A DNA stretch of 64,000 nucleotides from the NCBI GenBank assembly GCA_947632605.1, contig CANRPX010000002.1:1-64000 (forward strand). The letters run 5' to 3'. The position numbers and the translations under genes were made by a program. This document shows positions 1 through 64,000 of the stretch, piece after piece; within the stretch, counting starts at the first letter, position 1, and the number at the start of each line of letters is the position of its first letter. Source of the DNA: an uncultured Clostridia bacterium. GTDB taxonomy: Bacteria; Bacillota; Clostridia; TANB77; CAG-508. The notes beneath the pieces were generated by a model. That model saw only the letters and a list, made by a program, of their open reading frames with translations, searched no databases and was not told the origin of the DNA.

Positions 1-210
1 AAGGGCAAAAGTAGCCTCATAATTTTCCAGAGGTGGTCAAATTTGAAATACAAATTTGGCCAGCGAAGTTTTTGGTGCCGTGGCTACTATGTAGACACGG
101 TAGGTAAAAATGAAAAGAAAATAGCAGAATATGTAAGAAATCAATTACAGGAAGATATGATGTATGATCAAATAAGTATAAAAGAATATAAAGACCCGTT
201 TAACGGGTAA
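1..210 (+). CDS. tnpA: IS200/IS605-family transposase TnpA, C-terminal part (cut by window edge)
   Basis: Reading frame 1 is open from base 1 to the TAA at 208-210, giving the last 69 residues of a protein. The segment YKFGQRSFWCRGYYVDTVG followed by NEKKIAEYVRNQ, and the ending EYKDPFNG, match the C-terminal part of IS200-type TnpA. This is a small HUH Y1 transposase that moves single-stranded DNA; the tyrosines in GYYVDTVG lie where the family has its catalytic tyrosine. The N-terminal half with the HUH motif lies outside the window, so I cannot say whether the gene is intact. Family recognition is firm; activity is unknown. Confidence 0.85.
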   Translation, partial: KGKSSLIIFQRWSNLKYKFGQRSFWCRGYYVDTVGKNEKKIAEYVRNQLQEDMMYDQISIKEYKDPFNG

Positions 211-291
211 CGAGAAACGCATGTGTCGGATTGGTTATGAGCCTTGAGGCTCTGCTTGTAACATAGCCTTTTAGGCGTTATGAGTAAAATA

Positions 292-310
292 CCCCCGGCT
301 AAGCCGGGGG
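292..310 (+). terminator. GC-rich hairpin at the IS200 right end, possible terminator
   Basis: CCCCCGGC at 292-299 pairs perfectly with GCCGGGGG at 303-310 around a 3-base loop. A T-rich stretch follows. It could be the subterminal hairpin recognised by TnpA, a terminator for the transposase gene, or both. Confidence 0.55.
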
Positions 311-335
311 ATATTTATTTTATTTTAATTTAAAT

Positions 336-2675
336 TTAATTACTTTGTTTTGAATTAAATGGTGCAATAGGATCTTCATCATCAAAGTGATAAGTTATGT
401 CAGAATTATTTTTTTGTATTGGGTCAATTTCTTCAGATCTATCTAAATCAGAATTTATATTTCTTAAATCAAATGAAGGCTTCTTATGAGAAGATTCTGA
501 AACAGAAGAAGTATTGCTTAAATTAATAAATTTTTCAAAATCATAGTTTTTAATTTTTTGTTTTTCTTTATATCTAGATTCCAAGAAATCTATTTTTGCT
601 TGACCTACTAAAGATTTACCTTTTAAGTCTTTAGTTTTGTAAATAATCATCTTGAATTTTAAGGCTTGAACCTTACCAGCTTTGTACCATGGAATCCATT
701 GCCACTTAATACCTTTATAAGTAGGATCATATTGACCTTGATCTGTTTTATAGTCATGTGTAAACATCCAACGTCTCTTATCTCCAAGTTCTTTTTCCCA
801 CCATTCATTATCTTCTGGTGTGTTATTACCAAATACAATTTTAGTTGTACAGTTAGCAAGTAATGTTTGTCTAAAGTTATAATCATTTTTAATACCAAAT
901 TGTGATAAGTTTTGTGAAGATATAATTGTTCCAACTCTGTATTTTCTATATAATGTGAAAATATCTTCAGTTGCTTTACAAACAAAAGGTGGAAATTCAT
1001 CAATATATAAGAAGTGAGGTATTCTAGTTTTTTCATTTCCTGGTCTAGATAAAACTGATTGTTGCATTAATAAAATAAAGAATAGACCAAAAGCTTTATG
1101 AACACTAGCACCTAAATCACCACGTCTTGTACAAACGAAAGTAACAGCACCATCTGAAAGAGCATGATCATAATTTAAGTTATTTGTTCTATTACATAAT
1201 ATAGCTCTAACACCTGGATATCTAAGTAAATTTTCAAGTTGAGAAGCAGAGGCTTGTAAATATTTTGCAGTTTCTTCTCTATTGTAAGCAGTTTTATAGA
1301 AAGTTTTCTTAAAGTATCCTAACTGAATTTTATATTGTTCAGCAAGGTCTGGATATTCTTTCATTTGTTCTGCCATTTCTTCTATTTTATCAAAATCATT
1401 TAATAATTCTAATAAATCTTCTAAGTTTGGTGTAGCACCTTCATGAATTTTTGGATAGAACTCTTTTAGCATTAAAACTAAGTTTTCAATTGCTTGTGTA
1501 ACAATATTTTGCATAAATGCTTCATCATGGTTTCCAAAATTAGGAACTTCTTCAGATGCATACATTCTTTTTAATATAGAAGATATAGCAATAGAAGTTT
1601 TTATAGGATCCTCATAAGTAAATGGATTTAAACCAATTGAATGTTCACTATCATTAGGATCTATAAGATTATATTTAATACCAAAGTTTTCGGCAACCTC
1701 TCTCATGTGTGATACTGATTCATAATCAGGTGCCATATAAGTAATACCTAAATTTTTATAAATTGTATCTTTACCATCATAATTATATATAAGCTTAGAA
1801 AAATAAGCTTTGAATACATTTTCTTTAGTAGGAACTGGTGTAAGCATATTTAGAGAAAAGTTTTCATTTATATAATCATTAGAATAAGGAGAATTTAAAG
1901 TAGCAATATGAGTTTTAATTGCTGTGTATCCTAATTCTTTTGAAGTTTCTCTAAAGAAAAATTTCTTTTCTATATCTCTAGCTATCATAGGTTCAAATAC
2001 CATAGAAGTTTTTCCAGAGCCAGAAACACCAACTATTAAAGTAGATTCAAATCTTCTTGCTTCTGGAGTTTTTATTGTTTTACCAGTTTCTCTATCTTTA
2101 CATAAGAACATTTCACAAGTATATGGTCCCATTCCAATAGATGGGTCTGATAAATCTATACCACCATAATCCCAAATTGATTCTCTAATATATAATGTAT
2201 CGTTAACAACTGTATATAACCATTTAAATAATGGATAGAATGAGCAAACAGGTATGTACCAAGCAAAAGCTGAAAAAGCTGGTTTTATTAAGTCCATGAA
2301 TGTAGTAATAATGTAAGAATAATTAGGTACAGAAAATAATAATAACCAACCAATTTGATTTACCCATTGAACTGCCATTGAACAAACAACTACATACAAA
2401 GCTACTGCATATATGTAGAAGAAAGTTTCCTTCGTATATTTATCTGTTGCAAATTTAGATGCCGGTGCAAAGTAGAATGCAAATATTGGACACGCAAGTG
2501 CAATGGTATATTTTATTGGTCCCCAATATGAAACAGATAAACCAGAAAACATAATAAGAAGTACTTCTGAAATTCTATCAATACATATATAAATAGTAAT
2601 TAATGTAAGTATGTAAGTTACAAAGGTATTTCTATCTGTTTTTAATAATTTTAAAAATTTATCTATATATTTCAT
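336..2675 (-). CDS. VirD4/TraG-like type IV coupling ATPase, isolated
   Basis: A 779-residue protein. The first 160 residues hold about four or five hydrophobic membrane segments. The cytoplasmic part follows, with a Walker A motif GVSGSGKT at residues 216-223 and a Walker B-like IDEFPPF near residue 557. The C-terminal region (SSQNLSQFGI, then the WWEKELGD area) fits the TraM-recognition domain of TraG/VirD4 proteins. Coupling proteins of this family are hexameric ATPases that feed DNA or protein substrates to a type IV secretion channel. No relaxase or other secretion gene is visible beside it. The gene converges on an IS200 remnant and diverges from the SpoVB-like gene. The family is clear; the substrate is unknown. 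Confidence 0.8.
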   Translation of the reverse strand: MKYIDKFLKLLKTDRNTFVTYILTLITIYICIDRISEVLLIMFSGLSVSYWGPIKYTIALACPIFAFYFAPASKFATDKYTKETFFYIYAVALYVVVCSMAVQWVNQIGWLLLFSVPNYSYIITTFMDLIKPAFSAFAWYIPVCSFYPLFKWLYTVVNDTLYIRESIWDYGGIDLSDPSIGMGPYTCEMFLCKDRETGKTIKTPEARRFESTLIVGVSGSGKTSMVFEPMIARDIEKKFFFRETSKELGYTAIKTHIATLNSPYSNDYINENFSLNMLTPVPTKENVFKAYFSKLIYNYDGKDTIYKNLGITYMAPDYESVSHMREVAENFGIKYNLIDPNDSEHSIGLNPFTYEDPIKTSIAISSILKRMYASEEVPNFGNHDEAFMQNIVTQAIENLVLMLKEFYPKIHEGATPNLEDLLELLNDFDKIEEMAEQMKEYPDLAEQYKIQLGYFKKTFYKTAYNREETAKYLQASASQLENLLRYPGVRAILCNRTNNLNYDHALSDGAVTFVCTRRGDLGASVHKAFGLFFILLMQQSVLSRPGNEKTRIPHFLYIDEFPPFVCKATEDIFTLYRKYRVGTIISSQNLSQFGIKNDYNFRQTLLANCTTKIVFGNNTPEDNEWWEKELGDKRRWMFTHDYKTDQGQYDPTYKGIKWQWIPWYKAGKVQALKFKMIIYKTKDLKGKSLVGQAKIDFLESRYKEKQKIKNYDFEKFINLSNTSSVSESSHKKPSFDLRNINSDLDRSEEIDPIQKNNSDITYHFDDEDPIAPFNSKQSN

Positions 2676-2740
2676 AATTTTAAATATCCTTTTTATTCAA
2701 TTTTTTTAAAAATATACCCATATATATTATCTAACAAAAT

Positions 2741-2783
2741 CGGAAAAAAATCAAGCTTTTTACGTAAAAAAAGCTACTTTCCG
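2741..2783. other. Nested inverted repeat between divergent genes
   Basis: CGGAAA (2741-2746) pairs with TTTCCG (2778-2783), and inside it AAGCTTTTT pairs with the AAAAAGCT that ends at 2775. It lies in the 162-base gap between the divergently transcribed coupling ATPase and the flippase gene, so it is not a simple 3' terminator. It could be an operator or a 5' UTR structure. Not identified further. Confidence 0.4.
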
Positions 2784-2837
2784 TAAGAAAAATTAATTAA
2801 TTAATGAATATAAAAAACAAATGTTAATAAAATTATT

Positions 2838-4436
2838 ATGAAAGTGAGTGTAAAAAAAGTGAAAAAAGGGTTTTCTAGCTTTATAAAAGGTATAATTTCT
2901 TTAGTTAGTTCACAAATTCTTATAAAAATTTTTGGAGCTATTTATAGCATATATATGACAAATAAGTCCGGATTTGGTGATGAAGGAAATGCTATATATA
3001 TGAGTGGATATCAAATATATGCATTATTACTTACAATTTCTTCTATTGGTATTCCAAATGCTATTTCAAAAATTATATCTGAAAAGAAATCAGAAAAAGA
3101 CTATATTAATATGAAAAGAACTATTAAGATATCTATTTTGTTATTTTCAACAATAGGTTTTTTGGGATGTGTGTTTTTATTTGTTGGTTCAGAATTTATA
3201 GCTAATGAGATTTTAGAAATTCCTGAAGCAAAATTGAGTTTGATGGTTTTGTCACCAGCAATTCTATTTGTTTCAATAACTTCTGTTATAAGAGGATTTT
3301 TTAATGGGGAGAATAGTATTTTTATAACTGCAAAATCACAATTTTTAGAACAAGTTATGAAAACATTTTTTACTATACTTTTTATAGAAATAGTATCAAA
3401 AATGCCAAATAATAGTACTGAAAAAATGGCAGGAATTGCAAATTTTGCAACAACTCTAGCTACTTTATTGAGTTTAATTTATGTAGTATATAAATATTTT
3501 TTATATGAAAAAAGAAATATCAATTTAGACCAAAACTATTATAAAAGAGAAAGAATTTTACATATAATTAAAAAGATATTAAGAATTTCAATACCAATGA
3601 CAATAACAGCAATTTTGGGAAATTTAGGAAAAAATATAGATTCAGTTACAGTAGTGAGAATTTTAAAAAATTTTATGAGTGAAGAAGAGGCCATTATAAA
3701 ATATGGTATATTAAGTTCAAAAGTAGATATAATAATGGTATTACCACTTTCTTTTAATATAGCAATATCAACTGCATTAATACCAGAAATTTCTAAAAGA
3801 AAAGCTATAAACGATTTAAATGGAATAAGTAAAAAAATAGAATTTTCTATTTTGATGACTATGATTATTGCAGTGCCTGCAAGCATAGGAATTTTTAGTT
3901 ATTCAAAACAAATTTTTTATTTATTATTTCCAAAAGCTCAAAATGGTAGTGAGTTATTAAAATTAGCATCTTTGGGAATTATTTTTTCATTATTAACACA
4001 AACAATAAATGGAATTCTGCAAGGACTAGGGAAAAACAAAATTCCAGTGTATGCAGCAATTTTAGGAGTATTTGTAAAAATAATTTCTAATATAGTTTTT
4101 ATACAAATAAAAGGTATATATGAAAAAGGAGCAATCATAGGAAATATTTTATCATCAATTGCTTCTTTTATAGTAGTATCAATACATTTAAGAAAATCAA
4201 TATATTTAAAATTTAGTATAATTAAAATGATTTTTAAACCAATTTTGTCTAGTATAATTATGATTTTTATATCATTAAATTTATATAATTTTATGATTAT
4301 AAACAACTTAAATAATAATTTTTCTACTATTTTTTGTATACTAATAGCAGTAATTTCCTATATAGTAAGTGGATTTGTAACAAAAATGTTAAAAAAAGAC
4401 TATTTTCTTGAAACCGTTGAAAACAGCAGATTATAG
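2838..4436 (+). CDS. SpoVB/MurJ-like polysaccharide flippase (MOP superfamily)
   Basis: A 532-residue multi-pass membrane protein with about 12-14 hydrophobic segments. The N-terminal pattern GAIYSIYMTNKSGFGDEG, followed by IGIPNAISKIISE, is typical of the SpoVB branch of the MOP exporter superfamily, as is the length. Members flip lipid-linked glycans or lipid II across the cytoplasmic membrane, and SpoVB itself acts in spore cortex synthesis. The spoVA genes and a PdaA-like gene elsewhere in the window fit a spore former. Neighbours give no further hint: a coupling ATPase diverges upstream and HU follows in the same direction. The start is the first ATG; its ribosome site is weak. A vegetative MurJ-type role cannot be excluded. 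Confidence 0.8.
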   Translation: MKVSVKKVKKGFSSFIKGIISLVSSQILIKIFGAIYSIYMTNKSGFGDEGNAIYMSGYQIYALLLTISSIGIPNAISKIISEKKSEKDYINMKRTIKISILLFSTIGFLGCVFLFVGSEFIANEILEIPEAKLSLMVLSPAILFVSITSVIRGFFNGENSIFITAKSQFLEQVMKTFFTILFIEIVSKMPNNSTEKMAGIANFATTLATLLSLIYVVYKYFLYEKRNINLDQNYYKRERILHIIKKILRISIPMTITAILGNLGKNIDSVTVVRILKNFMSEEEAIIKYGILSSKVDIIMVLPLSFNIAISTALIPEISKRKAINDLNGISKKIEFSILMTMIIAVPASIGIFSYSKQIFYLLFPKAQNGSELLKLASLGIIFSLLTQTINGILQGLGKNKIPVYAAILGVFVKIISNIVFIQIKGIYEKGAIIGNILSSIASFIVVSIHLRKSIYLKFSIIKMIFKPILSSIIMIFISLNLYNFMIINNLNNNFSTIFCILIAVISYIVSGFVTKMLKKDYFLETVENSRL

Positions 4437-4585
4437 AAAAATAAACTTAGAAAAAAGTTGAAAAATAGGGAAAAAAATATTTTTTTTACAAAAAAAAGAA
4501 GGAATTAAGCATATTTTGGCGAATAATGATATTGTAGAACAAATAATTCTACATAAAAACTAAATTCTTAGGAGGTAATTTTAAA

Positions 4586-4864
4586 ATGAACAAAGCTGAA
4601 TTAATCGCAGCAATAGCTGCAAAAACTGGAAACACAAAAAAAGCTGCAGAAGAATCTGTAAATGCTTTTGTTAGCACAGTAACAGAATCTTTAGCAAAAG
4701 GTGACAAAGTTCAATTAGTTGGATTTGGATCTTTTGAAGTAAGAAAAAGAGCAGCTAGAAAAGGAAGAAACCCACAAACAAAAGAAGAAATCAAAATACC
4801 TGCATCAAAAGCTCCAGTATTTAAAGCTGGAAAAGCATTAAAAGATTTAGTAAATAAAAAATAG
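4586..4864 (+). CDS. hup: HU-family DNA-binding protein
   Basis: A 92-residue protein with the full HU signature: [15 protein letters not shown] at the N-terminus, the [20 protein letters not shown] arm region, and the lysine-rich end. HU binds DNA without strong sequence preference as a homodimer and bends and compacts the nucleoid. AGGAGGT lies directly upstream of the ATG. The 5' region contains a small hairpin (GTAGAA/TTCTAC near 4534-4552), and an intrinsic terminator follows the gene, so it is probably transcribed alone. Confidence 0.95.
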
Positions 4865-4895
4865 AATTTTATATAAACATATATGAATTCATAGG

Positions 4896-4928
4896 AAAGG
4901 TATGCTTTAAGCATATCTTTTTTTTTAT
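4896..4928 (+). terminator. Intrinsic terminator after hup
   Basis: AGGTATGC and GCATATCT form an 8-bp stem with one G-U pair and a TTTAA loop, followed by nine T residues. Confidence 0.8.
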
Positions 4929-4990
4929 TTTAGATTTTGTTAATTAATATCATATAATATTTATAATTTTATAATATTATATAAAAAAGC

Positions 4991-5019
4991 TTGAAAAAAA
5001 TTTTTATTATGAATATAAT
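4991..5019 (+). promoter_or_regulatory. Sigma-A-type promoter for the 5053-6093 gene pair
   Basis: TTGAAA at 4991-4996 and TATAAT at 5014-5019 with a 17-base spacer, 33 bases upstream of the GTG start. Confidence 0.65.
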
Positions 5020-5052
5020 ATTTATATCTAGGAGTACAAAGGAGGAATTACA

Positions 5053-5481
5053 GTGGAACAATTTGAAGTAATTTTTTTAGATGACGATAATGAAACTGTT
5101 TTAGATAAACAAACAGCAAATAAAGGAGACAGAGTAGAATATAAAGGAAAAAAACCAGAAAAAGCACCAGAAAATCAAATTAAATATGTTTTTGTTGGTT
5201 GGACAAATGAAGAAAAATTAGATTCTATTCAAGAAAATGTTACTTTAATTGCAAAATATGAAACAGAAGTATTGATGAATCCTTTAGAAGAAGCTTTTTA
5301 TAATGCAACTTTGGAAACTGCAAAATCAGCAGATATAAATACAACTATGCAAGCAGGACAAAAAATAGTTGGACAATTAAAAGCTCTTGAAAAAGAAACT
5401 AGATCTCCAGAAGAAATTGTAAATGCAGTTTTGAAAGATGGAAAAGTTGAAATAGCACCAGAAAAAGATGTAGAAAGATAA
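5053..5481 (+). CDS. Small cytosolic protein with a Listeria-Bacteroides-repeat-like (Flg_new) domain
   Basis: A 142-residue protein starting at GTG, chosen because AGGAGG lies 8 bases upstream. Residues 3-70 (IFLDDDNETVLDKQT, then VFVGWTN and ENVTLIAKYET) follow the Flg_new/MucBP pattern of a short beta-rich repeat: strand, TVLDKQ turn, FVGW, then a final ATY-like strand. That repeat is normally found in multiple copies in secreted surface proteins. Here it is single, with no signal peptide or membrane segment, and is followed by a helical acidic tail. The next gene lies 33 bases downstream with its own ribosome site, suggesting a two-gene unit. The function is unknown. Confidence 0.6.
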   Translation: MEQFEVIFLDDDNETVLDKQTANKGDRVEYKGKKPEKAPENQIKYVFVGWTNEEKLDSIQENVTLIAKYETEVLMNPLEEAFYNATLETAKSADINTTMQAGQKIVGQLKALEKETRSPEEIVNAVLKDGKVEIAPEKDVER

Positions 5482-5514
5482 AAAGTTACAAAAGAAGTTG
5501 GGAGGAAAATACAA

Positions 5515-6093
5515 ATGAGTGCAGTAATTACTTTAGATGATATAAAAGCGTATGCAGAAATTGATTATATAATTAATCACATGAATGAAAAATATATAAA
5601 AAAAATACCTGAAAAACTTAAAAGTTTTTTTAGTGAATTTAAAGATCCAACTTACGAAGTAAAAATAGATCCTTATGTTCCACTTGAAAATCAAGGATTA
5701 AAAAAATATACTTTGGAAATAATAGCATTATTGCATCTAAGATATTGGTGTGAAGATGAGAAAAGAAAACAAGAATTATATGAACTTATGATAGAAAATA
5801 AAGAAAGATTAGAAGGTCAAATAAAAGAAAAATATGATATAGACAATATATTTGATAAACAATTTGCGCTTACAGAAGAACCTTCTGAAGAAGACGATGT
5901 TGATTATTCTAAGCCAAGAGTAATACAAAAATATGACCAGTATACTAAAGAAAATGAAGATATAAAAGATTATACAGATTACGAAGAAAATACTGATAAT
6001 AAATCTTTGATGGAAAACAAAGAAGAAAATAAAACTATAAGTATATTTGAAAAAATAAAAGAAAAAATATTATCTTTATTTAAGAAAAAATAA
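5515..6093 (+). CDS. Uncharacterised charged protein, 192 residues
   Basis: I do not recognise this protein. Residues 1-110 look like a compact helical domain with a conserved-looking core (ALLHLRYWCEDEKRKQELY). Residues 120-175 are acidic and probably disordered, and the last 20 residues form a basic amphipathic helix (IFEKIKEKILSLFKKK) that might touch the membrane. GGAGG precedes the ATG, and the gene follows the Flg_new-domain gene closely. It ends just before the promoter of the infC operon. There is no signal peptide. Confidence 0.6.
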   Translation: MSAVITLDDIKAYAEIDYIINHMNEKYIKKIPEKLKSFFSEFKDPTYEVKIDPYVPLENQGLKKYTLEIIALLHLRYWCEDEKRKQELYELMIENKERLEGQIKEKYDIDNIFDKQFALTEEPSEEDDVDYSKPRVIQKYDQYTKENEDIKDYTDYEENTDNKSLMENKEENKTISIFEKIKEKILSLFKKK

Positions 6094-6122
6094 AGAAGTT
6101 ATTAAATTTGCTTTGAAATTGC

Positions 6123-6151
6123 TTGACAAAGCAGAAAAAAAGTAGTAATAT
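6123..6151 (+). promoter_or_regulatory. Promoter of the infC-rpmI-rplT operon
   Basis: TTGACA (6123-6128), a 17-base spacer, then TAATAT (6146-6151). It lies upstream of the structured leader. Confidence 0.75.
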
Positions 6152-6159
6152 AGATATTG

Positions 6160-6288
6160 TTTTAAGAAGAAGTATCCACTTCTCACCTTATCTTAAGTTA
6201 AGAGCATAAGGTTAGAAATTCAATAAATCTAAAATTTATAGAATTATTATGTGGATTTGACTTTTTAAAATAAGTCAAATTTTTTTTT
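6160..6288 (+). ncRNA. Leader RNA of infC-rpmI-rplT with attenuator (L20-leader-like)
   Basis: About 130 bases separate the promoter from infC. They contain a pairing of AGAAG with CTTCT around GTATCCA, an imperfect CTTAT/ATAAG pairing, and a perfect terminator stem immediately before the infC ribosome site. In Bacillus the same operon is controlled by L20 binding such a leader and causing premature termination. That role here is inferred from position and architecture; the L20-binding fold itself was not modelled. Confidence 0.65.
6255..6288 (+). terminator. Attenuator terminator in the infC leader
   Basis: ATTTGACTT (6255-6263) pairs perfectly with AAGTCAAAT (6272-6280), followed by a run of T to 6288. 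The infC GGAGGTG begins at once afterwards, so read-through is needed for operon expression. Confidence 0.8.
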
Positions 6289-6302
6289 GGAGGTGTTTTA
6301 CA

Positions 6303-6812
6303 ATAAAACAAGAATTACCAATAAATAGACAAATAAGAGAAAAAGAAGTTCAATTAATTGGAGCAGAAGGCGAAAAGATAGGAGTTGTTTCTATTGAAAA
6401 AGCATTAGAATATGCTGAAGAAAAGAACTTAGATTTAGTATTAGTTGCTCCAAATAGTAAGCCAGTAGTTTGTAAATTAATGAATTACGGAAAATACAAA
6501 TTTGAACAAGCTAAAAGAGAAAAAGAATCTAGAAAAAGTCAAAAAGCTGTTGAATTAAAAGAAATCAGAGTTACACCAAATATTGGCGATCATGATTTTG
6601 GTTTTAAATGCAAAAATGCTAGAGCATTTTTAGAATCAGGCAATAAAGTTAAATTTACTGTAAGATTTAGAGGTAGAGAACTAAATAATGTTAAAGCAGG
6701 TGAAGTAGTTTTAAATAAATTTGTTGAAGAATTATCAGAAATATCAACAGTTGAAAAGAAACCAATTCTAGAAGGTAAAACAATGTTTGTAATTTTAACA
6801 AAAAAAATATAA
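6303..6812 (+). CDS. infC: Translation initiation factor IF-3, probable AUA start
   Basis: The frame gives a 169-residue protein, the normal IF-3 length, beginning KQELPINRQIREKEVQLIGA after the start. It continues through the linker (MNYGKYKFEQAKREKE) to the C-terminal domain (KEIRVTPNIGDHDF, ending in IL). IF-3 keeps ribosomal subunits apart and proofreads the initiation codon on the 30S subunit. No ATG, GTG or TTG occurs in frame between GGAGGTG (6289-6295) and the first conserved residues; the codon 7 bases after that site is ATA at 6303. The first in-frame ATG (6480) would remove the whole N-terminal domain. Rare infC start codons (AUU in E. coli) allow IF-3 to repress its own translation, so AUA here is plausible autoregulation. 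Confidence 0.88.
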   Translation: MKQELPINRQIREKEVQLIGAEGEKIGVVSIEKALEYAEEKNLDLVLVAPNSKPVVCKLMNYGKYKFEQAKREKESRKSQKAVELKEIRVTPNIGDHDFGFKCKNARAFLESGNKVKFTVRFRGRELNNVKAGEVVLNKFVEELSEISTVEKKPILEGKTMFVILTKKI

Positions 6813-6833
6813 AAAAAGAAGGGAGATTTCAAA

Positions 6834-7037
6834 ATGCCAAAATTAAAAACAAATAAAGCTGCAAAGAAAAGATATTCTTATACAGCTACTGAAAAAGTAA
6901 AAAGAACAAAAGCTAATAGAAGACATCGTTTAGCTACAAAAACTACTAGACAAAGAAAGTCTGGAAAAATTCAAGATGCGTACGCAGATAAAACTGTTGT
7001 AGCAGGAATAAAAAGATTATTACCATACGGTAACTAG
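6834..7037 (+). CDS. rpmI: 50S ribosomal protein L35
   Basis: A 67-residue, very basic protein beginning MPKLKTNKAAKKRYSYTATE and containing the typical RRHRLATKTTRQRK core. L35 is a late-assembly protein of the large subunit. It sits 21 bases after infC with its own AAGGGAG site, in the conserved infC-rpmI-rplT order. Confidence 0.95.
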   Translation: MPKLKTNKAAKKRYSYTATEKVKRTKANRRHRLATKTTRQRKSGKIQDAYADKTVVAGIKRLLPYGN

Positions 7038-7069
7038 AATAAATTTAGATTAGAAGGAGTTGAAAGGAA

Positions 7070-7420
7070 ATGGCAAGAGTAAAAACAGCAAGAACAACAA
7101 GAGCAAGACATAAAAAAGTATTAAAACTAGCAAAAGGATATTATGGTGCAAAACATTATAGATATAGAAATGCTAAACAAGCAGTTATGAAATCTGGAAT
7201 GTACGCTTATGTTGGAAGAAAAGATAAAAAATCAGATTTTAGAAAATTATGGATAGTAAGAATTAATGCAGCAGCTAGAATGAATGGGTTAACATATAGC
7301 AAAATGATTTCTGGACTTAAAAAAGCAGGAGTTACTATAAATAGAAAAATGTTAGCAGAATTAGCTGTATCTGATGCAAAAGCATTTACTGAATTAGCTG
7401 AAATAGCAAAAAAAGCATAG
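7070..7420 (+). CDS. rplT: 50S ribosomal protein L20
   Basis: A 116-residue basic protein ([20 protein letters not shown]; later [18 protein letters not shown]) with the normal L20 length. It binds 23S rRNA early in large-subunit assembly and in Bacillus also represses its own operon through the leader RNA; the leader at 6160-6288 is the likely target here. An intrinsic terminator follows. Confidence 0.97.
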
Positions 7421-7445
7421 TTTTAAATATAAAAATAGAAATTAA

Positions 7446-7481
7446 AAAGTCTTATACATAAAATATGTATAAGACTTTTTT
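7446..7481 (+). terminator. Intrinsic terminator after rplT
   Basis: AAAGTCTTATACATA pairs perfectly with TATGTATAAGACTTT around a short A-rich loop, then a T-run. It may act for both strands, since the next gene converges on it. Confidence 0.85.
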
Positions 7482-7507
7482 AGTATATAAAGTGGGTATA
7501 TATTAGA

Positions 7508-8083
7508 TTAATATTTTAAATTTGGTATTTGTTTTGCTATTTTTTCATAATTTGGAATATATTTTTTTAGCATATTATAAAATTTTTTACAATGATTTTT
7601 ATATTTTAAATGGCAAAATTCATGAAAAATTATATATCTTAATATTTCTTTTGAATACATTGTAATAAAAGGATTTATAATAAAAGATTGTAAATCTGTA
7701 TTACAATATGCAAGAGAACCAGCAATTTTTTTAATTTCATAATTTTCTGGAGCAAATTTGAAAATATGTCTAGCTTCTTCTAAAACATTTTCTATTTCAT
7801 TTTCAGCAATTTTTGTATACATTTTTAATAATATAACATTTAATAAATTTTGATTATTATTGTTTTTATAGCTCATAGGTAAATTTATATTAATAGAATT
7901 TTTTTCAAGATTTAATTCTGGAGAAGATACTCTCAAATAATAAACATTAACAGAATAATTTTCACCAAAAATAGTTGTAAATTTTGGTTTTAAAGTTTCA
8001 TCTTTTCCAAGTACAAAATTATCATTATATAAACTTGATTTTTTGCTGATATTACTGATTTTTATTCTTTCTATAATATTCAT
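7508..8083 (-). CDS. YgjP-like metallopeptidase-domain protein (DUF45)
   Basis: A 191-residue protein whose C-terminal third carries the zinc motif HEFCH, followed by KYKNHCKKFYNMLKKYIPNYE. That is the HExxH...NHSxxFW...PxY pattern of YgjP/DUF45 proteins, which are related to SprT and M48 peptidases. The N-terminal half is divergent and poor in recognisable motifs. AGGAGG precedes the ATG on the minus strand. It has its own promoter, flanked by two copies of CGAACATTT, and its 3' end faces rplT. Family proteins are linked to stress and nucleotide metabolism; the activity of this one is unproven. Confidence 0.7.
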   Translation of the reverse strand: MNIIERIKISNISKKSSLYNDNFVLGKDETLKPKFTTIFGENYSVNVYYLRVSSPELNLEKNSININLPMSYKNNNNQNLLNVILLKMYTKIAENEIENVLEEARHIFKFAPENYEIKKIAGSLAYCNTDLQSFIINPFITMYSKEILRYIIFHEFCHLKYKNHCKKFYNMLKKYIPNYEKIAKQIPNLKY

Positions 8084-8104
8084 TTTTAAGACCTCCTACA
8101 AAAT

Positions 8105-8185
8105 AAATGTTCGTAAAAACTTTGTTTGTTTTATTTTACATTTATAAAATAAAAATGTCAATACTTTTTTGCAAAAAAATGTTCG
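8105..8185 (-). repeat. Two direct copies of CGAACATTT around the promoter of the YgjP-like gene
   Basis: On the minus strand CGAACATTT occurs at 8177-8185, just upstream of the -35, and again at 8105-8113, downstream of the -10. CGAAC is also the half-site of the Firmicutes LexA box, but no opposing GTTCG completes it. Candidate operator pair. Confidence 0.35.
8133..8161 (-). promoter_or_regulatory. Promoter of the YgjP-like gene
   Basis: Minus strand: TTGACA (8156-8161), 17 bases, TAAAAT (8133-8138), about 50 bases upstream of the ATG. The rest of the 8084-8400 gap holds only AT-rich sequence and the terminator at 8262-8290. Confidence 0.7.
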
Positions 8186-8261
8186 GTTTTTAAAAATAAA
8201 TTTGAAAGACTAGAAAAATAAAGAAAATGGTAAATATGAAAATTTAAAATATAAATTAAAC

Positions 8262-8290
8262 AAAAAATATAAGGCGGGATATCCCGCCTT
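8262..8290 (-). terminator. Terminator of the secreted-protein gene
   Basis: A perfect 20-base palindrome (AAGGCGGGAT/ATCCCGCCTT, 8271-8290), followed on the minus strand by ATATTTTTTG. It is far more GC-rich than the surroundings and marks the left edge of a compositionally distinct unit. Confidence 0.75.
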
Positions 8291-8400
8291 TACCTGCTTT
8301 TGAGATCTCGATATCTGTTTATTTAAGGGATTATACTCGATTTATAGATACTTTTTGAAAATTAGATATGAGAATTCTTTTTACATTAATAAACTTTTTT

Positions 8401-9609
8401 TCAAGAAACTTTCTTCCATTTTCCGCCACTGGAAACTTTTGTAACAAGACCGACACTATTTGTTTTTAAGGCCTTGCCCTTACAAATTTTTGTCGCTTTT
8501 TTGGGTGAACTTAATTTTGCAGAATAGATTACACCTTTTTTGATATAGATGAGTTTTTTTGCTCCAATGAAGCCGTATTTGCTAACATTAGATGCAATTT
8601 TCTTTCCGTTTAATTTAAGTTTCCCACTATTCAGCATAAGAGTGTAACTAGATGTACGTCCCTTCACATAGAGAGTGACATAATCCTTTTTGTGAACAGC
8701 ATACGTTTTAGAAGCTTTCCACTTACCAGAAGAGGTGAGCTGTTTGATTGTATAACTGTTTTTAGAAGTTACTACTTTGCTGATAAAACCATCGTCATCT
8801 TTTTTAAAAGTTCTATATTGTCCAGAAAGTACAAGCTTTTCGGCAGAGTACCATTTTCCAGACTTAAAGCGATACAGAGTACCACCCTCATAGAGATAAA
8901 CATTATAAGAACGGTCAAATCCAATGAATTTTGCGCCTTTTAATGTATCTGTTAAACGAACTTTAGCAGTTGCGTTTAAAACTTTTAAACCGTCAGAGGA
9001 TACAATGATTTTTGTTTTAATCTTGTTTGCGGAATAACCGTCATATACGGTTTCGCCAGCGGAATTCGTATATATTTCAACACGATTTTGAGATTTTTCA
9101 ACAGTAGGAGGTGTATAGTCGTCATCATCATCTACCTCAGGGGCAGGTTTAAGATTAGACAAATACAGAGATCCTGAATTTGTTGAAACAGAGAAAGCAA
9201 GGTCTTGATTTGTGTAGTTAAGCCTGATTGCACCACTTTCCAAAACAGTTGACATCTGATTAGAAGTAGTAATCTTACTTAAAGACCCATCATTACCTAT
9301 AATGAAAAAGTTTCCCAACTTATCAAAACCATTGGTTTTTGAACCACTACCAGCAGTTTTATTTAAAATAAGTTTTCCACCAACAGTGTACATATAGGTA
9401 CCTTTAGAGTAAAACTCTCTTGCCGGGGCATAAGCACCAGCTTTTGAATCCCAGCTATAATACCGATACACAGTACGATATGTTGCGGAATCATCGTAGG
9501 TATAGCCATAAGGCTCGTTTTTAGTTGCTGCAAAAGCAGTGGTATTTCCGATTGCTGTCATGAAAATTGTTGCGATTAAAACCATAATAAGTGTTCTATT
9601 TTTTTTCAT
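8401..9609 (-). CDS. Secreted protein of unknown function with repeated GKW motifs
   Basis: A 402-residue protein with a clear signal peptide: a KKNR start, a hydrophobic core, and a probable cleavage after TAFA near residue 28. Residues 160-170 form an acidic, proline-containing linker (EVDDDDDYTPP) between an N-terminal domain rich in tyrosine and glycine and a C-terminal half of beta-type repeats. These repeats contain SGKWYSAEK, SGKWKASKTY and GGKWKKVS. The pattern suggests an extracellular beta-propeller or bacterial SH3-like array, but I do not recognise a named family. GGAGGG precedes the ATG. The gene is visibly less AT-rich than its neighbours (20 of 60 G+C in bases 9061-9120) and has a private promoter and terminator, which suggests acquisition. 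Confidence 0.75.
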   Translation of the reverse strand: MKKNRTLIMVLIATIFMTAIGNTTAFAATKNEPYGYTYDDSATYRTVYRYYSWDSKAGAYAPAREFYSKGTYMYTVGGKLILNKTAGSGSKTNGFDKLGNFFIIGNDGSLSKITTSNQMSTVLESGAIRLNYTNQDLAFSVSTNSGSLYLSNLKPAPEVDDDDDYTPPTVEKSQNRVEIYTNSAGETVYDGYSANKIKTKIIVSSDGLKVLNATAKVRLTDTLKGAKFIGFDRSYNVYLYEGGTLYRFKSGKWYSAEKLVLSGQYRTFKKDDDGFISKVVTSKNSYTIKQLTSSGKWKASKTYAVHKKDYVTLYVKGRTSSYTLMLNSGKLKLNGKKIASNVSKYGFIGAKKLIYIKKGVIYSAKLSSPKKATKICKGKALKTNSVGLVTKVSSGGKWKKVS

Positions 9610-9699
9610 TTTGCCCTCCAGGAAATCCCAAAAGCAGTAGCTCTACCAATATCCAGAAGTCTGAATAAAAATGGTGAGCATAAAATCCCTCATAATATA

Positions 9700-9728
9700 A
9701 TTATAACATAAAGAAAATTAAAACTCAA
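9700..9728 (-). promoter_or_regulatory. Promoter of the secreted-protein gene
   Basis: Minus strand: TTGAGT (9723-9728), 17 bases, TATAAT (9700-9705), about 90 bases upstream of the ATG and directly behind the end of spoVAE. Confidence 0.7.
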
Positions 9729-9733
9729 AAATA

Positions 9734-10102
9734 TTATTGTTTTTTAATTTTAGGTTTTGAAACTAGAGAAGCAATATATCCGAAGAAGATAGCAGCAGAA
9801 ATACCACCAGCAGCAGATTTAATACCACCAGTAAATGCACCTATAAAACCAGTTGTTTGAACTTCAGATATAGTACCTTTTGAAAGTAAACTTCCAAAAC
9901 CAGTAAGAGGAACAGTAGCACCACAACCAGCAAAGTCAATTAAGTACTTATATATTCCAAGTCCTCCTAAAATGGCTCCTATTGTAACATAAGCAACTAA
10001 AATTCTAGCTGGAGTAAGCTTAGTTTTATCAATTAAAATCTGTCCTATTACACAAATTATGCCTCCAATAATAAAGGCTTTAAAAATCATCATCCAATCC
10101 AT
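9734..10102 (-). CDS. spoVAE: Stage V sporulation protein AE
   Basis: A 122-residue membrane protein with about four hydrophobic helices, beginning MDWMMIFKAFIIGGIICVIGQ and containing the VPLTGFGSLLSKGT signature of SpoVAC/SpoVAE proteins. With SpoVAC it forms part of the inner-spore-membrane channel that moves dipicolinic acid into the forespore and out at germination. It is the third gene of a C-D-E order on the minus strand, 75 bases after spoVAD. Confidence 0.9.
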   Translation of the reverse strand: MDWMMIFKAFIIGGIICVIGQILIDKTKLTPARILVAYVTIGAILGGLGIYKYLIDFAGCGATVPLTGFGSLLSKGTISEVQTTGFIGAFTGGIKSAAGGISAAIFFGYIASLVSKPKIKKQ

Positions 10103-10177
10103 AAAATAAATCCTTAAAAAATATTATTTAGATTTTAAAAAATCTATAAAATTTTATTAAACATTTGTTAAAAACAT

Positions 10178-11182
10178 TTATAATTCTATACTAATAGCAT
10201 GTGCAATTCCTGGGATTGATTCACCTTGTTGTGTACTTGTAGAATTCATTAATGCACCTGTTGCTATCATTAAAACTTTTTTATATTTTTTTTCTTGAAG
10301 CATTTGATAAACATATCCAGAAAAAACTGTTGCAATACAACCACATCCAGAACCACCAGAATGAGTATCTTGTTTTTCTTTATCAAACATTAAAACACCA
10401 CAATCATTGTAATTTGCTCGAATATTATATCCTTTGGAACTTGCTAAATCTATTAAAATATCTTTTCCAATATGGCCTAAATCTCCAGTTAAAATTACAT
10501 CATAATAATTAGGATTTCTACCAGTATCTTTAAAATGAGTTATAAGAGTATCTTCAGCAGCTCCTGCCATTGCGGCACCCATATTATTTGCATCTTTAAT
10601 TCCCATATCAACAATTTTTCCAGGTGTAAAAGTAGTTATAAATGGGCCAGTTCCTTCTTTTGTTAGAATTGCTGCTCCAGAACCAGTAACAGTCCATTGA
10701 CTAGAAGGCGGCCTTTGATTACCAAGTTCTAGAGGAAATCTAAATTGCTTTTCTGCACTACAAAAGTGACTTGAAGCTGTACAAATTGTATTAGTTGCAA
10801 AATCTCCATCTATAAGAGAAGAAGCAATTATCATAGATTCTATAAAAGTTGAACATGCTCCAAACAATCCTATAAAAGGAATATTAGTTTCTCTTAAACC
10901 AAAAGATGAAGCAATACATTGATTAAGTAAATCTCCAGCAAAGCAAAAATCTATATCAGATGAAGCAATTCCAGATTTTGAAATAGCCATACTAACAGTT
11001 TCTTTTACGAGTTTGCTTTCAGCTTTTTCCCAGCTTGATTCTCCCCAAAATTCATCTTCTAAACACTGATCAAAAAATTGATGAAGAGGGCCTTCTTTTT
11101 CTTTTGGACCAACAATAGAAGCAGTAGCAGCAATATTTACTGGTTTATTTAAAATATAACTTTGATTTCCAACTTTTTTCAT
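10178..11182 (-). CDS. spoVAD: Stage V sporulation protein AD
   Basis: A 334-residue thiolase-fold protein with the SpoVAD hallmarks: VGPKEKEGPLHQFFDQ, GLFGACSTFIESMI, the CTASSHFCSAEKQFR stretch and SGGSGCGCIATVF. SpoVAD binds dipicolinic acid on the spore inner membrane and works with the SpoVAC/SpoVAE membrane proteins that flank it here. Its length is normal. A GGAG-type ribosome site precedes the ATG, and it follows spoVAC by 30 bases, so the three genes are surely one transcript. Confidence 0.95.
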   Translation of the reverse strand: MKKVGNQSYILNKPVNIAATASIVGPKEKEGPLHQFFDQCLEDEFWGESSWEKAESKLVKETVSMAISKSGIASSDIDFCFAGDLLNQCIASSFGLRETNIPFIGLFGACSTFIESMIIASSLIDGDFATNTICTASSHFCSAEKQFRFPLELGNQRPPSSQWTVTGSGAAILTKEGTGPFITTFTPGKIVDMGIKDANNMGAAMAGAAEDTLITHFKDTGRNPNYYDVILTGDLGHIGKDILIDLASSKGYNIRANYNDCGVLMFDKEKQDTHSGGSGCGCIATVFSGYVYQMLQEKKYKKVLMIATGALMNSTSTQQGESIPGIAHAISIEL

Positions 11183-11212
11183 AAATAAATCTCCTTAAAA
11201 ATTATTATTATA

Positions 11213-11677
11213 CTAAATTAAAATTAGGCTTTGAGTATTAAATAAAATATAAATTAACCCAACAATAATACTAGTAGAGATACCATATACAAGTACAGGA
11301 CCTGCAACAGTAAACATTTTTGCACCAACTCCCATAACATAACCTTCTGATTTGTATTCCATAGCTGGTGAAACTATTGAATTGGCAAAGCCAGTGATTG
11401 GTATTAATGAGCCTGCGCCTGCAAATTTTCCAATTTTATTAAATACATTAAGAGCAGTTAAAAAAGCACTAGCAAAAACCAAACTCATAGAAACAATAGT
11501 ATAAGAATTAGTTTCATCAATTCCGCGAGATGTACAAATTCCAAAAATTATTTGTCCAATAGCACAAATAAGACCACCAACCCAAAAAGCATTAAAACAA
11601 TTTTTTAATATTGGTGAATTTGGAGTTTTGTCATCAACATAAGATTGATATTCTTCTTTACTTTGAATAGGTTTCAA
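11213..11677 (-). CDS. spoVAC: Stage V sporulation protein AC, TTG start
   Basis: A 154-residue membrane protein, first gene of the spoVA group. It begins at TTG with AAGGAGAT about 8 bases upstream; no better start exists in frame. The hydrophilic N-terminus (KPIQSKEEYQSYVDDKTPNS) followed by WVGGLICAIGQ and SLIPITGFANSIVSPAME is typical of SpoVAC, a mechanosensitive channel component for dipicolinic acid. A forespore-type promoter is expected upstream, but I could not point to a convincing one. Confidence 0.92.
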   Translation of the reverse strand: MKPIQSKEEYQSYVDDKTPNSPILKNCFNAFWVGGLICAIGQIIFGICTSRGIDETNSYTIVSMSLVFASAFLTALNVFNKIGKFAGAGSLIPITGFANSIVSPAMEYKSEGYVMGVGAKMFTVAGPVLVYGISTSIIVGLIYILFNTQSLILI

Positions 11678-11803
11678 AAAATCATCTCCTTAAAATAAAT
11701 TCTATATTTTGTATTTTTCCAAAAAATACATTTATTATTCATATAAAAGTCATAATAAAATAATAAAATTAGAAAATATTAATGAAGAAAAGGTGGAAAA
11801 AAG

Positions 11804-13750
11804 ATGGATAAATATTTAAATCAATTAAGTAAAACTTATAAAAATATACAAGAAGTAAGCGAAGAAATTATTAATCTTCAAGCTATACTTAACTTGCCTA
11901 AAGGTACAGAATTATTTATGAGTGATATTCATGGAGAAGATGAAGCATTTTCTCATATTTTAAATAATGGTTCTGGAATAATAAAAAGTAAAATAGAAGA
12001 TATATATGCAAAAACTTTGACTGAAGAAGAAAGAAAAGATTTAGCAACATTAATTTATTATCCTGAAGAAAAACTTAATTTAATAAAAAAATCAAGAGAT
12101 AATATGAATGAATGGTATAAAATCACTTTATATAAATTAATTGAAGTAACAAAAGCAGTTAGTTCAAAATATACTCGATCAAAAGTTAGAAAAGCAATGA
12201 CAGAAGGATTTGATTATATAATAGATGAATTATTACATCTTCAAGGAGATGATACTAATAAAGAGCAATATTATAATCAAATCATTGATAGTATTATTGA
12301 CTTAAATAGAGCAGATAATTTTATAATTGCTATTTCAGAATTAATTAAAAGAATGGCAATAGATCACTTACATATTGTTGGAGACATATATGATAGAGGA
12401 CCTGGTGCTCCTACAATTATGGATAAATTAATAAACTTTCATAGTTTAGATATAGAGTGGGGAAATCATGACATACTTTGGATGGGAGCAGCATCAGGAA
12501 ATGAAGCTTGTATAGCAACAGTTGTCAGAATTTGCAGTAGATATGATAACTTATCAACTTTAGAAGATGGTTATGGAATAAATATAAGACCACTTTCAGT
12601 TTTTGCAACAGAAACATACAAAGATGATAAATGTGAAAATTTTATTCCAAGAAATAAAGAAGTATCAAAATATAGTAATACAGACAAAATGATTCTTGCA
12701 AAAATTCAAAAAGCAATGTCAGTAATTCAATTTAAGATAGAAGGAAATTTAATAAAAAAACATCCTGAATATAAAATGAAGGATAGGTTATTATTAGATA
12801 AAATGGATTTAGAAAAAGGAATAGTAAAAATAAATAATGTAGAATATAAATTAAATGATACAAATTTCCCAACTATAAATCCTAAAAATCCATATAAATT
12901 AACAAAAGAAGAAGAGGAAATAATAGAAAGATTAAAAAATTCCTTTATGCATAGTGAGAAATTAAATAGACATATAAGCTTTTTATATGCAAAAGGTCAT
13001 ATATATCAAAACTTTAATTCTAATTTACTATTTCATGGTTGTATTCCTTTGACTGAGAAAGGAGAATTTGAAGAAGTAGAAATATTAGGAAAAAAACTAA
13101 AAGGAAAAGAATTGTTGGATTATATTGAACAAATAGCAAATAGAGCATATTTTGCAGAAAACAAAGAGGAAAATCAGGATTCAATAGATTTAATGTGGTA
13201 TTTTTGGTGTGGACCAAAATCACCATTATTTGGTAAAGATAAAGCAGCAACTTTTGAAAGATATTTTATTGATGATAAAACTACTCATAAAGAAAACAAA
13301 AATCCATACTATACTTTTATTAATGATGAAAATGTTTGTAATAAAATATTAGAAAATTTCGAACTTGATATAGAAGAAGGACATATTATAAATGGTCATG
13401 TTCCAGTAAAAGCAAAAGATGGAGAAAGTCCATTAAAAGCTAATGGAAAAATGATAGTTATAGATGGTGGTTTTGCTAAAGCTTATCAATCAACAACTGG
13501 AATTGCAGGATACACATTAACTTATAATTCTCATGGATTAGTACTTGCAATGAATGAACCATTTGAGTCTAAAAGTAAGGCAATAGCAGAAGGATTAGAC
13601 ATAAGAACTCAAACTATATTACAAGAAAATATTGTAAATAGAAAAAGAGTAGCAGATACTGATATTGGTAAAAAATTAAAAGAAGAAATAGAAGATTTAA
13701 AGCAACTTTTATTGGCATATAGAGAAGGTAGTTTAAAAGAAAAAATCTAA
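11804..13750 (+). CDS. fbp: Fructose-1,6-bisphosphatase, class III
   Basis: A 648-residue protein of the Firmicutes-specific class III FBPase family, which hydrolyses fructose 1,6-bisphosphate for gluconeogenesis. The calcineurin-like metal motifs are in order: FMSDIHGEDEAF near residue 38, HIVGDIYDRGPG near 190, WGNHDILWMGAASGNE near 220, then INGHVPVKAKDGE near 530. The length matches the family. AAAGGTGG precedes the ATG. It is divergent from spoVAC, and the following pilus operon has its own promoter, so fbp is probably a single-gene unit. Confidence 0.93.
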   Translation: MDKYLNQLSKTYKNIQEVSEEIINLQAILNLPKGTELFMSDIHGEDEAFSHILNNGSGIIKSKIEDIYAKTLTEEERKDLATLIYYPEEKLNLIKKSRDNMNEWYKITLYKLIEVTKAVSSKYTRSKVRKAMTEGFDYIIDELLHLQGDDTNKEQYYNQIIDSIIDLNRADNFIIAISELIKRMAIDHLHIVGDIYDRGPGAPTIMDKLINFHSLDIEWGNHDILWMGAASGNEACIATVVRICSRYDNLSTLEDGYGINIRPLSVFATETYKDDKCENFIPRNKEVSKYSNTDKMILAKIQKAMSVIQFKIEGNLIKKHPEYKMKDRLLLDKMDLEKGIVKINNVEYKLNDTNFPTINPKNPYKLTKEEEEIIERLKNSFMHSEKLNRHISFLYAKGHIYQNFNSNLLFHGCIPLTEKGEFEEVEILGKKLKGKELLDYIEQIANRAYFAENKEENQDSIDLMWYFWCGPKSPLFGKDKAATFERYFIDDKTTHKENKNPYYTFINDENVCNKILENFELDIEEGHIINGHVPVKAKDGESPLKANGKMIVIDGGFAKAYQSTTGIAGYTLTYNSHGLVLAMNEPFESKSKAIAEGLDIRTQTILQENIVNRKRVADTDIGKKLKEEIEDLKQLLLAYREGSLKEKI

Positions 13751-13793
13751 TGTTACATTCATATTACTTTTTCGAATAAAGGTCCCTAAAATA

Positions 13794-13822
13794 TTGACTT
13801 TTTTTGTAAAAAAATATATAAA
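13794..13822 (+). promoter_or_regulatory. Promoter of the type IV pilus operon
   Basis: TTGACT (13794-13799), 17 bases, TATAAA (13817-13822), about 80 bases before the PilM-PilN start. Confidence 0.55.
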
Positions 13823-13900
13823 TATACATATAAATATATAATTTTGCAATTATTATGTCTTTTAAAAAAAGAGCATTTATATAACAAAGGAGAAAGGCGA

Positions 13901-15496
13901 ATGTCAAGTTGTTTAGGAATCTATGTAGATAGAAATCTAATAAAATACGCTAAATTAAGTAGAAATAAAGATAATTTTAAAGTGGAATCATTTAATGTTG
14001 AAACATTTGAAAATCTTGAAACTGCCTTAAAAAAGGTTATTGTTGAAACAGATAGTTATAAAATTCCAATAAGTATAAACATATCAAATGAGTTATACAA
14101 TTATTTTGATGTATTTTCTGTATTAGAGAAAAAAGATATAACAAAATCTTTAGATATAGAATTTGAAATGTTGTGTGAAGATAAAGGGTATGATAAAGGG
14201 CTTTTAGAATCAAGATATATATTAATGGATAATAAAGATGATTTTGAAAAATATAGAGCACTATATATATCAGCAAATAAAAAAGAAATTGATGAAAAAT
14301 TGGGAATTTTATCAAATTATAAATTAGTTTCAATGACACCTGTTTCTACAAGTATAACAAATCTTATCGAAGTTGATGAAAATGTTGCAATTATAAATAT
14401 GGAAAATGAAACACAAATAACTACAATAGTTGATGGACATATTGAAAGAGTAGATGTGCTAAATACAGGACTTGGAGACATAGTTGAAACTATAAATTCT
14501 TCAGAGTTATCTTGGAAGAAATCTTATGATGTATTTAAAAATACTATTATTTACAATAATGATGCAACAAGTTTAGATAAAAATGAGAATGAATATTTTG
14601 ATATTGTAATGCCTGTAATTGATAAAATAGCTCAAGAAATGAAAAGGACATTAAATAGCTTTAGCGAAAATATTTCTAAAGTATATATTACAGGAATGGG
14701 AGCAACAATAAGTAATATAGACTTATATTTTCAAGATTATTTTAAAACAGTACAATGTGAAGTATTAAAACCATTCTTTATAGATCCAGGATCTTTAAAA
14801 ATTCCAACAAAAGAATATATTGAAGTAAATTCAGCTATTGCTTTAGCATTAGATGGATTAGGATTTTTAAATAAAGAAGTAAATTTTGCTCCAGTTTCAA
14901 AATTTGAAAATATTGATTTAGAAAATATAAAGATTTCAAAAGAAGAACTTAAGAAAACAAACTGGAAAGAACCATTTGATATACAAGAAAAATTAATAGC
15001 TAGATTGATAGCAGTATTTGTTATGGCAATCATAGTATTTATTACTTTTGGTGGAATAATAGTAAGTGATGGAAATAAAAAAATTGAATCTGCAAATGAA
15101 AAATTAGCGGAAACAAAAGAACAAATAGGTATTATGGACAACCAAATATCTCAAATTCAAAGCTACACAGAAACTTATTCTTCAATTATAAATAGTGTAG
15201 ATTCTTTAAGCGAAGCAACAACAACTACTAAGAATAATAGAGTTATAGAAAAAGATGCTATACCAAACTTGTTAAATAAAATAATGTTTATAATTCCTCA
15301 ACAAGTGCGAATCGTTTCTATTGAAAACACAGAAAACAAACACATAGTAATAGAAGCTGTATCAGAAAAATATGAACAATTAGGCTATTTTATAGCTGCA
15401 ATAAAAAATGATGGAATGTTAATAAATGTTCAATCAACAAGTGGAACAAAAAGTGATTCAGTTGTTCAAATTACAATAGAAGGAGATTTGCCATGA
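13901..15496 (+). CDS. Type IV pilus assembly protein, PilM-PilN fusion
   Basis: A 531-residue protein. I start it at the ATG at 13901, which follows AAAGGAGAAAGG; upstream in-frame codons have no ribosome site. Residues 1-330 have the actin-like PilM pattern: GIYVDRNLIKYAKL at the start, a central VAIINMENETQITT strand, and SKVYITGMGATI. A membrane helix lies near residues 367-388, followed by a coiled coil and a periplasmic-type ferredoxin-like domain (NKIMFIIPQQVRIVSIE) as in PilN. PilM and PilN are normally separate proteins that join the cytoplasmic platform to the membrane alignment complex. The next gene is PilO-like and overlaps the stop by 4 bases. Confidence 0.78.
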   Translation: MSSCLGIYVDRNLIKYAKLSRNKDNFKVESFNVETFENLETALKKVIVETDSYKIPISINISNELYNYFDVFSVLEKKDITKSLDIEFEMLCEDKGYDKGLLESRYILMDNKDDFEKYRALYISANKKEIDEKLGILSNYKLVSMTPVSTSITNLIEVDENVAIINMENETQITTIVDGHIERVDVLNTGLGDIVETINSSELSWKKSYDVFKNTIIYNNDATSLDKNENEYFDIVMPVIDKIAQEMKRTLNSFSENISKVYITGMGATISNIDLYFQDYFKTVQCEVLKPFFIDPGSLKIPTKEYIEVNSAIALALDGLGFLNKEVNFAPVSKFENIDLENIKISKEELKKTNWKEPFDIQEKLIARLIAVFVMAIIVFITFGGIIVSDGNKKIESANEKLAETKEQIGIMDNQISQIQSYTETYSSIINSVDSLSEATTTTKNNRVIEKDAIPNLLNKIMFIIPQQVRIVSIENTENKHIVIEAVSEKYEQLGYFIAAIKNDGMLINVQSTSGTKSDSVVQITIEGDLP

Positions 15497-16158
15497 GAAA
15501 ATTTGTATTGATTTTAGTTTTACTTATTCTTGCAGTACTTTTTTTCACAATTGTATTTGTAGGAATTGGAACAGGAAACTTTAGAATAAATAGTTATAAA
15601 AATATTGAACAGGTTGGTAGCAAAAAAAATTCATTACTTTTAGAATTAAATAATAAAAATAATTCAGAATTTAAAGAAAAACAAAACACATTAAATTCAG
15701 CAGTTAAAGAATATAATGAAGTAAAAGTTAGATATGATGAATTATCAAAAGAAGGCAAAATAACAAGTCAAAACTTGTATGACTCAATGGACTTATATGA
15801 TATGGATTTCTTATGGACAATAATTGGTAATTATGCAACTGAAAAAGGTGTAAAAATACAAATTGATGTTGTTAGAAGTTCAAGTTTATCTGCTGTATCA
15901 TCTGAATATATTATGTGTGATTTAAATTTCACAATAACAGGTGAATATGGTGCTATAACATCTTTTATATATAGTATAGAAGATGATGATCAATTAAAAT
16001 TTGAAATAAGTAATTTTCTATTAGAAGAAGGTGGAGAAAACTTACAAGCAACATTTATTGTTAAAGGTGTTCCACTAAACAATAGTAATTTATCTTCAGT
16101 TCCAACTTCTACTACTTTAACAGAAGAACCTTCATCTACCGCTACTACTGAAAATTAA
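15493..16158 (+). CDS. PilO-like pilus alignment protein
   Basis: A 221-residue protein with one N-terminal membrane helix (residues 4-26), a coiled coil (about 40-90) and a ferredoxin-like domain: YDMDFLWTIIGNYATEKGVKIQI, then DLNFTITGEYGAITSFIYSIED. This is the PilO layout; PilO pairs with PilN in the membrane. The ATG overlaps the stop of the fusion gene (ATGA), indicating translational coupling. The last 25 residues are serine/threonine rich and probably disordered. Confidence 0.75.
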   Translation: MRKFVLILVLLILAVLFFTIVFVGIGTGNFRINSYKNIEQVGSKKNSLLLELNNKNNSEFKEKQNTLNSAVKEYNEVKVRYDELSKEGKITSQNLYDSMDLYDMDFLWTIIGNYATEKGVKIQIDVVRSSSLSAVSSEYIMCDLNFTITGEYGAITSFIYSIEDDDQLKFEISNFLLEEGGENLQATFIVKGVPLNNSNLSSVPTSTTLTEEPSSTATTEN

Positions 16159-16185
16159 TAAAACAAATGAGAGGTATTTTAAAAA

Positions 16186-16707
16186 ATGAAAACAAGTAAG
16201 ATTAAAGAGATAATTATTATGTTATTACTTTTTATAGTAATAATATTTGCTTTCGGAATATTATTTTATGATAGTATTTCTGTTACAAATGAATCAATTT
16301 CATCAGTTAAATATACTACTAGTGAAGAAGTAAGTAATACTTTAGATGAAATTGAAAAAAATAGTGGTTTATCAGATGAAGACAAGAAAAATCAAGTCTT
16401 AAAATCTTATAGTATTGATGAAGCAGATTTAGCAGCTTATGAAGCTGATAGTTCATACACAAGTGGAAAAAAAGATCCATTTTCTGATGATGCTTCTCCA
16501 GAAGAAGCAATAACAACTACAACAGTAAGTACTAATACTACACAATCAAACAATTATATTTCAGTTTCAGAAAATACAACTCAAAATAAGGTATCACAAG
16601 ATGATTCTGCACAAAAAAATTCAAATACAACTAATACAGTTAATACAAATGAAACTAACAAAACAACTACACCAGGAAAATATTTTGAAAATAAGAATTC
16701 TAAATAA
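16186..16707 (+). CDS. Single-pass membrane protein of the pilus operon, low-complexity extracellular tail
   Basis: A 173-residue protein with one membrane helix (about residues 8-30), a short helical part (DEIEKNSGLSDEDKKNQVLK), and an S/T/N-rich tail from about residue 90. Position after pilO matches where other bacteria encode PilP, a lipoprotein linking the alignment complex to the outer membrane. A Gram-positive cell would not need that role, and there is no lipobox. I regard it as a pilus accessory protein of unknown job. Confidence 0.6.
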   Translation: MKTSKIKEIIIMLLLFIVIIFAFGILFYDSISVTNESISSVKYTTSEEVSNTLDEIEKNSGLSDEDKKNQVLKSYSIDEADLAAYEADSSYTSGKKDPFSDDASPEEAITTTTVSTNTTQSNNYISVSENTTQNKVSQDDSAQKNSNTTNTVNTNETNKTTTPGKYFENKNSK

Positions 16708-16719
16708 AGGAGATTATAA

Positions 16720-16899
16720 ATGAAATCACAAAAGGGGTTTATTAGACTTAGATTAGAAATAACAGTAATTGTCCTAATGCTTTTACTTGGAGTTACTGCT
16801 TATGTTGTTTTTCAAGATAATGGAATTGTTGACCAAATTGAACAAAATGTAGTTGAACAATCACAAAATGAAACAGTAGTAGAAAGTGATAAGAATTAA
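16720..16899 (+). CDS. 59-residue prepilin-like membrane peptide
   Basis: A short gene starting at ATG 16720 behind AAAGGAG. The product begins MKSQKGFIRLRLEITVIVLM and continues through a hydrophobic segment to about residue 32, then a short acidic tail. A basic leader ending KG, then F and a hydrophobic stretch with an early glutamate, resembles a type III prepilin signal. However, the glutamate sits two places later than the usual fifth position and charged residues interrupt the helix. It may be a minor pilin or a degenerate one. Confidence 0.55.
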   Translation: MKSQKGFIRLRLEITVIVLMLLLGVTAYVVFQDNGIVDQIEQNVVEQSQNETVVESDKN

Positions 16900-16919
16900 G
16901 TTTAATAAAAAATTTTAAA

Positions 16920-16952
16920 AGGCATGTGCATAATTTATGTATATGCCTAATT
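16920..16952 (+). terminator. Hairpin inside the pilus operon
   Basis: AGGCATGTGCATAA (16920-16933) pairs with TTATGTATATGCCT (16935-16948) with two G-U pairs. The T-tract after it is weak, so it may reduce rather than stop transcription into the following prepilin-like gene. Confidence 0.5.
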
Positions 16953-16975
16953 TACTATATATTTAGGAAAATAAA

Positions 16976-17986
16976 ATGACTATAAAGAAAAGAACAATCC
17001 CAATTGAATTAACTTTTTCACTAGTAATAATTGTTATTGTTATATCTGTTATTACTCTAATTTGTCTTGACTTAAGTTATAAAATAGAAAGTACAAACAA
17101 GAATATTGATGCTTCTGTAATTGCAACAAATATATTAGAAAATATAAATTTTAGAACTTATGATGGATTTAATGAATACGTACAAACATTGACAGGAACC
17201 GGAATTTCAAAAACAGTTGATGAAAGCACACAAAATATTGTTATAGATGGAAACGATTTTAATGAGACTTTTTTTGGAACTCAAATTCCAAAAGATTTTG
17301 TTGTTAATTTTACTGCATCAAGATCTAATGAAAACTTTGATATTATTAAAGAAATAACAATTAATATAACTTATAAAGTTTTTAATAAAAGAGAAAATTT
17401 TGAAATCAGTTCAGTACTAGAAAGAGAAAACATAGAAGAATGTAATAGTCCTGTTACTACTGATACATATTTTCAAGATTTAGGATTTAATAATGATGAA
17501 TATGAAATAATTCCAATAAAATATTCTAAGACTTTAGAGAGTTTTGTTACTACAAATAAAAATGATCCGGAATGGTATAATTATTCAGTTAAAAGATGGG
17601 CAAAAGTATTAATTTTTTCAAGAGATACAGAAAATTTTAAAGATTTGTTTGTAGACGAGAACGGAAATATAAAAATGCAAGCAAATTATGATAATATAGT
17701 ATTAGATGTAACTAATTATATTTATGTTTGGATACCTAATTTTTCAATAAAAGATGATATAACATATTTTAGATATGGAACGAGTAAAAGAGCAATTAAA
17801 ATGGATTTCCAATATTTAAATAGTAATTATTTGTATTTAAATAGAGTAGGTGAAGAAATTGCTAATATATCTAATGAATGTAGCTTTGATGGTATTTATG
17901 GGGTTTGGAAAAAATTAGGAGATGAAAATGATATATATTATCAAAATTTTAATAAAACAAAATATGCACCAATAAATATTTATTAA
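16976..17986 (+). CDS. Prepilin-like protein, possible minor pilin
   Basis: A 336-residue protein with a short basic leader (MTIKKRTIPIELTFSLVIIVI) and one N-terminal hydrophobic helix, then a region (SVIATNILENI) like that of PilV-type minor pilins. The large C-terminal domain contains NYIYVWIPNFS, a motif I associate with large prepilin-type proteins of gut Firmicutes. The canonical glycine at the prepilin cleavage site is not obvious: the sequence reads RTIPIEL, so processing is uncertain. It lies between the alignment genes and pilC. Confidence 0.6.
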   Translation: MTIKKRTIPIELTFSLVIIVIVISVITLICLDLSYKIESTNKNIDASVIATNILENINFRTYDGFNEYVQTLTGTGISKTVDESTQNIVIDGNDFNETFFGTQIPKDFVVNFTASRSNENFDIIKEITINITYKVFNKRENFEISSVLERENIEECNSPVTTDTYFQDLGFNNDEYEIIPIKYSKTLESFVTTNKNDPEWYNYSVKRWAKVLIFSRDTENFKDLFVDENGNIKMQANYDNIVLDVTNYIYVWIPNFSIKDDITYFRYGTSKRAIKMDFQYLNSNYLYLNRVGEEIANISNECSFDGIYGVWKKLGDENDIYYQNFNKTKYAPINIY

Positions 17987-18018
17987 TATAAATTAAAATT
18001 TGTAAGAAAGGAGGAAAT

Positions 18019-19329
18019 ATGAACCGTTTTATATGTAAAATAAGAACACCACAAGGACAGATAACTAAAATAGAAATGTACGAAAATGACAAAATAACAT
18101 GTATTAAAAAGCTTAAAAGAAACGGAATGACACCAATAAGTGTAGACAAAAAGTTTTCAATTCTTCCTTTTATAAATTTTGATAAAGATACAAAAAAACA
18201 AAAAAAAGTAACTTCTAAAATACATACAAGAAAAAGAAGAAAAATCAAGTTTAAAAAAGATATAGATGTAAATATATCAAATAAAGTTTCAATTACAGAA
18301 TTAAGAAGATTTACTCAAGATTTGTATCTTTTAAAAAGATCAAATTTTACAAGTAGTAAAGCATTAATTACTATTGTAAACAATACAAAAAATACTTACT
18401 TTAAAGGAGTAATAAACAGATTATTAAAAGATGTAGAAACTGGAAAATTTATGTATAAAACGATGAGTGAATATACTAACATATTTTCTCCAGTATATAT
18501 TAATTTTATAAAAACAGGTGAATTAACTGGTAATTTAGAGGAATATTTAAAACATGCAACTAATTATCTAGAACATGAAGAACAAATAAAAGAAAAAATT
18601 AGAACAGATTTAATGCCAAGTATTGTAGCATTTTTTGGAATGATAATAGCTATTATATTATCAACATTATTTGGTATACCAGTTATAGAAAAAATAGTAC
18701 AAACAAATAATAGAATGGTTGAATTACCGGGAATTACTGTTGCTATTATGAAAATTATAGATTACATTTTTGATTTTTGGTTTGTAATTGTAATTTTAAT
18801 ATTAATTTTAGTAATAGCAATTATTAGATATATAAACACGGATAAGGGAAAATATAAATTTGACCATTTTAAATATACCAATATAATTTTTGGAAAAATT
18901 ACATATTTAATAGAATTTTCAAGAGTGATAAAAAGTGTATTTTTAAACTTACAAAGTAAGATGAGAATACAAGATGCACTAGAAATAAGTAAAAATACAA
19001 TCACAAATACATATATGATTTCTAAGGTTGAAGATGCAATTAATAACTTGTATGTTGGAAAATCTTGGATACCACCTTTTGAAGAAACCAAAATACTTAA
19101 TTCAATAGTAATAGAAATGATGAAAAAAGCTGAAAAAGGTGATTTGTGGAGAACACTTGGAAAAACGATAGAATATTTAGATGAAGAAATAGAAACTCAA
19201 ATAGATGTTTTATTAAAAAGACTTGCTGATATATCACATGTAATGATAGCAATCACATTATTATTATTTTTAGTTGTATTTTTAATACCAAGTATACAAT
19301 TGTTTTTAGGCGGATTTTTATTTATTTAA
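18019..19329 (+). CDS. pilC: Type IV pilus inner-membrane platform protein, PilC/GspF family
   Basis: A 436-residue protein with an N-terminal PilC-type domain (residues 1-45, LKRNGMTPISVD). Two GspF repeats follow, each with cytoplasmic helices and membrane segments: ELRRFTQDLYLLKRSN, FIKTGELTGNLEEYL, and later EMMKKAEKGDLWRTLGKTIEYLDEE. The protein anchors the assembly ATPase in the membrane. AAAGGAGG precedes the ATG. No PilB, PilT or prepilin peptidase is encoded in this window, so those must lie elsewhere if the pilus works. Confidence 0.85.
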   Translation: MNRFICKIRTPQGQITKIEMYENDKITCIKKLKRNGMTPISVDKKFSILPFINFDKDTKKQKKVTSKIHTRKRRKIKFKKDIDVNISNKVSITELRRFTQDLYLLKRSNFTSSKALITIVNNTKNTYFKGVINRLLKDVETGKFMYKTMSEYTNIFSPVYINFIKTGELTGNLEEYLKHATNYLEHEEQIKEKIRTDLMPSIVAFFGMIIAIILSTLFGIPVIEKIVQTNNRMVELPGITVAIMKIIDYIFDFWFVIVILILILVIAIIRYINTDKGKYKFDHFKYTNIIFGKITYLIEFSRVIKSVFLNLQSKMRIQDALEISKNTITNTYMISKVEDAINNLYVGKSWIPPFEETKILNSIVIEMMKKAEKGDLWRTLGKTIEYLDEEIETQIDVLLKRLADISHVMIAITLLLFLVVFLIPSIQLFLGGFLFI

Positions 19330-19347
19330 ATTTATGGAGGATTACTT

Positions 19348-20247
19348 ATGAAAATAGGAATTGATTTAGGTGGAAGTCATATAGGAGTTGGCTTAGTAGA
19401 TGACTATAAATTAATAGATACTACTGATAAATTTTTTTCAAAAGATGATAGAAATGATATTGAAAACGCAATATTAAGAAATATTGATGAACTTGTAAAT
19501 GATTTATTAAATAAAAATAATATGAAAATACAAGATATTGAAAAAATTGGTGTTGCTTCTCCTGGAACTGTAACAGAAGGAAAAATTACTTCTGGTAATT
19601 TAGGATTAAAAAACTTTGATTTACAATCTAAATTAATTGAGAAATATAAATTAGAAGTTAAGATAAGAAATGATGGAAAATGTGCAGCTCTTGTAGAAAA
19701 AGTTTATGGAGCAATGAAAGATTATGATGATTGTGTATTTATAAATATTGGCACTGGAATAGGAGGTGCAGCTTTTATTGGTGGAAAATTATTAGAGCCT
19801 AAAAAATATTCTGGATTTGAATTTGGACATATAACACTTGTAAAAGATGGAATAGAATGTACTTGTGGAAAAAGAGGATGTTTTGAAAGATATTGTTCAA
19901 TAAAAGCTTTAAAAACACGAATCACAAATACATTAAAAATAGATGGTTCAGATATTTCTGGTCAATACTTAAGAGAAGAAATTATGGTAAAGTATCATGA
20001 TGAAGTTCAGGATGATATAAATGAATTTATAGATTATTTAAAAATAGGTGTATGCAATTTAATAGATATTTTTGAACCAGAAATAGTTTGTTTTGGTGGA
20101 AGTTTTTCATATTATGAAGGTCACCCAGTCTTGAATAAATTAATTGAAGAAATAAATAAACCAAATTCTACATTTAATAAAGAAAAAAGAATAATAACAA
20201 CAGCACAATTTAAAAATGACGCTGGAATAATAGGAGCAACATTATAA
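19348..20247 (+). CDS. ROK-family sugar kinase, glucokinase-like
   Basis: A 299-residue protein with an ASKHA phosphate motif at the start (MKIGIDLGGSHIGVGLVDD), a second glycine motif (INIGTGIGGAAFIGG), and the ROK zinc signature CTCGKRGCFERY near residue 172. ROK kinases phosphorylate glucose or other hexoses with ATP. It has no DNA-binding domain, so it is a kinase and not a ROK repressor. It follows pilC by 18 bases and shares its transcript, probably by chance. A terminator overlaps its stop codon. The exact sugar is not determined. Confidence 0.85.
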   Translation: MKIGIDLGGSHIGVGLVDDYKLIDTTDKFFSKDDRNDIENAILRNIDELVNDLLNKNNMKIQDIEKIGVASPGTVTEGKITSGNLGLKNFDLQSKLIEKYKLEVKIRNDGKCAALVEKVYGAMKDYDDCVFINIGTGIGGAAFIGGKLLEPKKYSGFEFGHITLVKDGIECTCGKRGCFERYCSIKALKTRITNTLKIDGSDISGQYLREEIMVKYHDEVQDDINEFIDYLKIGVCNLIDIFEPEIVCFGGSFSYYEGHPVLNKLIEEINKPNSTFNKEKRIITTAQFKNDAGIIGATL

Positions 20248-20262
20248 AATGTTGCTTTTTTT
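20236..20262 (+). terminator. Terminator overlapping the end of the ROK kinase gene
   Basis: GCAACATT (20236-20243) pairs with AATGTTGC (20248-20255), followed by seven T residues. The TAA stop lies in the loop. Confidence 0.8.
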
Positions 20263-20279
20263 ATTGCATTTAATAAAAA

Positions 20280-20309
20280 TTGACTAAAGATATAAAAATA
20301 TGGTATAAT
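20280..20309 (+). promoter_or_regulatory. Promoter of the 117-residue foreign-looking gene
   Basis: TTGACT (20280-20285), 18 bases, TATAAT (20304-20309). The 5' UTR begins with GTGGAA...TTCCAC, a possible hairpin, before AGGAGG. Confidence 0.7.
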
Positions 20310-20388
20310 TAAAAGAGTGGAATTTTCCCTTAGGAGCTGATTTCCACCAAGAATGTACAACCGAAAATATGACAGGAGGAAACAAACA

Positions 20389-20742
20389 ATGGTAGTACAG
20401 CTTATTCGGTCCCCGGAAGCAAAGGATTTCATTATCAATGGGATCCGGACATTTTTTCTCAAGTTCTTTGATGAGGAATCCCTGAAGGAGTTCATGTACA
20501 TCAAAGCCTACTATGAGGCGAACTGTCTTGGCATTAATATCGAGGAGATGGAAGGAGGTTCTTATATGGTTCAGGACCTGAGGTCCAAAAAAATCGGTAA
20601 CGACTATGCGTGGGACATTCTCATGCACAAGTACTATGCCATGCAGAACTTCCCGAAAGAGGAAAACGGCGTGAAATACCGTCCGGTGATCTTCTCCAGC
20701 AGGCCCATTCCGGTTCTGGCTGAAAAAGTGATGGTCGGTTAA
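20389..20742 (+). CDS. Unknown 117-residue protein in a GC-richer unit
   Basis: The start is the ATG at 20389, preceded by AGGAGG 8 bases upstream. The product (MVVQLIRSPEAKDFIINGIR at the start) has no signal peptide, membrane segment or motif that I recognise. Its GC content and codon choice (many CGG, CCG, GAC, ATC codons) differ strongly from the neighbours. The unit has its own promoter, a possible hairpin (CACAGTGG/CCGCTGTG) in the 3' UTR and a strong GC-rich terminator. It sits between the ROK kinase terminator and the zeta-toxin gene, so it looks inserted. Confidence 0.65.
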   Translation: MVVQLIRSPEAKDFIINGIRTFFLKFFDEESLKEFMYIKAYYEANCLGINIEEMEGGSYMVQDLRSKKIGNDYAWDILMHKYYAMQNFPKEENGVKYRPVIFSSRPIPVLAEKVMVG

Positions 20743-20804
20743 GTCCGACAAAATCAGCTTCACAGTGGTAAGCAGTGCAAAAGTTTTCAAGCAAACCGCT
20801 GTGA

Positions 20805-20837
20805 CCCCCCGCCAATGAGGCGGGGGATTTCTTTTTT
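20805..20837 (+). terminator. GC-rich terminator of the 117-residue gene
   Basis: CCCCCGCC (20806-20813) and GGCGGGGG (20819-20826) form a perfect 8-bp stem, followed by a T-rich tail. Confidence 0.85.
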
Positions 20838-20841
20838 GAAT

Positions 20842-20878
20842 AAAAAAAGATATATCAAATTATTTTGATATATCTTCT
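20842..20878 (-). terminator. Terminator of the zeta-toxin-like gene
   Basis: AAGATATATCAAA pairs with TTTGATATATCTT across the stop region. On the minus strand a run of seven T residues follows. Confidence 0.7.
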
Positions 20879-21867
20879 TCTTTATTTGTATCTAAATTTG
20901 GAAGTGTATTTCTTAAATCAGAAAGTATAGTTTCATATAAACCTTGTGACTTTAGATAATCACTATTTGATTCTATAATATCTAATAGTTTTGCCATTCT
21001 ATTTGGATCAATTGATAAGTGAGAATGCATAATTTCACTTATACAAGTATATGCACAAGTTTCTGGTACAGGTGATTTTGTATCAAAAAGAAGGGTATCC
21101 TCTTCAAAATCAAAAATATCTTTATTTCTACGATACACTCTTATATCATCAAATATTCTTGCATTAGGATTATTGTGATAATCATCTTCAAAGAAACGTA
21201 CAGTTGATAAAAACTTTTTAATTGTATCATCATAATATTCTAAATCTGTATATCTTAAAGGTTCACTAGGATTACCTCTATATTTTACCATATTTAAGTA
21301 TCTTTCAAAAATAGAAAAAGCACTTTCTGTAACAGGTACTGCAAGTGTATATAATGAAACATGATATCTTGTTTTTGAATTATTTTTATAACGATTAACA
21401 ATTTCTCTTACCCAAGACAAATCTCTCATTGTTCCAGTTACAATTACATTTGTTCCAGCAAATTCTCTTAAGATTACTTCTTGTATAATATAATATAATT
21501 CATAAGAAGTAGGATTTGTTATTACAGCAAAATCTTTATCTGAAACACGAGTGTTTTCTCCAGTTATTGTATTGTGATAATGTCTAAACATATCCATATT
21601 TAATACTACAAAATTTTTATCTGGATTTTCAGATAATATTTTTCTAACAAATATATCTTTACCAGCACCAGTAGGAGCACCAAGAAAAATCATTTGTGCT
21701 TCTGGTGGAATAAGATTATTTGATGCAGATATTAATTTATAGTTAGTAATTATTTGAGCAATTAACTCTGCATGAGAAGCATTTAAATATCTTATATCTG
21801 GATTAATAGATTTTTCAGATTCTATAATTCTTTTAACTTTTAAAGTTAGTTCATCTAAATTATTCAT
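20860..21867 (-). CDS. Zeta-toxin-like P-loop kinase
   Basis: I take the ATG at 21867 as start because GGAG precedes it by 9 bases and it overlaps the stop of the upstream gene (ATGAATAA). The product has 335 residues. The P-loop GAPTGAGKD lies at residues 63-71, followed by VVLNMDMFRHYHNTITGE and VIVTGTMRDLSWVREIV, which fits zeta toxin/chloramphenicol phosphotransferase-type kinases. Zeta toxins phosphorylate UDP-GlcNAc and block wall synthesis. The residue after the P-loop lysine is Asp rather than Ser/Thr, which is unusual. Pairing with a small upstream gene supports a toxin-antitoxin unit, but the activity is unproven. Confidence 0.65.
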   Translation of the reverse strand: MNNLDELTLKVKRIIESEKSINPDIRYLNASHAELIAQIITNYKLISASNNLIPPEAQMIFLGAPTGAGKDIFVRKILSENPDKNFVVLNMDMFRHYHNTITGENTRVSDKDFAVITNPTSYELYYIIQEVILREFAGTNVIVTGTMRDLSWVREIVNRYKNNSKTRYHVSLYTLAVPVTESAFSIFERYLNMVKYRGNPSEPLRYTDLEYYDDTIKKFLSTVRFFEDDYHNNPNARIFDDIRVYRRNKDIFDFEEDTLLFDTKSPVPETCAYTCISEIMHSHLSIDPNRMAKLLDIIESNSDYLKSQGLYETILSDLRNTLPNLDTNKEEDISK

Positions 21868-22069
21868 TAATGAATTCTCCATATTTTTCATTTAATTTTT
21901 CTAAATCTTCAGTAGCTCCTTTATATAGTAATTGCTTATCAGCTAAGACATCTTGGAGTTCTCTTTTTAAAATTTCATTATTAGAATCTTTTGAAATTAA
22001 AATATTTAATTTAGCGATTTTTCTATTCAATTTTTCATTGATTAAAGTGAATAATATATTATTTTCCAT
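21860..22069 (-). CDS. Small helical protein, candidate antitoxin of the zeta-like gene
   Basis: The ATG at 22069, preceded by AAAGGA, gives 69 residues (MENNILFTLINEKLNRKIAK, then further lysine- and glutamate-rich helices). It looks like a coiled coil or helical bundle, as the epsilon antitoxins are, but it is shorter than the usual epsilon protein of about 90 residues and I see no direct sequence match. Its stop overlaps the start of the kinase by 8 bases, so the two are translationally coupled. Confidence 0.6.
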   Translation of the reverse strand: MENNILFTLINEKLNRKIAKLNILISKDSNNEILKRELQDVLADKQLLYKGATEDLEKLNEKYGEFINE

Positions 22070-22191
22070 AAATTTATCCTTTATTTTTTTGATAATTATA
22101 TCATACAGGAAAAAATGAAACAAGTAAATAATTAAGTTAAAAAAAAGTAATATTTTGTAGTTTTTTGAAATACGATATAAAGTGCTATTCC

Positions 22192-22220
22192 TTGACAAAT
22201 AAGGGAAAAAATAGTATAAT
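22192..22220 (+). promoter_or_regulatory. Promoter of the RNase J gene
   Basis: TTGACA (22192-22197), 17 bases, TATAAT (22215-22220), a near-perfect consensus about 280 bases before the start codon. Confidence 0.85.
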
Positions 22221-22260
22221 ATTAAACAGTATTAATGAGATTTATAAAAATAAAAGTTTA

Positions 22261-22420
22261 AATATTTTAAAAATATTAAAAGTGTGCGGGTTAAAATTAA
22301 ATATATTTTTTAAATAAAAATAAAAAAATGAGAGAGAATTTTTATTTTAAGGTGCGTAATTTAAAAAATATATTATAAAATTTTTTAACATAAGTTGTTC
22401 GGTTTAACTTATGTTTTTTT
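22261..22420 (+). ncRNA. Structured RNase J leader with alternative stems
   Basis: The 5' UTR contains a hairpin at 22261-22277 and a perfect 16-bp stem (22300-22315 with 22359-22374). A competing stem (22312-22321 with 22338-22347) shares bases with it, and an intrinsic terminator follows at 22387-22420. A 16-codon open frame (22328-22378, MRENFYFKVRNLKNIL) lies inside but has no ribosome site. No Rfam family that I know matches. The layout suggests transcription attenuation of rnj. The rest of the 22070-22498 gap is AT-rich without other features. Confidence 0.5.
22387..22420 (+). terminator. Terminator within the RNase J leader
   Basis: AACATAAGTT (22387-22396) pairs perfectly with AACTTATGTT (22406-22415), running into seven T residues. 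It lies between the promoter and the gene, so it must be passed for RNase J to be made. Confidence 0.75.
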
Positions 22421-22465
22421 GGTGTTTAGCTTTTATATAAATTGAAAAATACAAAAGTAAAAGAA

Positions 22466-22501
22466 AGGAGAGTATATTAATTTAATATACAAAAAAGCAT
22501 G
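22466..22501 (+). promoter_or_regulatory. Ribosome site of rnj separated from AUG by a hairpin
   Basis: AGGAG (22466-22470) lies 28 bases before the ATG at 22499, too far for normal initiation. The gap contains a perfect 9-bp hairpin (GTATATTAA, one loop base, TTAATATAC, 22472-22490). If folded, it would leave about 9 unpaired bases between the site and AUG. A TAA at 22478 excludes an upstream start in this frame nearer the site, apart from a possible AUA at 22487. Confidence 0.45.
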
Positions 22502-24367
22502 GATAAAAATATTATTTCAAAAGAAAATGGAACTGTAAGAAAGAAAAAGTATCCTAATAAAACAAACTTAACGAAAAAAGAGAATAAGGTTGTTAAAAGA
22601 AAAACAAAAAATGTTTCAGTAAAAAAAGAAAACAAAAAAGTAATTGCAAAAAAGAATGTTAGTATTTTAGAAAAAGAATTATCTTTAGATTTAAAAGAGG
22701 GATTCACATTTAAAAAAGAAAATTTGAAAATTATTCCTTTAGGTGGAATTGAAGAAATCGGAAAAAACATAACTGTATTTGAATATGGAAATGATATTGT
22801 TTTAGTAGATTGTGGTGTAGCATTTCCAGAAGATGATATGCTTGGAATAGATTTAGTTATTCCAGATTTTAGTTATCTTGAAAAAAATAAAGAAAAAATT
22901 AGAGGATTAGTAATAACACACGGTCATGAAGATCATATAGGGTCAATAGCATATTTATTAAAACAAATAAATATTCCAATTTATGCTACTAAACTAACAA
23001 TAGGATTAATTTCAAACAAATTAGAGGAACATAAATTATTAAATACAGCAAAACTTAATGTAGTAAAACAAGGTCAAACCATTGTACTTGGAAAAATGAG
23101 AATAGAATTTATAAGAAGTTGTCATAGTATTCCAGACTCAGTTGCATTAGCTATTCATACACCAGTAGGAACAGTGGTTCATACAGGAGATTTTAAAATA
23201 GATTATACTCCAATAGATGATCAAAAAATAGATTTAGGAAGACTAGCAGAACTTGGAAATAGAGGAGTTTTAGCACTTCTTTCAGATAGTACAAATGCAG
23301 AAAGAAAAGGTTATACTATGTCTGAAAGTACAGTTGGAGAGGTTTTTGATAAATTATTTTCTAATTGTAAAAAAAGAATAGTTATAGCAACATTTGCTTC
23401 AAACATGCATAGAATTCAACAAATAGTTAATTCTGCAGTTAAAAATAATAGAAAAATTGCAGTATGTGGTAGAAGCATGATAAATATGATTCAAACTTCT
23501 GTTGAGCTTGGTTATGTAAATGCACCTAAAAATGTGTTCATAGATGTTGATATGATTAAAAATTATACTGATGAACAATTAGTTATAATTACAACTGGAA
23601 GTCAAGGTGAACCAATGTCTGCTTTAACTAGAATGGCAAATGGAGAGCATAAAAAAGTAAATATAAATTCAAATGATTTAGTTATAATTTCTGCAACTCC
23701 AATTCCAGGCAATGAAAAATTTGTATCAAAAGTTATTGATGATTTAATGAAAATAGGAGCAGAAGTTGTATATAGTGCATTAGCAGATGTTCACGTTTCA
23801 GGACATGCATGTCAAGAAGAACAAAAATTAATGCTTTCATTAGTAAGACCTAAATTCTTTGTACCAGTCCATGGAGAATATAGACAACTTATTGCACATA
23901 AAAATACTGCTAAATTAATGGGAATAGCAGATGAAAATATTATTTTATTAAAAAATGGTAGAGTATTAGAATTAAATGAAAATGAAGCAAAGCTTACAGG
24001 AAGTGTTCCTGTTGGAAAAGTATTTGTTGATGGATTAGGTGTAGGTGATGTTGGAAATATAGTTTTAAGAGATAGACAACATTTATCACAAGATGGTTTA
24101 ATTATAGTAGTTTTAACTATGGATTCAAGAGGAAATGTAGTGGCAGGTCCTGATATAATTTCAAGAGGATTTGTTTATGTAAGAGAATCTGAAAACTTAA
24201 TGGAAGAAGTAAAGCAGTTAGTAAATATTGAAGTAATGAAATGTGTAGATAATCACATAACAGATTGGTCTACAATAAAAACAACAATAAGAGATTCTTT
24301 AAGAGATTATATTATGCAAGCAACAAAAAGAAATCCTATGATTTTGCCAATAATTATGGAATTATAA
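22499..24367 (+). CDS. rnj: Ribonuclease J
   Basis: A 622-residue metallo-beta-lactamase-fold nuclease. After a lysine-rich extension of about 75 residues, the catalytic core begins (IIPLGGIEEIGKNITVFEYG). The metal motif HGHEDHIG lies near residue 141, the beta-CASP region near 290-400, and SGHACQEEQK and VPVHGEYRQL follow. RNase J has 5'-exonuclease and endonuclease activity and drives mRNA decay and rRNA maturation in Firmicutes. Usual members have about 555 residues; the difference is the basic N-terminal extension, which may contact RNA. The long leader suggests that the enzyme controls its own mRNA. Confidence 0.93.
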   Translation: MDKNIISKENGTVRKKKYPNKTNLTKKENKVVKRKTKNVSVKKENKKVIAKKNVSILEKELSLDLKEGFTFKKENLKIIPLGGIEEIGKNITVFEYGNDIVLVDCGVAFPEDDMLGIDLVIPDFSYLEKNKEKIRGLVITHGHEDHIGSIAYLLKQINIPIYATKLTIGLISNKLEEHKLLNTAKLNVVKQGQTIVLGKMRIEFIRSCHSIPDSVALAIHTPVGTVVHTGDFKIDYTPIDDQKIDLGRLAELGNRGVLALLSDSTNAERKGYTMSESTVGEVFDKLFSNCKKRIVIATFASNMHRIQQIVNSAVKNNRKIAVCGRSMINMIQTSVELGYVNAPKNVFIDVDMIKNYTDEQLVIITTGSQGEPMSALTRMANGEHKKVNINSNDLVIISATPIPGNEKFVSKVIDDLMKIGAEVVYSALADVHVSGHACQEEQKLMLSLVRPKFFVPVHGEYRQLIAHKNTAKLMGIADENIILLKNGRVLELNENEAKLTGSVPVGKVFVDGLGVGDVGNIVLRDRQHLSQDGLIIVVLTMDSRGNVVAGPDIISRGFVYVRESENLMEEVKQLVNIEVMKCVDNHITDWSTIKTTIRDSLRDYIMQATKRNPMILPIIMEL

Positions 24368-24458
24368 TTTAAATTTATATTGATTTAGAAGTTATTTATT
24401 TGTAAAATAAAGTAAATAAAATGTATAAGGGAAAATTATTAAATAGTTGGAGAAATAT

Positions 24459-25136
24459 ATGATAAAAAATTTAATATTTGACTTAGATAATACAATAATT
24501 AAAGATGAAGATGAAGACAGCTTATTTTATAAAGAACCTTTAAAAAAATGTGGATATGATGAAGAAAATTATTATAAAGTAAGTGTGGCAATAGATAAAT
24601 ATGATAATTTAAAAACTGAAGAAAATATGTATTATGATAAAAATGAAATGCTAAATTTTATAAATAAAACATTAAATACAAATTATGAAATTAGATTAAT
24701 TGATGAATTAAATTTGACAATTGAAAAACATTGGATAAAAAGAGTTATATTAAAAGAAGAATTATTAAAAAGATTATTCGAAAAATATAATTTATATGTA
24801 TATACTAATTACTTTGGAAAAACTCAAGCAAATAGATTGAAAAATATTGGATATTTAAAATATTTCAAAAAAGTTTTTGGTGCAGATGAATATGGCGCTA
24901 AACCATTTAAAAAATCATTTGAATTAGTTTTAAAAGAAATAAATGCAAAACCAGAAGAATGTTTAATGATAGGAGATACAATAGATAAAGATATATTATC
25001 AGCAAACAATATAAAAATGAAATCAATTTTATATGATTATAATGGAAAAAGAGATAAGAAAGAACTAAATTTTAAAAATTATGTAGTTATTAGTGATTTA
25101 AATGAATTATCAAAGTTACTATTAGAAAATTATTAA
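24459..25136 (+). CDS. HAD-family hydrolase
   Basis: A 225-residue protein, started at the ATG after GTTGGAGAAATAT. HAD motif I is IFDLDNTI near residues 6-13, motif II is YVYTNYFG near 113, the lysine of motif III is in KPFKKSF, and motif IV is MIGDTIDKDI near 173. The helical cap between motifs I and II is of the C1 type, as in phosphoglycolate phosphatase and YjjG nucleotidases. The substrate is unknown. It is downstream of rnj without an obvious promoter and ends in a terminator. Confidence 0.8.
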   Translation: MIKNLIFDLDNTIIKDEDEDSLFYKEPLKKCGYDEENYYKVSVAIDKYDNLKTEENMYYDKNEMLNFINKTLNTNYEIRLIDELNLTIEKHWIKRVILKEELLKRLFEKYNLYVYTNYFGKTQANRLKNIGYLKYFKKVFGADEYGAKPFKKSFELVLKEINAKPEECLMIGDTIDKDILSANNIKMKSILYDYNGKRDKKELNFKNYVVISDLNELSKLLLENY

Positions 25137-25149
25137 AAAATATTTTAAG

Positions 25150-25178
25150 CCACTTCATAATATTTGAAGTGGTTTTTA
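25150..25178 (+). terminator. Terminator after the HAD hydrolase
   Basis: CCACTTCA and TGAAGTGG form an 8-bp stem followed by five T residues. Confidence 0.8.
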
Positions 25179-25193
25179 TAAAGCACATATATA

Positions 25194-25222
25194 TTGAAAA
25201 AAGAAAAAAATTTTGTTATAAT
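25194..25222 (+). promoter_or_regulatory. Promoter of gltX
   Basis: TTGAAA (25194-25199), 17 bases, TATAAT (25217-25222), 31 bases before the ATG. Confidence 0.75.
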
Positions 25223-25253
25223 AAAAAAAGTTTAAATTATAAGGAGAGTTTAT

Positions 25254-26882
25254 ATGGATAGAAAAGATTTAGCAGATTTAATATTTCCAGATGTAAAAGA
25301 TTATACTTATTATGAAGAAAAATATAAGAAAAGAGATTTACCAGAAGATGCTGTTGTTACGAGATTTGCTCCAAGTCCAACAGGATTTGTTCATATAGGA
25401 GGAATTTATCAAAGTTTAATTGCAAAAGTAATGGCAAAAAATGGAGGAGTATTTTTTGTTAGAATTGAGGATACAGATCAAAAAAGAGAAGTAGCAGATG
25501 GTGTAAAACAAATAATGGATGCTTTAAAAGATTTTGATTTATGTCCAGATGAATATATTGATGAAAATGATGTTGATCATGGAAATTATGGACCATATAA
25601 ACAATCTTTAAGAAAAGATATTTATCAATCTTATGCTAAAAAATTATTAGAAGAAGGAAACGCATATCCTTGTTTTTGTACAGCAGAAGATTTAGATAAA
25701 ATTAGACAAAATCAAGAAAAAGCAAAAGAAAGAACTGGATATTATGGAAAATGGACTAAATGTAGAAACATGCCAATAGATATGGCAATAGAAAAAATTA
25801 AAAATGGAGATCCATATATTGTAAGATTTAAATCTCCAGGAAATCCAGATAAAAAAATAAAACATAAAGATATTATAAAGGGAAGTGTAGAATTTCCAGA
25901 AAATGACCAAGATATTGTAATAATAAAATCAGATGGATTACCAACATATCATTTTGCACATTTAGTAGATGATCATCTAATGGGAACAAATATGGTAATT
26001 AGAGCAGATGAATGGCTTGCATCAGTACCACTACATTTGCAACTTTTCTATGTAGCTGGATTTAAAGCTCCAAGATATGCACATATTGCTCCAATGATGA
26101 AAATGGATGGAGAAGGAAAACGTAAATTAAGTAAAAGAAAAGATCCAGAATCTGCAGTTTCATATTATAAAGAAGAAGGAATACCAAAACAATCAGTACT
26201 TGAATATTTAATGAATATAGCAAATTCAAATTTTGAGATTTGGAGAAAACAAAATCCAAATAAAAAAATGGAAGAATTCGAATTTGATATAAAGAAAATG
26301 AGTGTAAGTGGTGCTTTATTTGATATGGTAAAAATGCTTGATGTTTCAAAAAATGTTATATCAAAATATTCTGCTGAAGAGGTTTATAATGAAGCATATA
26401 ATTGGGCAAAAGAATATGATAAAGAACTTTTAGAAATGCTTGAAGATAAAGAGTATTCATTAAAAGTATTAGGAATAGAAAGAGAAAACGAAAAACCTAG
26501 AAAAGATATAGCAAAATGGTCTGATGTTAAAGATATAATTTACTATATGTATCCTGATAAATTTGATAAAAATCAAAAATTCGAATATCAAAAAATAAAT
26601 GATGAAAAAGAAATAGAAGAGATAGTTAAATTATATTTTGAAAAATATTATGATGAATCTGATGACAAACAAACATGGTTTAATAAAATTAAAGATTTGT
26701 CTGAAGAATTAGGATATGCAAGAGAAGTAAAAGAATATAAAGCAAATCCGGATAACTTTAAAGGACATGTTGGAGATGTAAGTACAGTTATAAGAATAAA
26801 ACTTACTGGAAGAAGCAATACTCCAGATTTATATGAAATTATGAAAGTTTTAGGAAAAGAAGAACTATTGAAAAGAATTTAA
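25254..26882 (+). CDS. gltX: Glutamyl-tRNA synthetase
   Basis: A 542-residue class I synthetase. RFAPSPTGFVHIGG holds the HIGH-type motif at residues 47-50, and KRKLSKRKDPESAV near residue 289 is the KMSKS-type motif. VRIEDTDQKREV and LPTYHFAHLVDDHLMG are also typical. It attaches glutamate to tRNA(Glu), and in organisms without GlnRS also to tRNA(Gln). It is somewhat longer than the common 480-500 residues because of an N-terminal extension of about 30 residues and an enlarged anticodon-binding part. It heads a unit with a DUF951 gene and an unknown gene. Confidence 0.95.
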   Translation: MDRKDLADLIFPDVKDYTYYEEKYKKRDLPEDAVVTRFAPSPTGFVHIGGIYQSLIAKVMAKNGGVFFVRIEDTDQKREVADGVKQIMDALKDFDLCPDEYIDENDVDHGNYGPYKQSLRKDIYQSYAKKLLEEGNAYPCFCTAEDLDKIRQNQEKAKERTGYYGKWTKCRNMPIDMAIEKIKNGDPYIVRFKSPGNPDKKIKHKDIIKGSVEFPENDQDIVIIKSDGLPTYHFAHLVDDHLMGTNMVIRADEWLASVPLHLQLFYVAGFKAPRYAHIAPMMKMDGEGKRKLSKRKDPESAVSYYKEEGIPKQSVLEYLMNIANSNFEIWRKQNPNKKMEEFEFDIKKMSVSGALFDMVKMLDVSKNVISKYSAEEVYNEAYNWAKEYDKELLEMLEDKEYSLKVLGIERENEKPRKDIAKWSDVKDIIYYMYPDKFDKNQKFEYQKINDEKEIEEIVKLYFEKYYDESDDKQTWFNKIKDLSEELGYAREVKEYKANPDNFKGHVGDVSTVIRIKLTGRSNTPDLYEIMKVLGKEELLKRI

Positions 26883-26897
26883 AAGTGGTATATTAAT

Positions 26898-27074
26898 ATG
26901 GAATATAATATTGAAGATATAGTTATAACTAAAAAAAGTCATCCTTGTGGAAGTAAAGAATGGGTAATAACAAGAGTAGGTATAGATTTTAAGTTAAAAT
27001 GCTGTGGTTGTGGACATGTTATTATGATTCCACGAGAAAAAGCATTAAAAATGATAGTAAAGAAAAAAGAATAG
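26898..27074 (+). CDS. DUF951-family small zinc-ribbon-like protein
   Basis: A 58-residue protein: a DIVITKKSHPCGSKEWVITR stretch followed by KCCGCGHVIMIPREKALK. This is the DUF951 pattern of Firmicutes, with the cysteine in HPCGS and a CCGCG knot near the end. Members often neighbour tRNA or ribosome-related genes; the function is not established, though nucleic-acid binding has been suggested from the fold. It is too short for the usual ORF threshold and lies 15 bases after gltX. Confidence 0.85.
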   Translation: MEYNIEDIVITKKSHPCGSKEWVITRVGIDFKLKCCGCGHVIMIPREKALKMIVKKKE

Positions 27075-27087
27075 GAACTAATAAAAA

Positions 27088-27846
27088 ATGGATGGAAAGT
27101 TATTAATATTATGTGATGAAAAACCAGGAACACATAAAATGCCAGATGGAAAAGAATATGTAATAAGAGATAGTATGTTTTTAAGACGACCTATTTTATT
27201 GCCAGAAGATGATACTGATAAAGTATTTGTGTCTTGGGATTCTATAATTCCTGAAGATAGATGGTTTATAGAAGCTTGTAAACATTATGCTAAATTTACA
27301 GAGAAACCACAAGCCGATTTTATACTTAGAAAAAGAGGAAGCACAGATCCAGCAACTGGAACTATAAAAGAGAGTTTACAAGAAAATAGTTATTATGGAA
27401 CTTATGAAAAAAATTTAAAATATTTAAGTAACATTTCAAAAGAATTATTGAATGCAGAAGCAATGGAACTTTCAGTACAATATCCATTTGATGCTACTCA
27501 GAGATTTTTAGATGATTTTACTGAAATGGTTGAACAAAATGGATTTGTTGGAATATTACCTACTTTTTCAAAAAATTCAGAATCTAGAATTAGTAGATAT
27601 AGATTAGAAATGTTTGAAGCTTGGAAAAATAATAATGAATTAGCTAAAAAAATGAATAAACGAGATTATAAAAAATATTCTACTGCTACAATTTTTGATA
27701 CAGCACAATATGATGATTTTGCTGAAATATTATATGGTAAATCTACTGATGCATTAATGCAAATTTATAGTATGCCTGATTTTTATGATGATACAAATTC
27801 TAGTCATGGGAAGAAAGAAGAGCCTGATGATGACTCAAGAATATAA
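27088..27846 (+). CDS. Uncharacterised protein of the gltX unit
   Basis: A 252-residue soluble protein that I do not recognise. It opens with a beta-rich stretch (KLLILCDEKPGTHKMPDGKE), then RDSMFLRRPILLPEDD, and continues as a mainly helical domain to about residue 235, ending in an acidic tail. There is no signal peptide, membrane segment or catalytic motif. It begins 13 bases after the DUF951 gene and ends just before the T-box promoter. Confidence 0.55.
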   Translation: MDGKLLILCDEKPGTHKMPDGKEYVIRDSMFLRRPILLPEDDTDKVFVSWDSIIPEDRWFIEACKHYAKFTEKPQADFILRKRGSTDPATGTIKESLQENSYYGTYEKNLKYLSNISKELLNAEAMELSVQYPFDATQRFLDDFTEMVEQNGFVGILPTFSKNSESRISRYRLEMFEAWKNNNELAKKMNKRDYKKYSTATIFDTAQYDDFAEILYGKSTDALMQIYSMPDFYDDTNSSHGKKEEPDDDSRI

Positions 27847-27855
27847 TATTTAGTA

Positions 27856-27883
27856 TTTACAAATTTTAAAAATGTGTTATAAT
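27856..27883 (+). promoter_or_regulatory. Promoter upstream of the T-box
   Basis: TTTACA (27856-27861), 16 bases, TATAAT (27878-27883). Confidence 0.65.
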
Positions 27884-27889
27884 AATGAA

Positions 27890-28122
27890 CATAAAATAAA
27901 TTATAATAAAAACAATTGATTAAGAACTAAGTAATAAATTAACTTTTTTTAAGAGAGTCTATGGTTGGTGTAAATAGATAAAAGAATTTATGAAATCTAT
28001 TCTTAAGATGTTTCTAGCAAAACTAGACCGAGTTGTTGCAGGTTATAGCAATATAATAAGAAATAAAAAAGGTGGTACCGCGAAATATTCGCCCTTATAC
28101 ATTTAGTATAAGGGCATTTTTG
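27890..28122 (+). ncRNA. T-box leader, probably serine-specific
   Basis: The conserved T-box sequence GGTGGTACCGCG ends at about 28082, and the terminator stem GCCCTTATAC/GTATAAGGGC (28091-28114) with a T-tail follows. Upstream are AGAACTAAGTAA, AGAGAG and GGTTGGTGTAAAT, typical of stem I. After TGAA the sequence is A-UCU-AUUCUU; aligned with known T-boxes (GAA, codon, ACUCUU), the specifier would be UCU (27996-27998), a serine codon. This agrees with serS being the last gene of the unit. Uncharged tRNA(Ser) would favour the antiterminator and read-through. Confidence 0.88.
28091..28122 (+). terminator. T-box terminator
   Basis: A 10-bp perfect stem with loop ATTTA, followed by ATTTTTG; part of the T-box switch. 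Confidence 0.85.
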
Positions 28123-28145
28123 TATTTTATAAGGAAGGTGAAAAT

Positions 28146-28961
28146 ATGATTTTTAATGGTAATGATATTAAAAAATTAATTGAAGAAGAAAATATTATTG
28201 AAAATTGTAATAAAGATTATATATCATCTGGCTCTTGTGATATATCAATGAGTTCAAGCATATTAAAAATAAAGAAAACTTTTAAAACAATAGATTTAAC
28301 AGAACCAGAAAAAATAGAAAATATGTATGAAAAAATAGAAATAAAAGATACTTATAATTTAAGACCTAATGAGCTTATATTTGTTGTTTTAAATGAAAAA
28401 ATTAATTTGCCTAAAAATATTGTTGCACATATTAGACCAAGAACTTCTTTGAGTAGGCTTGGAATACTTATAAATATGCAACATATAAATTCCGGATATA
28501 AAGGTATTTTAAATATATCGATGTGTAATTTATCACCTAATACTTATAAGATTAAAACAGGAATGAGAATAGGACAAATTGTTTTTGAGGAATTAACAGA
28601 TGGAATTACAGATGATTTACTTTATGAAAATGAAAGAACACCAATATATCAAAATGAAGATGGCAATAACGGATCAAAAATATATGTAGATTTTATTGGA
28701 AAAGTATTTAGACATTTTAAAGGAAATTACTATTATATAGAAAATATAAGTATGGATTCAGAAACAAAAGAAACAGCAATAGTTTATAGATCTCTATATG
28801 AAAGAAAAGACTCGATGCTTTGGACAAGACCAGCAAAAATGTTTTTTGAAGAAATTGATGTAAATAGAAAAGATAATATAACTGGTCAAAAACATAGATT
28901 TGAACTTGTTGAAGATTTAACTTTAGATTATACTAATAATGAAAATAAAGGAGGAAAATAA
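28146..28961 (+). CDS. Dcd/dUTPase-like protein fused to a DUF1653 domain
   Basis: A 271-residue protein. Residues 1-185 follow the dCTP deaminase/dUTPase trimer fold: SGSCDISM, NELIFVVLNEKINLPKNIVA, RPRTSLSRLGI, NSGYKGILNISMCNLS. Residues 187-262 are a DUF1653 domain (VFRHFKGNYYYIENI, MLWTRPAKMFFEEI, GQKHRFE). The position of the dUTPase catalytic Asp is Asn115, and the position of the Dcd catalytic Glu is Ser125 by simple alignment. Deaminase or dUTPase activity is therefore doubtful, and the fold may serve as a nucleotide sensor. It is the first gene behind the serine T-box. Confidence 0.7.
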   Translation: MIFNGNDIKKLIEEENIIENCNKDYISSGSCDISMSSSILKIKKTFKTIDLTEPEKIENMYEKIEIKDTYNLRPNELIFVVLNEKINLPKNIVAHIRPRTSLSRLGILINMQHINSGYKGILNISMCNLSPNTYKIKTGMRIGQIVFEELTDGITDDLLYENERTPIYQNEDGNNGSKIYVDFIGKVFRHFKGNYYYIENISMDSETKETAIVYRSLYERKDSMLWTRPAKMFFEEIDVNRKDNITGQKHRFELVEDLTLDYTNNENKGGK

Positions 28962-28962
28962 C

Positions 28963-29211
28963 GTGAAAGAAGTAAAAGAAGGAGAAGTATATCGCCATTT
29001 TAAAGGACCATTTTATTATGTAATTTGTGTTGGATTTGATTCTGAAACACAAGAAAGAGTGGTTGTTTATAGGCATTTAGATAATTCGGGTAAAATATGT
29101 GTTAGACCAGAAAAAATGTTTTTAGAAGAAATACCAGAAAGACCGGATAATGTTACTGGACAGAAATGTAGATTTGAAAGAATAGATAATTTAACAAATT
29201 ATCATATATAA
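28963..29211 (+). CDS. DUF1653-family protein
   Basis: I start it at GTG 28963, which has AGGAGG 8 bases upstream; the product has 82 residues. It repeats the domain found at the end of the preceding fusion protein: VYRHFKGPFYYVICVGFDSE, CVRPEKMFLEEI, GQKCRFERID. DUF1653 is a small beta-rich domain of unknown function, common in Firmicutes. Adjacent single and fused copies suggest a duplication. It lies between the fusion gene and serS. Confidence 0.8.
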   Translation: MKEVKEGEVYRHFKGPFYYVICVGFDSETQERVVVYRHLDNSGKICVRPEKMFLEEIPERPDNVTGQKCRFERIDNLTNYHI

Positions 29212-29238
29212 AATTAAATTTATAAAGGAGATAATGAT

Positions 29239-30525
29239 ATGATAGATATAAAGATATTAAGAGATAATCCTGAAATGGTAAAAGAAAATATAAAGAAAAA
29301 ATTTCAAGACCATAAATTAGTTTTGGTAGATGAAGTTCTTGAATTAGATAAAGAAAGTAGAAATCTAACATTAATGTGTGATGAGCTTAGAATGAAAAGA
29401 AATTCAATAAGTAAAGATATTGGAAACTTAATGGCACAAGGGAAAAAAGAAGAAGCAGAAAATAAGAAAAAAGAAGTTGTAGAAATTAATGAAAAATTAG
29501 CAGAAAATGAAGGAAAAGAAAACGAGCTAAAAGAAGAAATAAAAGAAAGAATGATGAAAATTCCAAATATAATGGATCCATCTGTTCCAATAGGAAAAGA
29601 TGACACAGAAAATGTAGAAAATGAAAAATTTGGAGAACCAATTGTACCAGATTATGAAATTCCATATCATGCAGATATTATAGAAAGCTTAAATGGTCTA
29701 GATAAAACAAGTGCAGGAAGAACTAGTGGTAATGGATTTTATTATTTGTTAGGAGATGTTGCTAGACTTCATGAAGCAATGATTGCTTATGCTAGAGATT
29801 TTATGATAAATAAAGGATTCACTTATTGTATACCACCATTTATGATAAGATCTGATGTTGTAAATGGAGTTATGAGTTTTGAAGAATTAGAAGCAATGAT
29901 GTATAAAATAGAAGGAGAAGACTTATATTTAATTGGAACTAGTGAACATTCTATGATAGGAAAATTTAAAGGACAAATAGTAAAAGAAGAAGAATTACCT
30001 ATTACAATTACAGGATATTCTCCATGTTTTAGAAAAGAAGTTGGATCACATGGATTAGAAGAAAGAGGATTATATAGAGTTCATCAATTTGAAAAACAAG
30101 AAATGATAGTACTTTGTAAACCAGAAGACCAAATGGATTGGTATAATAAAATGTGGAGTTATACAGTAGAATTCTTTAGAAGTTTAGATGTACCAGTAAG
30201 AACATTAGAATGTTGCAGTGGAGATTTAGCAGATTTAAAAGTTAAATCATGTGATGTTGAAGCTTGGAGTCCTCGTCAAGAAAAATATTTTGAAGTAGGA
30301 AGTTGTTCAACATTAGGAGATGCACAAGCAAGACGTTTAGGAATTAGAGCAAAAGGAGAAAATGGAAATTATTTAGTTGCAACATTAAATAATACAGTAG
30401 TAGCAAGTCCAAGGGGATTAATCGCTGTATTAGAAAATAATTATAAAGAAGATGGAAGTGTAAAAGTTCCAGAAGTTTTATGGCCATATATGGGTGGAAC
30501 AAAAGTATTAGTGCCTAAGAAATAA
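29239..30525 (+). CDS. serS: Seryl-tRNA synthetase
   Basis: A 428-residue class II synthetase. Residues 1-105 form the helical tRNA-binding arm (MIDIKILRDNPEMVKENIKK). Motif 2 is CFRKEVGSHGLEERGLYRVH and motif 3 is VASPRGLIAVLENN. The motif 3 context (ATLNNTVVASPRG) differs from the common bacterial TLNGSGLAVGR, so this is a divergent bacterial form; the arginine is kept. It charges tRNA(Ser) and is under the T-box 1.1 kb upstream. AAAGGAG precedes the ATG, and a strong terminator follows. Confidence 0.95.
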   Translation: MIDIKILRDNPEMVKENIKKKFQDHKLVLVDEVLELDKESRNLTLMCDELRMKRNSISKDIGNLMAQGKKEEAENKKKEVVEINEKLAENEGKENELKEEIKERMMKIPNIMDPSVPIGKDDTENVENEKFGEPIVPDYEIPYHADIIESLNGLDKTSAGRTSGNGFYYLLGDVARLHEAMIAYARDFMINKGFTYCIPPFMIRSDVVNGVMSFEELEAMMYKIEGEDLYLIGTSEHSMIGKFKGQIVKEEELPITITGYSPCFRKEVGSHGLEERGLYRVHQFEKQEMIVLCKPEDQMDWYNKMWSYTVEFFRSLDVPVRTLECCSGDLADLKVKSCDVEAWSPRQEKYFEVGSCSTLGDAQARRLGIRAKGENGNYLVATLNNTVVASPRGLIAVLENNYKEDGSVKVPEVLWPYMGGTKVLVPKK

Positions 30526-30547
30526 AAAATATAAAAACTTATTTTTG

Positions 30548-30590
30548 AAAAGGTTCTGTAATTAAAAAAATGATTACAGAACCTTTTCTT
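30548..30590 (+). terminator. Terminator of the serS operon
   Basis: AAAAGGTTCTGTAAT pairs perfectly with ATTACAGAACCTTTT around an A-rich loop, then CTT. The -35 of the purA promoter begins at its edge. Confidence 0.85.
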
Positions 30591-30617
30591 GCACTAGAGC
30601 CTAAAATGTGTTATACT
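30589..30617 (+). promoter_or_regulatory. Promoter of purA
   Basis: TTGCAC (30589-30594), 17 bases, TATACT (30612-30617). Confidence 0.65.
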
Positions 30618-30657
30618 TTTGATGTAAGTCGTTATGGTAACTTTGGCTCTAGAGTGC
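30591..30657 (+). repeat. Imperfect inverted repeat spanning the purA promoter
   Basis: GCACTAGAGCC (30591-30601) is matched in reverse by GGCTCTAGAGTGC (30645-30657), differing by a 2-base CT. One arm overlaps the -35/spacer and the other lies in the 5' UTR. It could be an operator, or a hairpin if transcription starts further upstream. Confidence 0.4.
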
Positions 30658-30685
30658 GTAAACTTTGGAGAAAGGAAGTGGCATT

Positions 30686-32056
30686 TTGGCTAAAAGAGAT
30701 GTAGATTATCCTCACATCGCAACACATGTTGCTGGAGCAATGTGGGGAGATGAAGGAAAAGGCAAGATAGCCTCGAGAGAGGCTGAGACAGCACAGCTCG
30801 TAATCAGAGGTACCGGTGGTGCAAATGCTGGGCATAGTGTGGTTTACAATGGAAACAAAATAGGGTTACACCTTGTTCCCGGAGGAATCACCGACCCGAA
30901 TGCAATTTGTCTTATCGGTCAAGGGGTTGCATTTGATCCCGTTCTCTTCCTGAAGGAATTGGAAGACCTTGAGAAGTATGGCATTCCAGACCTTGGGCAG
31001 AGAATAAAAATCTCTGGCAGAGCACCTGTGGTTTTTCCGTATCACAAAGATATGGATGAACTGTACGAGCGGGCAAAGGACAAGCCTGTGGGCACAACAA
31101 GGAGGGGCATTGGCCCCACATACTCAGATTACGACAATCGTTTCGCTTTGAGGGTCTATGACCTGCTTCTTCCGGTTGAAGAACTTGCTGACAAGATTCG
31201 TGTAGCAGCCAGAATTCTAAATGTTCTTTTTGAGGCATTTGATATGATGGATTGCATTATTACACCAGAGTCTTTGGCAGAGGAGTTCCACAAATACGGA
31301 GAGGTATTAAGGCCAATGGTTGTCAACGGCGACAGAGTCACACGTTGGGCACGTAGTAACGGCTACAAAGTCGTTATCGAAGGTGCTCAGGCATATCGTT
31401 TGGATAAAAACTACGGTGACTATCCGAATGTTACGAGTAGCAACTGTGTAACAGCAGGAGCACTCATAGGCTCTCATTTGAACCACAAAGACCTGGATAA
31501 GGTTATACTGGTTTCGAAGGCCTATGCATCGCGTGTCGGCAATGGACCGTTTCCTACTGAACTGATGGCGCATATCGAAAACGATAAGGTAATTCCCTAT
31601 GATAAACCTTTCGCTGGAGATGTTATCAGAGAAGAAGGGCATGAGTATGGTGTTTCTACTGGGCGTCCGAGACGCTGCGGATGGGCAGATGCCGTAATCC
31701 TGAAAAGTGCGGGTGAAGCTGAGGGTGCAGACTTTCAGTGTATCAATCATCTGGACACAATAGGGAAAATCGGCCAGATTCTTGGTGAGATCAAAGTGTG
31801 CGTAGCATACGTTTATCAGGGCGAGCAGATTGATTTCTATCCTGATGACATGGAACTTACCAAAGAAACTCCTACACCAATCTATGAAACTCTGAAAGGG
31901 GGCTGGGAAATCTCGAGCGACTTGAGAGAGTATGACAAATTGCCGGAATTGGCAAAGCGCTTTGTCAGAATCATCGAGGAAGTTTCGGGAATACCGGTAA
32001 AGTATTTAGGTGTCGGACCCAAGAACGCAGATATGATTGTGCGCGAAGAACTGTAA
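30686..32056 (+). CDS. purA: Adenylosuccinate synthetase, horizontally acquired
   Basis: I use TTG at 30686 as start, about 9 bases after AGGA, giving 456 residues. The catalytic motif WGDEGKGK (Asp22) and the NAGH histidine (His50) are present, as are VGTTRRGIGPTYSD, VIEGAQAYRLD, GPFPTEL and TGRPRRCGW. It joins IMP and aspartate with GTP on the way to AMP. The Asp is kept, so this is not the PurZ variant, which replaces it. AMWGDEG replaces the usual TQWGDEG, and Ala replaces the first His of GGHNAGH. Bases 31861-31920 have 28 of 60 G+C against 14 of 60 in a piece of engB, so the gene is clearly foreign. Confidence 0.93.
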   Translation: MAKRDVDYPHIATHVAGAMWGDEGKGKIASREAETAQLVIRGTGGANAGHSVVYNGNKIGLHLVPGGITDPNAICLIGQGVAFDPVLFLKELEDLEKYGIPDLGQRIKISGRAPVVFPYHKDMDELYERAKDKPVGTTRRGIGPTYSDYDNRFALRVYDLLLPVEELADKIRVAARILNVLFEAFDMMDCIITPESLAEEFHKYGEVLRPMVVNGDRVTRWARSNGYKVVIEGAQAYRLDKNYGDYPNVTSSNCVTAGALIGSHLNHKDLDKVILVSKAYASRVGNGPFPTELMAHIENDKVIPYDKPFAGDVIREEGHEYGVSTGRPRRCGWADAVILKSAGEAEGADFQCINHLDTIGKIGQILGEIKVCVAYVYQGEQIDFYPDDMELTKETPTPIYETLKGGWEISSDLREYDKLPELAKRFVRIIEEVSGIPVKYLGVGPKNADMIVREEL

Positions 32057-32106
32057 CTGATGATCTACTCTATTGCCAGAAGTACCAATACTTACAAGTT
32101 ACAAAA

Positions 32107-32151
32107 AATAGGCTCACGCAGTGCATACCAGCATCGCGCGTAGCCTATTTC
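32107..32151 (+). terminator. Terminator of purA
   Basis: AATAGGCT and AGCCTATT enclose a second stem-like, GC-rich region; T-rich sequence follows. It marks the right edge of the purA unit. Confidence 0.65.
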
Positions 32152-32210
32152 TATAAAAAAATAATTAATAAATGATATAAATTAAAATAATAAAAAATGG
32201 AGAAAGTTAT

Positions 32211-32789
32211 ATGATAGTGAAAAATCCTAAATTTGAGATATCAGCAGTAAATAAAAGTCAATATCCAAAAAGAGATTTACCAGAAATAGTTTTAGTAGGA
32301 AAATCTAATGTTGGAAAATCATCTTTTATAAATACTATGATTAATAGAAAAAACTTAGCAAGAACAAGTAATGTTCCAGGAAAAACACGTCAAATAAACT
32401 TTTATAATATAGATGATAAATTTTATTTTGTTGATTTACCTGGATATGGTTATAGTAAAATGTCTAAAAAAGAACAGATAATTTCTGGAAAGTATATAGA
32501 AGAATATTTAGAAAAGGGAAAAAATATAAGTTTAATCATTTTTCTAGTAGATATAAGACATAAACCAACAGAAGATGATAAACTTATGTATGATTATATT
32601 TTAAAAAGTAATTTACCATTTGTTGTTTTAACAAACAAAGCTGATAAAATTGCTATTACTAAAGTTGATTCAGAAGTAGATAAAATAAAAAAAGAGTTTA
32701 GAATTTCTTTTAGTAAAATACTTCCATTTTCTTCTGAAAGAAAAATATATATTGATAATGTATGGAAAGAAATAGAAAAATATATTTAA
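32211..32789 (+). CDS. engB: Ribosome biogenesis GTPase EngB/YsxC
   Basis: A 192-residue GTPase with G1 GKSNVGKS (residues 29-36), G2 region KTRQINFYN, G3 DLPGYGYSKMSK, and G4 TNKADK near 143. The length and the N-terminal ISAVNKSQYPKRDLPEI are typical. EngB/YsxC acts in assembly of the 50S subunit and is usually essential. It follows the inserted purA unit; AT content returns to the local norm here. Confidence 0.93.
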   Translation: MIVKNPKFEISAVNKSQYPKRDLPEIVLVGKSNVGKSSFINTMINRKNLARTSNVPGKTRQINFYNIDDKFYFVDLPGYGYSKMSKKEQIISGKYIEEYLEKGKNISLIIFLVDIRHKPTEDDKLMYDYILKSNLPFVVLTNKADKIAITKVDSEVDKIKKEFRISFSKILPFSSERKIYIDNVWKEIEKYI

Positions 32790-32875
32790 ATAAATTACTT
32801 ATAAAATATATAAATTGTGAATATTTTTTTTTGATATGCATAAATATATATATAAAACATTTATAGGAGATATTT

Positions 32876-33112
32876 ATGTATAGTGAATTTGTAAAAGAAT
32901 TTCCAATTATTGACAAAAGTGATTTAGAAAAGGATGATGAATTAATAGAAAGTATAAAAACAGTAAAAAGTACTTTAAGTAACATGTATAATAATTTGCA
33001 ATTTGCAGATAGTGATTTAATAGATTATTATACTTATCAAATTAAAGCAGAAGAGGCAAAATATAATTATCTTATAAAACAAGCAAAAAAGAAAAATCTA
33101 AAAATTTTATAA
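32876..33112 (+). CDS. DUF2508 (YaaL-like) family protein
   Basis: A 78-residue helical protein. LIESIKTVKSTLSNMYNNLQFAD followed by LIDYYTYQIKAEEAKYNYLIKQAKKK matches the YaaL/DUF2508 pattern, with its conserved LIDYYIYxLKAxExRYxYLLK. These proteins often sit near recR or spore genes; the function is not known. GGAG precedes the ATG. It ends before a bidirectional terminator. Confidence 0.7.
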   Translation: MYSEFVKEFPIIDKSDLEKDDELIESIKTVKSTLSNMYNNLQFADSDLIDYYTYQIKAEEAKYNYLIKQAKKKNLKIL

Positions 33113-33138
33113 TATATCAATAAATAAAATTAAAAACA

Positions 33139-33170
33139 ATAAACCGTTCTTTTTAAGAACGGTTTATTTA
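33139..33170. terminator. Bidirectional terminator between the DUF2508 gene and glmS
   Basis: AATAAACCGTTCTT pairs perfectly with AAGAACGGTTTATT, with T- or A-runs on both sides, between convergent genes. Confidence 0.85.
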
Positions 33171-33186
33171 TATATACTTATAAATT

Positions 33187-35022
33187 TTATTCAACAGTAA
33201 CAGATTTTGCAAGATTTCTTGGCTTATCTACATCTAATCCTTTTTCTTTTGAAATGTAATATGCAAGAATTTGAAGTGGCACAACAGAAAGAATAGGAGA
33301 GATAAGTGTATTTGTTTTAGGTATTCTAATTACTTCATCAAAATCATGATTTAATTCTTGATTAGTAACAATAAATGTTTTTGCTCCACGAGTTACAACT
33401 TCTTGAATATTACTAACAGATTTTTCAACAAGTAATCTATTTGTTAATACTGAAATTACTGTAACATCATTTTCAATTAAAGCAATTGGACCATGTTTTA
33501 ATTCTCCAGAAGGATATGCTTCTGAATGAATATATGAAATTTCTTTAAGTTTTAAAGATCCTTCTAATGCAACAGTATAATCAATTCCTCTACCAATAAA
33601 GAATACATCTTTTTCTTTATAAATTTTTTGTGCAAAATTTTTAATCTTATCAGTATTTTTTAAAACTTCTTCTAATTTAGAAGGAAGAAGTAAAATATCT
33701 TTTTTTAATTCCTCAACTTTTGGAATATTAATTTCTAATTTTTCAGCAAAATTTATAGCAATAATAGCAAGTAAAACAATTTGAGATGTATATGCTTTTG
33801 TAGAAGCAACAGCTATTTCTGGTCCTGCATGAGTATAAAGAGTGAAATCTGCTTCTCTTGAAATAGAAGAACCAACAACATTTGAAATAGCAATTGTTTT
33901 ACATTTTTTTGATTTTGCAAGTTTTAATGCTGCAATAGTATCTGCTGTTTCTCCAGATTGAGTTATAAATAAGCATAAAGTTTTTTCATTTATTATTGGA
34001 TTTCTGTATCTAAATTCAGATGCTGCTTCAACTTCTACTGATATTTCACATAAACTTTCAAAAATTGTTTTTGCAGCTAATCCAGCATGCATTGCTGTAC
34101 CACAAGCTACTATAAAAATTTTGTTAATTGATTTTAAATAAGATTTGCTTATATCTAAATCAAGTAATACAGACTTGGAATTAGAAGCTATTCTAGAACC
34201 AATAGTTTCTCTAATAGATTTAGGTTGCTCATTAATTTCTTTAATCATAAAATCAGGATATCCATCTTTTTCAGCTGAGCCGGCATTCCAAGTTATATTT
34301 TTTGCTTGTTTTTGAATTGGTCTAATATTTTCATCATAAAATTCAATTGAGTCTCTAGACATAAAAGCAAATTCTTTATCATTTAAAAGATAAAAATCTT
34401 TTGTAAATGATAAGATTGCTGGTATATCAGAACTTATATAATTTTCATCATCATTTTTTCCAATAACTAAAGGACTATCTTTACGAACAACTATCATATT
34501 ATCTGGATAGTATGAAGATAAAACTTCAATTGCATAACTTCCTTTAAGCATTTTACAAGCATCTACAACTGCTTTTAAAAATTTATTTTTAGTAGAACCT
34601 TTAGAAGTTTCATAATAAAAATGAATTAAATTAGGAATTACTTCTGTATCGGTTTCTGATAAAAATTTATAATTATGAGATTTTAAAAAATCTTTTAAAT
34701 CAGCATAATTTTCTATAATACCATTATGAACAACAGCAAAATTTCCACTGTTATCTAAATGTGGGTGAGAATTTATGCTAGAAGGTTTACCATGAGTTGC
34801 CCATCTTGTATGACCAATACCAATAGTTCCTTCTAGTGAATTTATATTACTATTATTATTTAATTCAGCCACACGACCTTTATTTTTTACACATTTAATT
34901 CCAGACTTCTCAATAGTGGCAATTCCTGCTGAATCATAACCACGATATTCAAGTCTTAATAGACCATTAATTAATATTGGTTTTGCTTGTTTTTTTCCAA
35001 TATAACCAACTATTCCACACAT
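33187..35022 (-). CDS. glmS: Glutamine-fructose-6-phosphate aminotransferase
   Basis: A 611-residue enzyme. It begins MCGIVGYIGKKQAKPIL with the N-terminal nucleophile Cys2, and HTRWATHGKPSSINSHPH is the glutaminase signature. Two SIS domains follow: GTAMHAGLAAK, TQSGETADTIAAL, SNVVGSSISRE, and the final DKPRNLAKSVTVE. It makes glucosamine 6-phosphate for peptidoglycan and is controlled by the glmS ribozyme in its leader. Confidence 0.96.
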   Translation of the reverse strand: MCGIVGYIGKKQAKPILINGLLRLEYRGYDSAGIATIEKSGIKCVKNKGRVAELNNNSNINSLEGTIGIGHTRWATHGKPSSINSHPHLDNSGNFAVVHNGIIENYADLKDFLKSHNYKFLSETDTEVIPNLIHFYYETSKGSTKNKFLKAVVDACKMLKGSYAIEVLSSYYPDNMIVVRKDSPLVIGKNDDENYISSDIPAILSFTKDFYLLNDKEFAFMSRDSIEFYDENIRPIQKQAKNITWNAGSAEKDGYPDFMIKEINEQPKSIRETIGSRIASNSKSVLLDLDISKSYLKSINKIFIVACGTAMHAGLAAKTIFESLCEISVEVEAASEFRYRNPIINEKTLCLFITQSGETADTIAALKLAKSKKCKTIAISNVVGSSISREADFTLYTHAGPEIAVASTKAYTSQIVLLAIIAINFAEKLEINIPKVEELKKDILLLPSKLEEVLKNTDKIKNFAQKIYKEKDVFFIGRGIDYTVALEGSLKLKEISYIHSEAYPSGELKHGPIALIENDVTVISVLTNRLLVEKSVSNIQEVVTRGAKTFIVTNQELNHDFDEVIRIPKTNTLISPILSVVPLQILAYYISKEKGLDVDKPRNLAKSVTVE

Positions 35023-35049
35023 AAAAAAATCCCTTCCTTAAAAACTGAA

Positions 35050-35240
35050 TGTAAATTTAAGGATAAACTTATCCAAAGTTCAGTTTCAAAAATAGGGTAA
35101 GTAAATTACTGATTAAACTTCTGTTTTAGTATTTCTACTAGTTTTTAATTTAATCTATGGTAGTAATCATACCACTAGAGCATCCGCCGAATATTTCGAT
35201 AACTCTAGACCTCGTCAACTATAAAAATAGTCCTGGCGCC
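35050..35240 (-). ncRNA. glmS ribozyme (GlcN6P-activated self-cleaving riboswitch)
   Basis: Read on the minus strand, the leader starts G-GCGCCAGGACTA at 35240, then GTTGACGAGG (35210-35219), TATCGA, and TTCGGCGGATG (35180-35190), all landmark sequences of the glmS ribozyme in the right order. Cleavage would fall between 35240 and 35239, before GCGCC. Glucosamine 6-phosphate activates cleavage, after which RNase J degrades the mRNA; RNase J is also encoded in this window. The 3' limit is approximate. Confidence 0.95.
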
Positions 35241-35304
35241 AACCTTTGTTTTAAATTTTCTCCTTTCTCAAATTACATACTTACAAAACACCTATTTCTA
35301 TATT

Positions 35305-35333
35305 ATAATATGAAAAATATTTGTAAATGTCAA
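35305..35333 (-). promoter_or_regulatory. Promoter of glmS
   Basis: Minus strand: TTGACA (35328-35333), 17 bases, TATTAT (35305-35310), about 65 bases upstream of the ribozyme cleavage site. Confidence 0.7.
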
Positions 35334-35363
35334 ATGAATTTTGTGTGAACAAATATTGCACTA

Positions 35364-35392
35364 TTGTAAAAGATACCTTAAAATGCTATAAT
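35364..35392 (+). promoter_or_regulatory. Promoter of hpt
   Basis: TTGTAA (35364-35369), 17 bases, TATAAT (35387-35392), 31 bases before the ATG. It is divergent from the glmS promoter, 30 bases away. The 35023-35423 gap is thus filled by the ribozyme and two promoters. Confidence 0.75.
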
Positions 35393-35423
35393 ACAACTAT
35401 AATTCTAAATAAAGGGGGAAAAT

Positions 35424-35951
35424 ATGGATAATCTAAAAGATAAATTAAATGTATTGTTTGAAAAAGAAGAAATTCAAAAAAGAATCGGAGAAGTAGCAGA
35501 AAAAATTGATGAAGATTATAAAGGAAAAGAAATTTTAGTTATTTCAGTTTTAAAAGGAGCTATCTTTTTTACAGTAGATTTAGTTATGAAAATGAAAACC
35601 CCAATAGTATTAGAAACAATTCAAGTTTCAAGTTATCAAGGAACACAAAGTACTGGAAATATTATAATGAAAAAAGATTTAGATAGTGATATTTCCGGAA
35701 AAGATGTATTAATTGTAGAAGATATAGTAGATACTGGATATACTCTTAAATATTTAAAAGAATACTTACAAACTTTAAATCCAAAGAGTATAAAAATAGC
35801 TGTATTACTAGATAAGAAAGAAAGAAGAAAAACAAAAATTGATATTGATTATACTTGTTTTGAAATAGAAAATAAGTTTGTTGTAGGGTATGGATTTGAT
35901 GTTGATGAGAAAGGTAGAAATATTCCATTTATTGGTACTTTAGAAGAATAA
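35424..35951 (+). CDS. hpt: Hypoxanthine phosphoribosyltransferase
   Basis: A 175-residue PRTase with the PRPP motif VLIVEDIVDTGYTLKYL near residue 94 and ISVLKGAIFFTVDL near 40, both typical of bacterial Hpt. It salvages hypoxanthine and guanine with PRPP to IMP and GMP, feeding the pathway in which PurA acts. AAGGGGG precedes the ATG. uvrC follows 21 bases later in the same transcript. Confidence 0.93.
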   Translation: MDNLKDKLNVLFEKEEIQKRIGEVAEKIDEDYKGKEILVISVLKGAIFFTVDLVMKMKTPIVLETIQVSSYQGTQSTGNIIMKKDLDSDISGKDVLIVEDIVDTGYTLKYLKEYLQTLNPKSIKIAVLLDKKERRKTKIDIDYTCFEIENKFVVGYGFDVDEKGRNIPFIGTLEE

Positions 35952-35972
35952 TTTTAAGTGGAGATAAAATAG

Positions 35973-37757
35973 ATGTTTAATATTGAAGAGGAATTGAAAA
36001 AACTTCCAGAAAAACCAGGTGTTTATTTAATGCATGATAAAAATGATACTGTTATATATGTAGGCAAAGCAATTGTTTTAAAAAATAGAGTAAGATCATA
36101 TTTTAGAAAAAATAATAAAACACCAAGAATTGAAAAAATGGTTTCATTAATAGATCATTTTGAATATATAGTTGTTGGAAGTGAAGATGAAGCATTAATT
36201 CTTGAATGTAATTTAATAAAAAAGTATAGACCAAAATTTAATGTGCTACTAAAAGATGATAAAACATATCCATATATAAAAATTGATATGAAATCAGGTT
36301 ATCCTGGAGTATTTATGACAAGAAGAATACAAAATGATGGTGCAAAATATTTTGGCCCATATCCAAATGTTTCTGCTGCCAAAGAAATGGTAAGTTTTAT
36401 TAAAGAAAAATTTCAAATAAGACAGTGCAAAAATTTTAAAAATCAAGATAGAGCATGTTTAAATTATCATATAAAAAAATGTTTAGCACCATGTATGGGA
36501 TATGTTTCAAAAGAAGAATATATGAAACAAATAAATCAAATTTCTATGTTGTTAGATGGAAAAATAGATAACATCATAAAAGAATTAGAAACTGATATGA
36601 ATATTTTTTCAGAAAATTTGGAATTTGAAAAAGCAGCAGAATTAAGAGATAGAATTTTAGCAATAGAAAGAGTTTCAGAAAAACAAAAAGTATCTAATAT
36701 TTCAGAAAATAATATTGATGTTATTGGATTATACAAAAATGAAGTTACTGTTTGTATAGAAATGTTTTTTATTAGAAATAGCAAAATGATAGGAAGAGAA
36801 CATTACTTTTTTGATGAATTAAAAGATATGAGTGAAGAAGAAATTGTTTCAGGATTTATAAAACAATATTATTTAGACAAAAAAGATTTTCCAAATAAAA
36901 TTATGATTAGATATAATTTAGAAGAAAAAGAAGTATTAGAACATTGGCTTTCAAATAATGCAAATAGAAAAGTTGAAATAAAGAGTCCACAAAAAGGTGA
37001 GAAGCTAAGATTTGTTGAAATGGCAGAATTAAATAGTAAAATAACATTAGAAAATAAAGTAAAAGATAAGACAGAAATTTTAACAGAATTAAGAGATGTT
37101 TTAGAATTAGATGGACTACCACTTAAAATTGAGAGTTTTGATATATCAAATATTTCTGGTAATTTTATTGTTGCTGGAATGTGTGTTGCTCAAAATGGAG
37201 TAATAAAAAGAAATTTGTCTAGGAGATTTAAAATAAAAACTGTTTATGGTCAAGATGATCCAAAATGTATGCAAGAAGTAGTAACTAGAAGATTAAAACA
37301 TTCTATTGAAAATCCAAAAGGTGGTTTTGGAACTTTGCCTGATTTAATTTTAGCAGATGGGGGAATAACACAAATAAGAGCTATAAAAAATGCTTTAGAT
37401 GAAGTAGGAGTTGTTATACCTGTTTTTGGAATGGTTAAAGATGATAAACATTCAACTAGAGCTTTGATAAATGAAAATAGAGAAGAATTTGAAATTTCTG
37501 AAAATCTATTTAATTTTATTACAAATTTGCAAGATGAAGTTCATAAAACAGCAATAGAATATCACAGAAAAGTTAGAGATAAAGAAATGACAAAATCAAA
37601 ATTAGATTATATTGAAGGAATAGGAGAAAAGAAGAGAACTGAACTTCTAAAGAAATTTGGAAGTGTTAAAAAGATAAAAGAAGCAGAAATTGAAGAACTT
37701 GTAAAAGTAAAAGGAATTAATGAAACTTTAGCTAAAAAAATTAAAGAAGAATTATAA
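35973..37757 (+). CDS. uvrC: Excinuclease ABC subunit C
   Basis: A 594-residue protein with an N-terminal GIY-YIG nuclease (PGVYLMHDKNDTVIYVGKA), ARTF-type sequence KYFGPYPN, UVR motif near 205-240 (LEFEKAAELRDRI), an endonuclease V-like domain with ILADGG near 458, and C-terminal helix-hairpin-helix motifs (IEGIGEKKRTELLKKFGS). UvrC makes both incisions in nucleotide excision repair. Full length. Confidence 0.96.
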   Translation: MFNIEEELKKLPEKPGVYLMHDKNDTVIYVGKAIVLKNRVRSYFRKNNKTPRIEKMVSLIDHFEYIVVGSEDEALILECNLIKKYRPKFNVLLKDDKTYPYIKIDMKSGYPGVFMTRRIQNDGAKYFGPYPNVSAAKEMVSFIKEKFQIRQCKNFKNQDRACLNYHIKKCLAPCMGYVSKEEYMKQINQISMLLDGKIDNIIKELETDMNIFSENLEFEKAAELRDRILAIERVSEKQKVSNISENNIDVIGLYKNEVTVCIEMFFIRNSKMIGREHYFFDELKDMSEEEIVSGFIKQYYLDKKDFPNKIMIRYNLEEKEVLEHWLSNNANRKVEIKSPQKGEKLRFVEMAELNSKITLENKVKDKTEILTELRDVLELDGLPLKIESFDISNISGNFIVAGMCVAQNGVIKRNLSRRFKIKTVYGQDDPKCMQEVVTRRLKHSIENPKGGFGTLPDLILADGGITQIRAIKNALDEVGVVIPVFGMVKDDKHSTRALINENREEFEISENLFNFITNLQDEVHKTAIEYHRKVRDKEMTKSKLDYIEGIGEKKRTELLKKFGSVKKIKEAEIEELVKVKGINETLAKKIKEEL

Positions 37758-37831
37758 AAATATGAATAAAAAAACTTTTTTAGAATATATATTTTTATAG
37801 AAAAAAATATATAGGTAAAAAAGGAGTTTTT

Positions 37832-37936
37832 ATGAAAAAGATTTTTATAGGATTATTATTAATTGGGACAAGCATTAGTTTTGGAGTATTAAGTTTTTTA
37901 TTATATACTTTTGTTGAAGTACTTCAAGCTATGTAA
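37832..37936 (+). CDS. 34-residue membrane peptide between uvrC and ispH
   Basis: AAAGGAG precedes an ATG that opens a 34-codon frame: MKKIFIGLLLIGTSISFGVL, then a second hydrophobic half and a short polar end. It is a single membrane helix or a signal-like peptide. The good ribosome site and position between two genes of the same direction support expression. The function is unknown. Confidence 0.5.
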   Translation: MKKIFIGLLLIGTSISFGVLSFLLYTFVEVLQAM

Positions 37937-37966
37937 ATGAAAATTTGATTTTTAAATGGAGTAAAA

Positions 37967-38824
37967 ATGGAAATAATTATTGGAAAAATGAGTGGATTTT
38001 GTCCAGGAGTTAAAATTGCTATACAAATGGCTGAGGAAACATTAAAAAATGGAACAGCATATTGTTTAGGAGAAATTGTTCATAATGAACAAGTAATAAA
38101 AGATTTAGAAAATAAAGGTATGATAACTGTAAATAGCTTAGAAGAAGTACCAAGCCAAAAAACTGTTATGTTTAGAGCACATGGCGAACCAGAAGAAGTT
38201 TATGAGCTTGCTAAAAGTAAAAATTTAAATTTAGTAGATTTAACTTGTGAAAAAGTAAAATTAATACATGAAAAAGTAAAAAAAGAAAGAGAAGATTCAT
38301 TTATTATAATTTTAGGCAAGAAGAATCATCCAGAAGTAATTGGTACAAAAGGGTTTGCTGGAGACAATAGTTATGTTATAGAAACAGAAGATGATATTCT
38401 AGATGCATATATGGAATTTGAAAAATCAGGATTATCAAATGTGTATGTTACAACACAGACAACAATATCTAACAAATATTGTGACTTTTTAATAAATGAA
38501 ATAGAAAATAATTTTATTGAAGCAGAAGTTTTGATAGATAAAAGTATTTGTCCAACAACAGAAATAAGACAAGCAGAAACTGAAAAGATTGCAAAAGATG
38601 TAAACAAAATGATTATAATAGGTGGAAAACATAGTTCAAATACAATAGAACTTTTTAAGATATCAAAGAAAAATTGTGAAAAATCATATAATATAGAAAC
38701 AGTTGAAGAACTAGATTTAACGGATTTTAAAAATACTGATAAAATAGGAATTATGGCTGGAGCATCTACACCAAATAAAAGTGTGGAAGAAGTAAAAAAT
38801 AAATTAGAAATGATAACTAAATAA
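37967..38824 (+). CDS. ispH: 4-hydroxy-3-methylbut-2-enyl diphosphate reductase
   Basis: A 285-residue iron-sulfur enzyme, last step of the MEP isoprenoid pathway. The three cluster cysteines are in SGFCPGVKIA (residue 12), LTCEKVK (about 95) and KSICPTTEIRQAE (about 194). Also present are VHNEQVIKDLENKG, RAHGEPEEVYE and the closing GASTPNKSVEEV. It is not fused to S1 domains, as some clostridial versions are. It lies in a run of same-direction genes from hpt to the RluA-family synthase. Confidence 0.96.
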   Translation: MEIIIGKMSGFCPGVKIAIQMAEETLKNGTAYCLGEIVHNEQVIKDLENKGMITVNSLEEVPSQKTVMFRAHGEPEEVYELAKSKNLNLVDLTCEKVKLIHEKVKKEREDSFIIILGKKNHPEVIGTKGFAGDNSYVIETEDDILDAYMEFEKSGLSNVYVTTQTTISNKYCDFLINEIENNFIEAEVLIDKSICPTTEIRQAETEKIAKDVNKMIIIGGKHSSNTIELFKISKKNCEKSYNIETVEELDLTDFKNTDKIGIMAGASTPNKSVEEVKNKLEMITK

Positions 38825-38843
38825 TAAGTTTAAGGAGTAATAT

Positions 38844-39707
38844 ATGGAAATTGCAAAAGATTGGAAAGATTATGAAATATTAGATATGGCAAATGGTGAA
38901 AAGCTAGAAAAATGGAGTAATATTACTTTAATTAGACCAGATCCACAAATTATTTGGAAAGAGAAAAGTTTTCCCCAGAAATGGGAAATGGCATTTGCAA
39001 GGTATAGTAGAAGTAATACTGGCGGTGGAACTTGGCAATATAAAAAGAAAATTCCTGAAAGTTGGCAAGTTCATTATAAAGATTTAACATTTAATATAAA
39101 ACCTATGGGATTTAAACATACAGGGTTATTTCCAGAGCAAGCTGTTAATTGGGATTGGATGATAAATAAAATTAAAACTTCAAAAAGAAAAGATATAAAA
39201 GTATTAAATCTTTTTGCATACACTGGTGGTGCAACAGTAGCTTGTAGTTATGCTGGTGCATCTGTTTGTCATGTTGATAGTTCAAAAGGTATGGTATCTT
39301 GGGCAAAAGAAAATATAGCTTCATCTGGACTTACAAATAATCCAGTAAGATTTATAGTAGATGATGTTACTAAATTTGTTCAAAGAGAAATAAGAAGAGG
39401 AAATAAATATGATGCTATTATAATGGATCCACCATCTTATGGAAGAGGAAAGAATGGGGAAGTTTGGCAATTTGAAAATAATATATCAGATTTAGTAGAA
39501 TTATGTTCAAAAGTTTTATCAGATAATCCATTATTTTTCTTAATTAATTCTTATACAACTGGAATATCTTCAAAAGTATTAGAAAATATATTAAATATAA
39601 AATTAAAAATGAAAAAAGGAAAATTGACTTCTGGAGAAATTGGACTTCCAATGAAAGAGTCAAATTTAGTTCTTCCTTGTGGAATATATGGTAGATGGGA
39701 AAATTAA
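38844..39707 (+). CDS. Class I SAM-dependent rRNA methyltransferase (RlmI/RlmK-like)
   Basis: A 287-residue protein. Motif I is VLNLFAYTGGATVACSYAGA near residue 121; HVDSSKGMVSWAKEN follows, and motif IV is IIMDPPSYGRG near 190, as in RlmI/RlmK-type 23S rRNA methyltransferases. The N-terminal PUA domain typical of RlmI is replaced by a short region (RPDPQIIWKEK). The target base is not determined. Its last codons overlap possible upstream starts of the next gene. Confidence 0.82.
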   Translation: MEIAKDWKDYEILDMANGEKLEKWSNITLIRPDPQIIWKEKSFPQKWEMAFARYSRSNTGGGTWQYKKKIPESWQVHYKDLTFNIKPMGFKHTGLFPEQAVNWDWMINKIKTSKRKDIKVLNLFAYTGGATVACSYAGASVCHVDSSKGMVSWAKENIASSGLTNNPVRFIVDDVTKFVQREIRRGNKYDAIIMDPPSYGRGKNGEVWQFENNISDLVELCSKVLSDNPLFFLINSYTTGISSKVLENILNIKLKMKKGKLTSGEIGLPMKESNLVLPCGIYGRWEN

Positions 39708-39708
39708 A

Positions 39709-40383
39709 ATGAAATTAAAAGTATTGTATGAAGATAATCATGTAATTGTTGTAGTAAAACCTGTTAACATACCTTCACAGGCTGATAAAACAGGCGATGA
39801 AGATATGCTTAGCATAATAAAAAAATACATAAAAGAAAAATATAATAAACCAGGAGATGTCTATTTAGGATTAGTTCATAGATTAGATAGACCAACTGGT
39901 GGTGTTATGGTGTTTGCAAAAACTTCTAAATCTGCTTCAAGATTAAGTGAGCAAGTAAGAGAAAAACAGATGCATAAAAAATATTTATGCATTGTAGATG
40001 GTAAATTAGAAAAACAAAAAGGAATTTTTAAAGATTATCTTTTAAAAAATGAAAAAACAAATACAAGTAAAATTGTAAAAGAAGGAACCAAAAATGCAAA
40101 AGAAGCAATATTAGATTATGAAGTTATAAAATATAATGAAGAAATTAATTTATCAGTAGTAAAAGTTAATTTACATACAGGTAGACATCATCAAATAAGA
40201 GTTCAATTTGCTTCTAGAGGACATAGCATATCTGGAGACCAAAAATATGGAACAAGGGGAAGAGGAAAACAACTAGCTCTTTGGGCATATTATTTAAGTT
40301 TTATTCATCCAACTAAAAAAGAAGAAATGGTTTTTGAAGCATATCCAGAAAAAACAGGAAGTTGGAAAATATTAGAAGATTAG
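39709..40383 (+). CDS. RluA-family pseudouridine synthase
   Basis: I start at ATG 39709, one base after the stop of the methyltransferase; upstream in-frame ATGs lie inside that gene. The 224-residue product has the catalytic motif GLVHRLDRPTGGVMVFAKTS with Asp near residue 62, and the HTGRHHQIRVQFA motif. RluA-type enzymes isomerise uridines in 23S rRNA or tRNA. It has no S4 domain, unlike RluD and RluC. It is coupled to the methyltransferase, so the two probably form an rRNA modification pair. Confidence 0.88.
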   Translation: MKLKVLYEDNHVIVVVKPVNIPSQADKTGDEDMLSIIKKYIKEKYNKPGDVYLGLVHRLDRPTGGVMVFAKTSKSASRLSEQVREKQMHKKYLCIVDGKLEKQKGIFKDYLLKNEKTNTSKIVKEGTKNAKEAILDYEVIKYNEEINLSVVKVNLHTGRHHQIRVQFASRGHSISGDQKYGTRGRGKQLALWAYYLSFIHPTKKEEMVFEAYPEKTGSWKILED

Positions 40384-40410
40384 ATAAATAATTTTTATAA
40401 AAGTATAGAA

Positions 40411-40451
40411 ATATTTTTTGCTAAATTTTAAAAGCAAAAAATATTTTTTTA
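40411..40451 (+). terminator. Terminator after the pseudouridine synthase
   Basis: ATATTTTTTGCT pairs with AGCAAAAAATAT, followed by seven T residues. Confidence 0.75.
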
Positions 40452-40523
40452 GCTTAAAAATAAATATGCATATACAAATTAATAAAGAATAAATTTTAAT
40501 AACTAAAATTTTAGGAGGTGTAT

Positions 40524-41306
40524 ATGAAAGAAAAAATTATTAGACATTTATTAGCCTTTTCTTTATTAATGATTTGCATTTTACAATTTTCTTTATATTC
40601 AGAGGCTAAAAGTCTAGATAATAAACTTTTAGCTTGGGGATTTAAAAGAGGAAAAAATCATGAGCAAGCAATTTTAGATTCAAATGCTAATAAAGTAATA
40701 CAAGATTATAATGGTATTTCTATGGGAAATAAGGATAGTAAAAAAATATATCTAACTTTTGATTGCGGGTATGAGGCTGGATACACAGAAAAAATATTAG
40801 ATGTTTTATCAAAAAATAATGTCAAGGCAAGTTTTTTTATAACAGGTCATTATTTAAATTCTGCAAGTGATATAGTTAAAAGAATGATAGAAGAAGGCCA
40901 TATTGTGGGAAATCATACAGTTAATCACAAATGTTTACCAAATATTAGTGATGATGAAATAAAAGATGAAATTATGAAATTACATAATAGCTTATATGAG
41001 AAATTTGGTTATGAAATGACATATTTTAGACCACCTAAAGGAGAATTTAGTAGAAGAGTTATAGATACGGTTAGCAAATTAAATTATATTCCTGTAATGT
41101 GGTCTTTGGCTTATGATGATTGGGATACTGAAAAACAAAATAGAGAAGAATACGGAAAAAAGAAAATATTAGAGAATTTGCACAGTGGAGCTGTTTTGCT
41201 ACTTCATGCAACATCAAAAGATAATGCGAATATTTTAGAAGACATTATTAAAGAAGCTAAAAACATGGGATATGAATTTAAAAATTTAAATGAATTTGAA
41301 AGATAA
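40524..41306 (+). CDS. PdaA-like polysaccharide deacetylase
   Basis: The ATG at 40524 follows AGGAGG by 5 bases; the product has 260 residues. A signal peptide covers about residues 1-29. The NodB domain has KKIYLTFDCGYEAGYTEKIL, HIVGNHTVNH (HxxxH zinc site), YFRPPKGEFS and VLLLHATSKDN. The FDxGYExGYT pattern, rather than the plain FDDG, is characteristic of PdaA, the muramic acid deacetylase needed for delta-lactam in spore cortex. This fits the spoVA genes in the window. Confidence 0.85.
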   Translation: MKEKIIRHLLAFSLLMICILQFSLYSEAKSLDNKLLAWGFKRGKNHEQAILDSNANKVIQDYNGISMGNKDSKKIYLTFDCGYEAGYTEKILDVLSKNNVKASFFITGHYLNSASDIVKRMIEEGHIVGNHTVNHKCLPNISDDEIKDEIMKLHNSLYEKFGYEMTYFRPPKGEFSRRVIDTVSKLNYIPVMWSLAYDDWDTEKQNREEYGKKKILENLHSGAVLLLHATSKDNANILEDIIKEAKNMGYEFKNLNEFER

Positions 41307-41344
41307 AAATTTGCAAAAAAAAGTCTGTTTTTAGGAGTTTTTAA

Positions 41345-41373
41345 TTGAAATTATTCTAAAGTTATGATATATA
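41345..41373 (+). promoter_or_regulatory. Possible promoter of the GH3 gene
   Basis: TTGAAA (41345-41350), 17 bases, TATATA (41368-41373). Confidence 0.45.
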
Positions 41374-41404
41374 TTATTCAAGTATAAAAAGGAGTACAAA
41401 AGAT

Positions 41405-43777
41405 ATGCAATATAGTGAAATTATTGACAAATTAACATTAGAAGAAAAAGCTAGTCTATGTGTAGGCAAAGATTATTGGAATACAGTAGAAATAAGCAAA
41501 TTTAATATACCTAAAATTACTATGTCTGATGGACCACATGGATTAAGAATTCAAAAATTGAAAGCTGATAATTTAGGAATAAATAAAAGTGAAATAGCAA
41601 CTTCTTTTCCAACTTCTGCTACAATAGCAAGTAGTTGGAATAAAAAAGTTGCTTATAAATTGGGAGATGCTTTAGGAAAAGAAGCAATACATTGGGATGT
41701 AAATATTTTACTTGGACCTGCAATTAATATGAAAAGAAGTCCTTTATGTGGTAGAAATTTTGAATATCTTTCAGAAGATCCATATTTAACAGGAAGATTA
41801 GGAATTGAGTATGTTAAAGGATTACAAAAGAATAATGTAGGAGCATGTGTAAAACATTTTGCTGTAAATAATCAAGAAAATAAAAGAAGAACAATAAATG
41901 CAATAGTTGATGAAAGAACATTAAGAGAAATATATCTAAAATCATTTGAAATGATTGTAAAAGAAGCAAAACCTTGGGCAATAATGAGTGCTTATAATAA
42001 AGTAAATGGTGATTATTGCAGTGAAAATAAAGTATTAATAGATATACTAAAAAAAGAATGGAATTTTGATGGAATAGTTATCACAGATTGGGGAGCAAAT
42101 AATGACAGAATAGAAGGATTGCTTGCTGGAAATGAATTAGAAATGCCTGGTGGAAGAGAAGGAGCAGTTCAAGAAATTATTGATGCTGTAAATGAAGGAG
42201 AAGTTCCAGAAGAATACTTAAATGAAATAGTAGATAGAATTTTAGGTGTTGCATTTAAAACAATAGAAAAAGAGAAAAAAGATGAATATGATATGGAAAA
42301 ACATCATGATATTGCTTTAAGAATTGCAGAAGAGTCAATGGTTTTACTTAAAAATGAAGATAAGATATTACCAATTAAAAATAAAAAATTTGCATTAATT
42401 GGCGATTTAGCAAAAAATCCAAGATTTCAAGGAGCTGGAAGTTCTACAATAAATCCTTATAATTTGGAAAGTGCTTATGATTGTTTAGTAGAATATGGTT
42501 ATGAAATAGATTATGCAAAAGGATATGAAAGAGTTGCTTCAGAAGATGATGAAAAATTATTAAAAGAAGCAATAGAAGTTGCTAAAAGAAATGATGTTGT
42601 TCTTATTTTCGGAGGACTAACAGAAAATTATGAATCAGAAGGAAGAGATAGAGAAAGTTTATCACTTCCAGAAAATCAAAATAGATTAATTAAAGAAATT
42701 GCAAAAGTAAATAAAAATGTTATAGTTTCACTATCTAATGGTGCACCTGTTACAATGCCTTGGAAAGATAAAGTAAAAGGCATAATGTGTGGATATTTAG
42801 GAGGTGAATCAGGAGAAAGAGGAGTTGTAAATTGTTTAGTAGGAAAAGTAAATCCAAGTGGAAAACTTGCTGAAACATATCCTTTAAAACTAGAAGATAC
42901 TCCATGTTATAATAATTTTCCTGGTTCAGAACAAAGTGTAGAATACAAAGAAGGAATTTATGTTGGATATAGATATTATGATAAAAACAACTTAGAAGTA
43001 CTATTCCCATTTGGATATGGCTTGAGTTATACAAAATTTAAATATTCTAGTTTAAAAATTGGTATAAACAAGAACATAGAAATATCTTTTAAAATAAAGA
43101 ATACTGGAAAAGTAAAAGGAAAAGAAGTTGCACAAGTTTATATTTCAGAAGAAAATCCTACTATTTTTAAACCAGTAAAAGAATTGAAAGGCTTTGAAAA
43201 AGTAGAACTTGAGCCTGGAGAAGAAAAAGAAGTACATATTACATTATCTAAAGATGCATTTGAATATTATAATGTAGAAACTAAAAAATGGGCTGTAGAA
43301 TCTGGAATATACAAGATTTTAGTTGGAAAATCAAGTAGAGATATTGTTCTTAGCAAAAGAATAAAAATAGTTTCAGAAGATAAGAACATTACTAAAAAAT
43401 ATCCAAAAGTATATTATACAGGAAAAGTAAAGAATGTAAGTGATAAGGATTTTGAAGCATTATTAGGATTTAAAATACCAAGTAGAGATATAGACTTATC
43501 AGTTATAACAGAAGAAAATACATTAGAACAATTGAAAAATACTAAAATAGGAAAAATGATTTATGAAAATCAGATGGCATATATGGACAAGCTTCTTGTT
43601 GAACAGAATACTAATAAAGCTATAAAAGTTACTATGAACATGCAAAAACCATTAAAGAAATTCTATGAAAGAACAGGAAGTAAATATACCAAAGAAATGA
43701 TAGATGAATTTATAAATATTGTTCAAAATGATTTGGACCCTAAAAAGAGTAAATTCTTAGAAAAATTCTTAAAATAA
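41405..43777 (+). CDS. Glycoside hydrolase family 3 beta-glycosidase
   Basis: A 790-residue protein. The GH3 N-terminal barrel includes MSDGPHGLR, KHFAVNNQENKRR and VITDWGANNDRIEG (nucleophile Asp near residue 229). The C-terminal domain includes GAGSSTINP, FGGLTENYESEGRDRESL and SGKLAETYPLKLEDTP, and a fibronectin-III-like domain (KNTGKVKGKEVAQVYISEE) follows. The last 120 residues are an extra helical tail. There is no signal peptide, so it acts in the cytoplasm on imported oligosaccharides, most likely beta-glucosides. AAAGGAG precedes the ATG. Confidence 0.92.
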   Translation: MQYSEIIDKLTLEEKASLCVGKDYWNTVEISKFNIPKITMSDGPHGLRIQKLKADNLGINKSEIATSFPTSATIASSWNKKVAYKLGDALGKEAIHWDVNILLGPAINMKRSPLCGRNFEYLSEDPYLTGRLGIEYVKGLQKNNVGACVKHFAVNNQENKRRTINAIVDERTLREIYLKSFEMIVKEAKPWAIMSAYNKVNGDYCSENKVLIDILKKEWNFDGIVITDWGANNDRIEGLLAGNELEMPGGREGAVQEIIDAVNEGEVPEEYLNEIVDRILGVAFKTIEKEKKDEYDMEKHHDIALRIAEESMVLLKNEDKILPIKNKKFALIGDLAKNPRFQGAGSSTINPYNLESAYDCLVEYGYEIDYAKGYERVASEDDEKLLKEAIEVAKRNDVVLIFGGLTENYESEGRDRESLSLPENQNRLIKEIAKVNKNVIVSLSNGAPVTMPWKDKVKGIMCGYLGGESGERGVVNCLVGKVNPSGKLAETYPLKLEDTPCYNNFPGSEQSVEYKEGIYVGYRYYDKNNLEVLFPFGYGLSYTKFKYSSLKIGINKNIEISFKIKNTGKVKGKEVAQVYISEENPTIFKPVKELKGFEKVELEPGEEKEVHITLSKDAFEYYNVETKKWAVESGIYKILVGKSSRDIVLSKRIKIVSEDKNITKKYPKVYYTGKVKNVSDKDFEALLGFKIPSRDIDLSVITEENTLEQLKNTKIGKMIYENQMAYMDKLLVEQNTNKAIKVTMNMQKPLKKFYERTGSKYTKEMIDEFINIVQNDLDPKKSKFLEKFLK

Positions 43778-43798
43778 TCTTAAAAAGGAAGCTTTAAA

Positions 43799-44734
43799 AT
43801 GAAGAAAATATCAATTGTTGTACCAATGTACTATGAAGAAAAAGTAGCAGAAGAATGTTATAAGAGAATAGTAAAAGTCTTTGAAGAATTAGAAAATTAT
43901 GAATATGAAATTGTTTTTGTAGATGATGGTAGTAAAGACAAAACTTTAGAGATACTTACTGAAATAGCAAACAAAGATAAAAATGCAAAAGTAATTTCTT
44001 TTTCAAGAAATTTTGGACATCAAGCAGCTGTACAAGCAGGTTTAAAATTTGTAACTGGAGATGCAGTTGTTATTATAGATGCAGATCTTCAAGACCCACC
44101 AGAATTAATAAAGCAAATGATTGAACTTTGGGAAAATGGAAATGAAGTTATTTATGCAAAAAGAACTAAAAGAAAAGGAGAATCATGCTTTAAATTACTT
44201 AGTGCAAAACTTTTCTATCAAATTTTGAATGGATTATCTAGTATAGAAATACCAAAAGACACAGGAGATTTTAGATTAGCAGATAGAAAAGTTGTTGATG
44301 TAATTAATTCAATGCCAGAGCACAATAAATTTTTAAGAGGATTATTTAGTTGGGTTGGATTTAAACAAACTCCATTACAATATGAAAGAAATGAAAGATA
44401 TGCTGGAAAAACAAAATATCCATTAGGAAAAATGATTAAACTTGCAAGAGATGGAATATTTAGTTTTTCTACAAAGCCATTAAAATTTGTAGGAATGATA
44501 GGTGCTTTTGCAATATTAGTATCAATAGCAATTTTAATTTATGCATTTGTATCATACATATATAAGCTAAATAACTTAACTGCTGGTTGGACTTCTATAA
44601 TGGTAACAATTACATTCTTTGCAGGAGTACAATTATTATCTTTATGGATAATAGCAGAGTATATAGCTAGAATATATGAAGAATCACAAAATAGACCAAT
44701 ATATATTATAGATAAGAAAATCAATATTGATTAA
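43799..44734 (+). CDS. Family 2 glycosyltransferase, GtrB/DPM1-like
   Basis: A 311-residue membrane-bound GT-A enzyme: SIVVPMYYEEKVAEECYKRI, VDDGSKDKT, FSRNFGHQAAVQAGL and the DADLQDPPELI metal motif. Two C-terminal membrane helices follow (about 230-260 and 270-300), as in GtrB and YkcC. Such enzymes load a sugar onto undecaprenyl phosphate for transfer outside the membrane. The two membrane proteins that follow probably use the product. Confidence 0.88.
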   Translation: MKKISIVVPMYYEEKVAEECYKRIVKVFEELENYEYEIVFVDDGSKDKTLEILTEIANKDKNAKVISFSRNFGHQAAVQAGLKFVTGDAVVIIDADLQDPPELIKQMIELWENGNEVIYAKRTKRKGESCFKLLSAKLFYQILNGLSSIEIPKDTGDFRLADRKVVDVINSMPEHNKFLRGLFSWVGFKQTPLQYERNERYAGKTKYPLGKMIKLARDGIFSFSTKPLKFVGMIGAFAILVSIAILIYAFVSYIYKLNNLTAGWTSIMVTITFFAGVQLLSLWIIAEYIARIYEESQNRPIYIIDKKINID

Positions 44735-44744
44735 TTCTAAAACA

Positions 44745-44773
44745 TTGAAAAATAAGCTTTTTTGTGGTAAAAT
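44745..44773 (+). promoter_or_regulatory. Promoter upstream of the 163-residue membrane protein
   Basis: TTGAAA (44745-44750), 17 bases, TAAAAT (44768-44773), in the gap after the glycosyltransferase. Confidence 0.6.
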
Positions 44774-44804
44774 AACTTTTATATTTTAAGATGTGGAGAA
44801 GAAA

Positions 44805-45296
44805 ATGAATTTTTTAGATATAGAAATTAACGAAAAATTATTTATCAAAATACTGATTTGTTTAGTAGCAATAGTTATTGTATTTTTAGCAATTACTATG
44901 AGTTCTCTTTTAGTATTTAAATCATATACTTTAGGCCCTAATACAACAGTGGTAGATGAAGAAGGTGTTATAAATACACATATAGATTTATTAGAAATTA
45001 GTTCTAAGAAAATAGAAATTTCTGGTTGGGCATATAAAGAAGGATTAAAAGAAATGGGAACTGTAAATGCAAATTACGTTTTAAAAAATCAAGAAACTGG
45101 AAAAATGTATTTGATGAGAACACAAATGGAAGAAAATATAAATATTAAAGAAGAAGGCTTAAAACTTTCAGGACTACATGCACAATGTCTTCTTTTCGGA
45201 TTACCAAAAGGAATGTATGATATTTATGTTTTATATCAAAATGATGAAGAAGATATATTAGCATTTACTTTGATTAGTAGAATGATAGGGGAATAG
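44805..45296 (+). CDS. Single-pass membrane protein of the glycosylation cluster
   Basis: ATG 44805 follows GGAG by 6 bases; the GTG 12 bases upstream would overlap that site. The 163-residue product has one membrane helix (about 13-38) and an exported beta-rich domain with EISGWAYKEGL and the close of KGMYDIYVLYQNDEED. I do not recognise the family. Position between a GtrB-like transferase and a multi-pass transferase-like protein suggests a role in surface glycan modification. Confidence 0.6.
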   Translation: MNFLDIEINEKLFIKILICLVAIVIVFLAITMSSLLVFKSYTLGPNTTVVDEEGVINTHIDLLEISSKKIEISGWAYKEGLKEMGTVNANYVLKNQETGKMYLMRTQMEENINIKEEGLKLSGLHAQCLLFGLPKGMYDIYVLYQNDEEDILAFTLISRMIGE

Positions 45297-45298
45297 AA

Positions 45299-46687
45299 AT
45301 GGAGAAATTTAAAGAAAAAATTAAAAATCTTTTTAAAAATGGTAGAGGAGCAATATTTGCACTATTCATTTTACATTTATTAGTTACTATTTTTATAACT
45401 CCAAATAAATATGATGATGAATGGTTTATAGAGCAAGCAGCTTCTGGACAGAGTATATTTGCATTTGCAGCTTCAAGATATTTTTCTTGGACTTCAAGAC
45501 TTTTACTTGAAATTACAGAATGTTTTGTTTTAAAAGTTTCAAAATACTTATGGATTTTAATAGAAAGCTTAATGGTTGCACTTGTTGGATATTCAATTTC
45601 AAGATTATTTATAAAAAAAGAAGAGCGTGCGCAAAATAATGCTATGCTTATATTCATGTTGCTTTTATATCCATTTAATTCAATGAATGGTTCTGGATGG
45701 GCTACTACTACAATTGTTTATATGTGGCCACTTGCAACATGTCTTTTTGCTTTAATACCAATCAAAAAAATTTGGGATGGAGAAAAAATTAAATTTTGGG
45801 AATATCCATTATATTCAATATCATTATTGTTTTCAGCAAATCAAGAACAAACATCAGCAATTTTATTAGGAACATATATATTATTCACAATTTTTATGAT
45901 TATAAAAAATAAAAAAGTACATCCATATATGATAGTTCAAACAGTTTTGGCAATAGCAAGCATAGTATTTATACTAACTTGTCCAGGAAATTATGTAAGA
46001 AAATCAGAAGAAACTGTAAGATTATTTAAAGATTTTGAAATGTATAATTTATTAGACAAAATTTCTTTAGGATTAACATCAACTATGGGAATTATTATTG
46101 AAAAAAGAAATCTTGTTTATACAATTTTAAGCTTAATGGTAGCAGTATATGTATGGACAACATATAAAGAGAAAACTTATAGAGTAGTATCTATAATACC
46201 AATTCTAACAATTGCTTTTCTTGGAATTTTCCAAAATGTAACAAATACAGTATTTTCGTATTTTGGTTCAACAAGAGATTTTATTATAGAAGAAAGAGTA
46301 ATGCTTGCAGCATCAAATAGCAATAGTTTGGTAAATGTTGTTCCATTTTTATTAGCATGTACAAACTTTATTTGTTTAGCATTATCAATATTGTTAATAT
46401 TTAAAAACTTGAAAAATAATATGGCAATATTAGTATTTTTAGTAGGACTTGCTTCAAAAATTATATTAGGATTTTCACCAACAGTATTTAGTTCTGCAGA
46501 AAGATCTACTATATTTTTTGAATTTGCTATGATAATAGTAACATTTTTAATTTGGCAAGAATTTACTAAGAAAACAGAAAAAAATGACAAAAAAATATTA
46601 AAAAGAATGGAAGTAATAATTAAAATAGCAGGAGTTTTGCAATACATAAATGTACTTATGTGTGTATTATTAACATCACAAAAATAA
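45299..46687 (+). CDS. Multi-pass membrane protein, DUF6056/GtrII-like
   Basis: A 462-residue protein with about ten to twelve membrane helices and an early exported loop containing TPNKYDDEWFIEQAA, whose acidic residues resemble the active-site loop of GT-C glycosyltransferases. NGSGWATTTIVYMWPLA and LTCPGNYVRKSEE are patterns I associate with DUF6056. It begins 3 bases after the previous stop. With the GtrB-like gene it would be the enzyme that moves the lipid-linked sugar onto a surface polymer. Confidence 0.65.
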   Translation: MEKFKEKIKNLFKNGRGAIFALFILHLLVTIFITPNKYDDEWFIEQAASGQSIFAFAASRYFSWTSRLLLEITECFVLKVSKYLWILIESLMVALVGYSISRLFIKKEERAQNNAMLIFMLLLYPFNSMNGSGWATTTIVYMWPLATCLFALIPIKKIWDGEKIKFWEYPLYSISLLFSANQEQTSAILLGTYILFTIFMIIKNKKVHPYMIVQTVLAIASIVFILTCPGNYVRKSEETVRLFKDFEMYNLLDKISLGLTSTMGIIIEKRNLVYTILSLMVAVYVWTTYKEKTYRVVSIIPILTIAFLGIFQNVTNTVFSYFGSTRDFIIEERVMLAASNSNSLVNVVPFLLACTNFICLALSILLIFKNLKNNMAILVFLVGLASKIILGFSPTVFSSAERSTIFFEFAMIIVTFLIWQEFTKKTEKNDKKILKRMEVIIKIAGVLQYINVLMCVLLTSQK

Positions 46688-46718
46688 TTTTATTTTGAAA
46701 AGGAGTTAAATCAAGTAT

Positions 46719-49376
46719 ATGAATGTGTCTAATTTTACAGAGAAATCAAAAGAAATAATAACATCAGCTAGCAATATTACTACAAATAATAATAACCCTG
46801 AAATTACAGATTTTCATCTTATGGCAGCTTTTTTGGAAGATAAAGAAAGTGTTGTTACTTTACTTCTAAAAAAATTAGATGTAAATGTTAATGCATTAGC
46901 TAATCTAATAAATTCAGAAATAGAAAAAATGCCAAAGGTAACTGGTTCAGTTGCTTTAAGATTTTCAAATGATGTAGAAAAAATATTAGATGAAGCTGAA
47001 AAGCAAGCAAAAAATATGAAAGATGAATTTATTTCAGTAGAACATTTAATGCTTGGTGTATTTGAATATGCAACAGAAGATTTAAAAAAGATTTTAAAAT
47101 CTTATAAAATAGATAAACATAAATTTTTAGTAGCACTAAAAGATATAAGAGGAAATGTATCTGTAAACACAGATACACCTGAAAATACTTATAATGTACT
47201 AGAAAAATTTGGTAAAAATGTTACTGATTTAGCTAAACAAAATAAATTAAATCCAGTTATTGGTAGAGATGATGAAATTAGAAATGTTATAAGAATATTG
47301 TCTCGTAAAACAAAAAATAATCCAGTTTTAATTGGTGAGCCAGGTGTTGGTAAAACAGCAATTGTTGAAGGATTAGCACAAAGAATAGTAAGAGGAGATG
47401 TACCAACTAGTTTAAAAGGAAAAACAATTTTTGAATTAGATTTAGGTTTATTAGTAGCAGGTGCAAAATATAAAGGAGAATTTGAAGAAAGATTAACAAG
47501 TGTTTTAAAAGAAATAGATAAAAGTGAAGGAAATATTATTTTATTTATAGATGAAATTCACAATTTAGTAGGTGCTGGAAAATCTGATGGTTCAATGGAC
47601 GCAAGTAACCTTTTAAAACCAAGATTAGCAAGAGGAGAACTTCACTGTGTTGGTGCAACTACATTAGATGAATATAGAGAATATATAGAAAAAGATCCAG
47701 CTCTTACAAGACGTTTCCAACAAGTTTTAGTAAATGAGCCAACAGTTGAAGATACAATAACAATTTTACGTGGTATACAAGAAAAATTTGAAATATTTCA
47801 CGGAGTAAAAATACAAGATTCAGCATTAGTTGCAGCAGCAACTTTATCAAATAGATATATTACAGATAGATTCTTACCAGATAAAGCAATAGATTTAATA
47901 GATGAAGCTTGTGCTATGATAAGAAGTGAAGTTGAATCAATGCCAACAGAACTTGATGTTATTTCTAGAAAAATAATGCAATATGAAATTGAAGAGCGTT
48001 CATTAGAGAGAGAAGAAGATGATCCAAAAGCTCAAAAACGTCTTCAAGCAATTAGAAATGAATTATCAAAATCTAGACAAGTATTTCAAGATATGAAACT
48101 TAAATGGGAAGAAGAAAAGAAAAATATAAGTAAAATACAAAAATTAAAAGAGAAAATTGATGAAGTAAATGCAGAAATAGAAAAAGCTGAAAGAAATTAT
48201 GATTTAAATAAAGCAGCAGAACTTAAATACTCAACACTTCCAAATTTAAAAACAGTTTTAGAGCAAGAAGAAAGAGAAGTTGAGAAGACTCAAGGAAAAA
48301 ATACATTATTAAGAAATAAAGTTACTGAAGAAGAAATAGCAAATGTAGTTTCAAAATGGACAGGAATTCCTGTTTCAAAACTTGCAGAAGCAGAAAAAGA
48401 AAAATTACTTCATCTAGAAGAAGTTTTACATCAAAGAGTTGTAGGACAAGAAGAAGCAGTACAAAAAGTAGCAGAAGCAATATTAAGAGCAAGAGCAGGA
48501 ATTGCAAATCCAAATAGGCCAATAGGTTCATTTTTATTCTTAGGTCCTACTGGTGTTGGAAAAACAGAACTAGGAAAAACTTTAGCAGCAGCACTTTTTG
48601 ATGATGAAAAAAATATGATAAGAATAGATATGTCTGAATATATGGAGAAGTTTAGTGTTACAAGATTAATTGGTGCTCCTCCAGGATATGTTGGATATGA
48701 AGAAGGTGGACAACTTACAGAAGCTGTTAGAAGAAAACCATATTCAGTAGTTTTATTTGATGAAGTAGAAAAAGCACATCCAGATGTATTTAATATCTTT
48801 TTACAAATATTAGATGATGGACGAGTTACAGATTCACAAGGAAGACTTATAGACTTTAAAAATACAGTAATTATATTAACATCTAATTTAGGTTCAAATA
48901 TTATATTAGATAGTATTGAAAAAAATAAAGAAATAACAGAAGGAGCAAGAGACCAAATTGATAAAATTTTAAAACAACATTTTAGACCTGAATTTTTAAA
49001 CAGATTAGATGAAATTATATGTTTTAAAGCTTTAGATAAAGAAGTTGTTTTCGGAATAGTTGAATTAATTTTACAAGGTGTTATAAAAAGATTAAAAGAA
49101 AAGGGAGTAGAGCTTTCATTTACAAAAAATTCTATTAGATGGTTGATAGAAGAAGGATATGATATGGAATTTGGTGCAAGACCATTAAAAAGAATTGTAC
49201 AAGCACAAGTAGAAACATTACTTGCTAGAAAATTAATTGGAAACCAAATAAATGAAGGTGATAAAATAGAAGTATATTATGATAAAAATATACATGGATT
49301 AAATATAAGACCTAAAATAAATAAAGAAGAAATTGCAAAACAAAATTTAGAAAACAATAAAAAAGAAAATGAATAA
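46719..49376 (+). CDS. clpB: ATP-dependent disaggregase ClpB
   Basis: An 885-residue Hsp100 chaperone. It has an N-terminal double repeat (1-145), AAA-1 with GEPGVGKT near residue 206, the long coiled-coil M domain (about 405-530, EIEERSLEREEDDPKAQKRL), and AAA-2 with GPTGVGKT near 609 and YEEGGQLTEAVRRKPYSVVL. There is no ClpP-binding IGF-type loop evident, and the M domain length separates it from ClpC. It rescues aggregated proteins with DnaK. No CIRCE or CtsR box is visible upstream, only 31 bases after the membrane protein. Confidence 0.93.
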   Translation: MNVSNFTEKSKEIITSASNITTNNNNPEITDFHLMAAFLEDKESVVTLLLKKLDVNVNALANLINSEIEKMPKVTGSVALRFSNDVEKILDEAEKQAKNMKDEFISVEHLMLGVFEYATEDLKKILKSYKIDKHKFLVALKDIRGNVSVNTDTPENTYNVLEKFGKNVTDLAKQNKLNPVIGRDDEIRNVIRILSRKTKNNPVLIGEPGVGKTAIVEGLAQRIVRGDVPTSLKGKTIFELDLGLLVAGAKYKGEFEERLTSVLKEIDKSEGNIILFIDEIHNLVGAGKSDGSMDASNLLKPRLARGELHCVGATTLDEYREYIEKDPALTRRFQQVLVNEPTVEDTITILRGIQEKFEIFHGVKIQDSALVAAATLSNRYITDRFLPDKAIDLIDEACAMIRSEVESMPTELDVISRKIMQYEIEERSLEREEDDPKAQKRLQAIRNELSKSRQVFQDMKLKWEEEKKNISKIQKLKEKIDEVNAEIEKAERNYDLNKAAELKYSTLPNLKTVLEQEEREVEKTQGKNTLLRNKVTEEEIANVVSKWTGIPVSKLAEAEKEKLLHLEEVLHQRVVGQEEAVQKVAEAILRARAGIANPNRPIGSFLFLGPTGVGKTELGKTLAAALFDDEKNMIRIDMSEYMEKFSVTRLIGAPPGYVGYEEGGQLTEAVRRKPYSVVLFDEVEKAHPDVFNIFLQILDDGRVTDSQGRLIDFKNTVIILTSNLGSNIILDSIEKNKEITEGARDQIDKILKQHFRPEFLNRLDEIICFKALDKEVVFGIVELILQGVIKRLKEKGVELSFTKNSIRWLIEEGYDMEFGARPLKRIVQAQVETLLARKLIGNQINEGDKIEVYYDKNIHGLNIRPKINKEEIAKQNLENNKKENE

Positions 49377-49378
49377 AA

Positions 49379-49409
49379 AAAACCTCTTTTAAAAGAGGTT
49401 TTATTTTTT
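49379..49409. terminator. Bidirectional terminator between clpB and the acidic repeat protein
   Basis: AAAACCTCTTTT pairs perfectly with AAAAGAGGTTTT, with T-rich sequence to the right and A-rich sequence to the left. The two genes converge here. Confidence 0.85.
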
Positions 49410-52336
49410 TATTTAATTTTTGGTAATAATTTATAAACAATTTTAAAGCAATCAAATTTTTCTAATTCATTTTCATATAAACAGTCTAAGTAAATATTTA
49501 ATTCTCTTAAGTCTTTGCAAGCTCTAATAATTGCTGGATTTAAGTCTGAATTAAACATTAATTCTAAAGCTAAATCAATTGCTGCATATACAGATGTTTT
49601 TTCTTTTAATCTCATAAATCTATATGCTTCTTTAAATCTAGAAACAACAGGCATTTTGAAATTAGAAAGTGGTAATGTATATTCATTATCTATTACATCT
49701 TTTGCTGTTTTATATTCAGGATTATTATTTAATTTTTGCATAATTTCTTCTAATGTATAAGGTAAATAAACTTTTTGTGTTTCTTCTGAAATTAGAAGAG
49801 TTCTATTATCACATATTGAATTTTCATCAATATTATCTGGATTTTGAGATGCTGTCATATCAGCAATTACAGTATTTAACATTGAAAGTTGAATTTTGTT
49901 TTTAACTGAAGAAAGTTTGAAAGCTTCTTTAATATTTAATTCAAGTTTATCAGGTTTTTTAGTAAATTTAACATTATTAATTGCATTTTCAAAATCTACA
50001 TTTTCAAAGTTTGTATAAACTGTGAAACAATCTTTTTTATTATGTATTTCAATATATTTTTCTCCAACTTTTACAAAGAAATTATTTTTAGGAGTAGATA
50101 TATGAATATTTTCTGAAATAACAGATATGCCATCAAAATCAGCAACTATTTCATAAGTTTCATTTAATATAGAAATTGAGAAAATATCATCTTTGTTAAT
50201 TAATATATTAATTGCTTTTCCTTCATTTTCTAATAATGATGGTTCATTTTTAACATCTGAATTTTCTAATTCTGCTATTGCTTTTGATAAAGTTTCTGCA
50301 ATACTAATTAAATCAGAAGCAGGATCATCAGGATTTGTTGGCTTTTCAATATCTTTTTCTAAATCTTCAGAAAGATCAAGTCCTTTTAAATCATCTTCAT
50401 ATATTTTTTCTAATAAAATATCATCTAAATTAGTATTTTCAATAGCAGACATTTTTTCATCATCTAAATCTGCATCATCATTTTCTTTAGCAGGTTGATC
50501 ATCTGCTTCATCATCATTGTTATATTCACTAGATACTTTTTTAATACCAAAATATTTTTCAACAGAAAATGTATTATCATCATATTCTTCATCATTAGCA
50601 GAATCATCTGAATTTATTTTTTGAAGTTCTCCATCTAGAAAATCAACATTTCCTAACAATTCATTTGCAATTTCATCATCGATAGAAGAAACATCTTCAG
50701 TATTTTGTTCTGGTGTAATAATATTAGAATAATCTATATTATAACCTGTATCATTTACATCATTAGTAATATCTGTTTTTACTTGTGGTGTAGCTAAAGT
50801 ACCAACTGAATCAGCTTTAATTTCTACTTTAGGTTCTTCATTAGGAATATTGTTTTTAATGTCTAAAGATTTTTCTTGTGGTGCAACAATATTGTTAACA
50901 GGTGATCCTAATACAGATTTTATTTCTTTTGCTTCTGCTCTTGAAGATAAAATAGAAGAATCACCAAAAGAGAATTTTTTAAATACAGGTGAATTTCCAT
51001 AACTACCAGCAGCTTCTTTTTCAACTTCTTGTTCAACTTCTAAAATTTTATCAATTAGCTCAAAAGCAATATTAGAAATTTTGCCATTATTTAAATTTGA
51101 ATTTTCAAAAGCACCATCATCTGGAATAGAAGTGTTAATTATTCCAATATTATCTTTTTTAGAAGTTTCTTTTGTTTCTTCTGCAGGTTGTTCATCAACT
51201 TCATCATTTTCTTCAACATGTTCTACAACATTTTCTTCTTCACTAGAATCTTCTTCAATAACATCATCTTTTAATGCATAAATATCAAAATTGTCATAAC
51301 TTACAAAATCGAAATCTTCATCTTCACCTTTTTCAGTGTTATTAGATTCTTCTTTAGTAACAAGTTCTTCACCATTATCAATGTCATCAAAATCATCTTC
51401 AATTATTTCTTCATTACTATTTTCTTCAAATTCATCATCACTGTTAATTTCTAATTCATTTATAGAATCATCTTCAAGTTCTTCAACATCATCTTGAACT
51501 TGATTGATTTCTTCAACATCTTCTACAACATCTACAACATTTTTTTCAATGTCATTTTTATAATATTCTAAGTTTTCATCAGCTTCAACTTCTGGAAGAA
51601 TATATTCTTCTTCTTGAACATCTTCTTTATCATCTTCTTCTAAATAAGTTATATCTACATTATATTTATCAAATACAGAAGGTGAGTAGAAGAAAGGAGA
51701 ATTTTGATTAACAGAAGTATCTACTGTGTGAGGCACAGAAGTAGATAAAATAAGATTGTTTATTATTTCAGTATTAGAATTTTCTTCAACGTTTTCTTTA
51801 ACATCTACGACATTTTCTTCAACATCTTCTTTAACATCTACAACATTTTCTTCAACGTTTTCTTTAACATCTACGACATTTTCTTCAACATCTTCTTTAA
51901 CATCTACAACATTTTCTTCAACGTCTTCTTTAACATCTACAATATTTTCTTCAATAATATTATTTTCTTTAACAACATCTTCAAAAGAAACAGCTTTATC
52001 AAAATTTTCAGTAGTAGTAGTTTCTTCAACAACTACTGAATTAGCAGCTTTAGCATTTCCTAAATTAAGATGTAAAGTTCTTTTAACCTTTGGAGGAACA
52101 GGAGAAGTAGAAATATCATTTAAGTCTTTTTCTACTGAATTGGTTTTTAAGCCAATATTTTTAATATTTCTTTTAGGTTTTATATTTTTAACAACAGATT
52201 CTACGGTTTCTTTTATAGAATTTTTTACTTTTGATGTTTTATTTTTTGAACCTGGTTTTCTTCCTCTTTTTTTCAAAGTAGGACTTTTTTCAGATATAAC
52301 CTCTTTATCAGTTGTTCCTTCTAATTTTACTGCCAT
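49409..52336 (-). CDS. Large acidic protein with AT-hook-like N-terminus and 11-residue repeats
   Basis: The ATG at 52336 follows GGAGG by 6 bases; a TTG 21 bases upstream has no site. The product has 975 residues. A basic N-terminus carries KKRGRKPGSKNK, an AT-hook-like GRP-type motif. Five tandem 11-residue units (ENVVDVKEDVE/ENVVDVKENVE) follow near residues 130-185, then about 500 residues of very acidic, probably disordered sequence. The last 270 residues look folded (beta-rich, then helical EIMQKLNNNPEYKTAKDVID). There is no signal peptide or membrane helix. I do not recognise the family; a nucleoid-associated or scaffold role is a guess. Confidence 0.65.
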   Translation of the reverse strand: MAVKLEGTTDKEVISEKSPTLKKRGRKPGSKNKTSKVKNSIKETVESVVKNIKPKRNIKNIGLKTNSVEKDLNDISTSPVPPKVKRTLHLNLGNAKAANSVVVEETTTTENFDKAVSFEDVVKENNIIEENIVDVKEDVEENVVDVKEDVEENVVDVKENVEENVVDVKEDVEENVVDVKENVEENSNTEIINNLILSTSVPHTVDTSVNQNSPFFYSPSVFDKYNVDITYLEEDDKEDVQEEEYILPEVEADENLEYYKNDIEKNVVDVVEDVEEINQVQDDVEELEDDSINELEINSDDEFEENSNEEIIEDDFDDIDNGEELVTKEESNNTEKGEDEDFDFVSYDNFDIYALKDDVIEEDSSEEENVVEHVEENDEVDEQPAEETKETSKKDNIGIINTSIPDDGAFENSNLNNGKISNIAFELIDKILEVEQEVEKEAAGSYGNSPVFKKFSFGDSSILSSRAEAKEIKSVLGSPVNNIVAPQEKSLDIKNNIPNEEPKVEIKADSVGTLATPQVKTDITNDVNDTGYNIDYSNIITPEQNTEDVSSIDDEIANELLGNVDFLDGELQKINSDDSANDEEYDDNTFSVEKYFGIKKVSSEYNNDDEADDQPAKENDDADLDDEKMSAIENTNLDDILLEKIYEDDLKGLDLSEDLEKDIEKPTNPDDPASDLISIAETLSKAIAELENSDVKNEPSLLENEGKAINILINKDDIFSISILNETYEIVADFDGISVISENIHISTPKNNFFVKVGEKYIEIHNKKDCFTVYTNFENVDFENAINNVKFTKKPDKLELNIKEAFKLSSVKNKIQLSMLNTVIADMTASQNPDNIDENSICDNRTLLISEETQKVYLPYTLEEIMQKLNNNPEYKTAKDVIDNEYTLPLSNFKMPVVSRFKEAYRFMRLKEKTSVYAAIDLALELMFNSDLNPAIIRACKDLRELNIYLDCLYENELEKFDCFKIVYKLLPKIK
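51781..51945 (-). repeat. Five tandem 33-bp repeats coding for 11-residue units
   Basis: Units start at 51781, 51814, 51847, 51880 and 51913. Units 1 and 3 are identical, and units 2 and 4 are identical, so the array grew as a 66-bp pair; unit 5 is a variant, and a partial unit follows. In-frame repeats allow length change without breaking the gene. Confidence 0.9.
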
Positions 52337-52390
52337 TTCATACCTCCATATCGACAAAATAATTCAAAATATCTTACGTTTATACAAAGA

Positions 52391-52419
52391 ATTATAATAT
52401 AAAGGGAAAAAAAAGTAAA
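52391..52419 (-). promoter_or_regulatory. Promoter of the acidic repeat protein
   Basis: Minus strand: TTTACT (52414-52419), 17 bases, TATAAT (52391-52396), 55 bases before the ATG. Confidence 0.6.
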
Positions 52420-52488
52420 TGGATTTTTTTACAAAAACGGGCAAAAAATATTTCTTTTTTGTAACAAAAATATTACTTTTAATAACAA

Positions 52489-52498
52489 AATATTACAT
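52489..52498. promoter_or_regulatory. Candidate operator shared by two promoters of the SipW/TasA-like cluster
   Basis: AATATTACAT lies 30 bases upstream of the -35 at 52529. Its reverse complement, ATGTAATATT (62374-62383), lies 29 bases upstream of the -35 at 62413. In such AT-rich DNA a 10-base match can be chance, so this is only a candidate. Confidence 0.25.
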
Positions 52499-52528
52499 AA
52501 AATATAAGAAAATGAAATATAAATTTCA

Positions 52529-52557
52529 TTGAATATAAGCACAAATAATGGTACAAT
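52529..52557 (+). promoter_or_regulatory. Promoter of the SipW/TasA-like gene run
   Basis: TTGAAT (52529-52534), 17 bases, TACAAT (52552-52557). The ATG at 52548 lies inside it and therefore cannot be a start codon. Confidence 0.65.
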
Positions 52558-52613
52558 TTACAATATGGAAAACTATGTTTTGTACGAAAATAAAGTGTAA
52601 AGGAAATGAAAAA

Positions 52614-53504
52614 ATGAAAAAAATATTTAATTTTTTAAAAAATCTATTAATACTTGTATATGTGATTATAGTAGTCTTTGTAACGATTTGCTTATTATCA
52701 TATAATGATTATAAAATTACCGTTTTAGGTGATGTATCAATAGTACCAGTTACCGATGATGATTTGGAACCAAATTATAAATTAGGTGATTTATTAATAG
52801 TAAAAAAGAATAAATTAGAAGAAGTAAGATCAGGAGATGAAATATTTTTCTACAGAACACAATCTGGAGAAACTTCTATTTATTTTGGAAAAGTAACAAA
52901 TTCAGAAAGAGTAACAGATACTGAGTATACATACACTGTTGAAGGAGGTTACAGATTATCAAGCTCTAAATTTATTGGAAAAACTAGTACAACAACTTTA
53001 ATTCCAAAAGTTGGAAGAGCATTAAGCGTAATTGAGTCTAAATGGGGATTTTTGTTCATAGTAGTATTACCAACATTAATAATGTTTCTTTATACATTAT
53101 ATTCAGTTATGATAGAGGCTAGAGAAGGTGAAAAAGAAGAAATAACCTTAAGAAAAGATGATTCTTCAAAAGATGTTGAAACAGAAAAACCTTTAGCTGA
53201 AACAGAAGTAGAAAAACCTTCACAAGAATTAAAAAGTGAAGCAGAAGAACATGCAAATGAAGAAGAAACTAAAGAAATTGTGCAAGAAGAGAAAGAAGAA
53301 GCTGCGCCAGAAGAAAAAGAACTAGAAGAAAATGCTCATGAAGAAAAGACAGAAGAAGAAAAAAGAAGAGAATTGGTTGAAGCAAAATTAAATTCTATGA
53401 CAGAAGAAGAAAAGAAAGCCTTAATTAGAGCAAAATTAAATTCTATGACAGAAGAAGAAAAAAGAGCTTTATTAGAACAAAAAAGAAAATCAAAACCAGA
53501 ATAA
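52614..53504 (+). CDS. SipW-like signal peptidase homologue lacking catalytic residues
   Basis: ATG 52614 follows AAAGGA; the product has 296 residues. An N-terminal helix (about 8-30) is followed by a peptidase S26-like core: VSIVPVTDDDLEPNYKLGDLLIVKK corresponds to the SGSMEPxxxxGDLVIV box of ER-type signal peptidases, but the nucleophile position is Asp, not Ser. The later THRI and TKGDANN boxes are replaced by GKVTNSERV and VEGGYRLSSS. A second membrane helix (about 150-172) and a long charged cytoplasmic tail follow, the tail ending in two copies of AKLNSMTEEEK. It is probably a non-catalytic partner or scaffold of the peptidases downstream. Confidence 0.65.
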   Translation: MKKIFNFLKNLLILVYVIIVVFVTICLLSYNDYKITVLGDVSIVPVTDDDLEPNYKLGDLLIVKKNKLEEVRSGDEIFFYRTQSGETSIYFGKVTNSERVTDTEYTYTVEGGYRLSSSKFIGKTSTTTLIPKVGRALSVIESKWGFLFIVVLPTLIMFLYTLYSVMIEAREGEKEEITLRKDDSSKDVETEKPLAETEVEKPSQELKSEAEEHANEEETKEIVQEEKEEAAPEEKELEENAHEEKTEEEKRRELVEAKLNSMTEEEKKALIRAKLNSMTEEEKRALLEQKRKSKPE

Positions 53505-53517
53505 TTAGGTGATTTAA

Positions 53518-54129
53518 GTGAGTAAAAAGAAAAAAGTTTTAGTTTTAATATTAATATTTTTTATATTATTTTTAATACTAAGATATGCATATTCAAAATA
53601 TATAAATCAAATAGATATTTCTAAAGATGTTAATGTTGCAAAATGGAATATTAAAATAAATGATCAAGATATTACAGAAGATGTGCATGACTTTATAATA
53701 AGTGATTTTACATGGGATGAAGAAGTACATGTAAAAAAACCAAAAGTAGCACCAGGTATGAAAGGATATTTTACATTAAAATTAGACCCAACAGGTACTG
53801 ATGTATCTGTAAAATATACAATAAAAATAGATGAAACAAAATTAAGAGAAATATCAAATATCGATTTGAAAATAACAGGAATTGAAGAAAATGGAGTTAA
53901 GCAAGAATTAAATTTTGATGAAGAGGGAAATATTATTATTGAAAAAATAAAAAAATTAGAACAAATAAAATCTGAAACAGATGCGATAGATACAATAAAA
54001 ATTGAGGTATCTTGGGAAAATTTAGATACAGATGAAGGAAACAAAAATGATTCAGAAGTATCAAAATTATCTGGAACAAAAATACAAATGCCAATTAATG
54101 TAAATGTAATTCAATATACTTCAGATTAA
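53518..54129 (+). CDS. TasA-like exported protein, single N-terminal helix
   Basis: Begins at GTG 53518 behind TTAGGTGA; no ATG fits better. The 203-residue product has a basic start (MSKKKKV) and one hydrophobic helix ending AYSKYINQID. A beta-rich domain follows with VAKWNIKINDQDIT and APGMKGYFTLKLDPTGTDVSVKYTI. This layout, with a PGxxGxFTLxLxxxGT stretch soon after the helix, is that of TasA/camelysin-type SipW substrates. It is clearly a paralogue of the minus-strand protein at 61583, which has AYSKYLSN and SNWHILLNDEDIT at the same places. Confidence 0.65.
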   Translation: MSKKKKVLVLILIFFILFLILRYAYSKYINQIDISKDVNVAKWNIKINDQDITEDVHDFIISDFTWDEEVHVKKPKVAPGMKGYFTLKLDPTGTDVSVKYTIKIDETKLREISNIDLKITGIEENGVKQELNFDEEGNIIIEKIKKLEQIKSETDAIDTIKIEVSWENLDTDEGNKNDSEVSKLSGTKIQMPINVNVIQYTSD

Positions 54130-54140
54130 AAGGATTAAAA

Positions 54141-54650
54141 ATGAAACAATTAAATAAAAAAATAGATTTTATTTCAGTTTTACTTATAATTATTTTAATA
54201 ATTGTTTGCTACTTATATGCACAACTTAAAATTTTTAAGAAACCTTATATAAATTGTTTAGGATTTACAGTTTTTCAAGTTGTGACAGGAAGTATGACTG
54301 AAACAATACAAATAAATGACATTATAATTGTTAAACTTACAAATGATGTTCATGAAAATGACATTATAACTTATAAAAGTGATGACAACTTTGTAACACA
54401 TAGAGTTATTAAAGAAGATGAAAATCAAATAATAACAAAAGGAGATGCTAATAATACTGAAGATGAACCAATAACAAAAGATGATGTTGTAGGAAAAGTA
54501 ATATTTATTGTGCCAATTGCTATGATAATCAGTATTTTAAGTATGCCAGAAGTAATTATAGCAATAATAATTACAATTATTGCAATATATTTCTTATTCA
54601 TTAAAAAAGAGGATGTAAAATTAAGATTCAAAAGAGGAAAAAATGATTAG
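54141..54650 (+). CDS. SipW-type (ER-type) signal peptidase I
   Basis: A 169-residue protein with an N-terminal helix (about 9-28), catalytic box VTGSMTETI with Ser51, FVTHRVI with His87, TKGDANNTED with the acidic residue near 102-108, and a C-terminal helix (about 126-152). The Ser-His-Asp arrangement, rather than Ser-Lys, marks the ER/SipW type, which in Bacillus processes TasA. It sits between two TasA-like genes, its probable substrates. Confidence 0.85.
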   Translation: MKQLNKKIDFISVLLIIILIIVCYLYAQLKIFKKPYINCLGFTVFQVVTGSMTETIQINDIIIVKLTNDVHENDIITYKSDDNFVTHRVIKEDENQIITKGDANNTEDEPITKDDVVGKVIFIVPIAMIISILSMPEVIIAIIITIIAIYFLFIKKEDVKLRFKRGKND

Positions 54651-55308
54651 AGGAAAATACTTACGAGAAAAGAAGGCAATGAGAACTAAAATATTTATAT
54701 CAATAGTTATCATATTAGTCCTTTATAAGATAATATTTAATTCATATTCTTTATATGAATCTGAGGCTAATTCTACGGCCGATATTGATGTTGCGTTTTA
54801 TTTGCTAAAAGATGAGTATGAGACAAAAACTATTCCAATTGAAGATATGCTTCCAGGAGATACACAATATTTAAAATTTACTATTTCAAATTTTTATGTA
54901 GATGAAAGTGGAAATGATGTAATGTCAGAAACAGATATGAAGTGTGATATAAAAATTAGAACAACAACAAATTTGCCACTTCAATATGAATTATACATAG
55001 ATCAAGATATTAGTTCAGAAAGTCTTCAAGATAAATTAGATATTGAAGAAAGAGTAACAGATAATGTACATTGGGATGATTATAATACAATGTTTAAACA
55101 TTTAGTATTAGCAAACGAATCTGAAGAATTGAAATCACAAGGAATAACAGAAAGTTTGGAAATACCTTATGAAAATGAGTATAGTCGTACATATATAATG
55201 AAAATAACATTTCCAGAGCAATATTCTGAAAATGATAAATATCAAAATATAATGGAATGCATTGAAATTTCAGTTGTTTCACACCAAATTATTACAGGTG
55301 ATGATTAA
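54643..55308 (+). CDS. TasA-like exported protein
   Basis: The ATG at 54643 overlaps the stop of the peptidase gene by 8 bases; a second ATG at 54679 is also possible. The 221-residue product has one helix near residues 15-33 and then SEANSTADIDVAFYLLKDE and IEDMLPGDTQYLKFTISNF. That is the PGDTxxxxFxIxN pattern of the TasA/camelysin family, where the N-terminus after cleavage can take part in fibre assembly by strand exchange. The C-terminal domain contains YMKIT-type strands and ends ISVVSHQIITGDD. Confidence 0.68.
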   Translation: MIRGKYLREKKAMRTKIFISIVIILVLYKIIFNSYSLYESEANSTADIDVAFYLLKDEYETKTIPIEDMLPGDTQYLKFTISNFYVDESGNDVMSETDMKCDIKIRTTTNLPLQYELYIDQDISSESLQDKLDIEERVTDNVHWDDYNTMFKHLVLANESEELKSQGITESLEIPYENEYSRTYIMKITFPEQYSENDKYQNIMECIEISVVSHQIITGDD

Positions 55309-55336
55309 TATCTTAAAAAGAAAGGTCGGTTAATAG

Positions 55337-56404
55337 TTGAAAAAGGCAAAGACAAGAATTAGAAGAAAAAATGGTGGTATAAAAAAATTATTATTCTTTT
55401 TTATACTATTATTCATAGTACTTCAAGTGTTTTTTAGAATTATATTACCGGCTTCTATTACTTTTTCAAGATATGTTTATAGAGCAATTAGAAATTATTA
55501 CTTTAATTCTAAAGCATTTTATTTCAACAGTGATAGATTATCAGAAGATACAGCTGTTTATGAAGCAGACAACTGGTCTGGAGCAGAACCTTATGCTGTT
55601 ACAATAAATATGAACAGCAGAAAGAATATTGAAGAAGTTTCAAAAGTAAATATAAATTATACAATAAAATATACATGCCAAGTATTTAAAGCAAATGGTG
55701 AAGAATATACAGAAGATGTATTAGATTTTTCAATAGCTGATACAACTGAAGAACAATATAATGAAGAAGAAGGAATCAAAAAAACAATTTTTGCTGAAAA
55801 TAATATTAGTTCTTTCTATTTTGAATTTAGTATAAAAAATAATAAAAAATTGGAAAATGATGATTATGTTTTCGTAACAGTAACAGCTCAAGCAACTTCA
55901 CCATATAAGAAAACTTTAAAAGGAACTTTTAAAGTTACAATAGGAAATCCTGGTATGAGTTATCAAATTGAAGATGAAGCATATAACCCATATTTAAATG
56001 TAATAGTAACAAACACATTAAATTATTATACAGTAGATCAAGCATTTGACAGTTATGAAGTTGGTAATATGATTAATGTTTCAGATTATATAAAATTATC
56101 AGATGAAAATAAAGCAAAATGTCATTCAATGTTTATTTTATTAGAATTTGATCCAGAAGAAGTAGTTTTAGATACGACATCATTAGCTTACTTAGAAAAT
56201 AGAGATACAGATAATGTAGATTATAAACAAATTGATTCTTCTGGAAATCAATATAATTATGTTAATAGTATAAAGTTTGCAATAGAAGCAGAAGAGAGCA
56301 GAGTTATAAAATTTTATAAAAAAATAGCAGCAAATGATTATACATATCCAAAATCAGATTCTACGGAATTGCCTAAAGTTAAAGTAAGTGTTGTGGAGAA
56401 TTAA
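55337..56404 (+). CDS. Large exported protein of the SipW/TasA-like cluster
   Basis: Begins at TTG 55337 after AAAGGTCGG. The 355-residue product has a basic N-terminus (KKAKTRIRRKNGG), one membrane helix (about 17-42), and a long beta-rich exported region. This includes VNINYTIKYTCQVFKANGEEY and VTVTAQATSPYKKTLKGTFKV, which look like immunoglobulin-like strands. I do not recognise a named family. Position between TasA-like and ATPase genes suggests a structural component. Confidence 0.6.
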   Translation: MKKAKTRIRRKNGGIKKLLFFFILLFIVLQVFFRIILPASITFSRYVYRAIRNYYFNSKAFYFNSDRLSEDTAVYEADNWSGAEPYAVTINMNSRKNIEEVSKVNINYTIKYTCQVFKANGEEYTEDVLDFSIADTTEEQYNEEEGIKKTIFAENNISSFYFEFSIKNNKKLENDDYVFVTVTAQATSPYKKTLKGTFKVTIGNPGMSYQIEDEAYNPYLNVIVTNTLNYYTVDQAFDSYEVGNMINVSDYIKLSDENKAKCHSMFILLEFDPEEVVLDTTSLAYLENRDTDNVDYKQIDSSGNQYNYVNSIKFAIEAEESRVIKFYKKIAANDYTYPKSDSTELPKVKVSVVEN

Positions 56405-56406
56405 AG

Positions 56407-57407
56407 ATGAATAATATTGTTTCTAATTATATAAATATTGTAAAAAAAAGATTAAAAAAATATAGTAGTTTAATCTTGAAAAGTAAATATGATAAAGATA
56501 TTACAGAAGAATTTATTCGGGGCTTATGTTGATGCAAGATATTATAATTACGAATTAGATAATACTATAAAAACTTTTTATAAAAAAATAGATAATGCAT
56601 TAAAAATAAAAAGTGAAGAACTTATTAAAAGAGAACCACGAAAAAAAGAAGTAATAGATAATACTCTTTTGTTTTTTCAATATTACTATTATTTTGATAA
56701 TGTAAGAAAACGGCAATATTGAAAAAATAATAGATACTATTGATAAAAAAAGAATTGAAAAGCTTAATTTAAATACATCATCAATTGAAAATTTTAAAGA
56801 AGAATTTAAAAAACTTGTAGAAGAAGATATGAATTATACAGATGAATTATTAAATTCTTATGATTCTGATGATTTTGAATTAAACATAAGTAAAATAGAT
56901 AAAAATGAAAAAAATTATTATAGAGTAAAATTAAAATATTTCTTTGATTTTCCAGATATTTTTAGCAAAGAAGTTATAGAAGAAGTTTTTAATACTGAAA
57001 TTGTTGCAGAAGATAAGTTATTTGTAGAATATCCAATGATAACAAATAAAGTTTTATCTGAAATCTTAGATGGAAATTTTTCAAAGAAGTATATATGTGA
57101 TTTTTCAGTTGATTTATTAAAAAAGAAAACAAAGCTAGATCAGTTAATAGAAACATTAGAAAATCAAGCAGCACAAGATAAAATTTATTTCAATATTACT
57201 TATGATGAGTTCACAAAAAATAAAACAGATATTTTTAAACTTATAAGTAGAGGATTTAAATTTGCATTAGAAACAAATGATAATATGCCTCAATTATCTA
57301 ATGAAGAATTGGCAATATTAGAAGTACTAAGTTGTATTGTAGTAAATGGTAAAGACATTAATAAAGAAAAATACAAAAATATGAAAATTTTAGAAAACAA
57401 AGGATGA
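56407..57407 (+). pseudogene. Unknown gene broken by two single-base homopolymer insertions
   Basis: Three consecutive frames together encode one protein of about 333 residues. Frame 1 runs from ATG 56407 (behind GGAG) to EEFIR; it shifts at GGGG (56519-56522) into the frame with AYVDARYYNYELDN; that shifts at AAAA (56707-56710) into NGNIEKIIDTID and runs to 57407. Removing one G and one A restores a continuous frame. The product is helical and soluble, with a strand-rich middle (NYYRVKLKYFFDFPDIF), and I do not recognise it. It directly precedes the McrB-like ATPase (5 bases), so it is probably a third partner. Sequencing error, a true mutation or frameshifting are all possible. Confidence 0.65.
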
Positions 57408-57411
57408 GAAA

Positions 57412-58962
57412 ATGGATACTTATGTAAGATTTTTATATGAATTTTTAGATACTTTCTTTTTAGGAGTAAAAACAATAGTATTTGGTATCTTGAATGGAAT
57501 TAAACAATTATTTGATATACCAGCTTATATGCATTTGATTAGACAATATAGAAATGATTTTTCTATTCAAGAATGGGTTTTAGTTGCAATAGCTGTTGGT
57601 GCAGTTGCTATTATCTTAATATTATTGGTTTTATTATTGTACTTAATACTTAGAAAGTATATTAGATTTAGGAAGACTGTTGTAGAACAAGAAAGTATGT
57701 TAAAAGAAGTAGCAGAACTTAATAAAAGAGTCGAAATGATGACAAAAGAAAGAGAAGAAATAATGGCAATGAAAGTTTCACAACTTGGACTTCCGCCAGC
57801 TGAAAATTATGGCGAAGATTATTCTTCTGACTTTAGTAATGATGAAGAAAACAAAGACTCTGATGAGCCAGAATCTGGTGATGGAATAAGATTTGCAAGA
57901 CTTGATTTAGTAGATAAGAAATTTGCTAAATATAAGATTCAAAATTATAATAATGATTTTACATTAGAAGAATTATGTGTTGCATTTAGAAATTTTGCTG
58001 CATCTAGACTTCATTTATATTATACTTTACCAATGATAAGAATTTTTATAGCAGGTCTTTCATCTACAAAATTAGTTATTCTTCAAGGTATTTCTGGTAC
58101 TGGTAAAACATCACTTGCTTATGCTTGGGGAAAATTTTTAAAACATGATTCTTGTGTTGTTTCTGTACAACCATCTTGGAGAGATAGAACAGAGCTTTTT
58201 GGATATTTTAATGAGTTTACAAAGAAATTTAATGAAACACAACTTTTAGAAGCATTATATACAGCATCATATACTGATGATGTATATACAGTAATACTAG
58301 ATGAGATGAACTTAGCTCGTGTGGAATATTATTTTGCAGAAATGTTATCTATTTTGGAAATGCCAAATAGAGAAGAGTGGAAAATAGAAATAGTTTCAAG
58401 CCCTTGGGAAAATGATCCAAAACATATTATAGGTGGAAGAATACAAATACCAGCTAATACTTGGTACATAGGAACAATCAATAATGATGATTCTACATTC
58501 ATGGTTACAGATAAGGTTTACGATAGAGCTATGCCAATAGACATTAATGATAAAGGACAAGCATTTGTTGCAGAAGATACACCACCAATGAATGTAAACT
58601 TTTCTTATCTTGATAAGTTATTTATGCAAGCAAGAGAAGAACATGAAGTTTCACAAGATAATTGGAATAAAATAAATGAAATGGATAATTATGTTATTAA
58701 GCACTTTAGAGTTGCTTTTGGTAACCGTATTGTAAGCCATTTAGGTAAATTTGTTTCAGCTTATGTTGCTTGTGGTGGAGATGAAGTAGAAGGAATTGAT
58801 TACTTTATTGCAAAGAAAATATTAAGAAAATTTGAACAATTAAATATTGCATATATTAAAGATGAAATAGATGGTTTTGTTGTATTTCTAGACAAAACTT
58901 TTGGAAAAGGTAAAATGAAAGAATGTATAGAATATGTTCTAAGATTAAAGAAATTAGGATAA
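57412..58962 (+). CDS. Membrane-anchored McrB-like AAA+ ATPase
   Basis: A 516-residue protein. Residues 1-45 are partly hydrophobic, a strong membrane helix spans about 55-80, and a coiled coil (about 85-120) and an acidic linker follow. The AAA+ domain has Walker A GISGTGKT (226-233), SVQPSWRDRTELFGYFNEF, Walker B VILDEMNLARVEYYFAEML (Asp297), and sensor 1 IGTINNDDSTF (from 353). DEMNLARVE with NxDDST is the McrB/MoxR-type signature of the AAA clade that includes the GTPase McrB. McrB proteins are normally soluble restriction subunits; a membrane anchor is unusual. The next gene encodes a DUF2357-like partner. Confidence 0.78.
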   Translation: MDTYVRFLYEFLDTFFLGVKTIVFGILNGIKQLFDIPAYMHLIRQYRNDFSIQEWVLVAIAVGAVAIILILLVLLLYLILRKYIRFRKTVVEQESMLKEVAELNKRVEMMTKEREEIMAMKVSQLGLPPAENYGEDYSSDFSNDEENKDSDEPESGDGIRFARLDLVDKKFAKYKIQNYNNDFTLEELCVAFRNFAASRLHLYYTLPMIRIFIAGLSSTKLVILQGISGTGKTSLAYAWGKFLKHDSCVVSVQPSWRDRTELFGYFNEFTKKFNETQLLEALYTASYTDDVYTVILDEMNLARVEYYFAEMLSILEMPNREEWKIEIVSSPWENDPKHIIGGRIQIPANTWYIGTINNDDSTFMVTDKVYDRAMPIDINDKGQAFVAEDTPPMNVNFSYLDKLFMQAREEHEVSQDNWNKINEMDNYVIKHFRVAFGNRIVSHLGKFVSAYVACGGDEVEGIDYFIAKKILRKFEQLNIAYIKDEIDGFVVFLDKTFGKGKMKECIEYVLRLKKLG

Positions 58963-58978
58963 TTTAAGGAGAAACATA

Positions 58979-60100
58979 ATGGATAAAATTTTAGATGTTT
59001 TTGAAGTTTATGCAGATGCTGATGAAAGAAAAATAAAAAAATTCAAAGAAAAAGTTTCTTCAAATATGTCAGTAAAAATTGAAACTAGTAAGCCAAAAGT
59101 AGAAAGTTTATGGATTGAAAAAATGGAAAATACATTACAATATTTAGATAACATTTTAAGAGCTCCAACAAAATTAATCATAAATGAAGAAGAAGTTGTT
59201 CAAATTGAACAAATAAAAAAGGTTACAGTAGAAAGTATAAAACATTTATCAAAAAACTCTGGTTTTATAGAAAAAATCGAAGATAATGGAGATGTAAAAC
59301 CAAATAAATTATTAAATGTATTTAAAGAAGAAACATTTAATACTTATGAAAACAGATTTATATATACATTAATTCAAAAAATGTTAATCATTATAAGAAA
59401 AGAAAAAAAGAAAATTTTAGAACAAGGTAAATTGCCTGCAAAATTTTTCAAAAAGTTTGATTATAAAGGAAAGTCTTATAATGGAAAAAATAAAGTAGAT
59501 GTTGAAATTTTAATGACATCATCTACTGAAGAAACAGATATGACAGATGATAGAAAAGAAATCTTAGAAAGAATAAAAAACTTGGAAAGTTCAGTTATAA
59601 GTTTAACTTTAACTCAAACATATCAATCTTTAGAAAAACAAAGAGTACCACTTATAACACCACCACTTAAGAAAAATAATGTTATTTTAAAAAATGTTAA
59701 TTTTCAATATGCAGCTAAGCTTTGGGATTTTCTTATTGCAGAAATGGAAACAGAAAAGCAAGGTGAATATACAACTAATGTAAAAGAATATAAAGAAAGA
59801 GGAAAATCTAAAAAATTTATTGATGAAACTTTTTTATTAGATTATTTGGTTTTACAAAATATAGAAAATCCTGAAATTAGGAATAAACATAAAAAAGAAA
59901 TAATAGAACAACTTGTTGCTAATATGGTAGAAAGAACAATAGATGTAAATGAAAGTTTAACAGAAGAACAACTTAAGAATTTGGTAAGCAAGCAATATAC
60001 AATAATTAAATATAAAAAACAAGTTACAACAAAACAAATTCAAGAAATATTTAAAAAATATATTAGTAAATATGTTCAAAAAATAAGTAATATAAGATAG
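58979..60100 (+). CDS. DUF2357-like partner of the McrB-like ATPase
   Basis: A 373-residue soluble helical protein. The stretch EETFNTYENRFIYTLIQKML near residue 116-135 matches the NTxENRFxxxxL core of DUF2357, a domain regularly encoded beside McrB-like ATPases and often fused to a PD-(D/E)XK nuclease. I see no convincing nuclease motif here, so the protein may be a structural activator rather than an effector. AAGGAG precedes the ATG, and it follows the ATPase by 16 bases. Confidence 0.6.
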   Translation: MDKILDVFEVYADADERKIKKFKEKVSSNMSVKIETSKPKVESLWIEKMENTLQYLDNILRAPTKLIINEEEVVQIEQIKKVTVESIKHLSKNSGFIEKIEDNGDVKPNKLLNVFKEETFNTYENRFIYTLIQKMLIIIRKEKKKILEQGKLPAKFFKKFDYKGKSYNGKNKVDVEILMTSSTEETDMTDDRKEILERIKNLESSVISLTLTQTYQSLEKQRVPLITPPLKKNNVILKNVNFQYAAKLWDFLIAEMETEKQGEYTTNVKEYKERGKSKKFIDETFLLDYLVLQNIENPEIRNKHKKEIIEQLVANMVERTIDVNESLTEEQLKNLVSKQYTIIKYKKQVTTKQIQEIFKKYISKYVQKISNIR

Positions 60101-60130
60101 GAGATAAGTATAAGTTATACTTAAAATATT

Positions 60131-60697
60131 ATGGAAGAAAATAAAAAAATAAATAAATTAAATATTGCCTTAACAATAGTTAAATTAATATGTATAGCAT
60201 TATTAGTTTTAATAATTATAATTTTAGCTATGCAAAGATTTTCAAATAATAAAATAGCAATAGGTGGATATAGAATTTTTAATGTAGCTACTGGAAGTAT
60301 GGTGCCCAAATATGAAGTAGGAGATGTTTTAATAGTAAAAGAAGTAAATATTGATGATTTAAAAGTTGGTGATGATATCACATATTTAGGAAATCAAAGT
60401 ACTTTTGCTGGAAGAGTTATAACTCACCAGATTATTAGAATAGAAGAAACAGAAGATGGAAAAAAGTTTCATACAAAAGGTTTAGCAAATGATATGGCAG
60501 ATCCAGTAATCAGTGGAGACCAAATATATGGAAAAGTTGTTTATAAATGTGTAATTATAAGTTTATTTACAAAATTAATGAATAATTTAGCCGCATTTTA
60601 TATTATTGTTTTCATTCCAATAGGAATTTTACTTTTCTTACAAATTAAAGATAGAATTCAAGAAAGAAATGAAGAAAAAAATAATAATAGAGAATAA
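60131..60697 (+). CDS. SipW-type (ER-type) signal peptidase I, second active copy
   Basis: A 188-residue protein with an N-terminal helix (about 12-35), ATGSMVPKYEVGDVLIVKE with Ser56, VITHQIIRI with His99, HTKGLANDMADP with Asp124, and a C-terminal helix (about 148-170). The catalytic triad is complete, although GLAN replaces the usual GDAN. AGGAGATAA lies about 20 bases before the ATG, further than ideal. It follows the ATPase pair and precedes another exported protein, so each half of the cluster has its own peptidase. Confidence 0.83.
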   Translation: MEENKKINKLNIALTIVKLICIALLVLIIIILAMQRFSNNKIAIGGYRIFNVATGSMVPKYEVGDVLIVKEVNIDDLKVGDDITYLGNQSTFAGRVITHQIIRIEETEDGKKFHTKGLANDMADPVISGDQIYGKVVYKCVIISLFTKLMNNLAAFYIIVFIPIGILLFLQIKDRIQERNEEKNNNRE

Positions 60698-60743
60698 AAC
60701 ATTCTTTTTAAATTTAAATAAATTTTAAAGAGAGGAGGTCTAT

Positions 60744-61577
60744 ATGCAAACTGATAATTTCGATGCTGATATAATTAATGAATTTGAAAAAGAAATTTTG
60801 TACCAAGCCATTGAAGATGAAGTTATAAATAAGCAAAAAATGAATAAAGAAGTATTAAATAATAATTCTCAAAATGAAAGAAAAAATCGAATTATAAGAA
60901 GAAAGAAAAAGATAAAAAAAGAATTAAAAATTAGAACAATATTAATGTTAATTATAGCTTTATTAGTAAATACTTATGCATGGTTTATTTATGTATCAAT
61001 AGTTATTACAAGTGTAAATATACATGTTAAAAGTTGGGATTTTGAAATATCAGTTGCAGACCAAAGCCAAAATTTCGATTTTATAGTAGAACAAGTTTAT
61101 CCTGGAATGCCAACAGCAAAAAAAGAAATTGTAGCAAAAAATAATGGAGAAACAGAAGCAGTTCTTACATGTGAAATAAATAAGATTAGAATATTTGATG
61201 AAGAATATGATACTGAAACCGAATATGAAATGCCAGATGGAAGTAGAAAAAAATATACTTCTGAAGACTTACTGCAAAAACTTTTAAATGACTATCCATT
61301 TAAAGTAAAAGTATTTTTCAATGATGAGCAATATACAACAAATAAAGAATATCCATTAATATATGGAGACATAACAAAAATTACTTTTCAAGTAGATTGG
61401 GATTATGAAACAGGAAATGTTTCTGAAAATGGAGTAGCAGATGGAGATGAAGAAGATACATATTATGGAATGAAATCTTATGAATACATGCAAAATCAAG
61501 AAGATGGCAAATATGGCATTCAAGTAGGATTAGTAGTAAAAGCAGTTCAAAAACCAGACGAAGAAGAAGTACCTTAA
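60744..61577 (+). CDS. Exported protein with TYAWF-type signal, SipW substrate candidate
   Basis: A 277-residue protein with an unusually long, charged cytoplasmic N-terminus (about 72 residues, including NRIIRRKKKIKKELKIR), one helix, and NTYAWFIYVS at the end of the helix. The exported domain has SWDFEIS and VYPGMPTAKKEIVAKNNGETEAVL, again a PG...NNG pattern like TasA. The TYAWF motif recurs in the gene at 63237. Its 3' end, coding EEVP and stop, lies inside a palindrome shared with the convergent gene. Confidence 0.65.
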   Translation: MQTDNFDADIINEFEKEILYQAIEDEVINKQKMNKEVLNNNSQNERKNRIIRRKKKIKKELKIRTILMLIIALLVNTYAWFIYVSIVITSVNIHVKSWDFEISVADQSQNFDFIVEQVYPGMPTAKKEIVAKNNGETEAVLTCEINKIRIFDEEYDTETEYEMPDGSRKKYTSEDLLQKLLNDYPFKVKVFFNDEQYTTNKEYPLIYGDITKITFQVDWDYETGNVSENGVADGDEEDTYYGMKSYEYMQNQEDGKYGIQVGLVVKAVQKPDEEEVP

Positions 61578-61594
61578 AATTTTTAAGGTACTTC
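61566..61594. terminator. Shared palindrome ending two convergent genes
   Basis: GAAGTACCTTAAAA (61566-61579) and TTTTAAGGTACTTC (61581-61594) form a perfect 14-bp stem with a one-base centre. Read from either side it encodes E-V-P-stop, so both convergent genes finish with the same bases. It probably terminates both. Confidence 0.8.
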
Positions 61595-62227
61595 ATTTAT
61601 TTCATCATCTTTTACTTGAGTTATAGTTACTTTTAATTTAACAGTTGCAATTGAATTTTCTAATTTTGAAATTAAAACATCATTTTGATTGTCTAAAACA
61701 TTATCTTCTTTATCATACCATTCAAGATACAAGTTAAAATTATTTATTACTTCTTCTTTAGTAAAATTTCCATTTTCATCAACAGGTGGAATAACTATTC
61801 CAGTAACTGTTTTTTCATCTTCAGATAATTCTGTAATTTCTCCATTATTTATAGAAAATCCATATATTTTAAAATCTGGTAAATTTGAGTTTTCATCAAC
61901 AATTGGTTCTATTTCATATTTAAAAGGCAATTCTGTATCAGTTGATTCTAAAACTAAATTAATATGTCCAGAAGATGTAGGAGCTATAACATTTTCAGCA
62001 ATATTTTCATTTTCATCAAGTGTAATTTCAACTATTTCAGAAAAATCTTTATTAGATGTTATATCTTCATCATTTAATAAAATGTGCCAATTAGATATAT
62101 GAGTTTTAGTAAAAGAATCATTATTTGATAAATATTTTGAATATGCATTTCTAATAATTAAAAATAAAATGAAAAAAATTAATAAAATTATGATAATTTT
62201 TAAAAAAATTTTTTTATTTTTTTCCAT
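61583..62227 (-). CDS. TasA-like exported protein, paralogue of the 53518 gene
   Basis: A 214-residue protein: basic start (MEKNKKIFLK), helix to about residue 25, then IIRNAYSKYLSN, SNWHILLNDEDIT, and APTSSGHINLVLESTDTELPFKYEI. Helix end, W-x-I-x-x-x-D-x-D-I-T segment and the APxxxGxxxLxLxxT stretch align with the protein at 53518, so the two are duplicates of one type. It is the only minus-strand gene of the cluster. AAGGAG lies about 19 bases before the ATG. Confidence 0.65.
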   Translation of the reverse strand: MEKNKKIFLKIIIILLIFFILFLIIRNAYSKYLSNNDSFTKTHISNWHILLNDEDITSNKDFSEIVEITLDENENIAENVIAPTSSGHINLVLESTDTELPFKYEIEPIVDENSNLPDFKIYGFSINNGEITELSEDEKTVTGIVIPPVDENGNFTKEEVINNFNLYLEWYDKEDNVLDNQNDVLISKLENSIATVKLKVTITQVKDDEINEVP

Positions 62228-62288
62228 AATTTAAAATCAAAATCTCCTTATATATTTTATAAAAAGCTTAAAAGTAAAAAAAACTCAA

Positions 62289-62431
62289 AATCCTTTAAAT
62301 GTAATAATTGTATTAATTTTACTTAAAAAAATTTTAACACAAATAGTCATAATTAGTCAATTAAACCAAAAAAATGTAATATTTATGTGAAAAAAATGTA
62401 AAATGAATGTAATTGAGCATTTTAAAGGATT
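62289..62431. repeat. Inverted repeat in the divergent intergenic region
   Basis: AATCCTTTAAATG (62289-62301) is matched in reverse by CATTTTAAAGGATT (62418-62431) with one extra T. The right arm lies between the -35 and -10 of the plus-strand promoter, so a regulator binding both arms could control both genes. The 62228-62521 gap otherwise holds only AT-rich DNA and the promoter. Confidence 0.4.
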
Positions 62432-62441
62432 GTGCTACAAT
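62413..62441 (+). promoter_or_regulatory. Promoter of the 62522 gene
   Basis: TTGAGC (62413-62418), 17 bases, TACAAT (62436-62441). Its -10 is identical to that of the promoter at 52529. Confidence 0.65.
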
Positions 62442-62521
62442 GAACATAAGTTAGAGTATATGCAAATTCAATTTAATTGTCTAAAATTTATAATGTAAGT
62501 CTAGGAGGTGAGGTAGTTCAA

Positions 62522-63220
62522 ATGACAAAGTTTGAATTTAATACTACCTCTAAGAAGATATATAGACGTGATTTTAGAATTAAATTAATTAGACTAGCTT
62601 TACTTATTCTATTAATTTTTCTTATTTTATTATACTTTATTCTTTCAATTATCTATAAAGCAGGAAAATTTACCGTAAGTCTTGATAGAGATTTGAGTTG
62701 GGATAGAGGTATTGTACTATACGAAGAATTAAATAGAAAAGTAGTATCAAAACGATTAGAAGCTTCACAGATGGAAAAAATGGATAACATTTCTATTAAT
62801 TGGCTTCCTCCAAATATCGATACAGAAAGCGAAGGTTCTCATAATGGAGATAATTATATAGCCTATACTTTCTATATTGAAAATGAAGGAAAAGATACTA
62901 TCAATTATTGGTATACTATTCCAATTGATGATGTTATTCTAAATGTAGATGAAGCTATAAGAGTAATGGTATACTTAAATGGAAACAGAACTGTTTATGC
63001 AAAGAAAAACGGTTTTACTGAAGAACCTGAAAAAGATACTAAAGCTTTTTATTCAGAAGATACTGTATTATTAGAGTCTAGAGAAAACTTCTCACCTGGT
63101 GATATAGATAGGTTTACTATTGTTGTATTTATAGAAGGTGATGACCCTGATTGTACAAACGCATTGCTAGGCGGTGAAATGAAAATGCATATGGATATTA
63201 CAGAAGAGCATATTGAATAA
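62522..63220 (+). CDS. Exported protein of the TasA/camelysin-like group
   Basis: ATG 62522 follows GAGG by 8 bases and AGGAGG by 14; the TTG at 62477 lies before these sites. The 232-residue product has one helix (about 24-47), then a beta-rich domain with YIAYTFYIENEGKDTINYWY and FIEGDDPDCTNALLGGEMKM. The EGxDPDC...GGExKM ending is a pattern I have seen in exported proteins next to SipW peptidases in gut Firmicutes. The next gene follows 16 bases later. Confidence 0.65.
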   Translation: MTKFEFNTTSKKIYRRDFRIKLIRLALLILLIFLILLYFILSIIYKAGKFTVSLDRDLSWDRGIVLYEELNRKVVSKRLEASQMEKMDNISINWLPPNIDTESEGSHNGDNYIAYTFYIENEGKDTINYWYTIPIDDVILNVDEAIRVMVYLNGNRTVYAKKNGFTEEPEKDTKAFYSEDTVLLESRENFSPGDIDRFTIVVFIEGDDPDCTNALLGGEMKMHMDITEEHIE

Positions 63221-63236
63221 TTTTAGGAGGAAAAAT

Positions 63237-64000
63237 ATGAAGAGAAGAACAAAAGCAAGTCAAAAAAGACTTAACAATCTACTAATACTATTATTATTAG
63301 TAGCAGTATTTTTGATCATGTCTACTTATGCTTGGTTTACTGCTAACAGAACTGTAAACGTAGATGATATTACAGTTAATGTTGAAACTTCTAGTGGTTT
63401 ACAGATATCTGCTGATGCTATAACATGGAAAACAGTTTTACCATATAGCGACATAAAAGACGCTTACAAAACGTATGAAACATCAGTAAATCAGTTACCA
63501 AAAATAATGGCACCAGTTTCATCAGCATTAACAAATACTGATGGAAAATTAGACATGTTTTATGGTGTAGTTTCAACAGACCTAGATGATAGTTCAGATA
63601 CTTATGGTGATTATCTATTGGAAGCAATAAAACAAACAGATAAAGATACAGGTAGAAATTCTTTAGGAGATGCTGAAGCTGGTTATTATTTGGCATTTGA
63701 CCTATTCTTAAAAGATACAGTAACTGTAGATAATCTTTACTTTGGCGGAACTGTTTGGGAATATAATGTAGGTTCTGAAGGTGAAGATGGAAAACATACA
63801 GAAACAGCAAGAGGTGAAAAGAAAGGTCTTGAAAATGCAGCTCGTGTTGCTATGATTAAAGGTTCAACAAATTCAAACTTTGATGATTCTGATGCTTCAC
63901 AAGCATTAGTAACAACAGGTGGAAAAGTTGTATTATGGGAGCCAAATGCAGATACACATACACAAAAAGCTATTGATAATGGTAAATCTTTAGGATGGTT
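63237..64000 (+). CDS. Exported protein with STYAWFT signal end, 3' part outside the window
   Basis: Open from ATG 63237 (behind AGGAGG) to the window end, 254 codons so far. The N-terminus is basic (MKRRTKASQKRL), followed by one helix and MSTYAWFTANRTVNVDDITV. The exported domain begins NVETSSGLQISADAITW and continues with tyrosine- and aspartate-rich sequence. Helix plus TYAWFTxNxxV is typical of SipW-processed surface proteins in Clostridia and resembles the protein at 60744. The C-terminus is not seen, so the full size and any anchor are unknown. Confidence 0.7.
   Translation, partial: MKRRTKASQKRLNNLLILLLLVAVFLIMSTYAWFTANRTVNVDDITVNVETSSGLQISADAITWKTVLPYSDIKDAYKTYETSVNQLPKIMAPVSSALTNTDGKLDMFYGVVSTDLDDSSDTYGDYLLEAIKQTDKDTGRNSLGDAEAGYYLAFDLFLKDTVTVDNLYFGGTVWEYNVGSEGEDGKHTETARGEKKGLENAARVAMIKGSTNSNFDDSDASQALVTTGGKVVLWEPNADTHTQKAIDNGKSLGW

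What the first reader, a model, noticed from the sequence alone, without database searches (positions are those of the whole stretch)
22192..22420. Long attenuator-like leader in front of RNase J
A consensus promoter is followed by about 280 bases with a 16-bp perfect stem, a competing stem that shares bases, a small open frame inside the stem, and an intrinsic terminator before the gene. RNase E of E. coli is known to control its own mRNA through the 5' UTR; this layout suggests an analogous control of RNase J by premature termination.
Basis: partly seen in the sequence, partly recalled or inferred. Interest (0 to 1): 0.55.

Follow-up and report, generated by a model that had tools for sequence, protein, structure and literature searches.

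The report
Conserved RNA switch before RNase J
A long, conserved, structured RNA leader with a built-in stop signal sits in front of the gene for a key RNA-degrading enzyme in a group of uncultured gut bacteria; it probably lets the cell set how much of that enzyme it makes.

Summary
The anatomy is real. The window has a 12/12 promoter, a ~272-nt leader, a 16-bp perfect stem (0 of 300 shuffles) and a hairpin-plus-7-T terminator (1 of 200). The same kind of leader precedes RNase J in 117 leaders analysed, from 28 genera of one family of uncultured Clostridia. Its conserved parts are: (i) an element at the transcript start, ACAGUUGUUACC-loop-GGUAAAGAAGAGAUUUAU, with a covarying stem; (ii) repeated NNCGGA and GAGAU motifs, 6-7 times commoner than in shuffles and nearly absent before RNase Y; (iii) a terminator (68 of 117; 5% of shuffles); (iv) in many members, a long-range helix P1 that joins the promoter-proximal UGAUUCGGAAAAU motif to the terminator's base and overlaps it by a few bases, like an antiterminator. 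Strong matches to the element lie before RNase J. No Rfam family matches, and the papers searched do not describe it. The small open frames are not conserved. The window's own copy is a derived, AU-rich version in which P1 is not above chance. Control by premature termination is supported by comparison only. That RNase J itself is the sensor is inference, with a precedent in Helicobacter pylori. There are no expression data.

The parts
22192..22220 (+). consensus promoter, TTGACA - 17 - TATAAT
   Evidence: 12 of 12 matches; a TTGAC..TA...T promoter is found 100-650 bases before RNase J in 117 of the 125 loci processed, three of them placed by hand
22227..22246 (+). 5' element at the expected transcript start: CAG then UAUUAAUGAGAUUUAUA. 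In most other genera a hairpin UUACC/GGUAA lies between CAGU and AAGAGAU; here the hairpin is lost
   Evidence: GAGAU-type motif within 75 nt of the -10 box in 110 of 117 leaders against 11.6% of shuffles; alignment A1 and covariation of the hairpin in 52 relatives; 18 columns invariant in 14 close relatives
22265..22280 (+). degenerate copy of motif 1 (relatives: GUUCGGAAAAUAUUAAA; here UUUUAAAAAUAUUAAA), the promoter-proximal strand of helix P1
   Evidence: alignment A2; in the window its pairing with the terminator flank is weak, -2.8 kcal/mol
22282..22298 (+). second CGG motif GUGUGCGG followed by GUUAAAAUU, which can pair with 22383-22389 at the base of the terminator
   Evidence: alignment A2; duplex -4.7 kcal/mol, but no better than other segments of the same leader (rank 0.32); forced structure -25.7 against -27.4 for the terminator fold
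22300..22374 (+). 16-bp perfect stem (arms 22300-22315 and 22359-22374) closing an inner hairpin with apical loop GAGAGA (22330-22336) and the segment GGUGCGU (22351-22357)
   Evidence: equivalents of the arms, a GAGAU/GAGAGA loop and GGUGUGU seen by eye in close relatives; GGTGTG 31 copies in 117 leaders against 1.4 expected
22387..22420 (+). intrinsic terminator: stem 22387-22396 / 22406-22415, T-run 22414-22420
   Evidence: dG -9.2, 1 of 200 shuffles as good; terminators at dG -5 or better in 68 of 117 leaders against 4.9% of 468 shuffles
22463..22490 (+). Shine-Dalgarno GAAAGGAG (22463-22470) followed by a hairpin (arms 22472-22478 and 22484-22490) that fills the long gap to the ATG at 22499
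   Evidence: present in 20 of the 21 closest leaders looked at, absent in L066; 99.4% of cells paired, 3 of 9 pairs changed on both sides in 19 sequences
22499..24367 (+). RNase J gene (622 codons) with a lysine-rich N-terminal tail of about 75 residues
   Evidence: TIGR00649 680.9 bits, cut-off 400; Pfam RNase_J_b_CASP, RNase_J_C; translation

Best explanation
The leader is a cis-acting transcription switch for RNase J. Transcription starts at a strong promoter and makes a structured leader. If the promoter-proximal motif (UGAUUCGGAAAAU) pairs with the sequence just before the terminator (helix P1), the lower base pairs of the terminator next to the U-run cannot close and RNA polymerase reads into the gene; if P1 is absent, the terminator forms and a short RNA is released. 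Shown here, by comparison only: conserved promoter, 5' element, repeated motifs, terminator and P1 pairing. Inferred: that P1 and the terminator exclude each other in the cell, and the direction of the switch. Further inference, my preferred sensor: RNase J itself, which binds or removes the promoter-proximal half of the leader (5' element, GAGAU and CGGA motifs), so that surplus RNase J leads to termination and less RNase J.
For: Leader of this build before RNase J in 117 leaders, 28 genera. 5' stem: all 6 pairs changed on both sides somewhere, covariation score 0.327 against 0.178 shuffled, 0 of 500. Motif enrichment: CGGA 151 against 21.2, GAGAT 207 against 35.7, TCGGAAAA 51 against 0.6; in 20 upstream regions of RNase Y from the same family: CGGA 0, GAGAT 4. 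Terminators 68 of 117 against 4.9% of shuffles. P1: in 59 usable leaders mean duplex energy -6.56 with their own motif against -4.09 with motifs of other genera (Wilcoxon 2.5e-8) and -2.88 with other segments (4.5e-8); outside the window's genus 17 of 27 leaders have the flank as an exceptional partner (p 0.02 or better), in 10 of 13 genera. Overlap of 1-4 bases between P1 and terminator stem read. The element is tied to RNase J: 38 of the 41 model matches with E 0.003 or better lie within 700 bases upstream of it. Precedent for RNase J feedback acting through the rnj 5' UTR: H. pylori, PMC5874925 (passages).
Against: No expression data of any kind. 23 of 117 leaders show no terminator-like site by my rule and 49 of 117 none at dG -5. 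P1 fails in 10 of 27 leaders outside the genus, and in the window itself the pairing is no better than other segments (rank 0.32). Unguided RNAalifold on 14 close relatives found only the second terminator and the ribosome-site hairpin, not P1 or the 16-bp stem. In the window the terminator fold is favoured by 1.7 kcal/mol over the P1-like fold, and the latter still keeps 8 terminator pairs, so exclusion may be partial. Related sequences are not independent, so p-values are too small. Nothing here identifies the sensor.
Confidence: 0.5

Rival explanations
1. Same terminator switch, but the sensor is another RNA-binding protein that recognises the repeated NNCGGA and GAGAU motifs (several copies, some in hairpin loops).
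For: The motifs recur within one leader, keep their sequence beyond what pairing needs, and also appear in loops of the ribosome-site hairpin and terminator hairpin of relatives. 52 of 117 leaders hold two or more CGGA.
Against: The obvious GGA-binder, CsrA, was found in 0 of 40 family genomes. Motifs were not found before RNase Y, so a general RNA-decay regulator is less likely. No candidate protein named.
Confidence: 0.2
2. A riboswitch: the domain closed by P1 binds a small molecule or ion and thereby holds P1 and prevents termination.
For: P1 closing a domain with conserved unpaired motifs, directly followed by a terminator, is the common layout of riboswitches (established knowledge).
Against: The region inside P1 varies greatly in length and structure between members; two congeners (L054, L055) have lost most of it. 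No Rfam riboswitch family matched.
Confidence: 0.1
3. The 5' half is only a stability or processing element: the 5' hairpin and folded leader set the lifetime of the rnj mRNA (cut by RNase Y, trimmed by RNase J), and the terminator is a passive damper without regulation.
For: RNase Y was found in 40 of 40 family genomes (37 over the cut-off). RNase Y autoregulation by cleavage in its own 164-nt 5' UTR is published for B. subtilis (passages of PMC10303841). The motif region is AU-rich and single-stranded by prediction.
Against: Does not explain P1 pairing to the terminator flank.
Confidence: 0.15
4. The terminated leader is itself a functional small RNA, and RNase J expression is its read-through product.
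For: A conserved ~190-nt RNA with strong promoter and terminator.
Against: It is always tied to RNase J: no strong match elsewhere in the family genomes.
Confidence: 0.05
5. Leader-peptide attenuation through the small open frames.
For: ATGAGAT at the 5' end in 51 of 117 leaders and a 16-codon frame in the window's stem.
Against: 59 of the 110 leaders with the 5' motif have AGAGA instead of TGAGA there, so there is no ATG; where an ATG exists the peptide runs from 2 to 23 codons with no common sequence after MRF. The stem frame is not in relatives.
Confidence: 0.02

Closest known systems
RNase J autoregulation of Helicobacter pylori through the rnj 5' UTR (PMC5874925, passages)
   Same: Same enzyme family; expression of a 5' UTR fusion rises when RNase J is depleted, read by the authors as negative feedback on the 5' UTR
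   Different: Unrelated lineage; no terminator or leader structure is described in the passages I saw (no hit for 'attenuat' or 'transcription terminat' in the text)
RNase E (rne) autoregulation of E. coli
   Same: A ribonuclease gene with a long structured 5' UTR
   Different: In the passage seen (PMC10303841) RNase E binds a stem-loop of the rne 5' UTR to speed mRNA cleavage; no premature termination
RNase Y autoregulation of B. subtilis (PMC10303841, abstract and passages)
   Same: Ribonuclease of Gram-positives with a 5' UTR that serves its own control
   Different: Acts by cleavage of the mRNA; the RNase Y upstream regions of this family lack the motifs
Terminator-controlling leaders in which an upstream helix overlaps the terminator base (for instance the pbuE adenine riboswitch; recalled)
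   Same: Upstream helix shares bases with the terminator stem
   Different: Here the upstream strand lies near the 5' end, the inside of the domain is not conserved in length, and no ligand is known
Split ribosome-binding sites of phage T4 genes 25 and 38 (PMC3014915, passages)
   Same: A hairpin between Shine-Dalgarno and AUG shortens a spacing that is too long
   Different: Here in a bacterial housekeeping gene, conserved in one clade of one genus

Membership tests
Intrinsic (Rho-independent) terminator | hairpin followed directly by a U-run, stronger than chance | tested here: met
   window dG -9.2, 1 of 200 shuffles; 68 of 117 leaders against 4.9% of shuffles at dG -5. The G-C-based scanner did not call it
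Intrinsic (Rho-independent) terminator | releases transcripts | not testable with these tools
   needs transcription assay or RNA-seq
Transcription attenuator with antiterminator | a conserved alternative helix sharing bases with the terminator | tested here: met
   P1 in many relatives, statistics; overlap of 1-4 bases. In the window itself the pairing is not above chance
Transcription attenuator with antiterminator | read-through changes with a signal | not testable with these tools
   no expression data
Known Rfam family (release 15) | match at the family's gathering score | tested here: not met
   whole window: only glmS at 35101-35251; leader at E up to 10: two chance microRNA families
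Leader-peptide attenuator | conserved short reading frame | tested here: not met
Autoregulated ribonuclease leader (rne / rny / H. pylori rnj type) | linked to the ribonuclease gene it would control | tested here: met
   38 of 41 strong model matches lie within 700 bases upstream of RNase J; on the other 3 contigs one search found no RNase J
Autoregulated ribonuclease leader (rne / rny / H. pylori rnj type) | expression responds to the level of the enzyme | not testable with these tools
   needs depletion experiment
CsrA-controlled leader | CsrA present in the genome | tested here: not met
   0 of 40 family genomes; 3 of 14 control genomes rang
Split ribosome-binding site of the T4 gene 25 kind | conserved hairpin between Shine-Dalgarno and AUG | tested here: met
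   effect on translation not testable here

The most novel reading that the evidence does not exclude
A decay-capacity sensor: the antiterminator strand sits near the 5' end of the nascent leader, so that RNase J, a 5'-to-3' exonuclease, measures itself by eating or seizing that strand before polymerase reaches the terminator. Surplus RNase J destroys the antiterminator and shuts its own gene by premature termination. This would be a switch read out by degradation of the sensor RNA rather than by ligand binding.
Probability: 0.15. Interest if true: 0.85.

Novelty: new variant of a known kind. Interest (0 to 1): 0.6.

Why it matters
RNase J is a central RNA-decay enzyme of Gram-positive bacteria, and how its level is set there is little described: in the papers searched I found autoregulation of RNase J only for Helicobacter pylori. 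A conserved leader with named motifs, a terminator and a testable long-range helix gives a direct way to ask that question with reporter fusions, and it adds an orphan cis-regulatory RNA, absent from Rfam 15, in abundant uncultured gut bacteria.

Tried and rejected
Small open frames as leader peptides: rejected, not conserved.

A known RNA family (for example 6S RNA, suggested by the size): no Rfam match.

CsrA as reader of the CGGA motifs: rejected, no CsrA in 40 of 40 family genomes.

Mimicry of the 5' end of 16S rRNA (GAGAUUUAU against GAGAGUUUGAU), since RNase J1 matures that end in B. subtilis (recalled): 16S loci were found in 3 of 59 genomes and read; the likeness is short and I could not test it. 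Left as inconclusive.

A wider element beyond the family: model R1 in 291 class genomes gave 6 genomes outside the family at E 5e-4 to 0.044, about the chance level for 291 searches, none beside RNase J. By eye, RNase J leaders of order family f80 carry AATGAGATG (2 of 3 loci), and 6 of 8 leaders of f2 carry NNCGG motifs; not tested statistically.

The motif GTNCGGAAAATATTAAA in 53 congeneric genomes: 9 of 10 exact matches and 7 of 18 one-mismatch matches lie in the RNase J leader; the reversed control pattern matched 17 times, so the other 12 matches are at chance level.

Unguided consensus folding of the long leader: found two helices only.

Selection and dropped rows: leaders were taken mostly from the RNase J genes most similar to the window's, so the sample is not random. 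125 loci were processed, 8 dropped (L047, L048, L050, L114, L118, L125, L146, L151) because no promoter or start was found by rule, or the contig ended; L050 does carry the 5' element by eye. Genus labels were copied by hand. In the RNase Y control one of 20 regions was short (L247) and one start codon was not found (L245).

Full report
What was claimed and what is there. The gene is RNase J (TIGR00649 680.9 bits; Pfam RNase_J_b_CASP and RNase_J_C). The stem exceeds 300 of 300 shuffles and the terminator all but 1 of 200. The terminated leader as a whole is not more stable than shuffles (z -0.96); the full leader is (z -3.54).

Where it comes from. The genome is a metagenome assembly of 1.55 Mb. 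A pattern from the 5' end of the leader found 11 contigs in named species genomes, all uncultured Clostridia or Clostridium sp.; their lengths equal those of 11 contigs on which I had found RNase J leaders.

Conservation. RNase J was found in 48 of 53 genomes of the genus and 141 of 145 of the family (some are fragments). I fetched the upstream DNA of 40 congeners and 84 others and, with the window, processed 125 loci; 117 had a start codon and a promoter by rule or by hand. These 117 leaders, from 28 genera, open with a recognisable element: CAGU, a small hairpin, then AAGAGAUUUAU. A GAGAU-type motif lies within 75 nt of the -10 box in 110 of 117 leaders, against 11.6% of shuffles. In 52 aligned members the hairpin has two-sided changes at all 6 pairs (78.5% of cells paired; covariation score 0.327, shuffled 0.178, 0 of 500 as high; slid versions at most 0.151). 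In the window's own clade the hairpin is lost and the motif reads UAUUAAUGAGAUUUAUA.

Repeated motifs. CGGA occurs 151 times in the leaders (21.2 expected), GAGAT 207 (35.7), TCGGAAAA 51 (0.6), GGTGTG 31 (1.4). The upstream regions of RNase Y in 20 family genomes hold no CGGA, no GGTGTG and 4 GAGAT. The motifs are therefore a property of the RNase J leader, not of the genomes' composition.

Specificity. A covariance model of the 5' element (R1) run on 59 family genomes gave 41 matches with E 0.003 or better; comparing coordinates, 38 lie within 700 bases upstream of RNase J and the other 3 (G070, G078, G083) are on contigs where one search listed no RNase J. Some of these genomes supplied the model, so the test is of specificity, not of discovery. 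In 291 genomes of the class, 6 outside the family matched at E 5e-4 to 0.044, none next to RNase J. No Rfam family fits.

Terminator. A hairpin with a U-run at dG -5 or better is found in 68 of 117 leaders and in 4.9% of 468 shuffles; 23 leaders have none by the rule. Two recurrent types are visible: AUUAGUUUAA..UUAAACUAAU-U6 in many genera and UAGUCUA..UAGGCUA-U6 in the window's genus. The window has lost the second and uses a CAUAAGUU/AACUUAUG hairpin that relatives also carry.

P1. The sequence just before the terminator is complementary to the promoter-proximal CGG motif. In other genera UAAUGAUUC pairs with GAAUCAUUA, UAAUGGUUC with GAAUCAUUA, GAUUGAUUC with GGAUCAAUU, UUGAUUC with GAGUCAA; in the window's genus UCGGAAAAUAUU pairs with AAUAUUUUCUGA, and L053, where the motif has become UUUAAAAA, has UUUUUAAA as flank (by eye). 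In 59 usable leaders the duplex with the own motif averages -6.56 kcal/mol against -4.09 with motifs from other genera and -2.88 with other segments of the same leader. Outside the genus 17 of 27 leaders give p 0.02 or better against other segments of the same leader, from 10 of 13 genera; 10 of 27 do not. In the genus alignment of 14 leaders the four helices named (P1, CAUAAG hairpin, terminator, ribosome-site hairpin; 35 pairs) have 7 pairs changed on both sides against 3.2 shuffled (0 of 500); P1's inner 10 pairs are 90.8% paired, its outer 2 only 57.7%. P1's downstream strand runs 1-4 bases into the terminator stem, at the end next to the U-run. That is where closure is needed for termination (established knowledge), so P1 would act as an antiterminator; this step is inference.

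The window's copy. Motif 1 has decayed to UUUUAAAAAUAUUAAA and the pairing with the flank is weak (-2.8; the second motif -4.7), no better than other segments (rank 0.32). The terminator fold is -27.4 and the P1-like fold -25.7 kcal/mol, the latter keeping 8 terminator pairs. The window is thus a derived member, and the case rests on its relatives.

Ribosome-binding site. In 20 of 21 close leaders a hairpin stands between GAAAGGAG and the ATG, 99.4% paired with 3 of 9 pairs changed on both sides in 19 sequences. T4 genes 25 and 38 have the same arrangement, where the hairpin shortens the spacing (passages of PMC3014915).

Mechanism. The best reading is a terminator-antiterminator switch for RNase J. 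The sensor is unknown; I favour RNase J itself because the element is tied to that gene, because a precedent exists in H. pylori (5' UTR fusion activity rises 1.3- to 1.4-fold on RNase J depletion; passages of PMC5874925), and because the antiterminator strand lies near the 5' end where a 5'-to-3' exonuclease would act first. CsrA is excluded by absence.

Literature. Six searches gave listings; I read passages of PMC10303841, PMC7283877, PMC12096830, PMC5874925 and PMC3014915, and searched PMC8040213, which has no mention of RNase or ribonuclease. None of these describes an RNase J leader with a terminator. The library lacks most subscription journals, so this is not proof of absence.

Verdict. 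Observation confirmed; the attenuation idea gains comparative support; autoregulation remains a good guess. A new orphan cis-regulatory RNA of a known general kind.

Noticed in passing
window 35101-35251 (-): glmS ribozyme, 76.5 bits, the only Rfam family over its gathering score in the window.
   Followed up: no
window 20860-21891 (-) and 21863-22066 (-): A Zeta-toxin-like protein (Pfam Zeta_toxin 68.1 bits) with a 68-residue frame of no known family just upstream of it, divergent from the RNase J promoter; perhaps a toxin-antitoxin pair.
   Followed up: partly
window 22472-22490 and relatives: Hairpin between Shine-Dalgarno and AUG of a housekeeping gene, with compensatory changes, confined to the window's close clade; other congeners have ordinary spacing.
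   Followed up: yes
window 22239-22247 with 22433-22441: The 5' GAGAUUUAU motif can pair with AUAUAAAUU close to the ribosome site (in the minimum-energy fold of the full leader); both strands are nearly invariant in 14 relatives, so no covariation test is possible.
   Followed up: partly
L079-L086, leader ends: In one group of congeners the 5' hairpin UUAUCAAUUUUAUUGAUA has a look-alike AAUUGAUACG next to the Shine-Dalgarno, so the 5' arm could pair at either end: a possible second switch acting on translation.
   Followed up: no
G086 contig C3 35886-37403 and 37648-39510: In this relative the RNase Y gene lies directly upstream of the RNase J leader and gene.
   Followed up: no
window 22499-22720: RNase J of this family has a lysine-rich N-terminal tail of variable length and sequence, as seen in the translations of the window and the varying query starts; it could bind RNA.
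   Followed up: no
window 20284-20815: Overlapping long frames on both strands around 20353-20742, with no Pfam match for the + strand one; looks unlike the surrounding AT-rich sequence.
   Followed up: no
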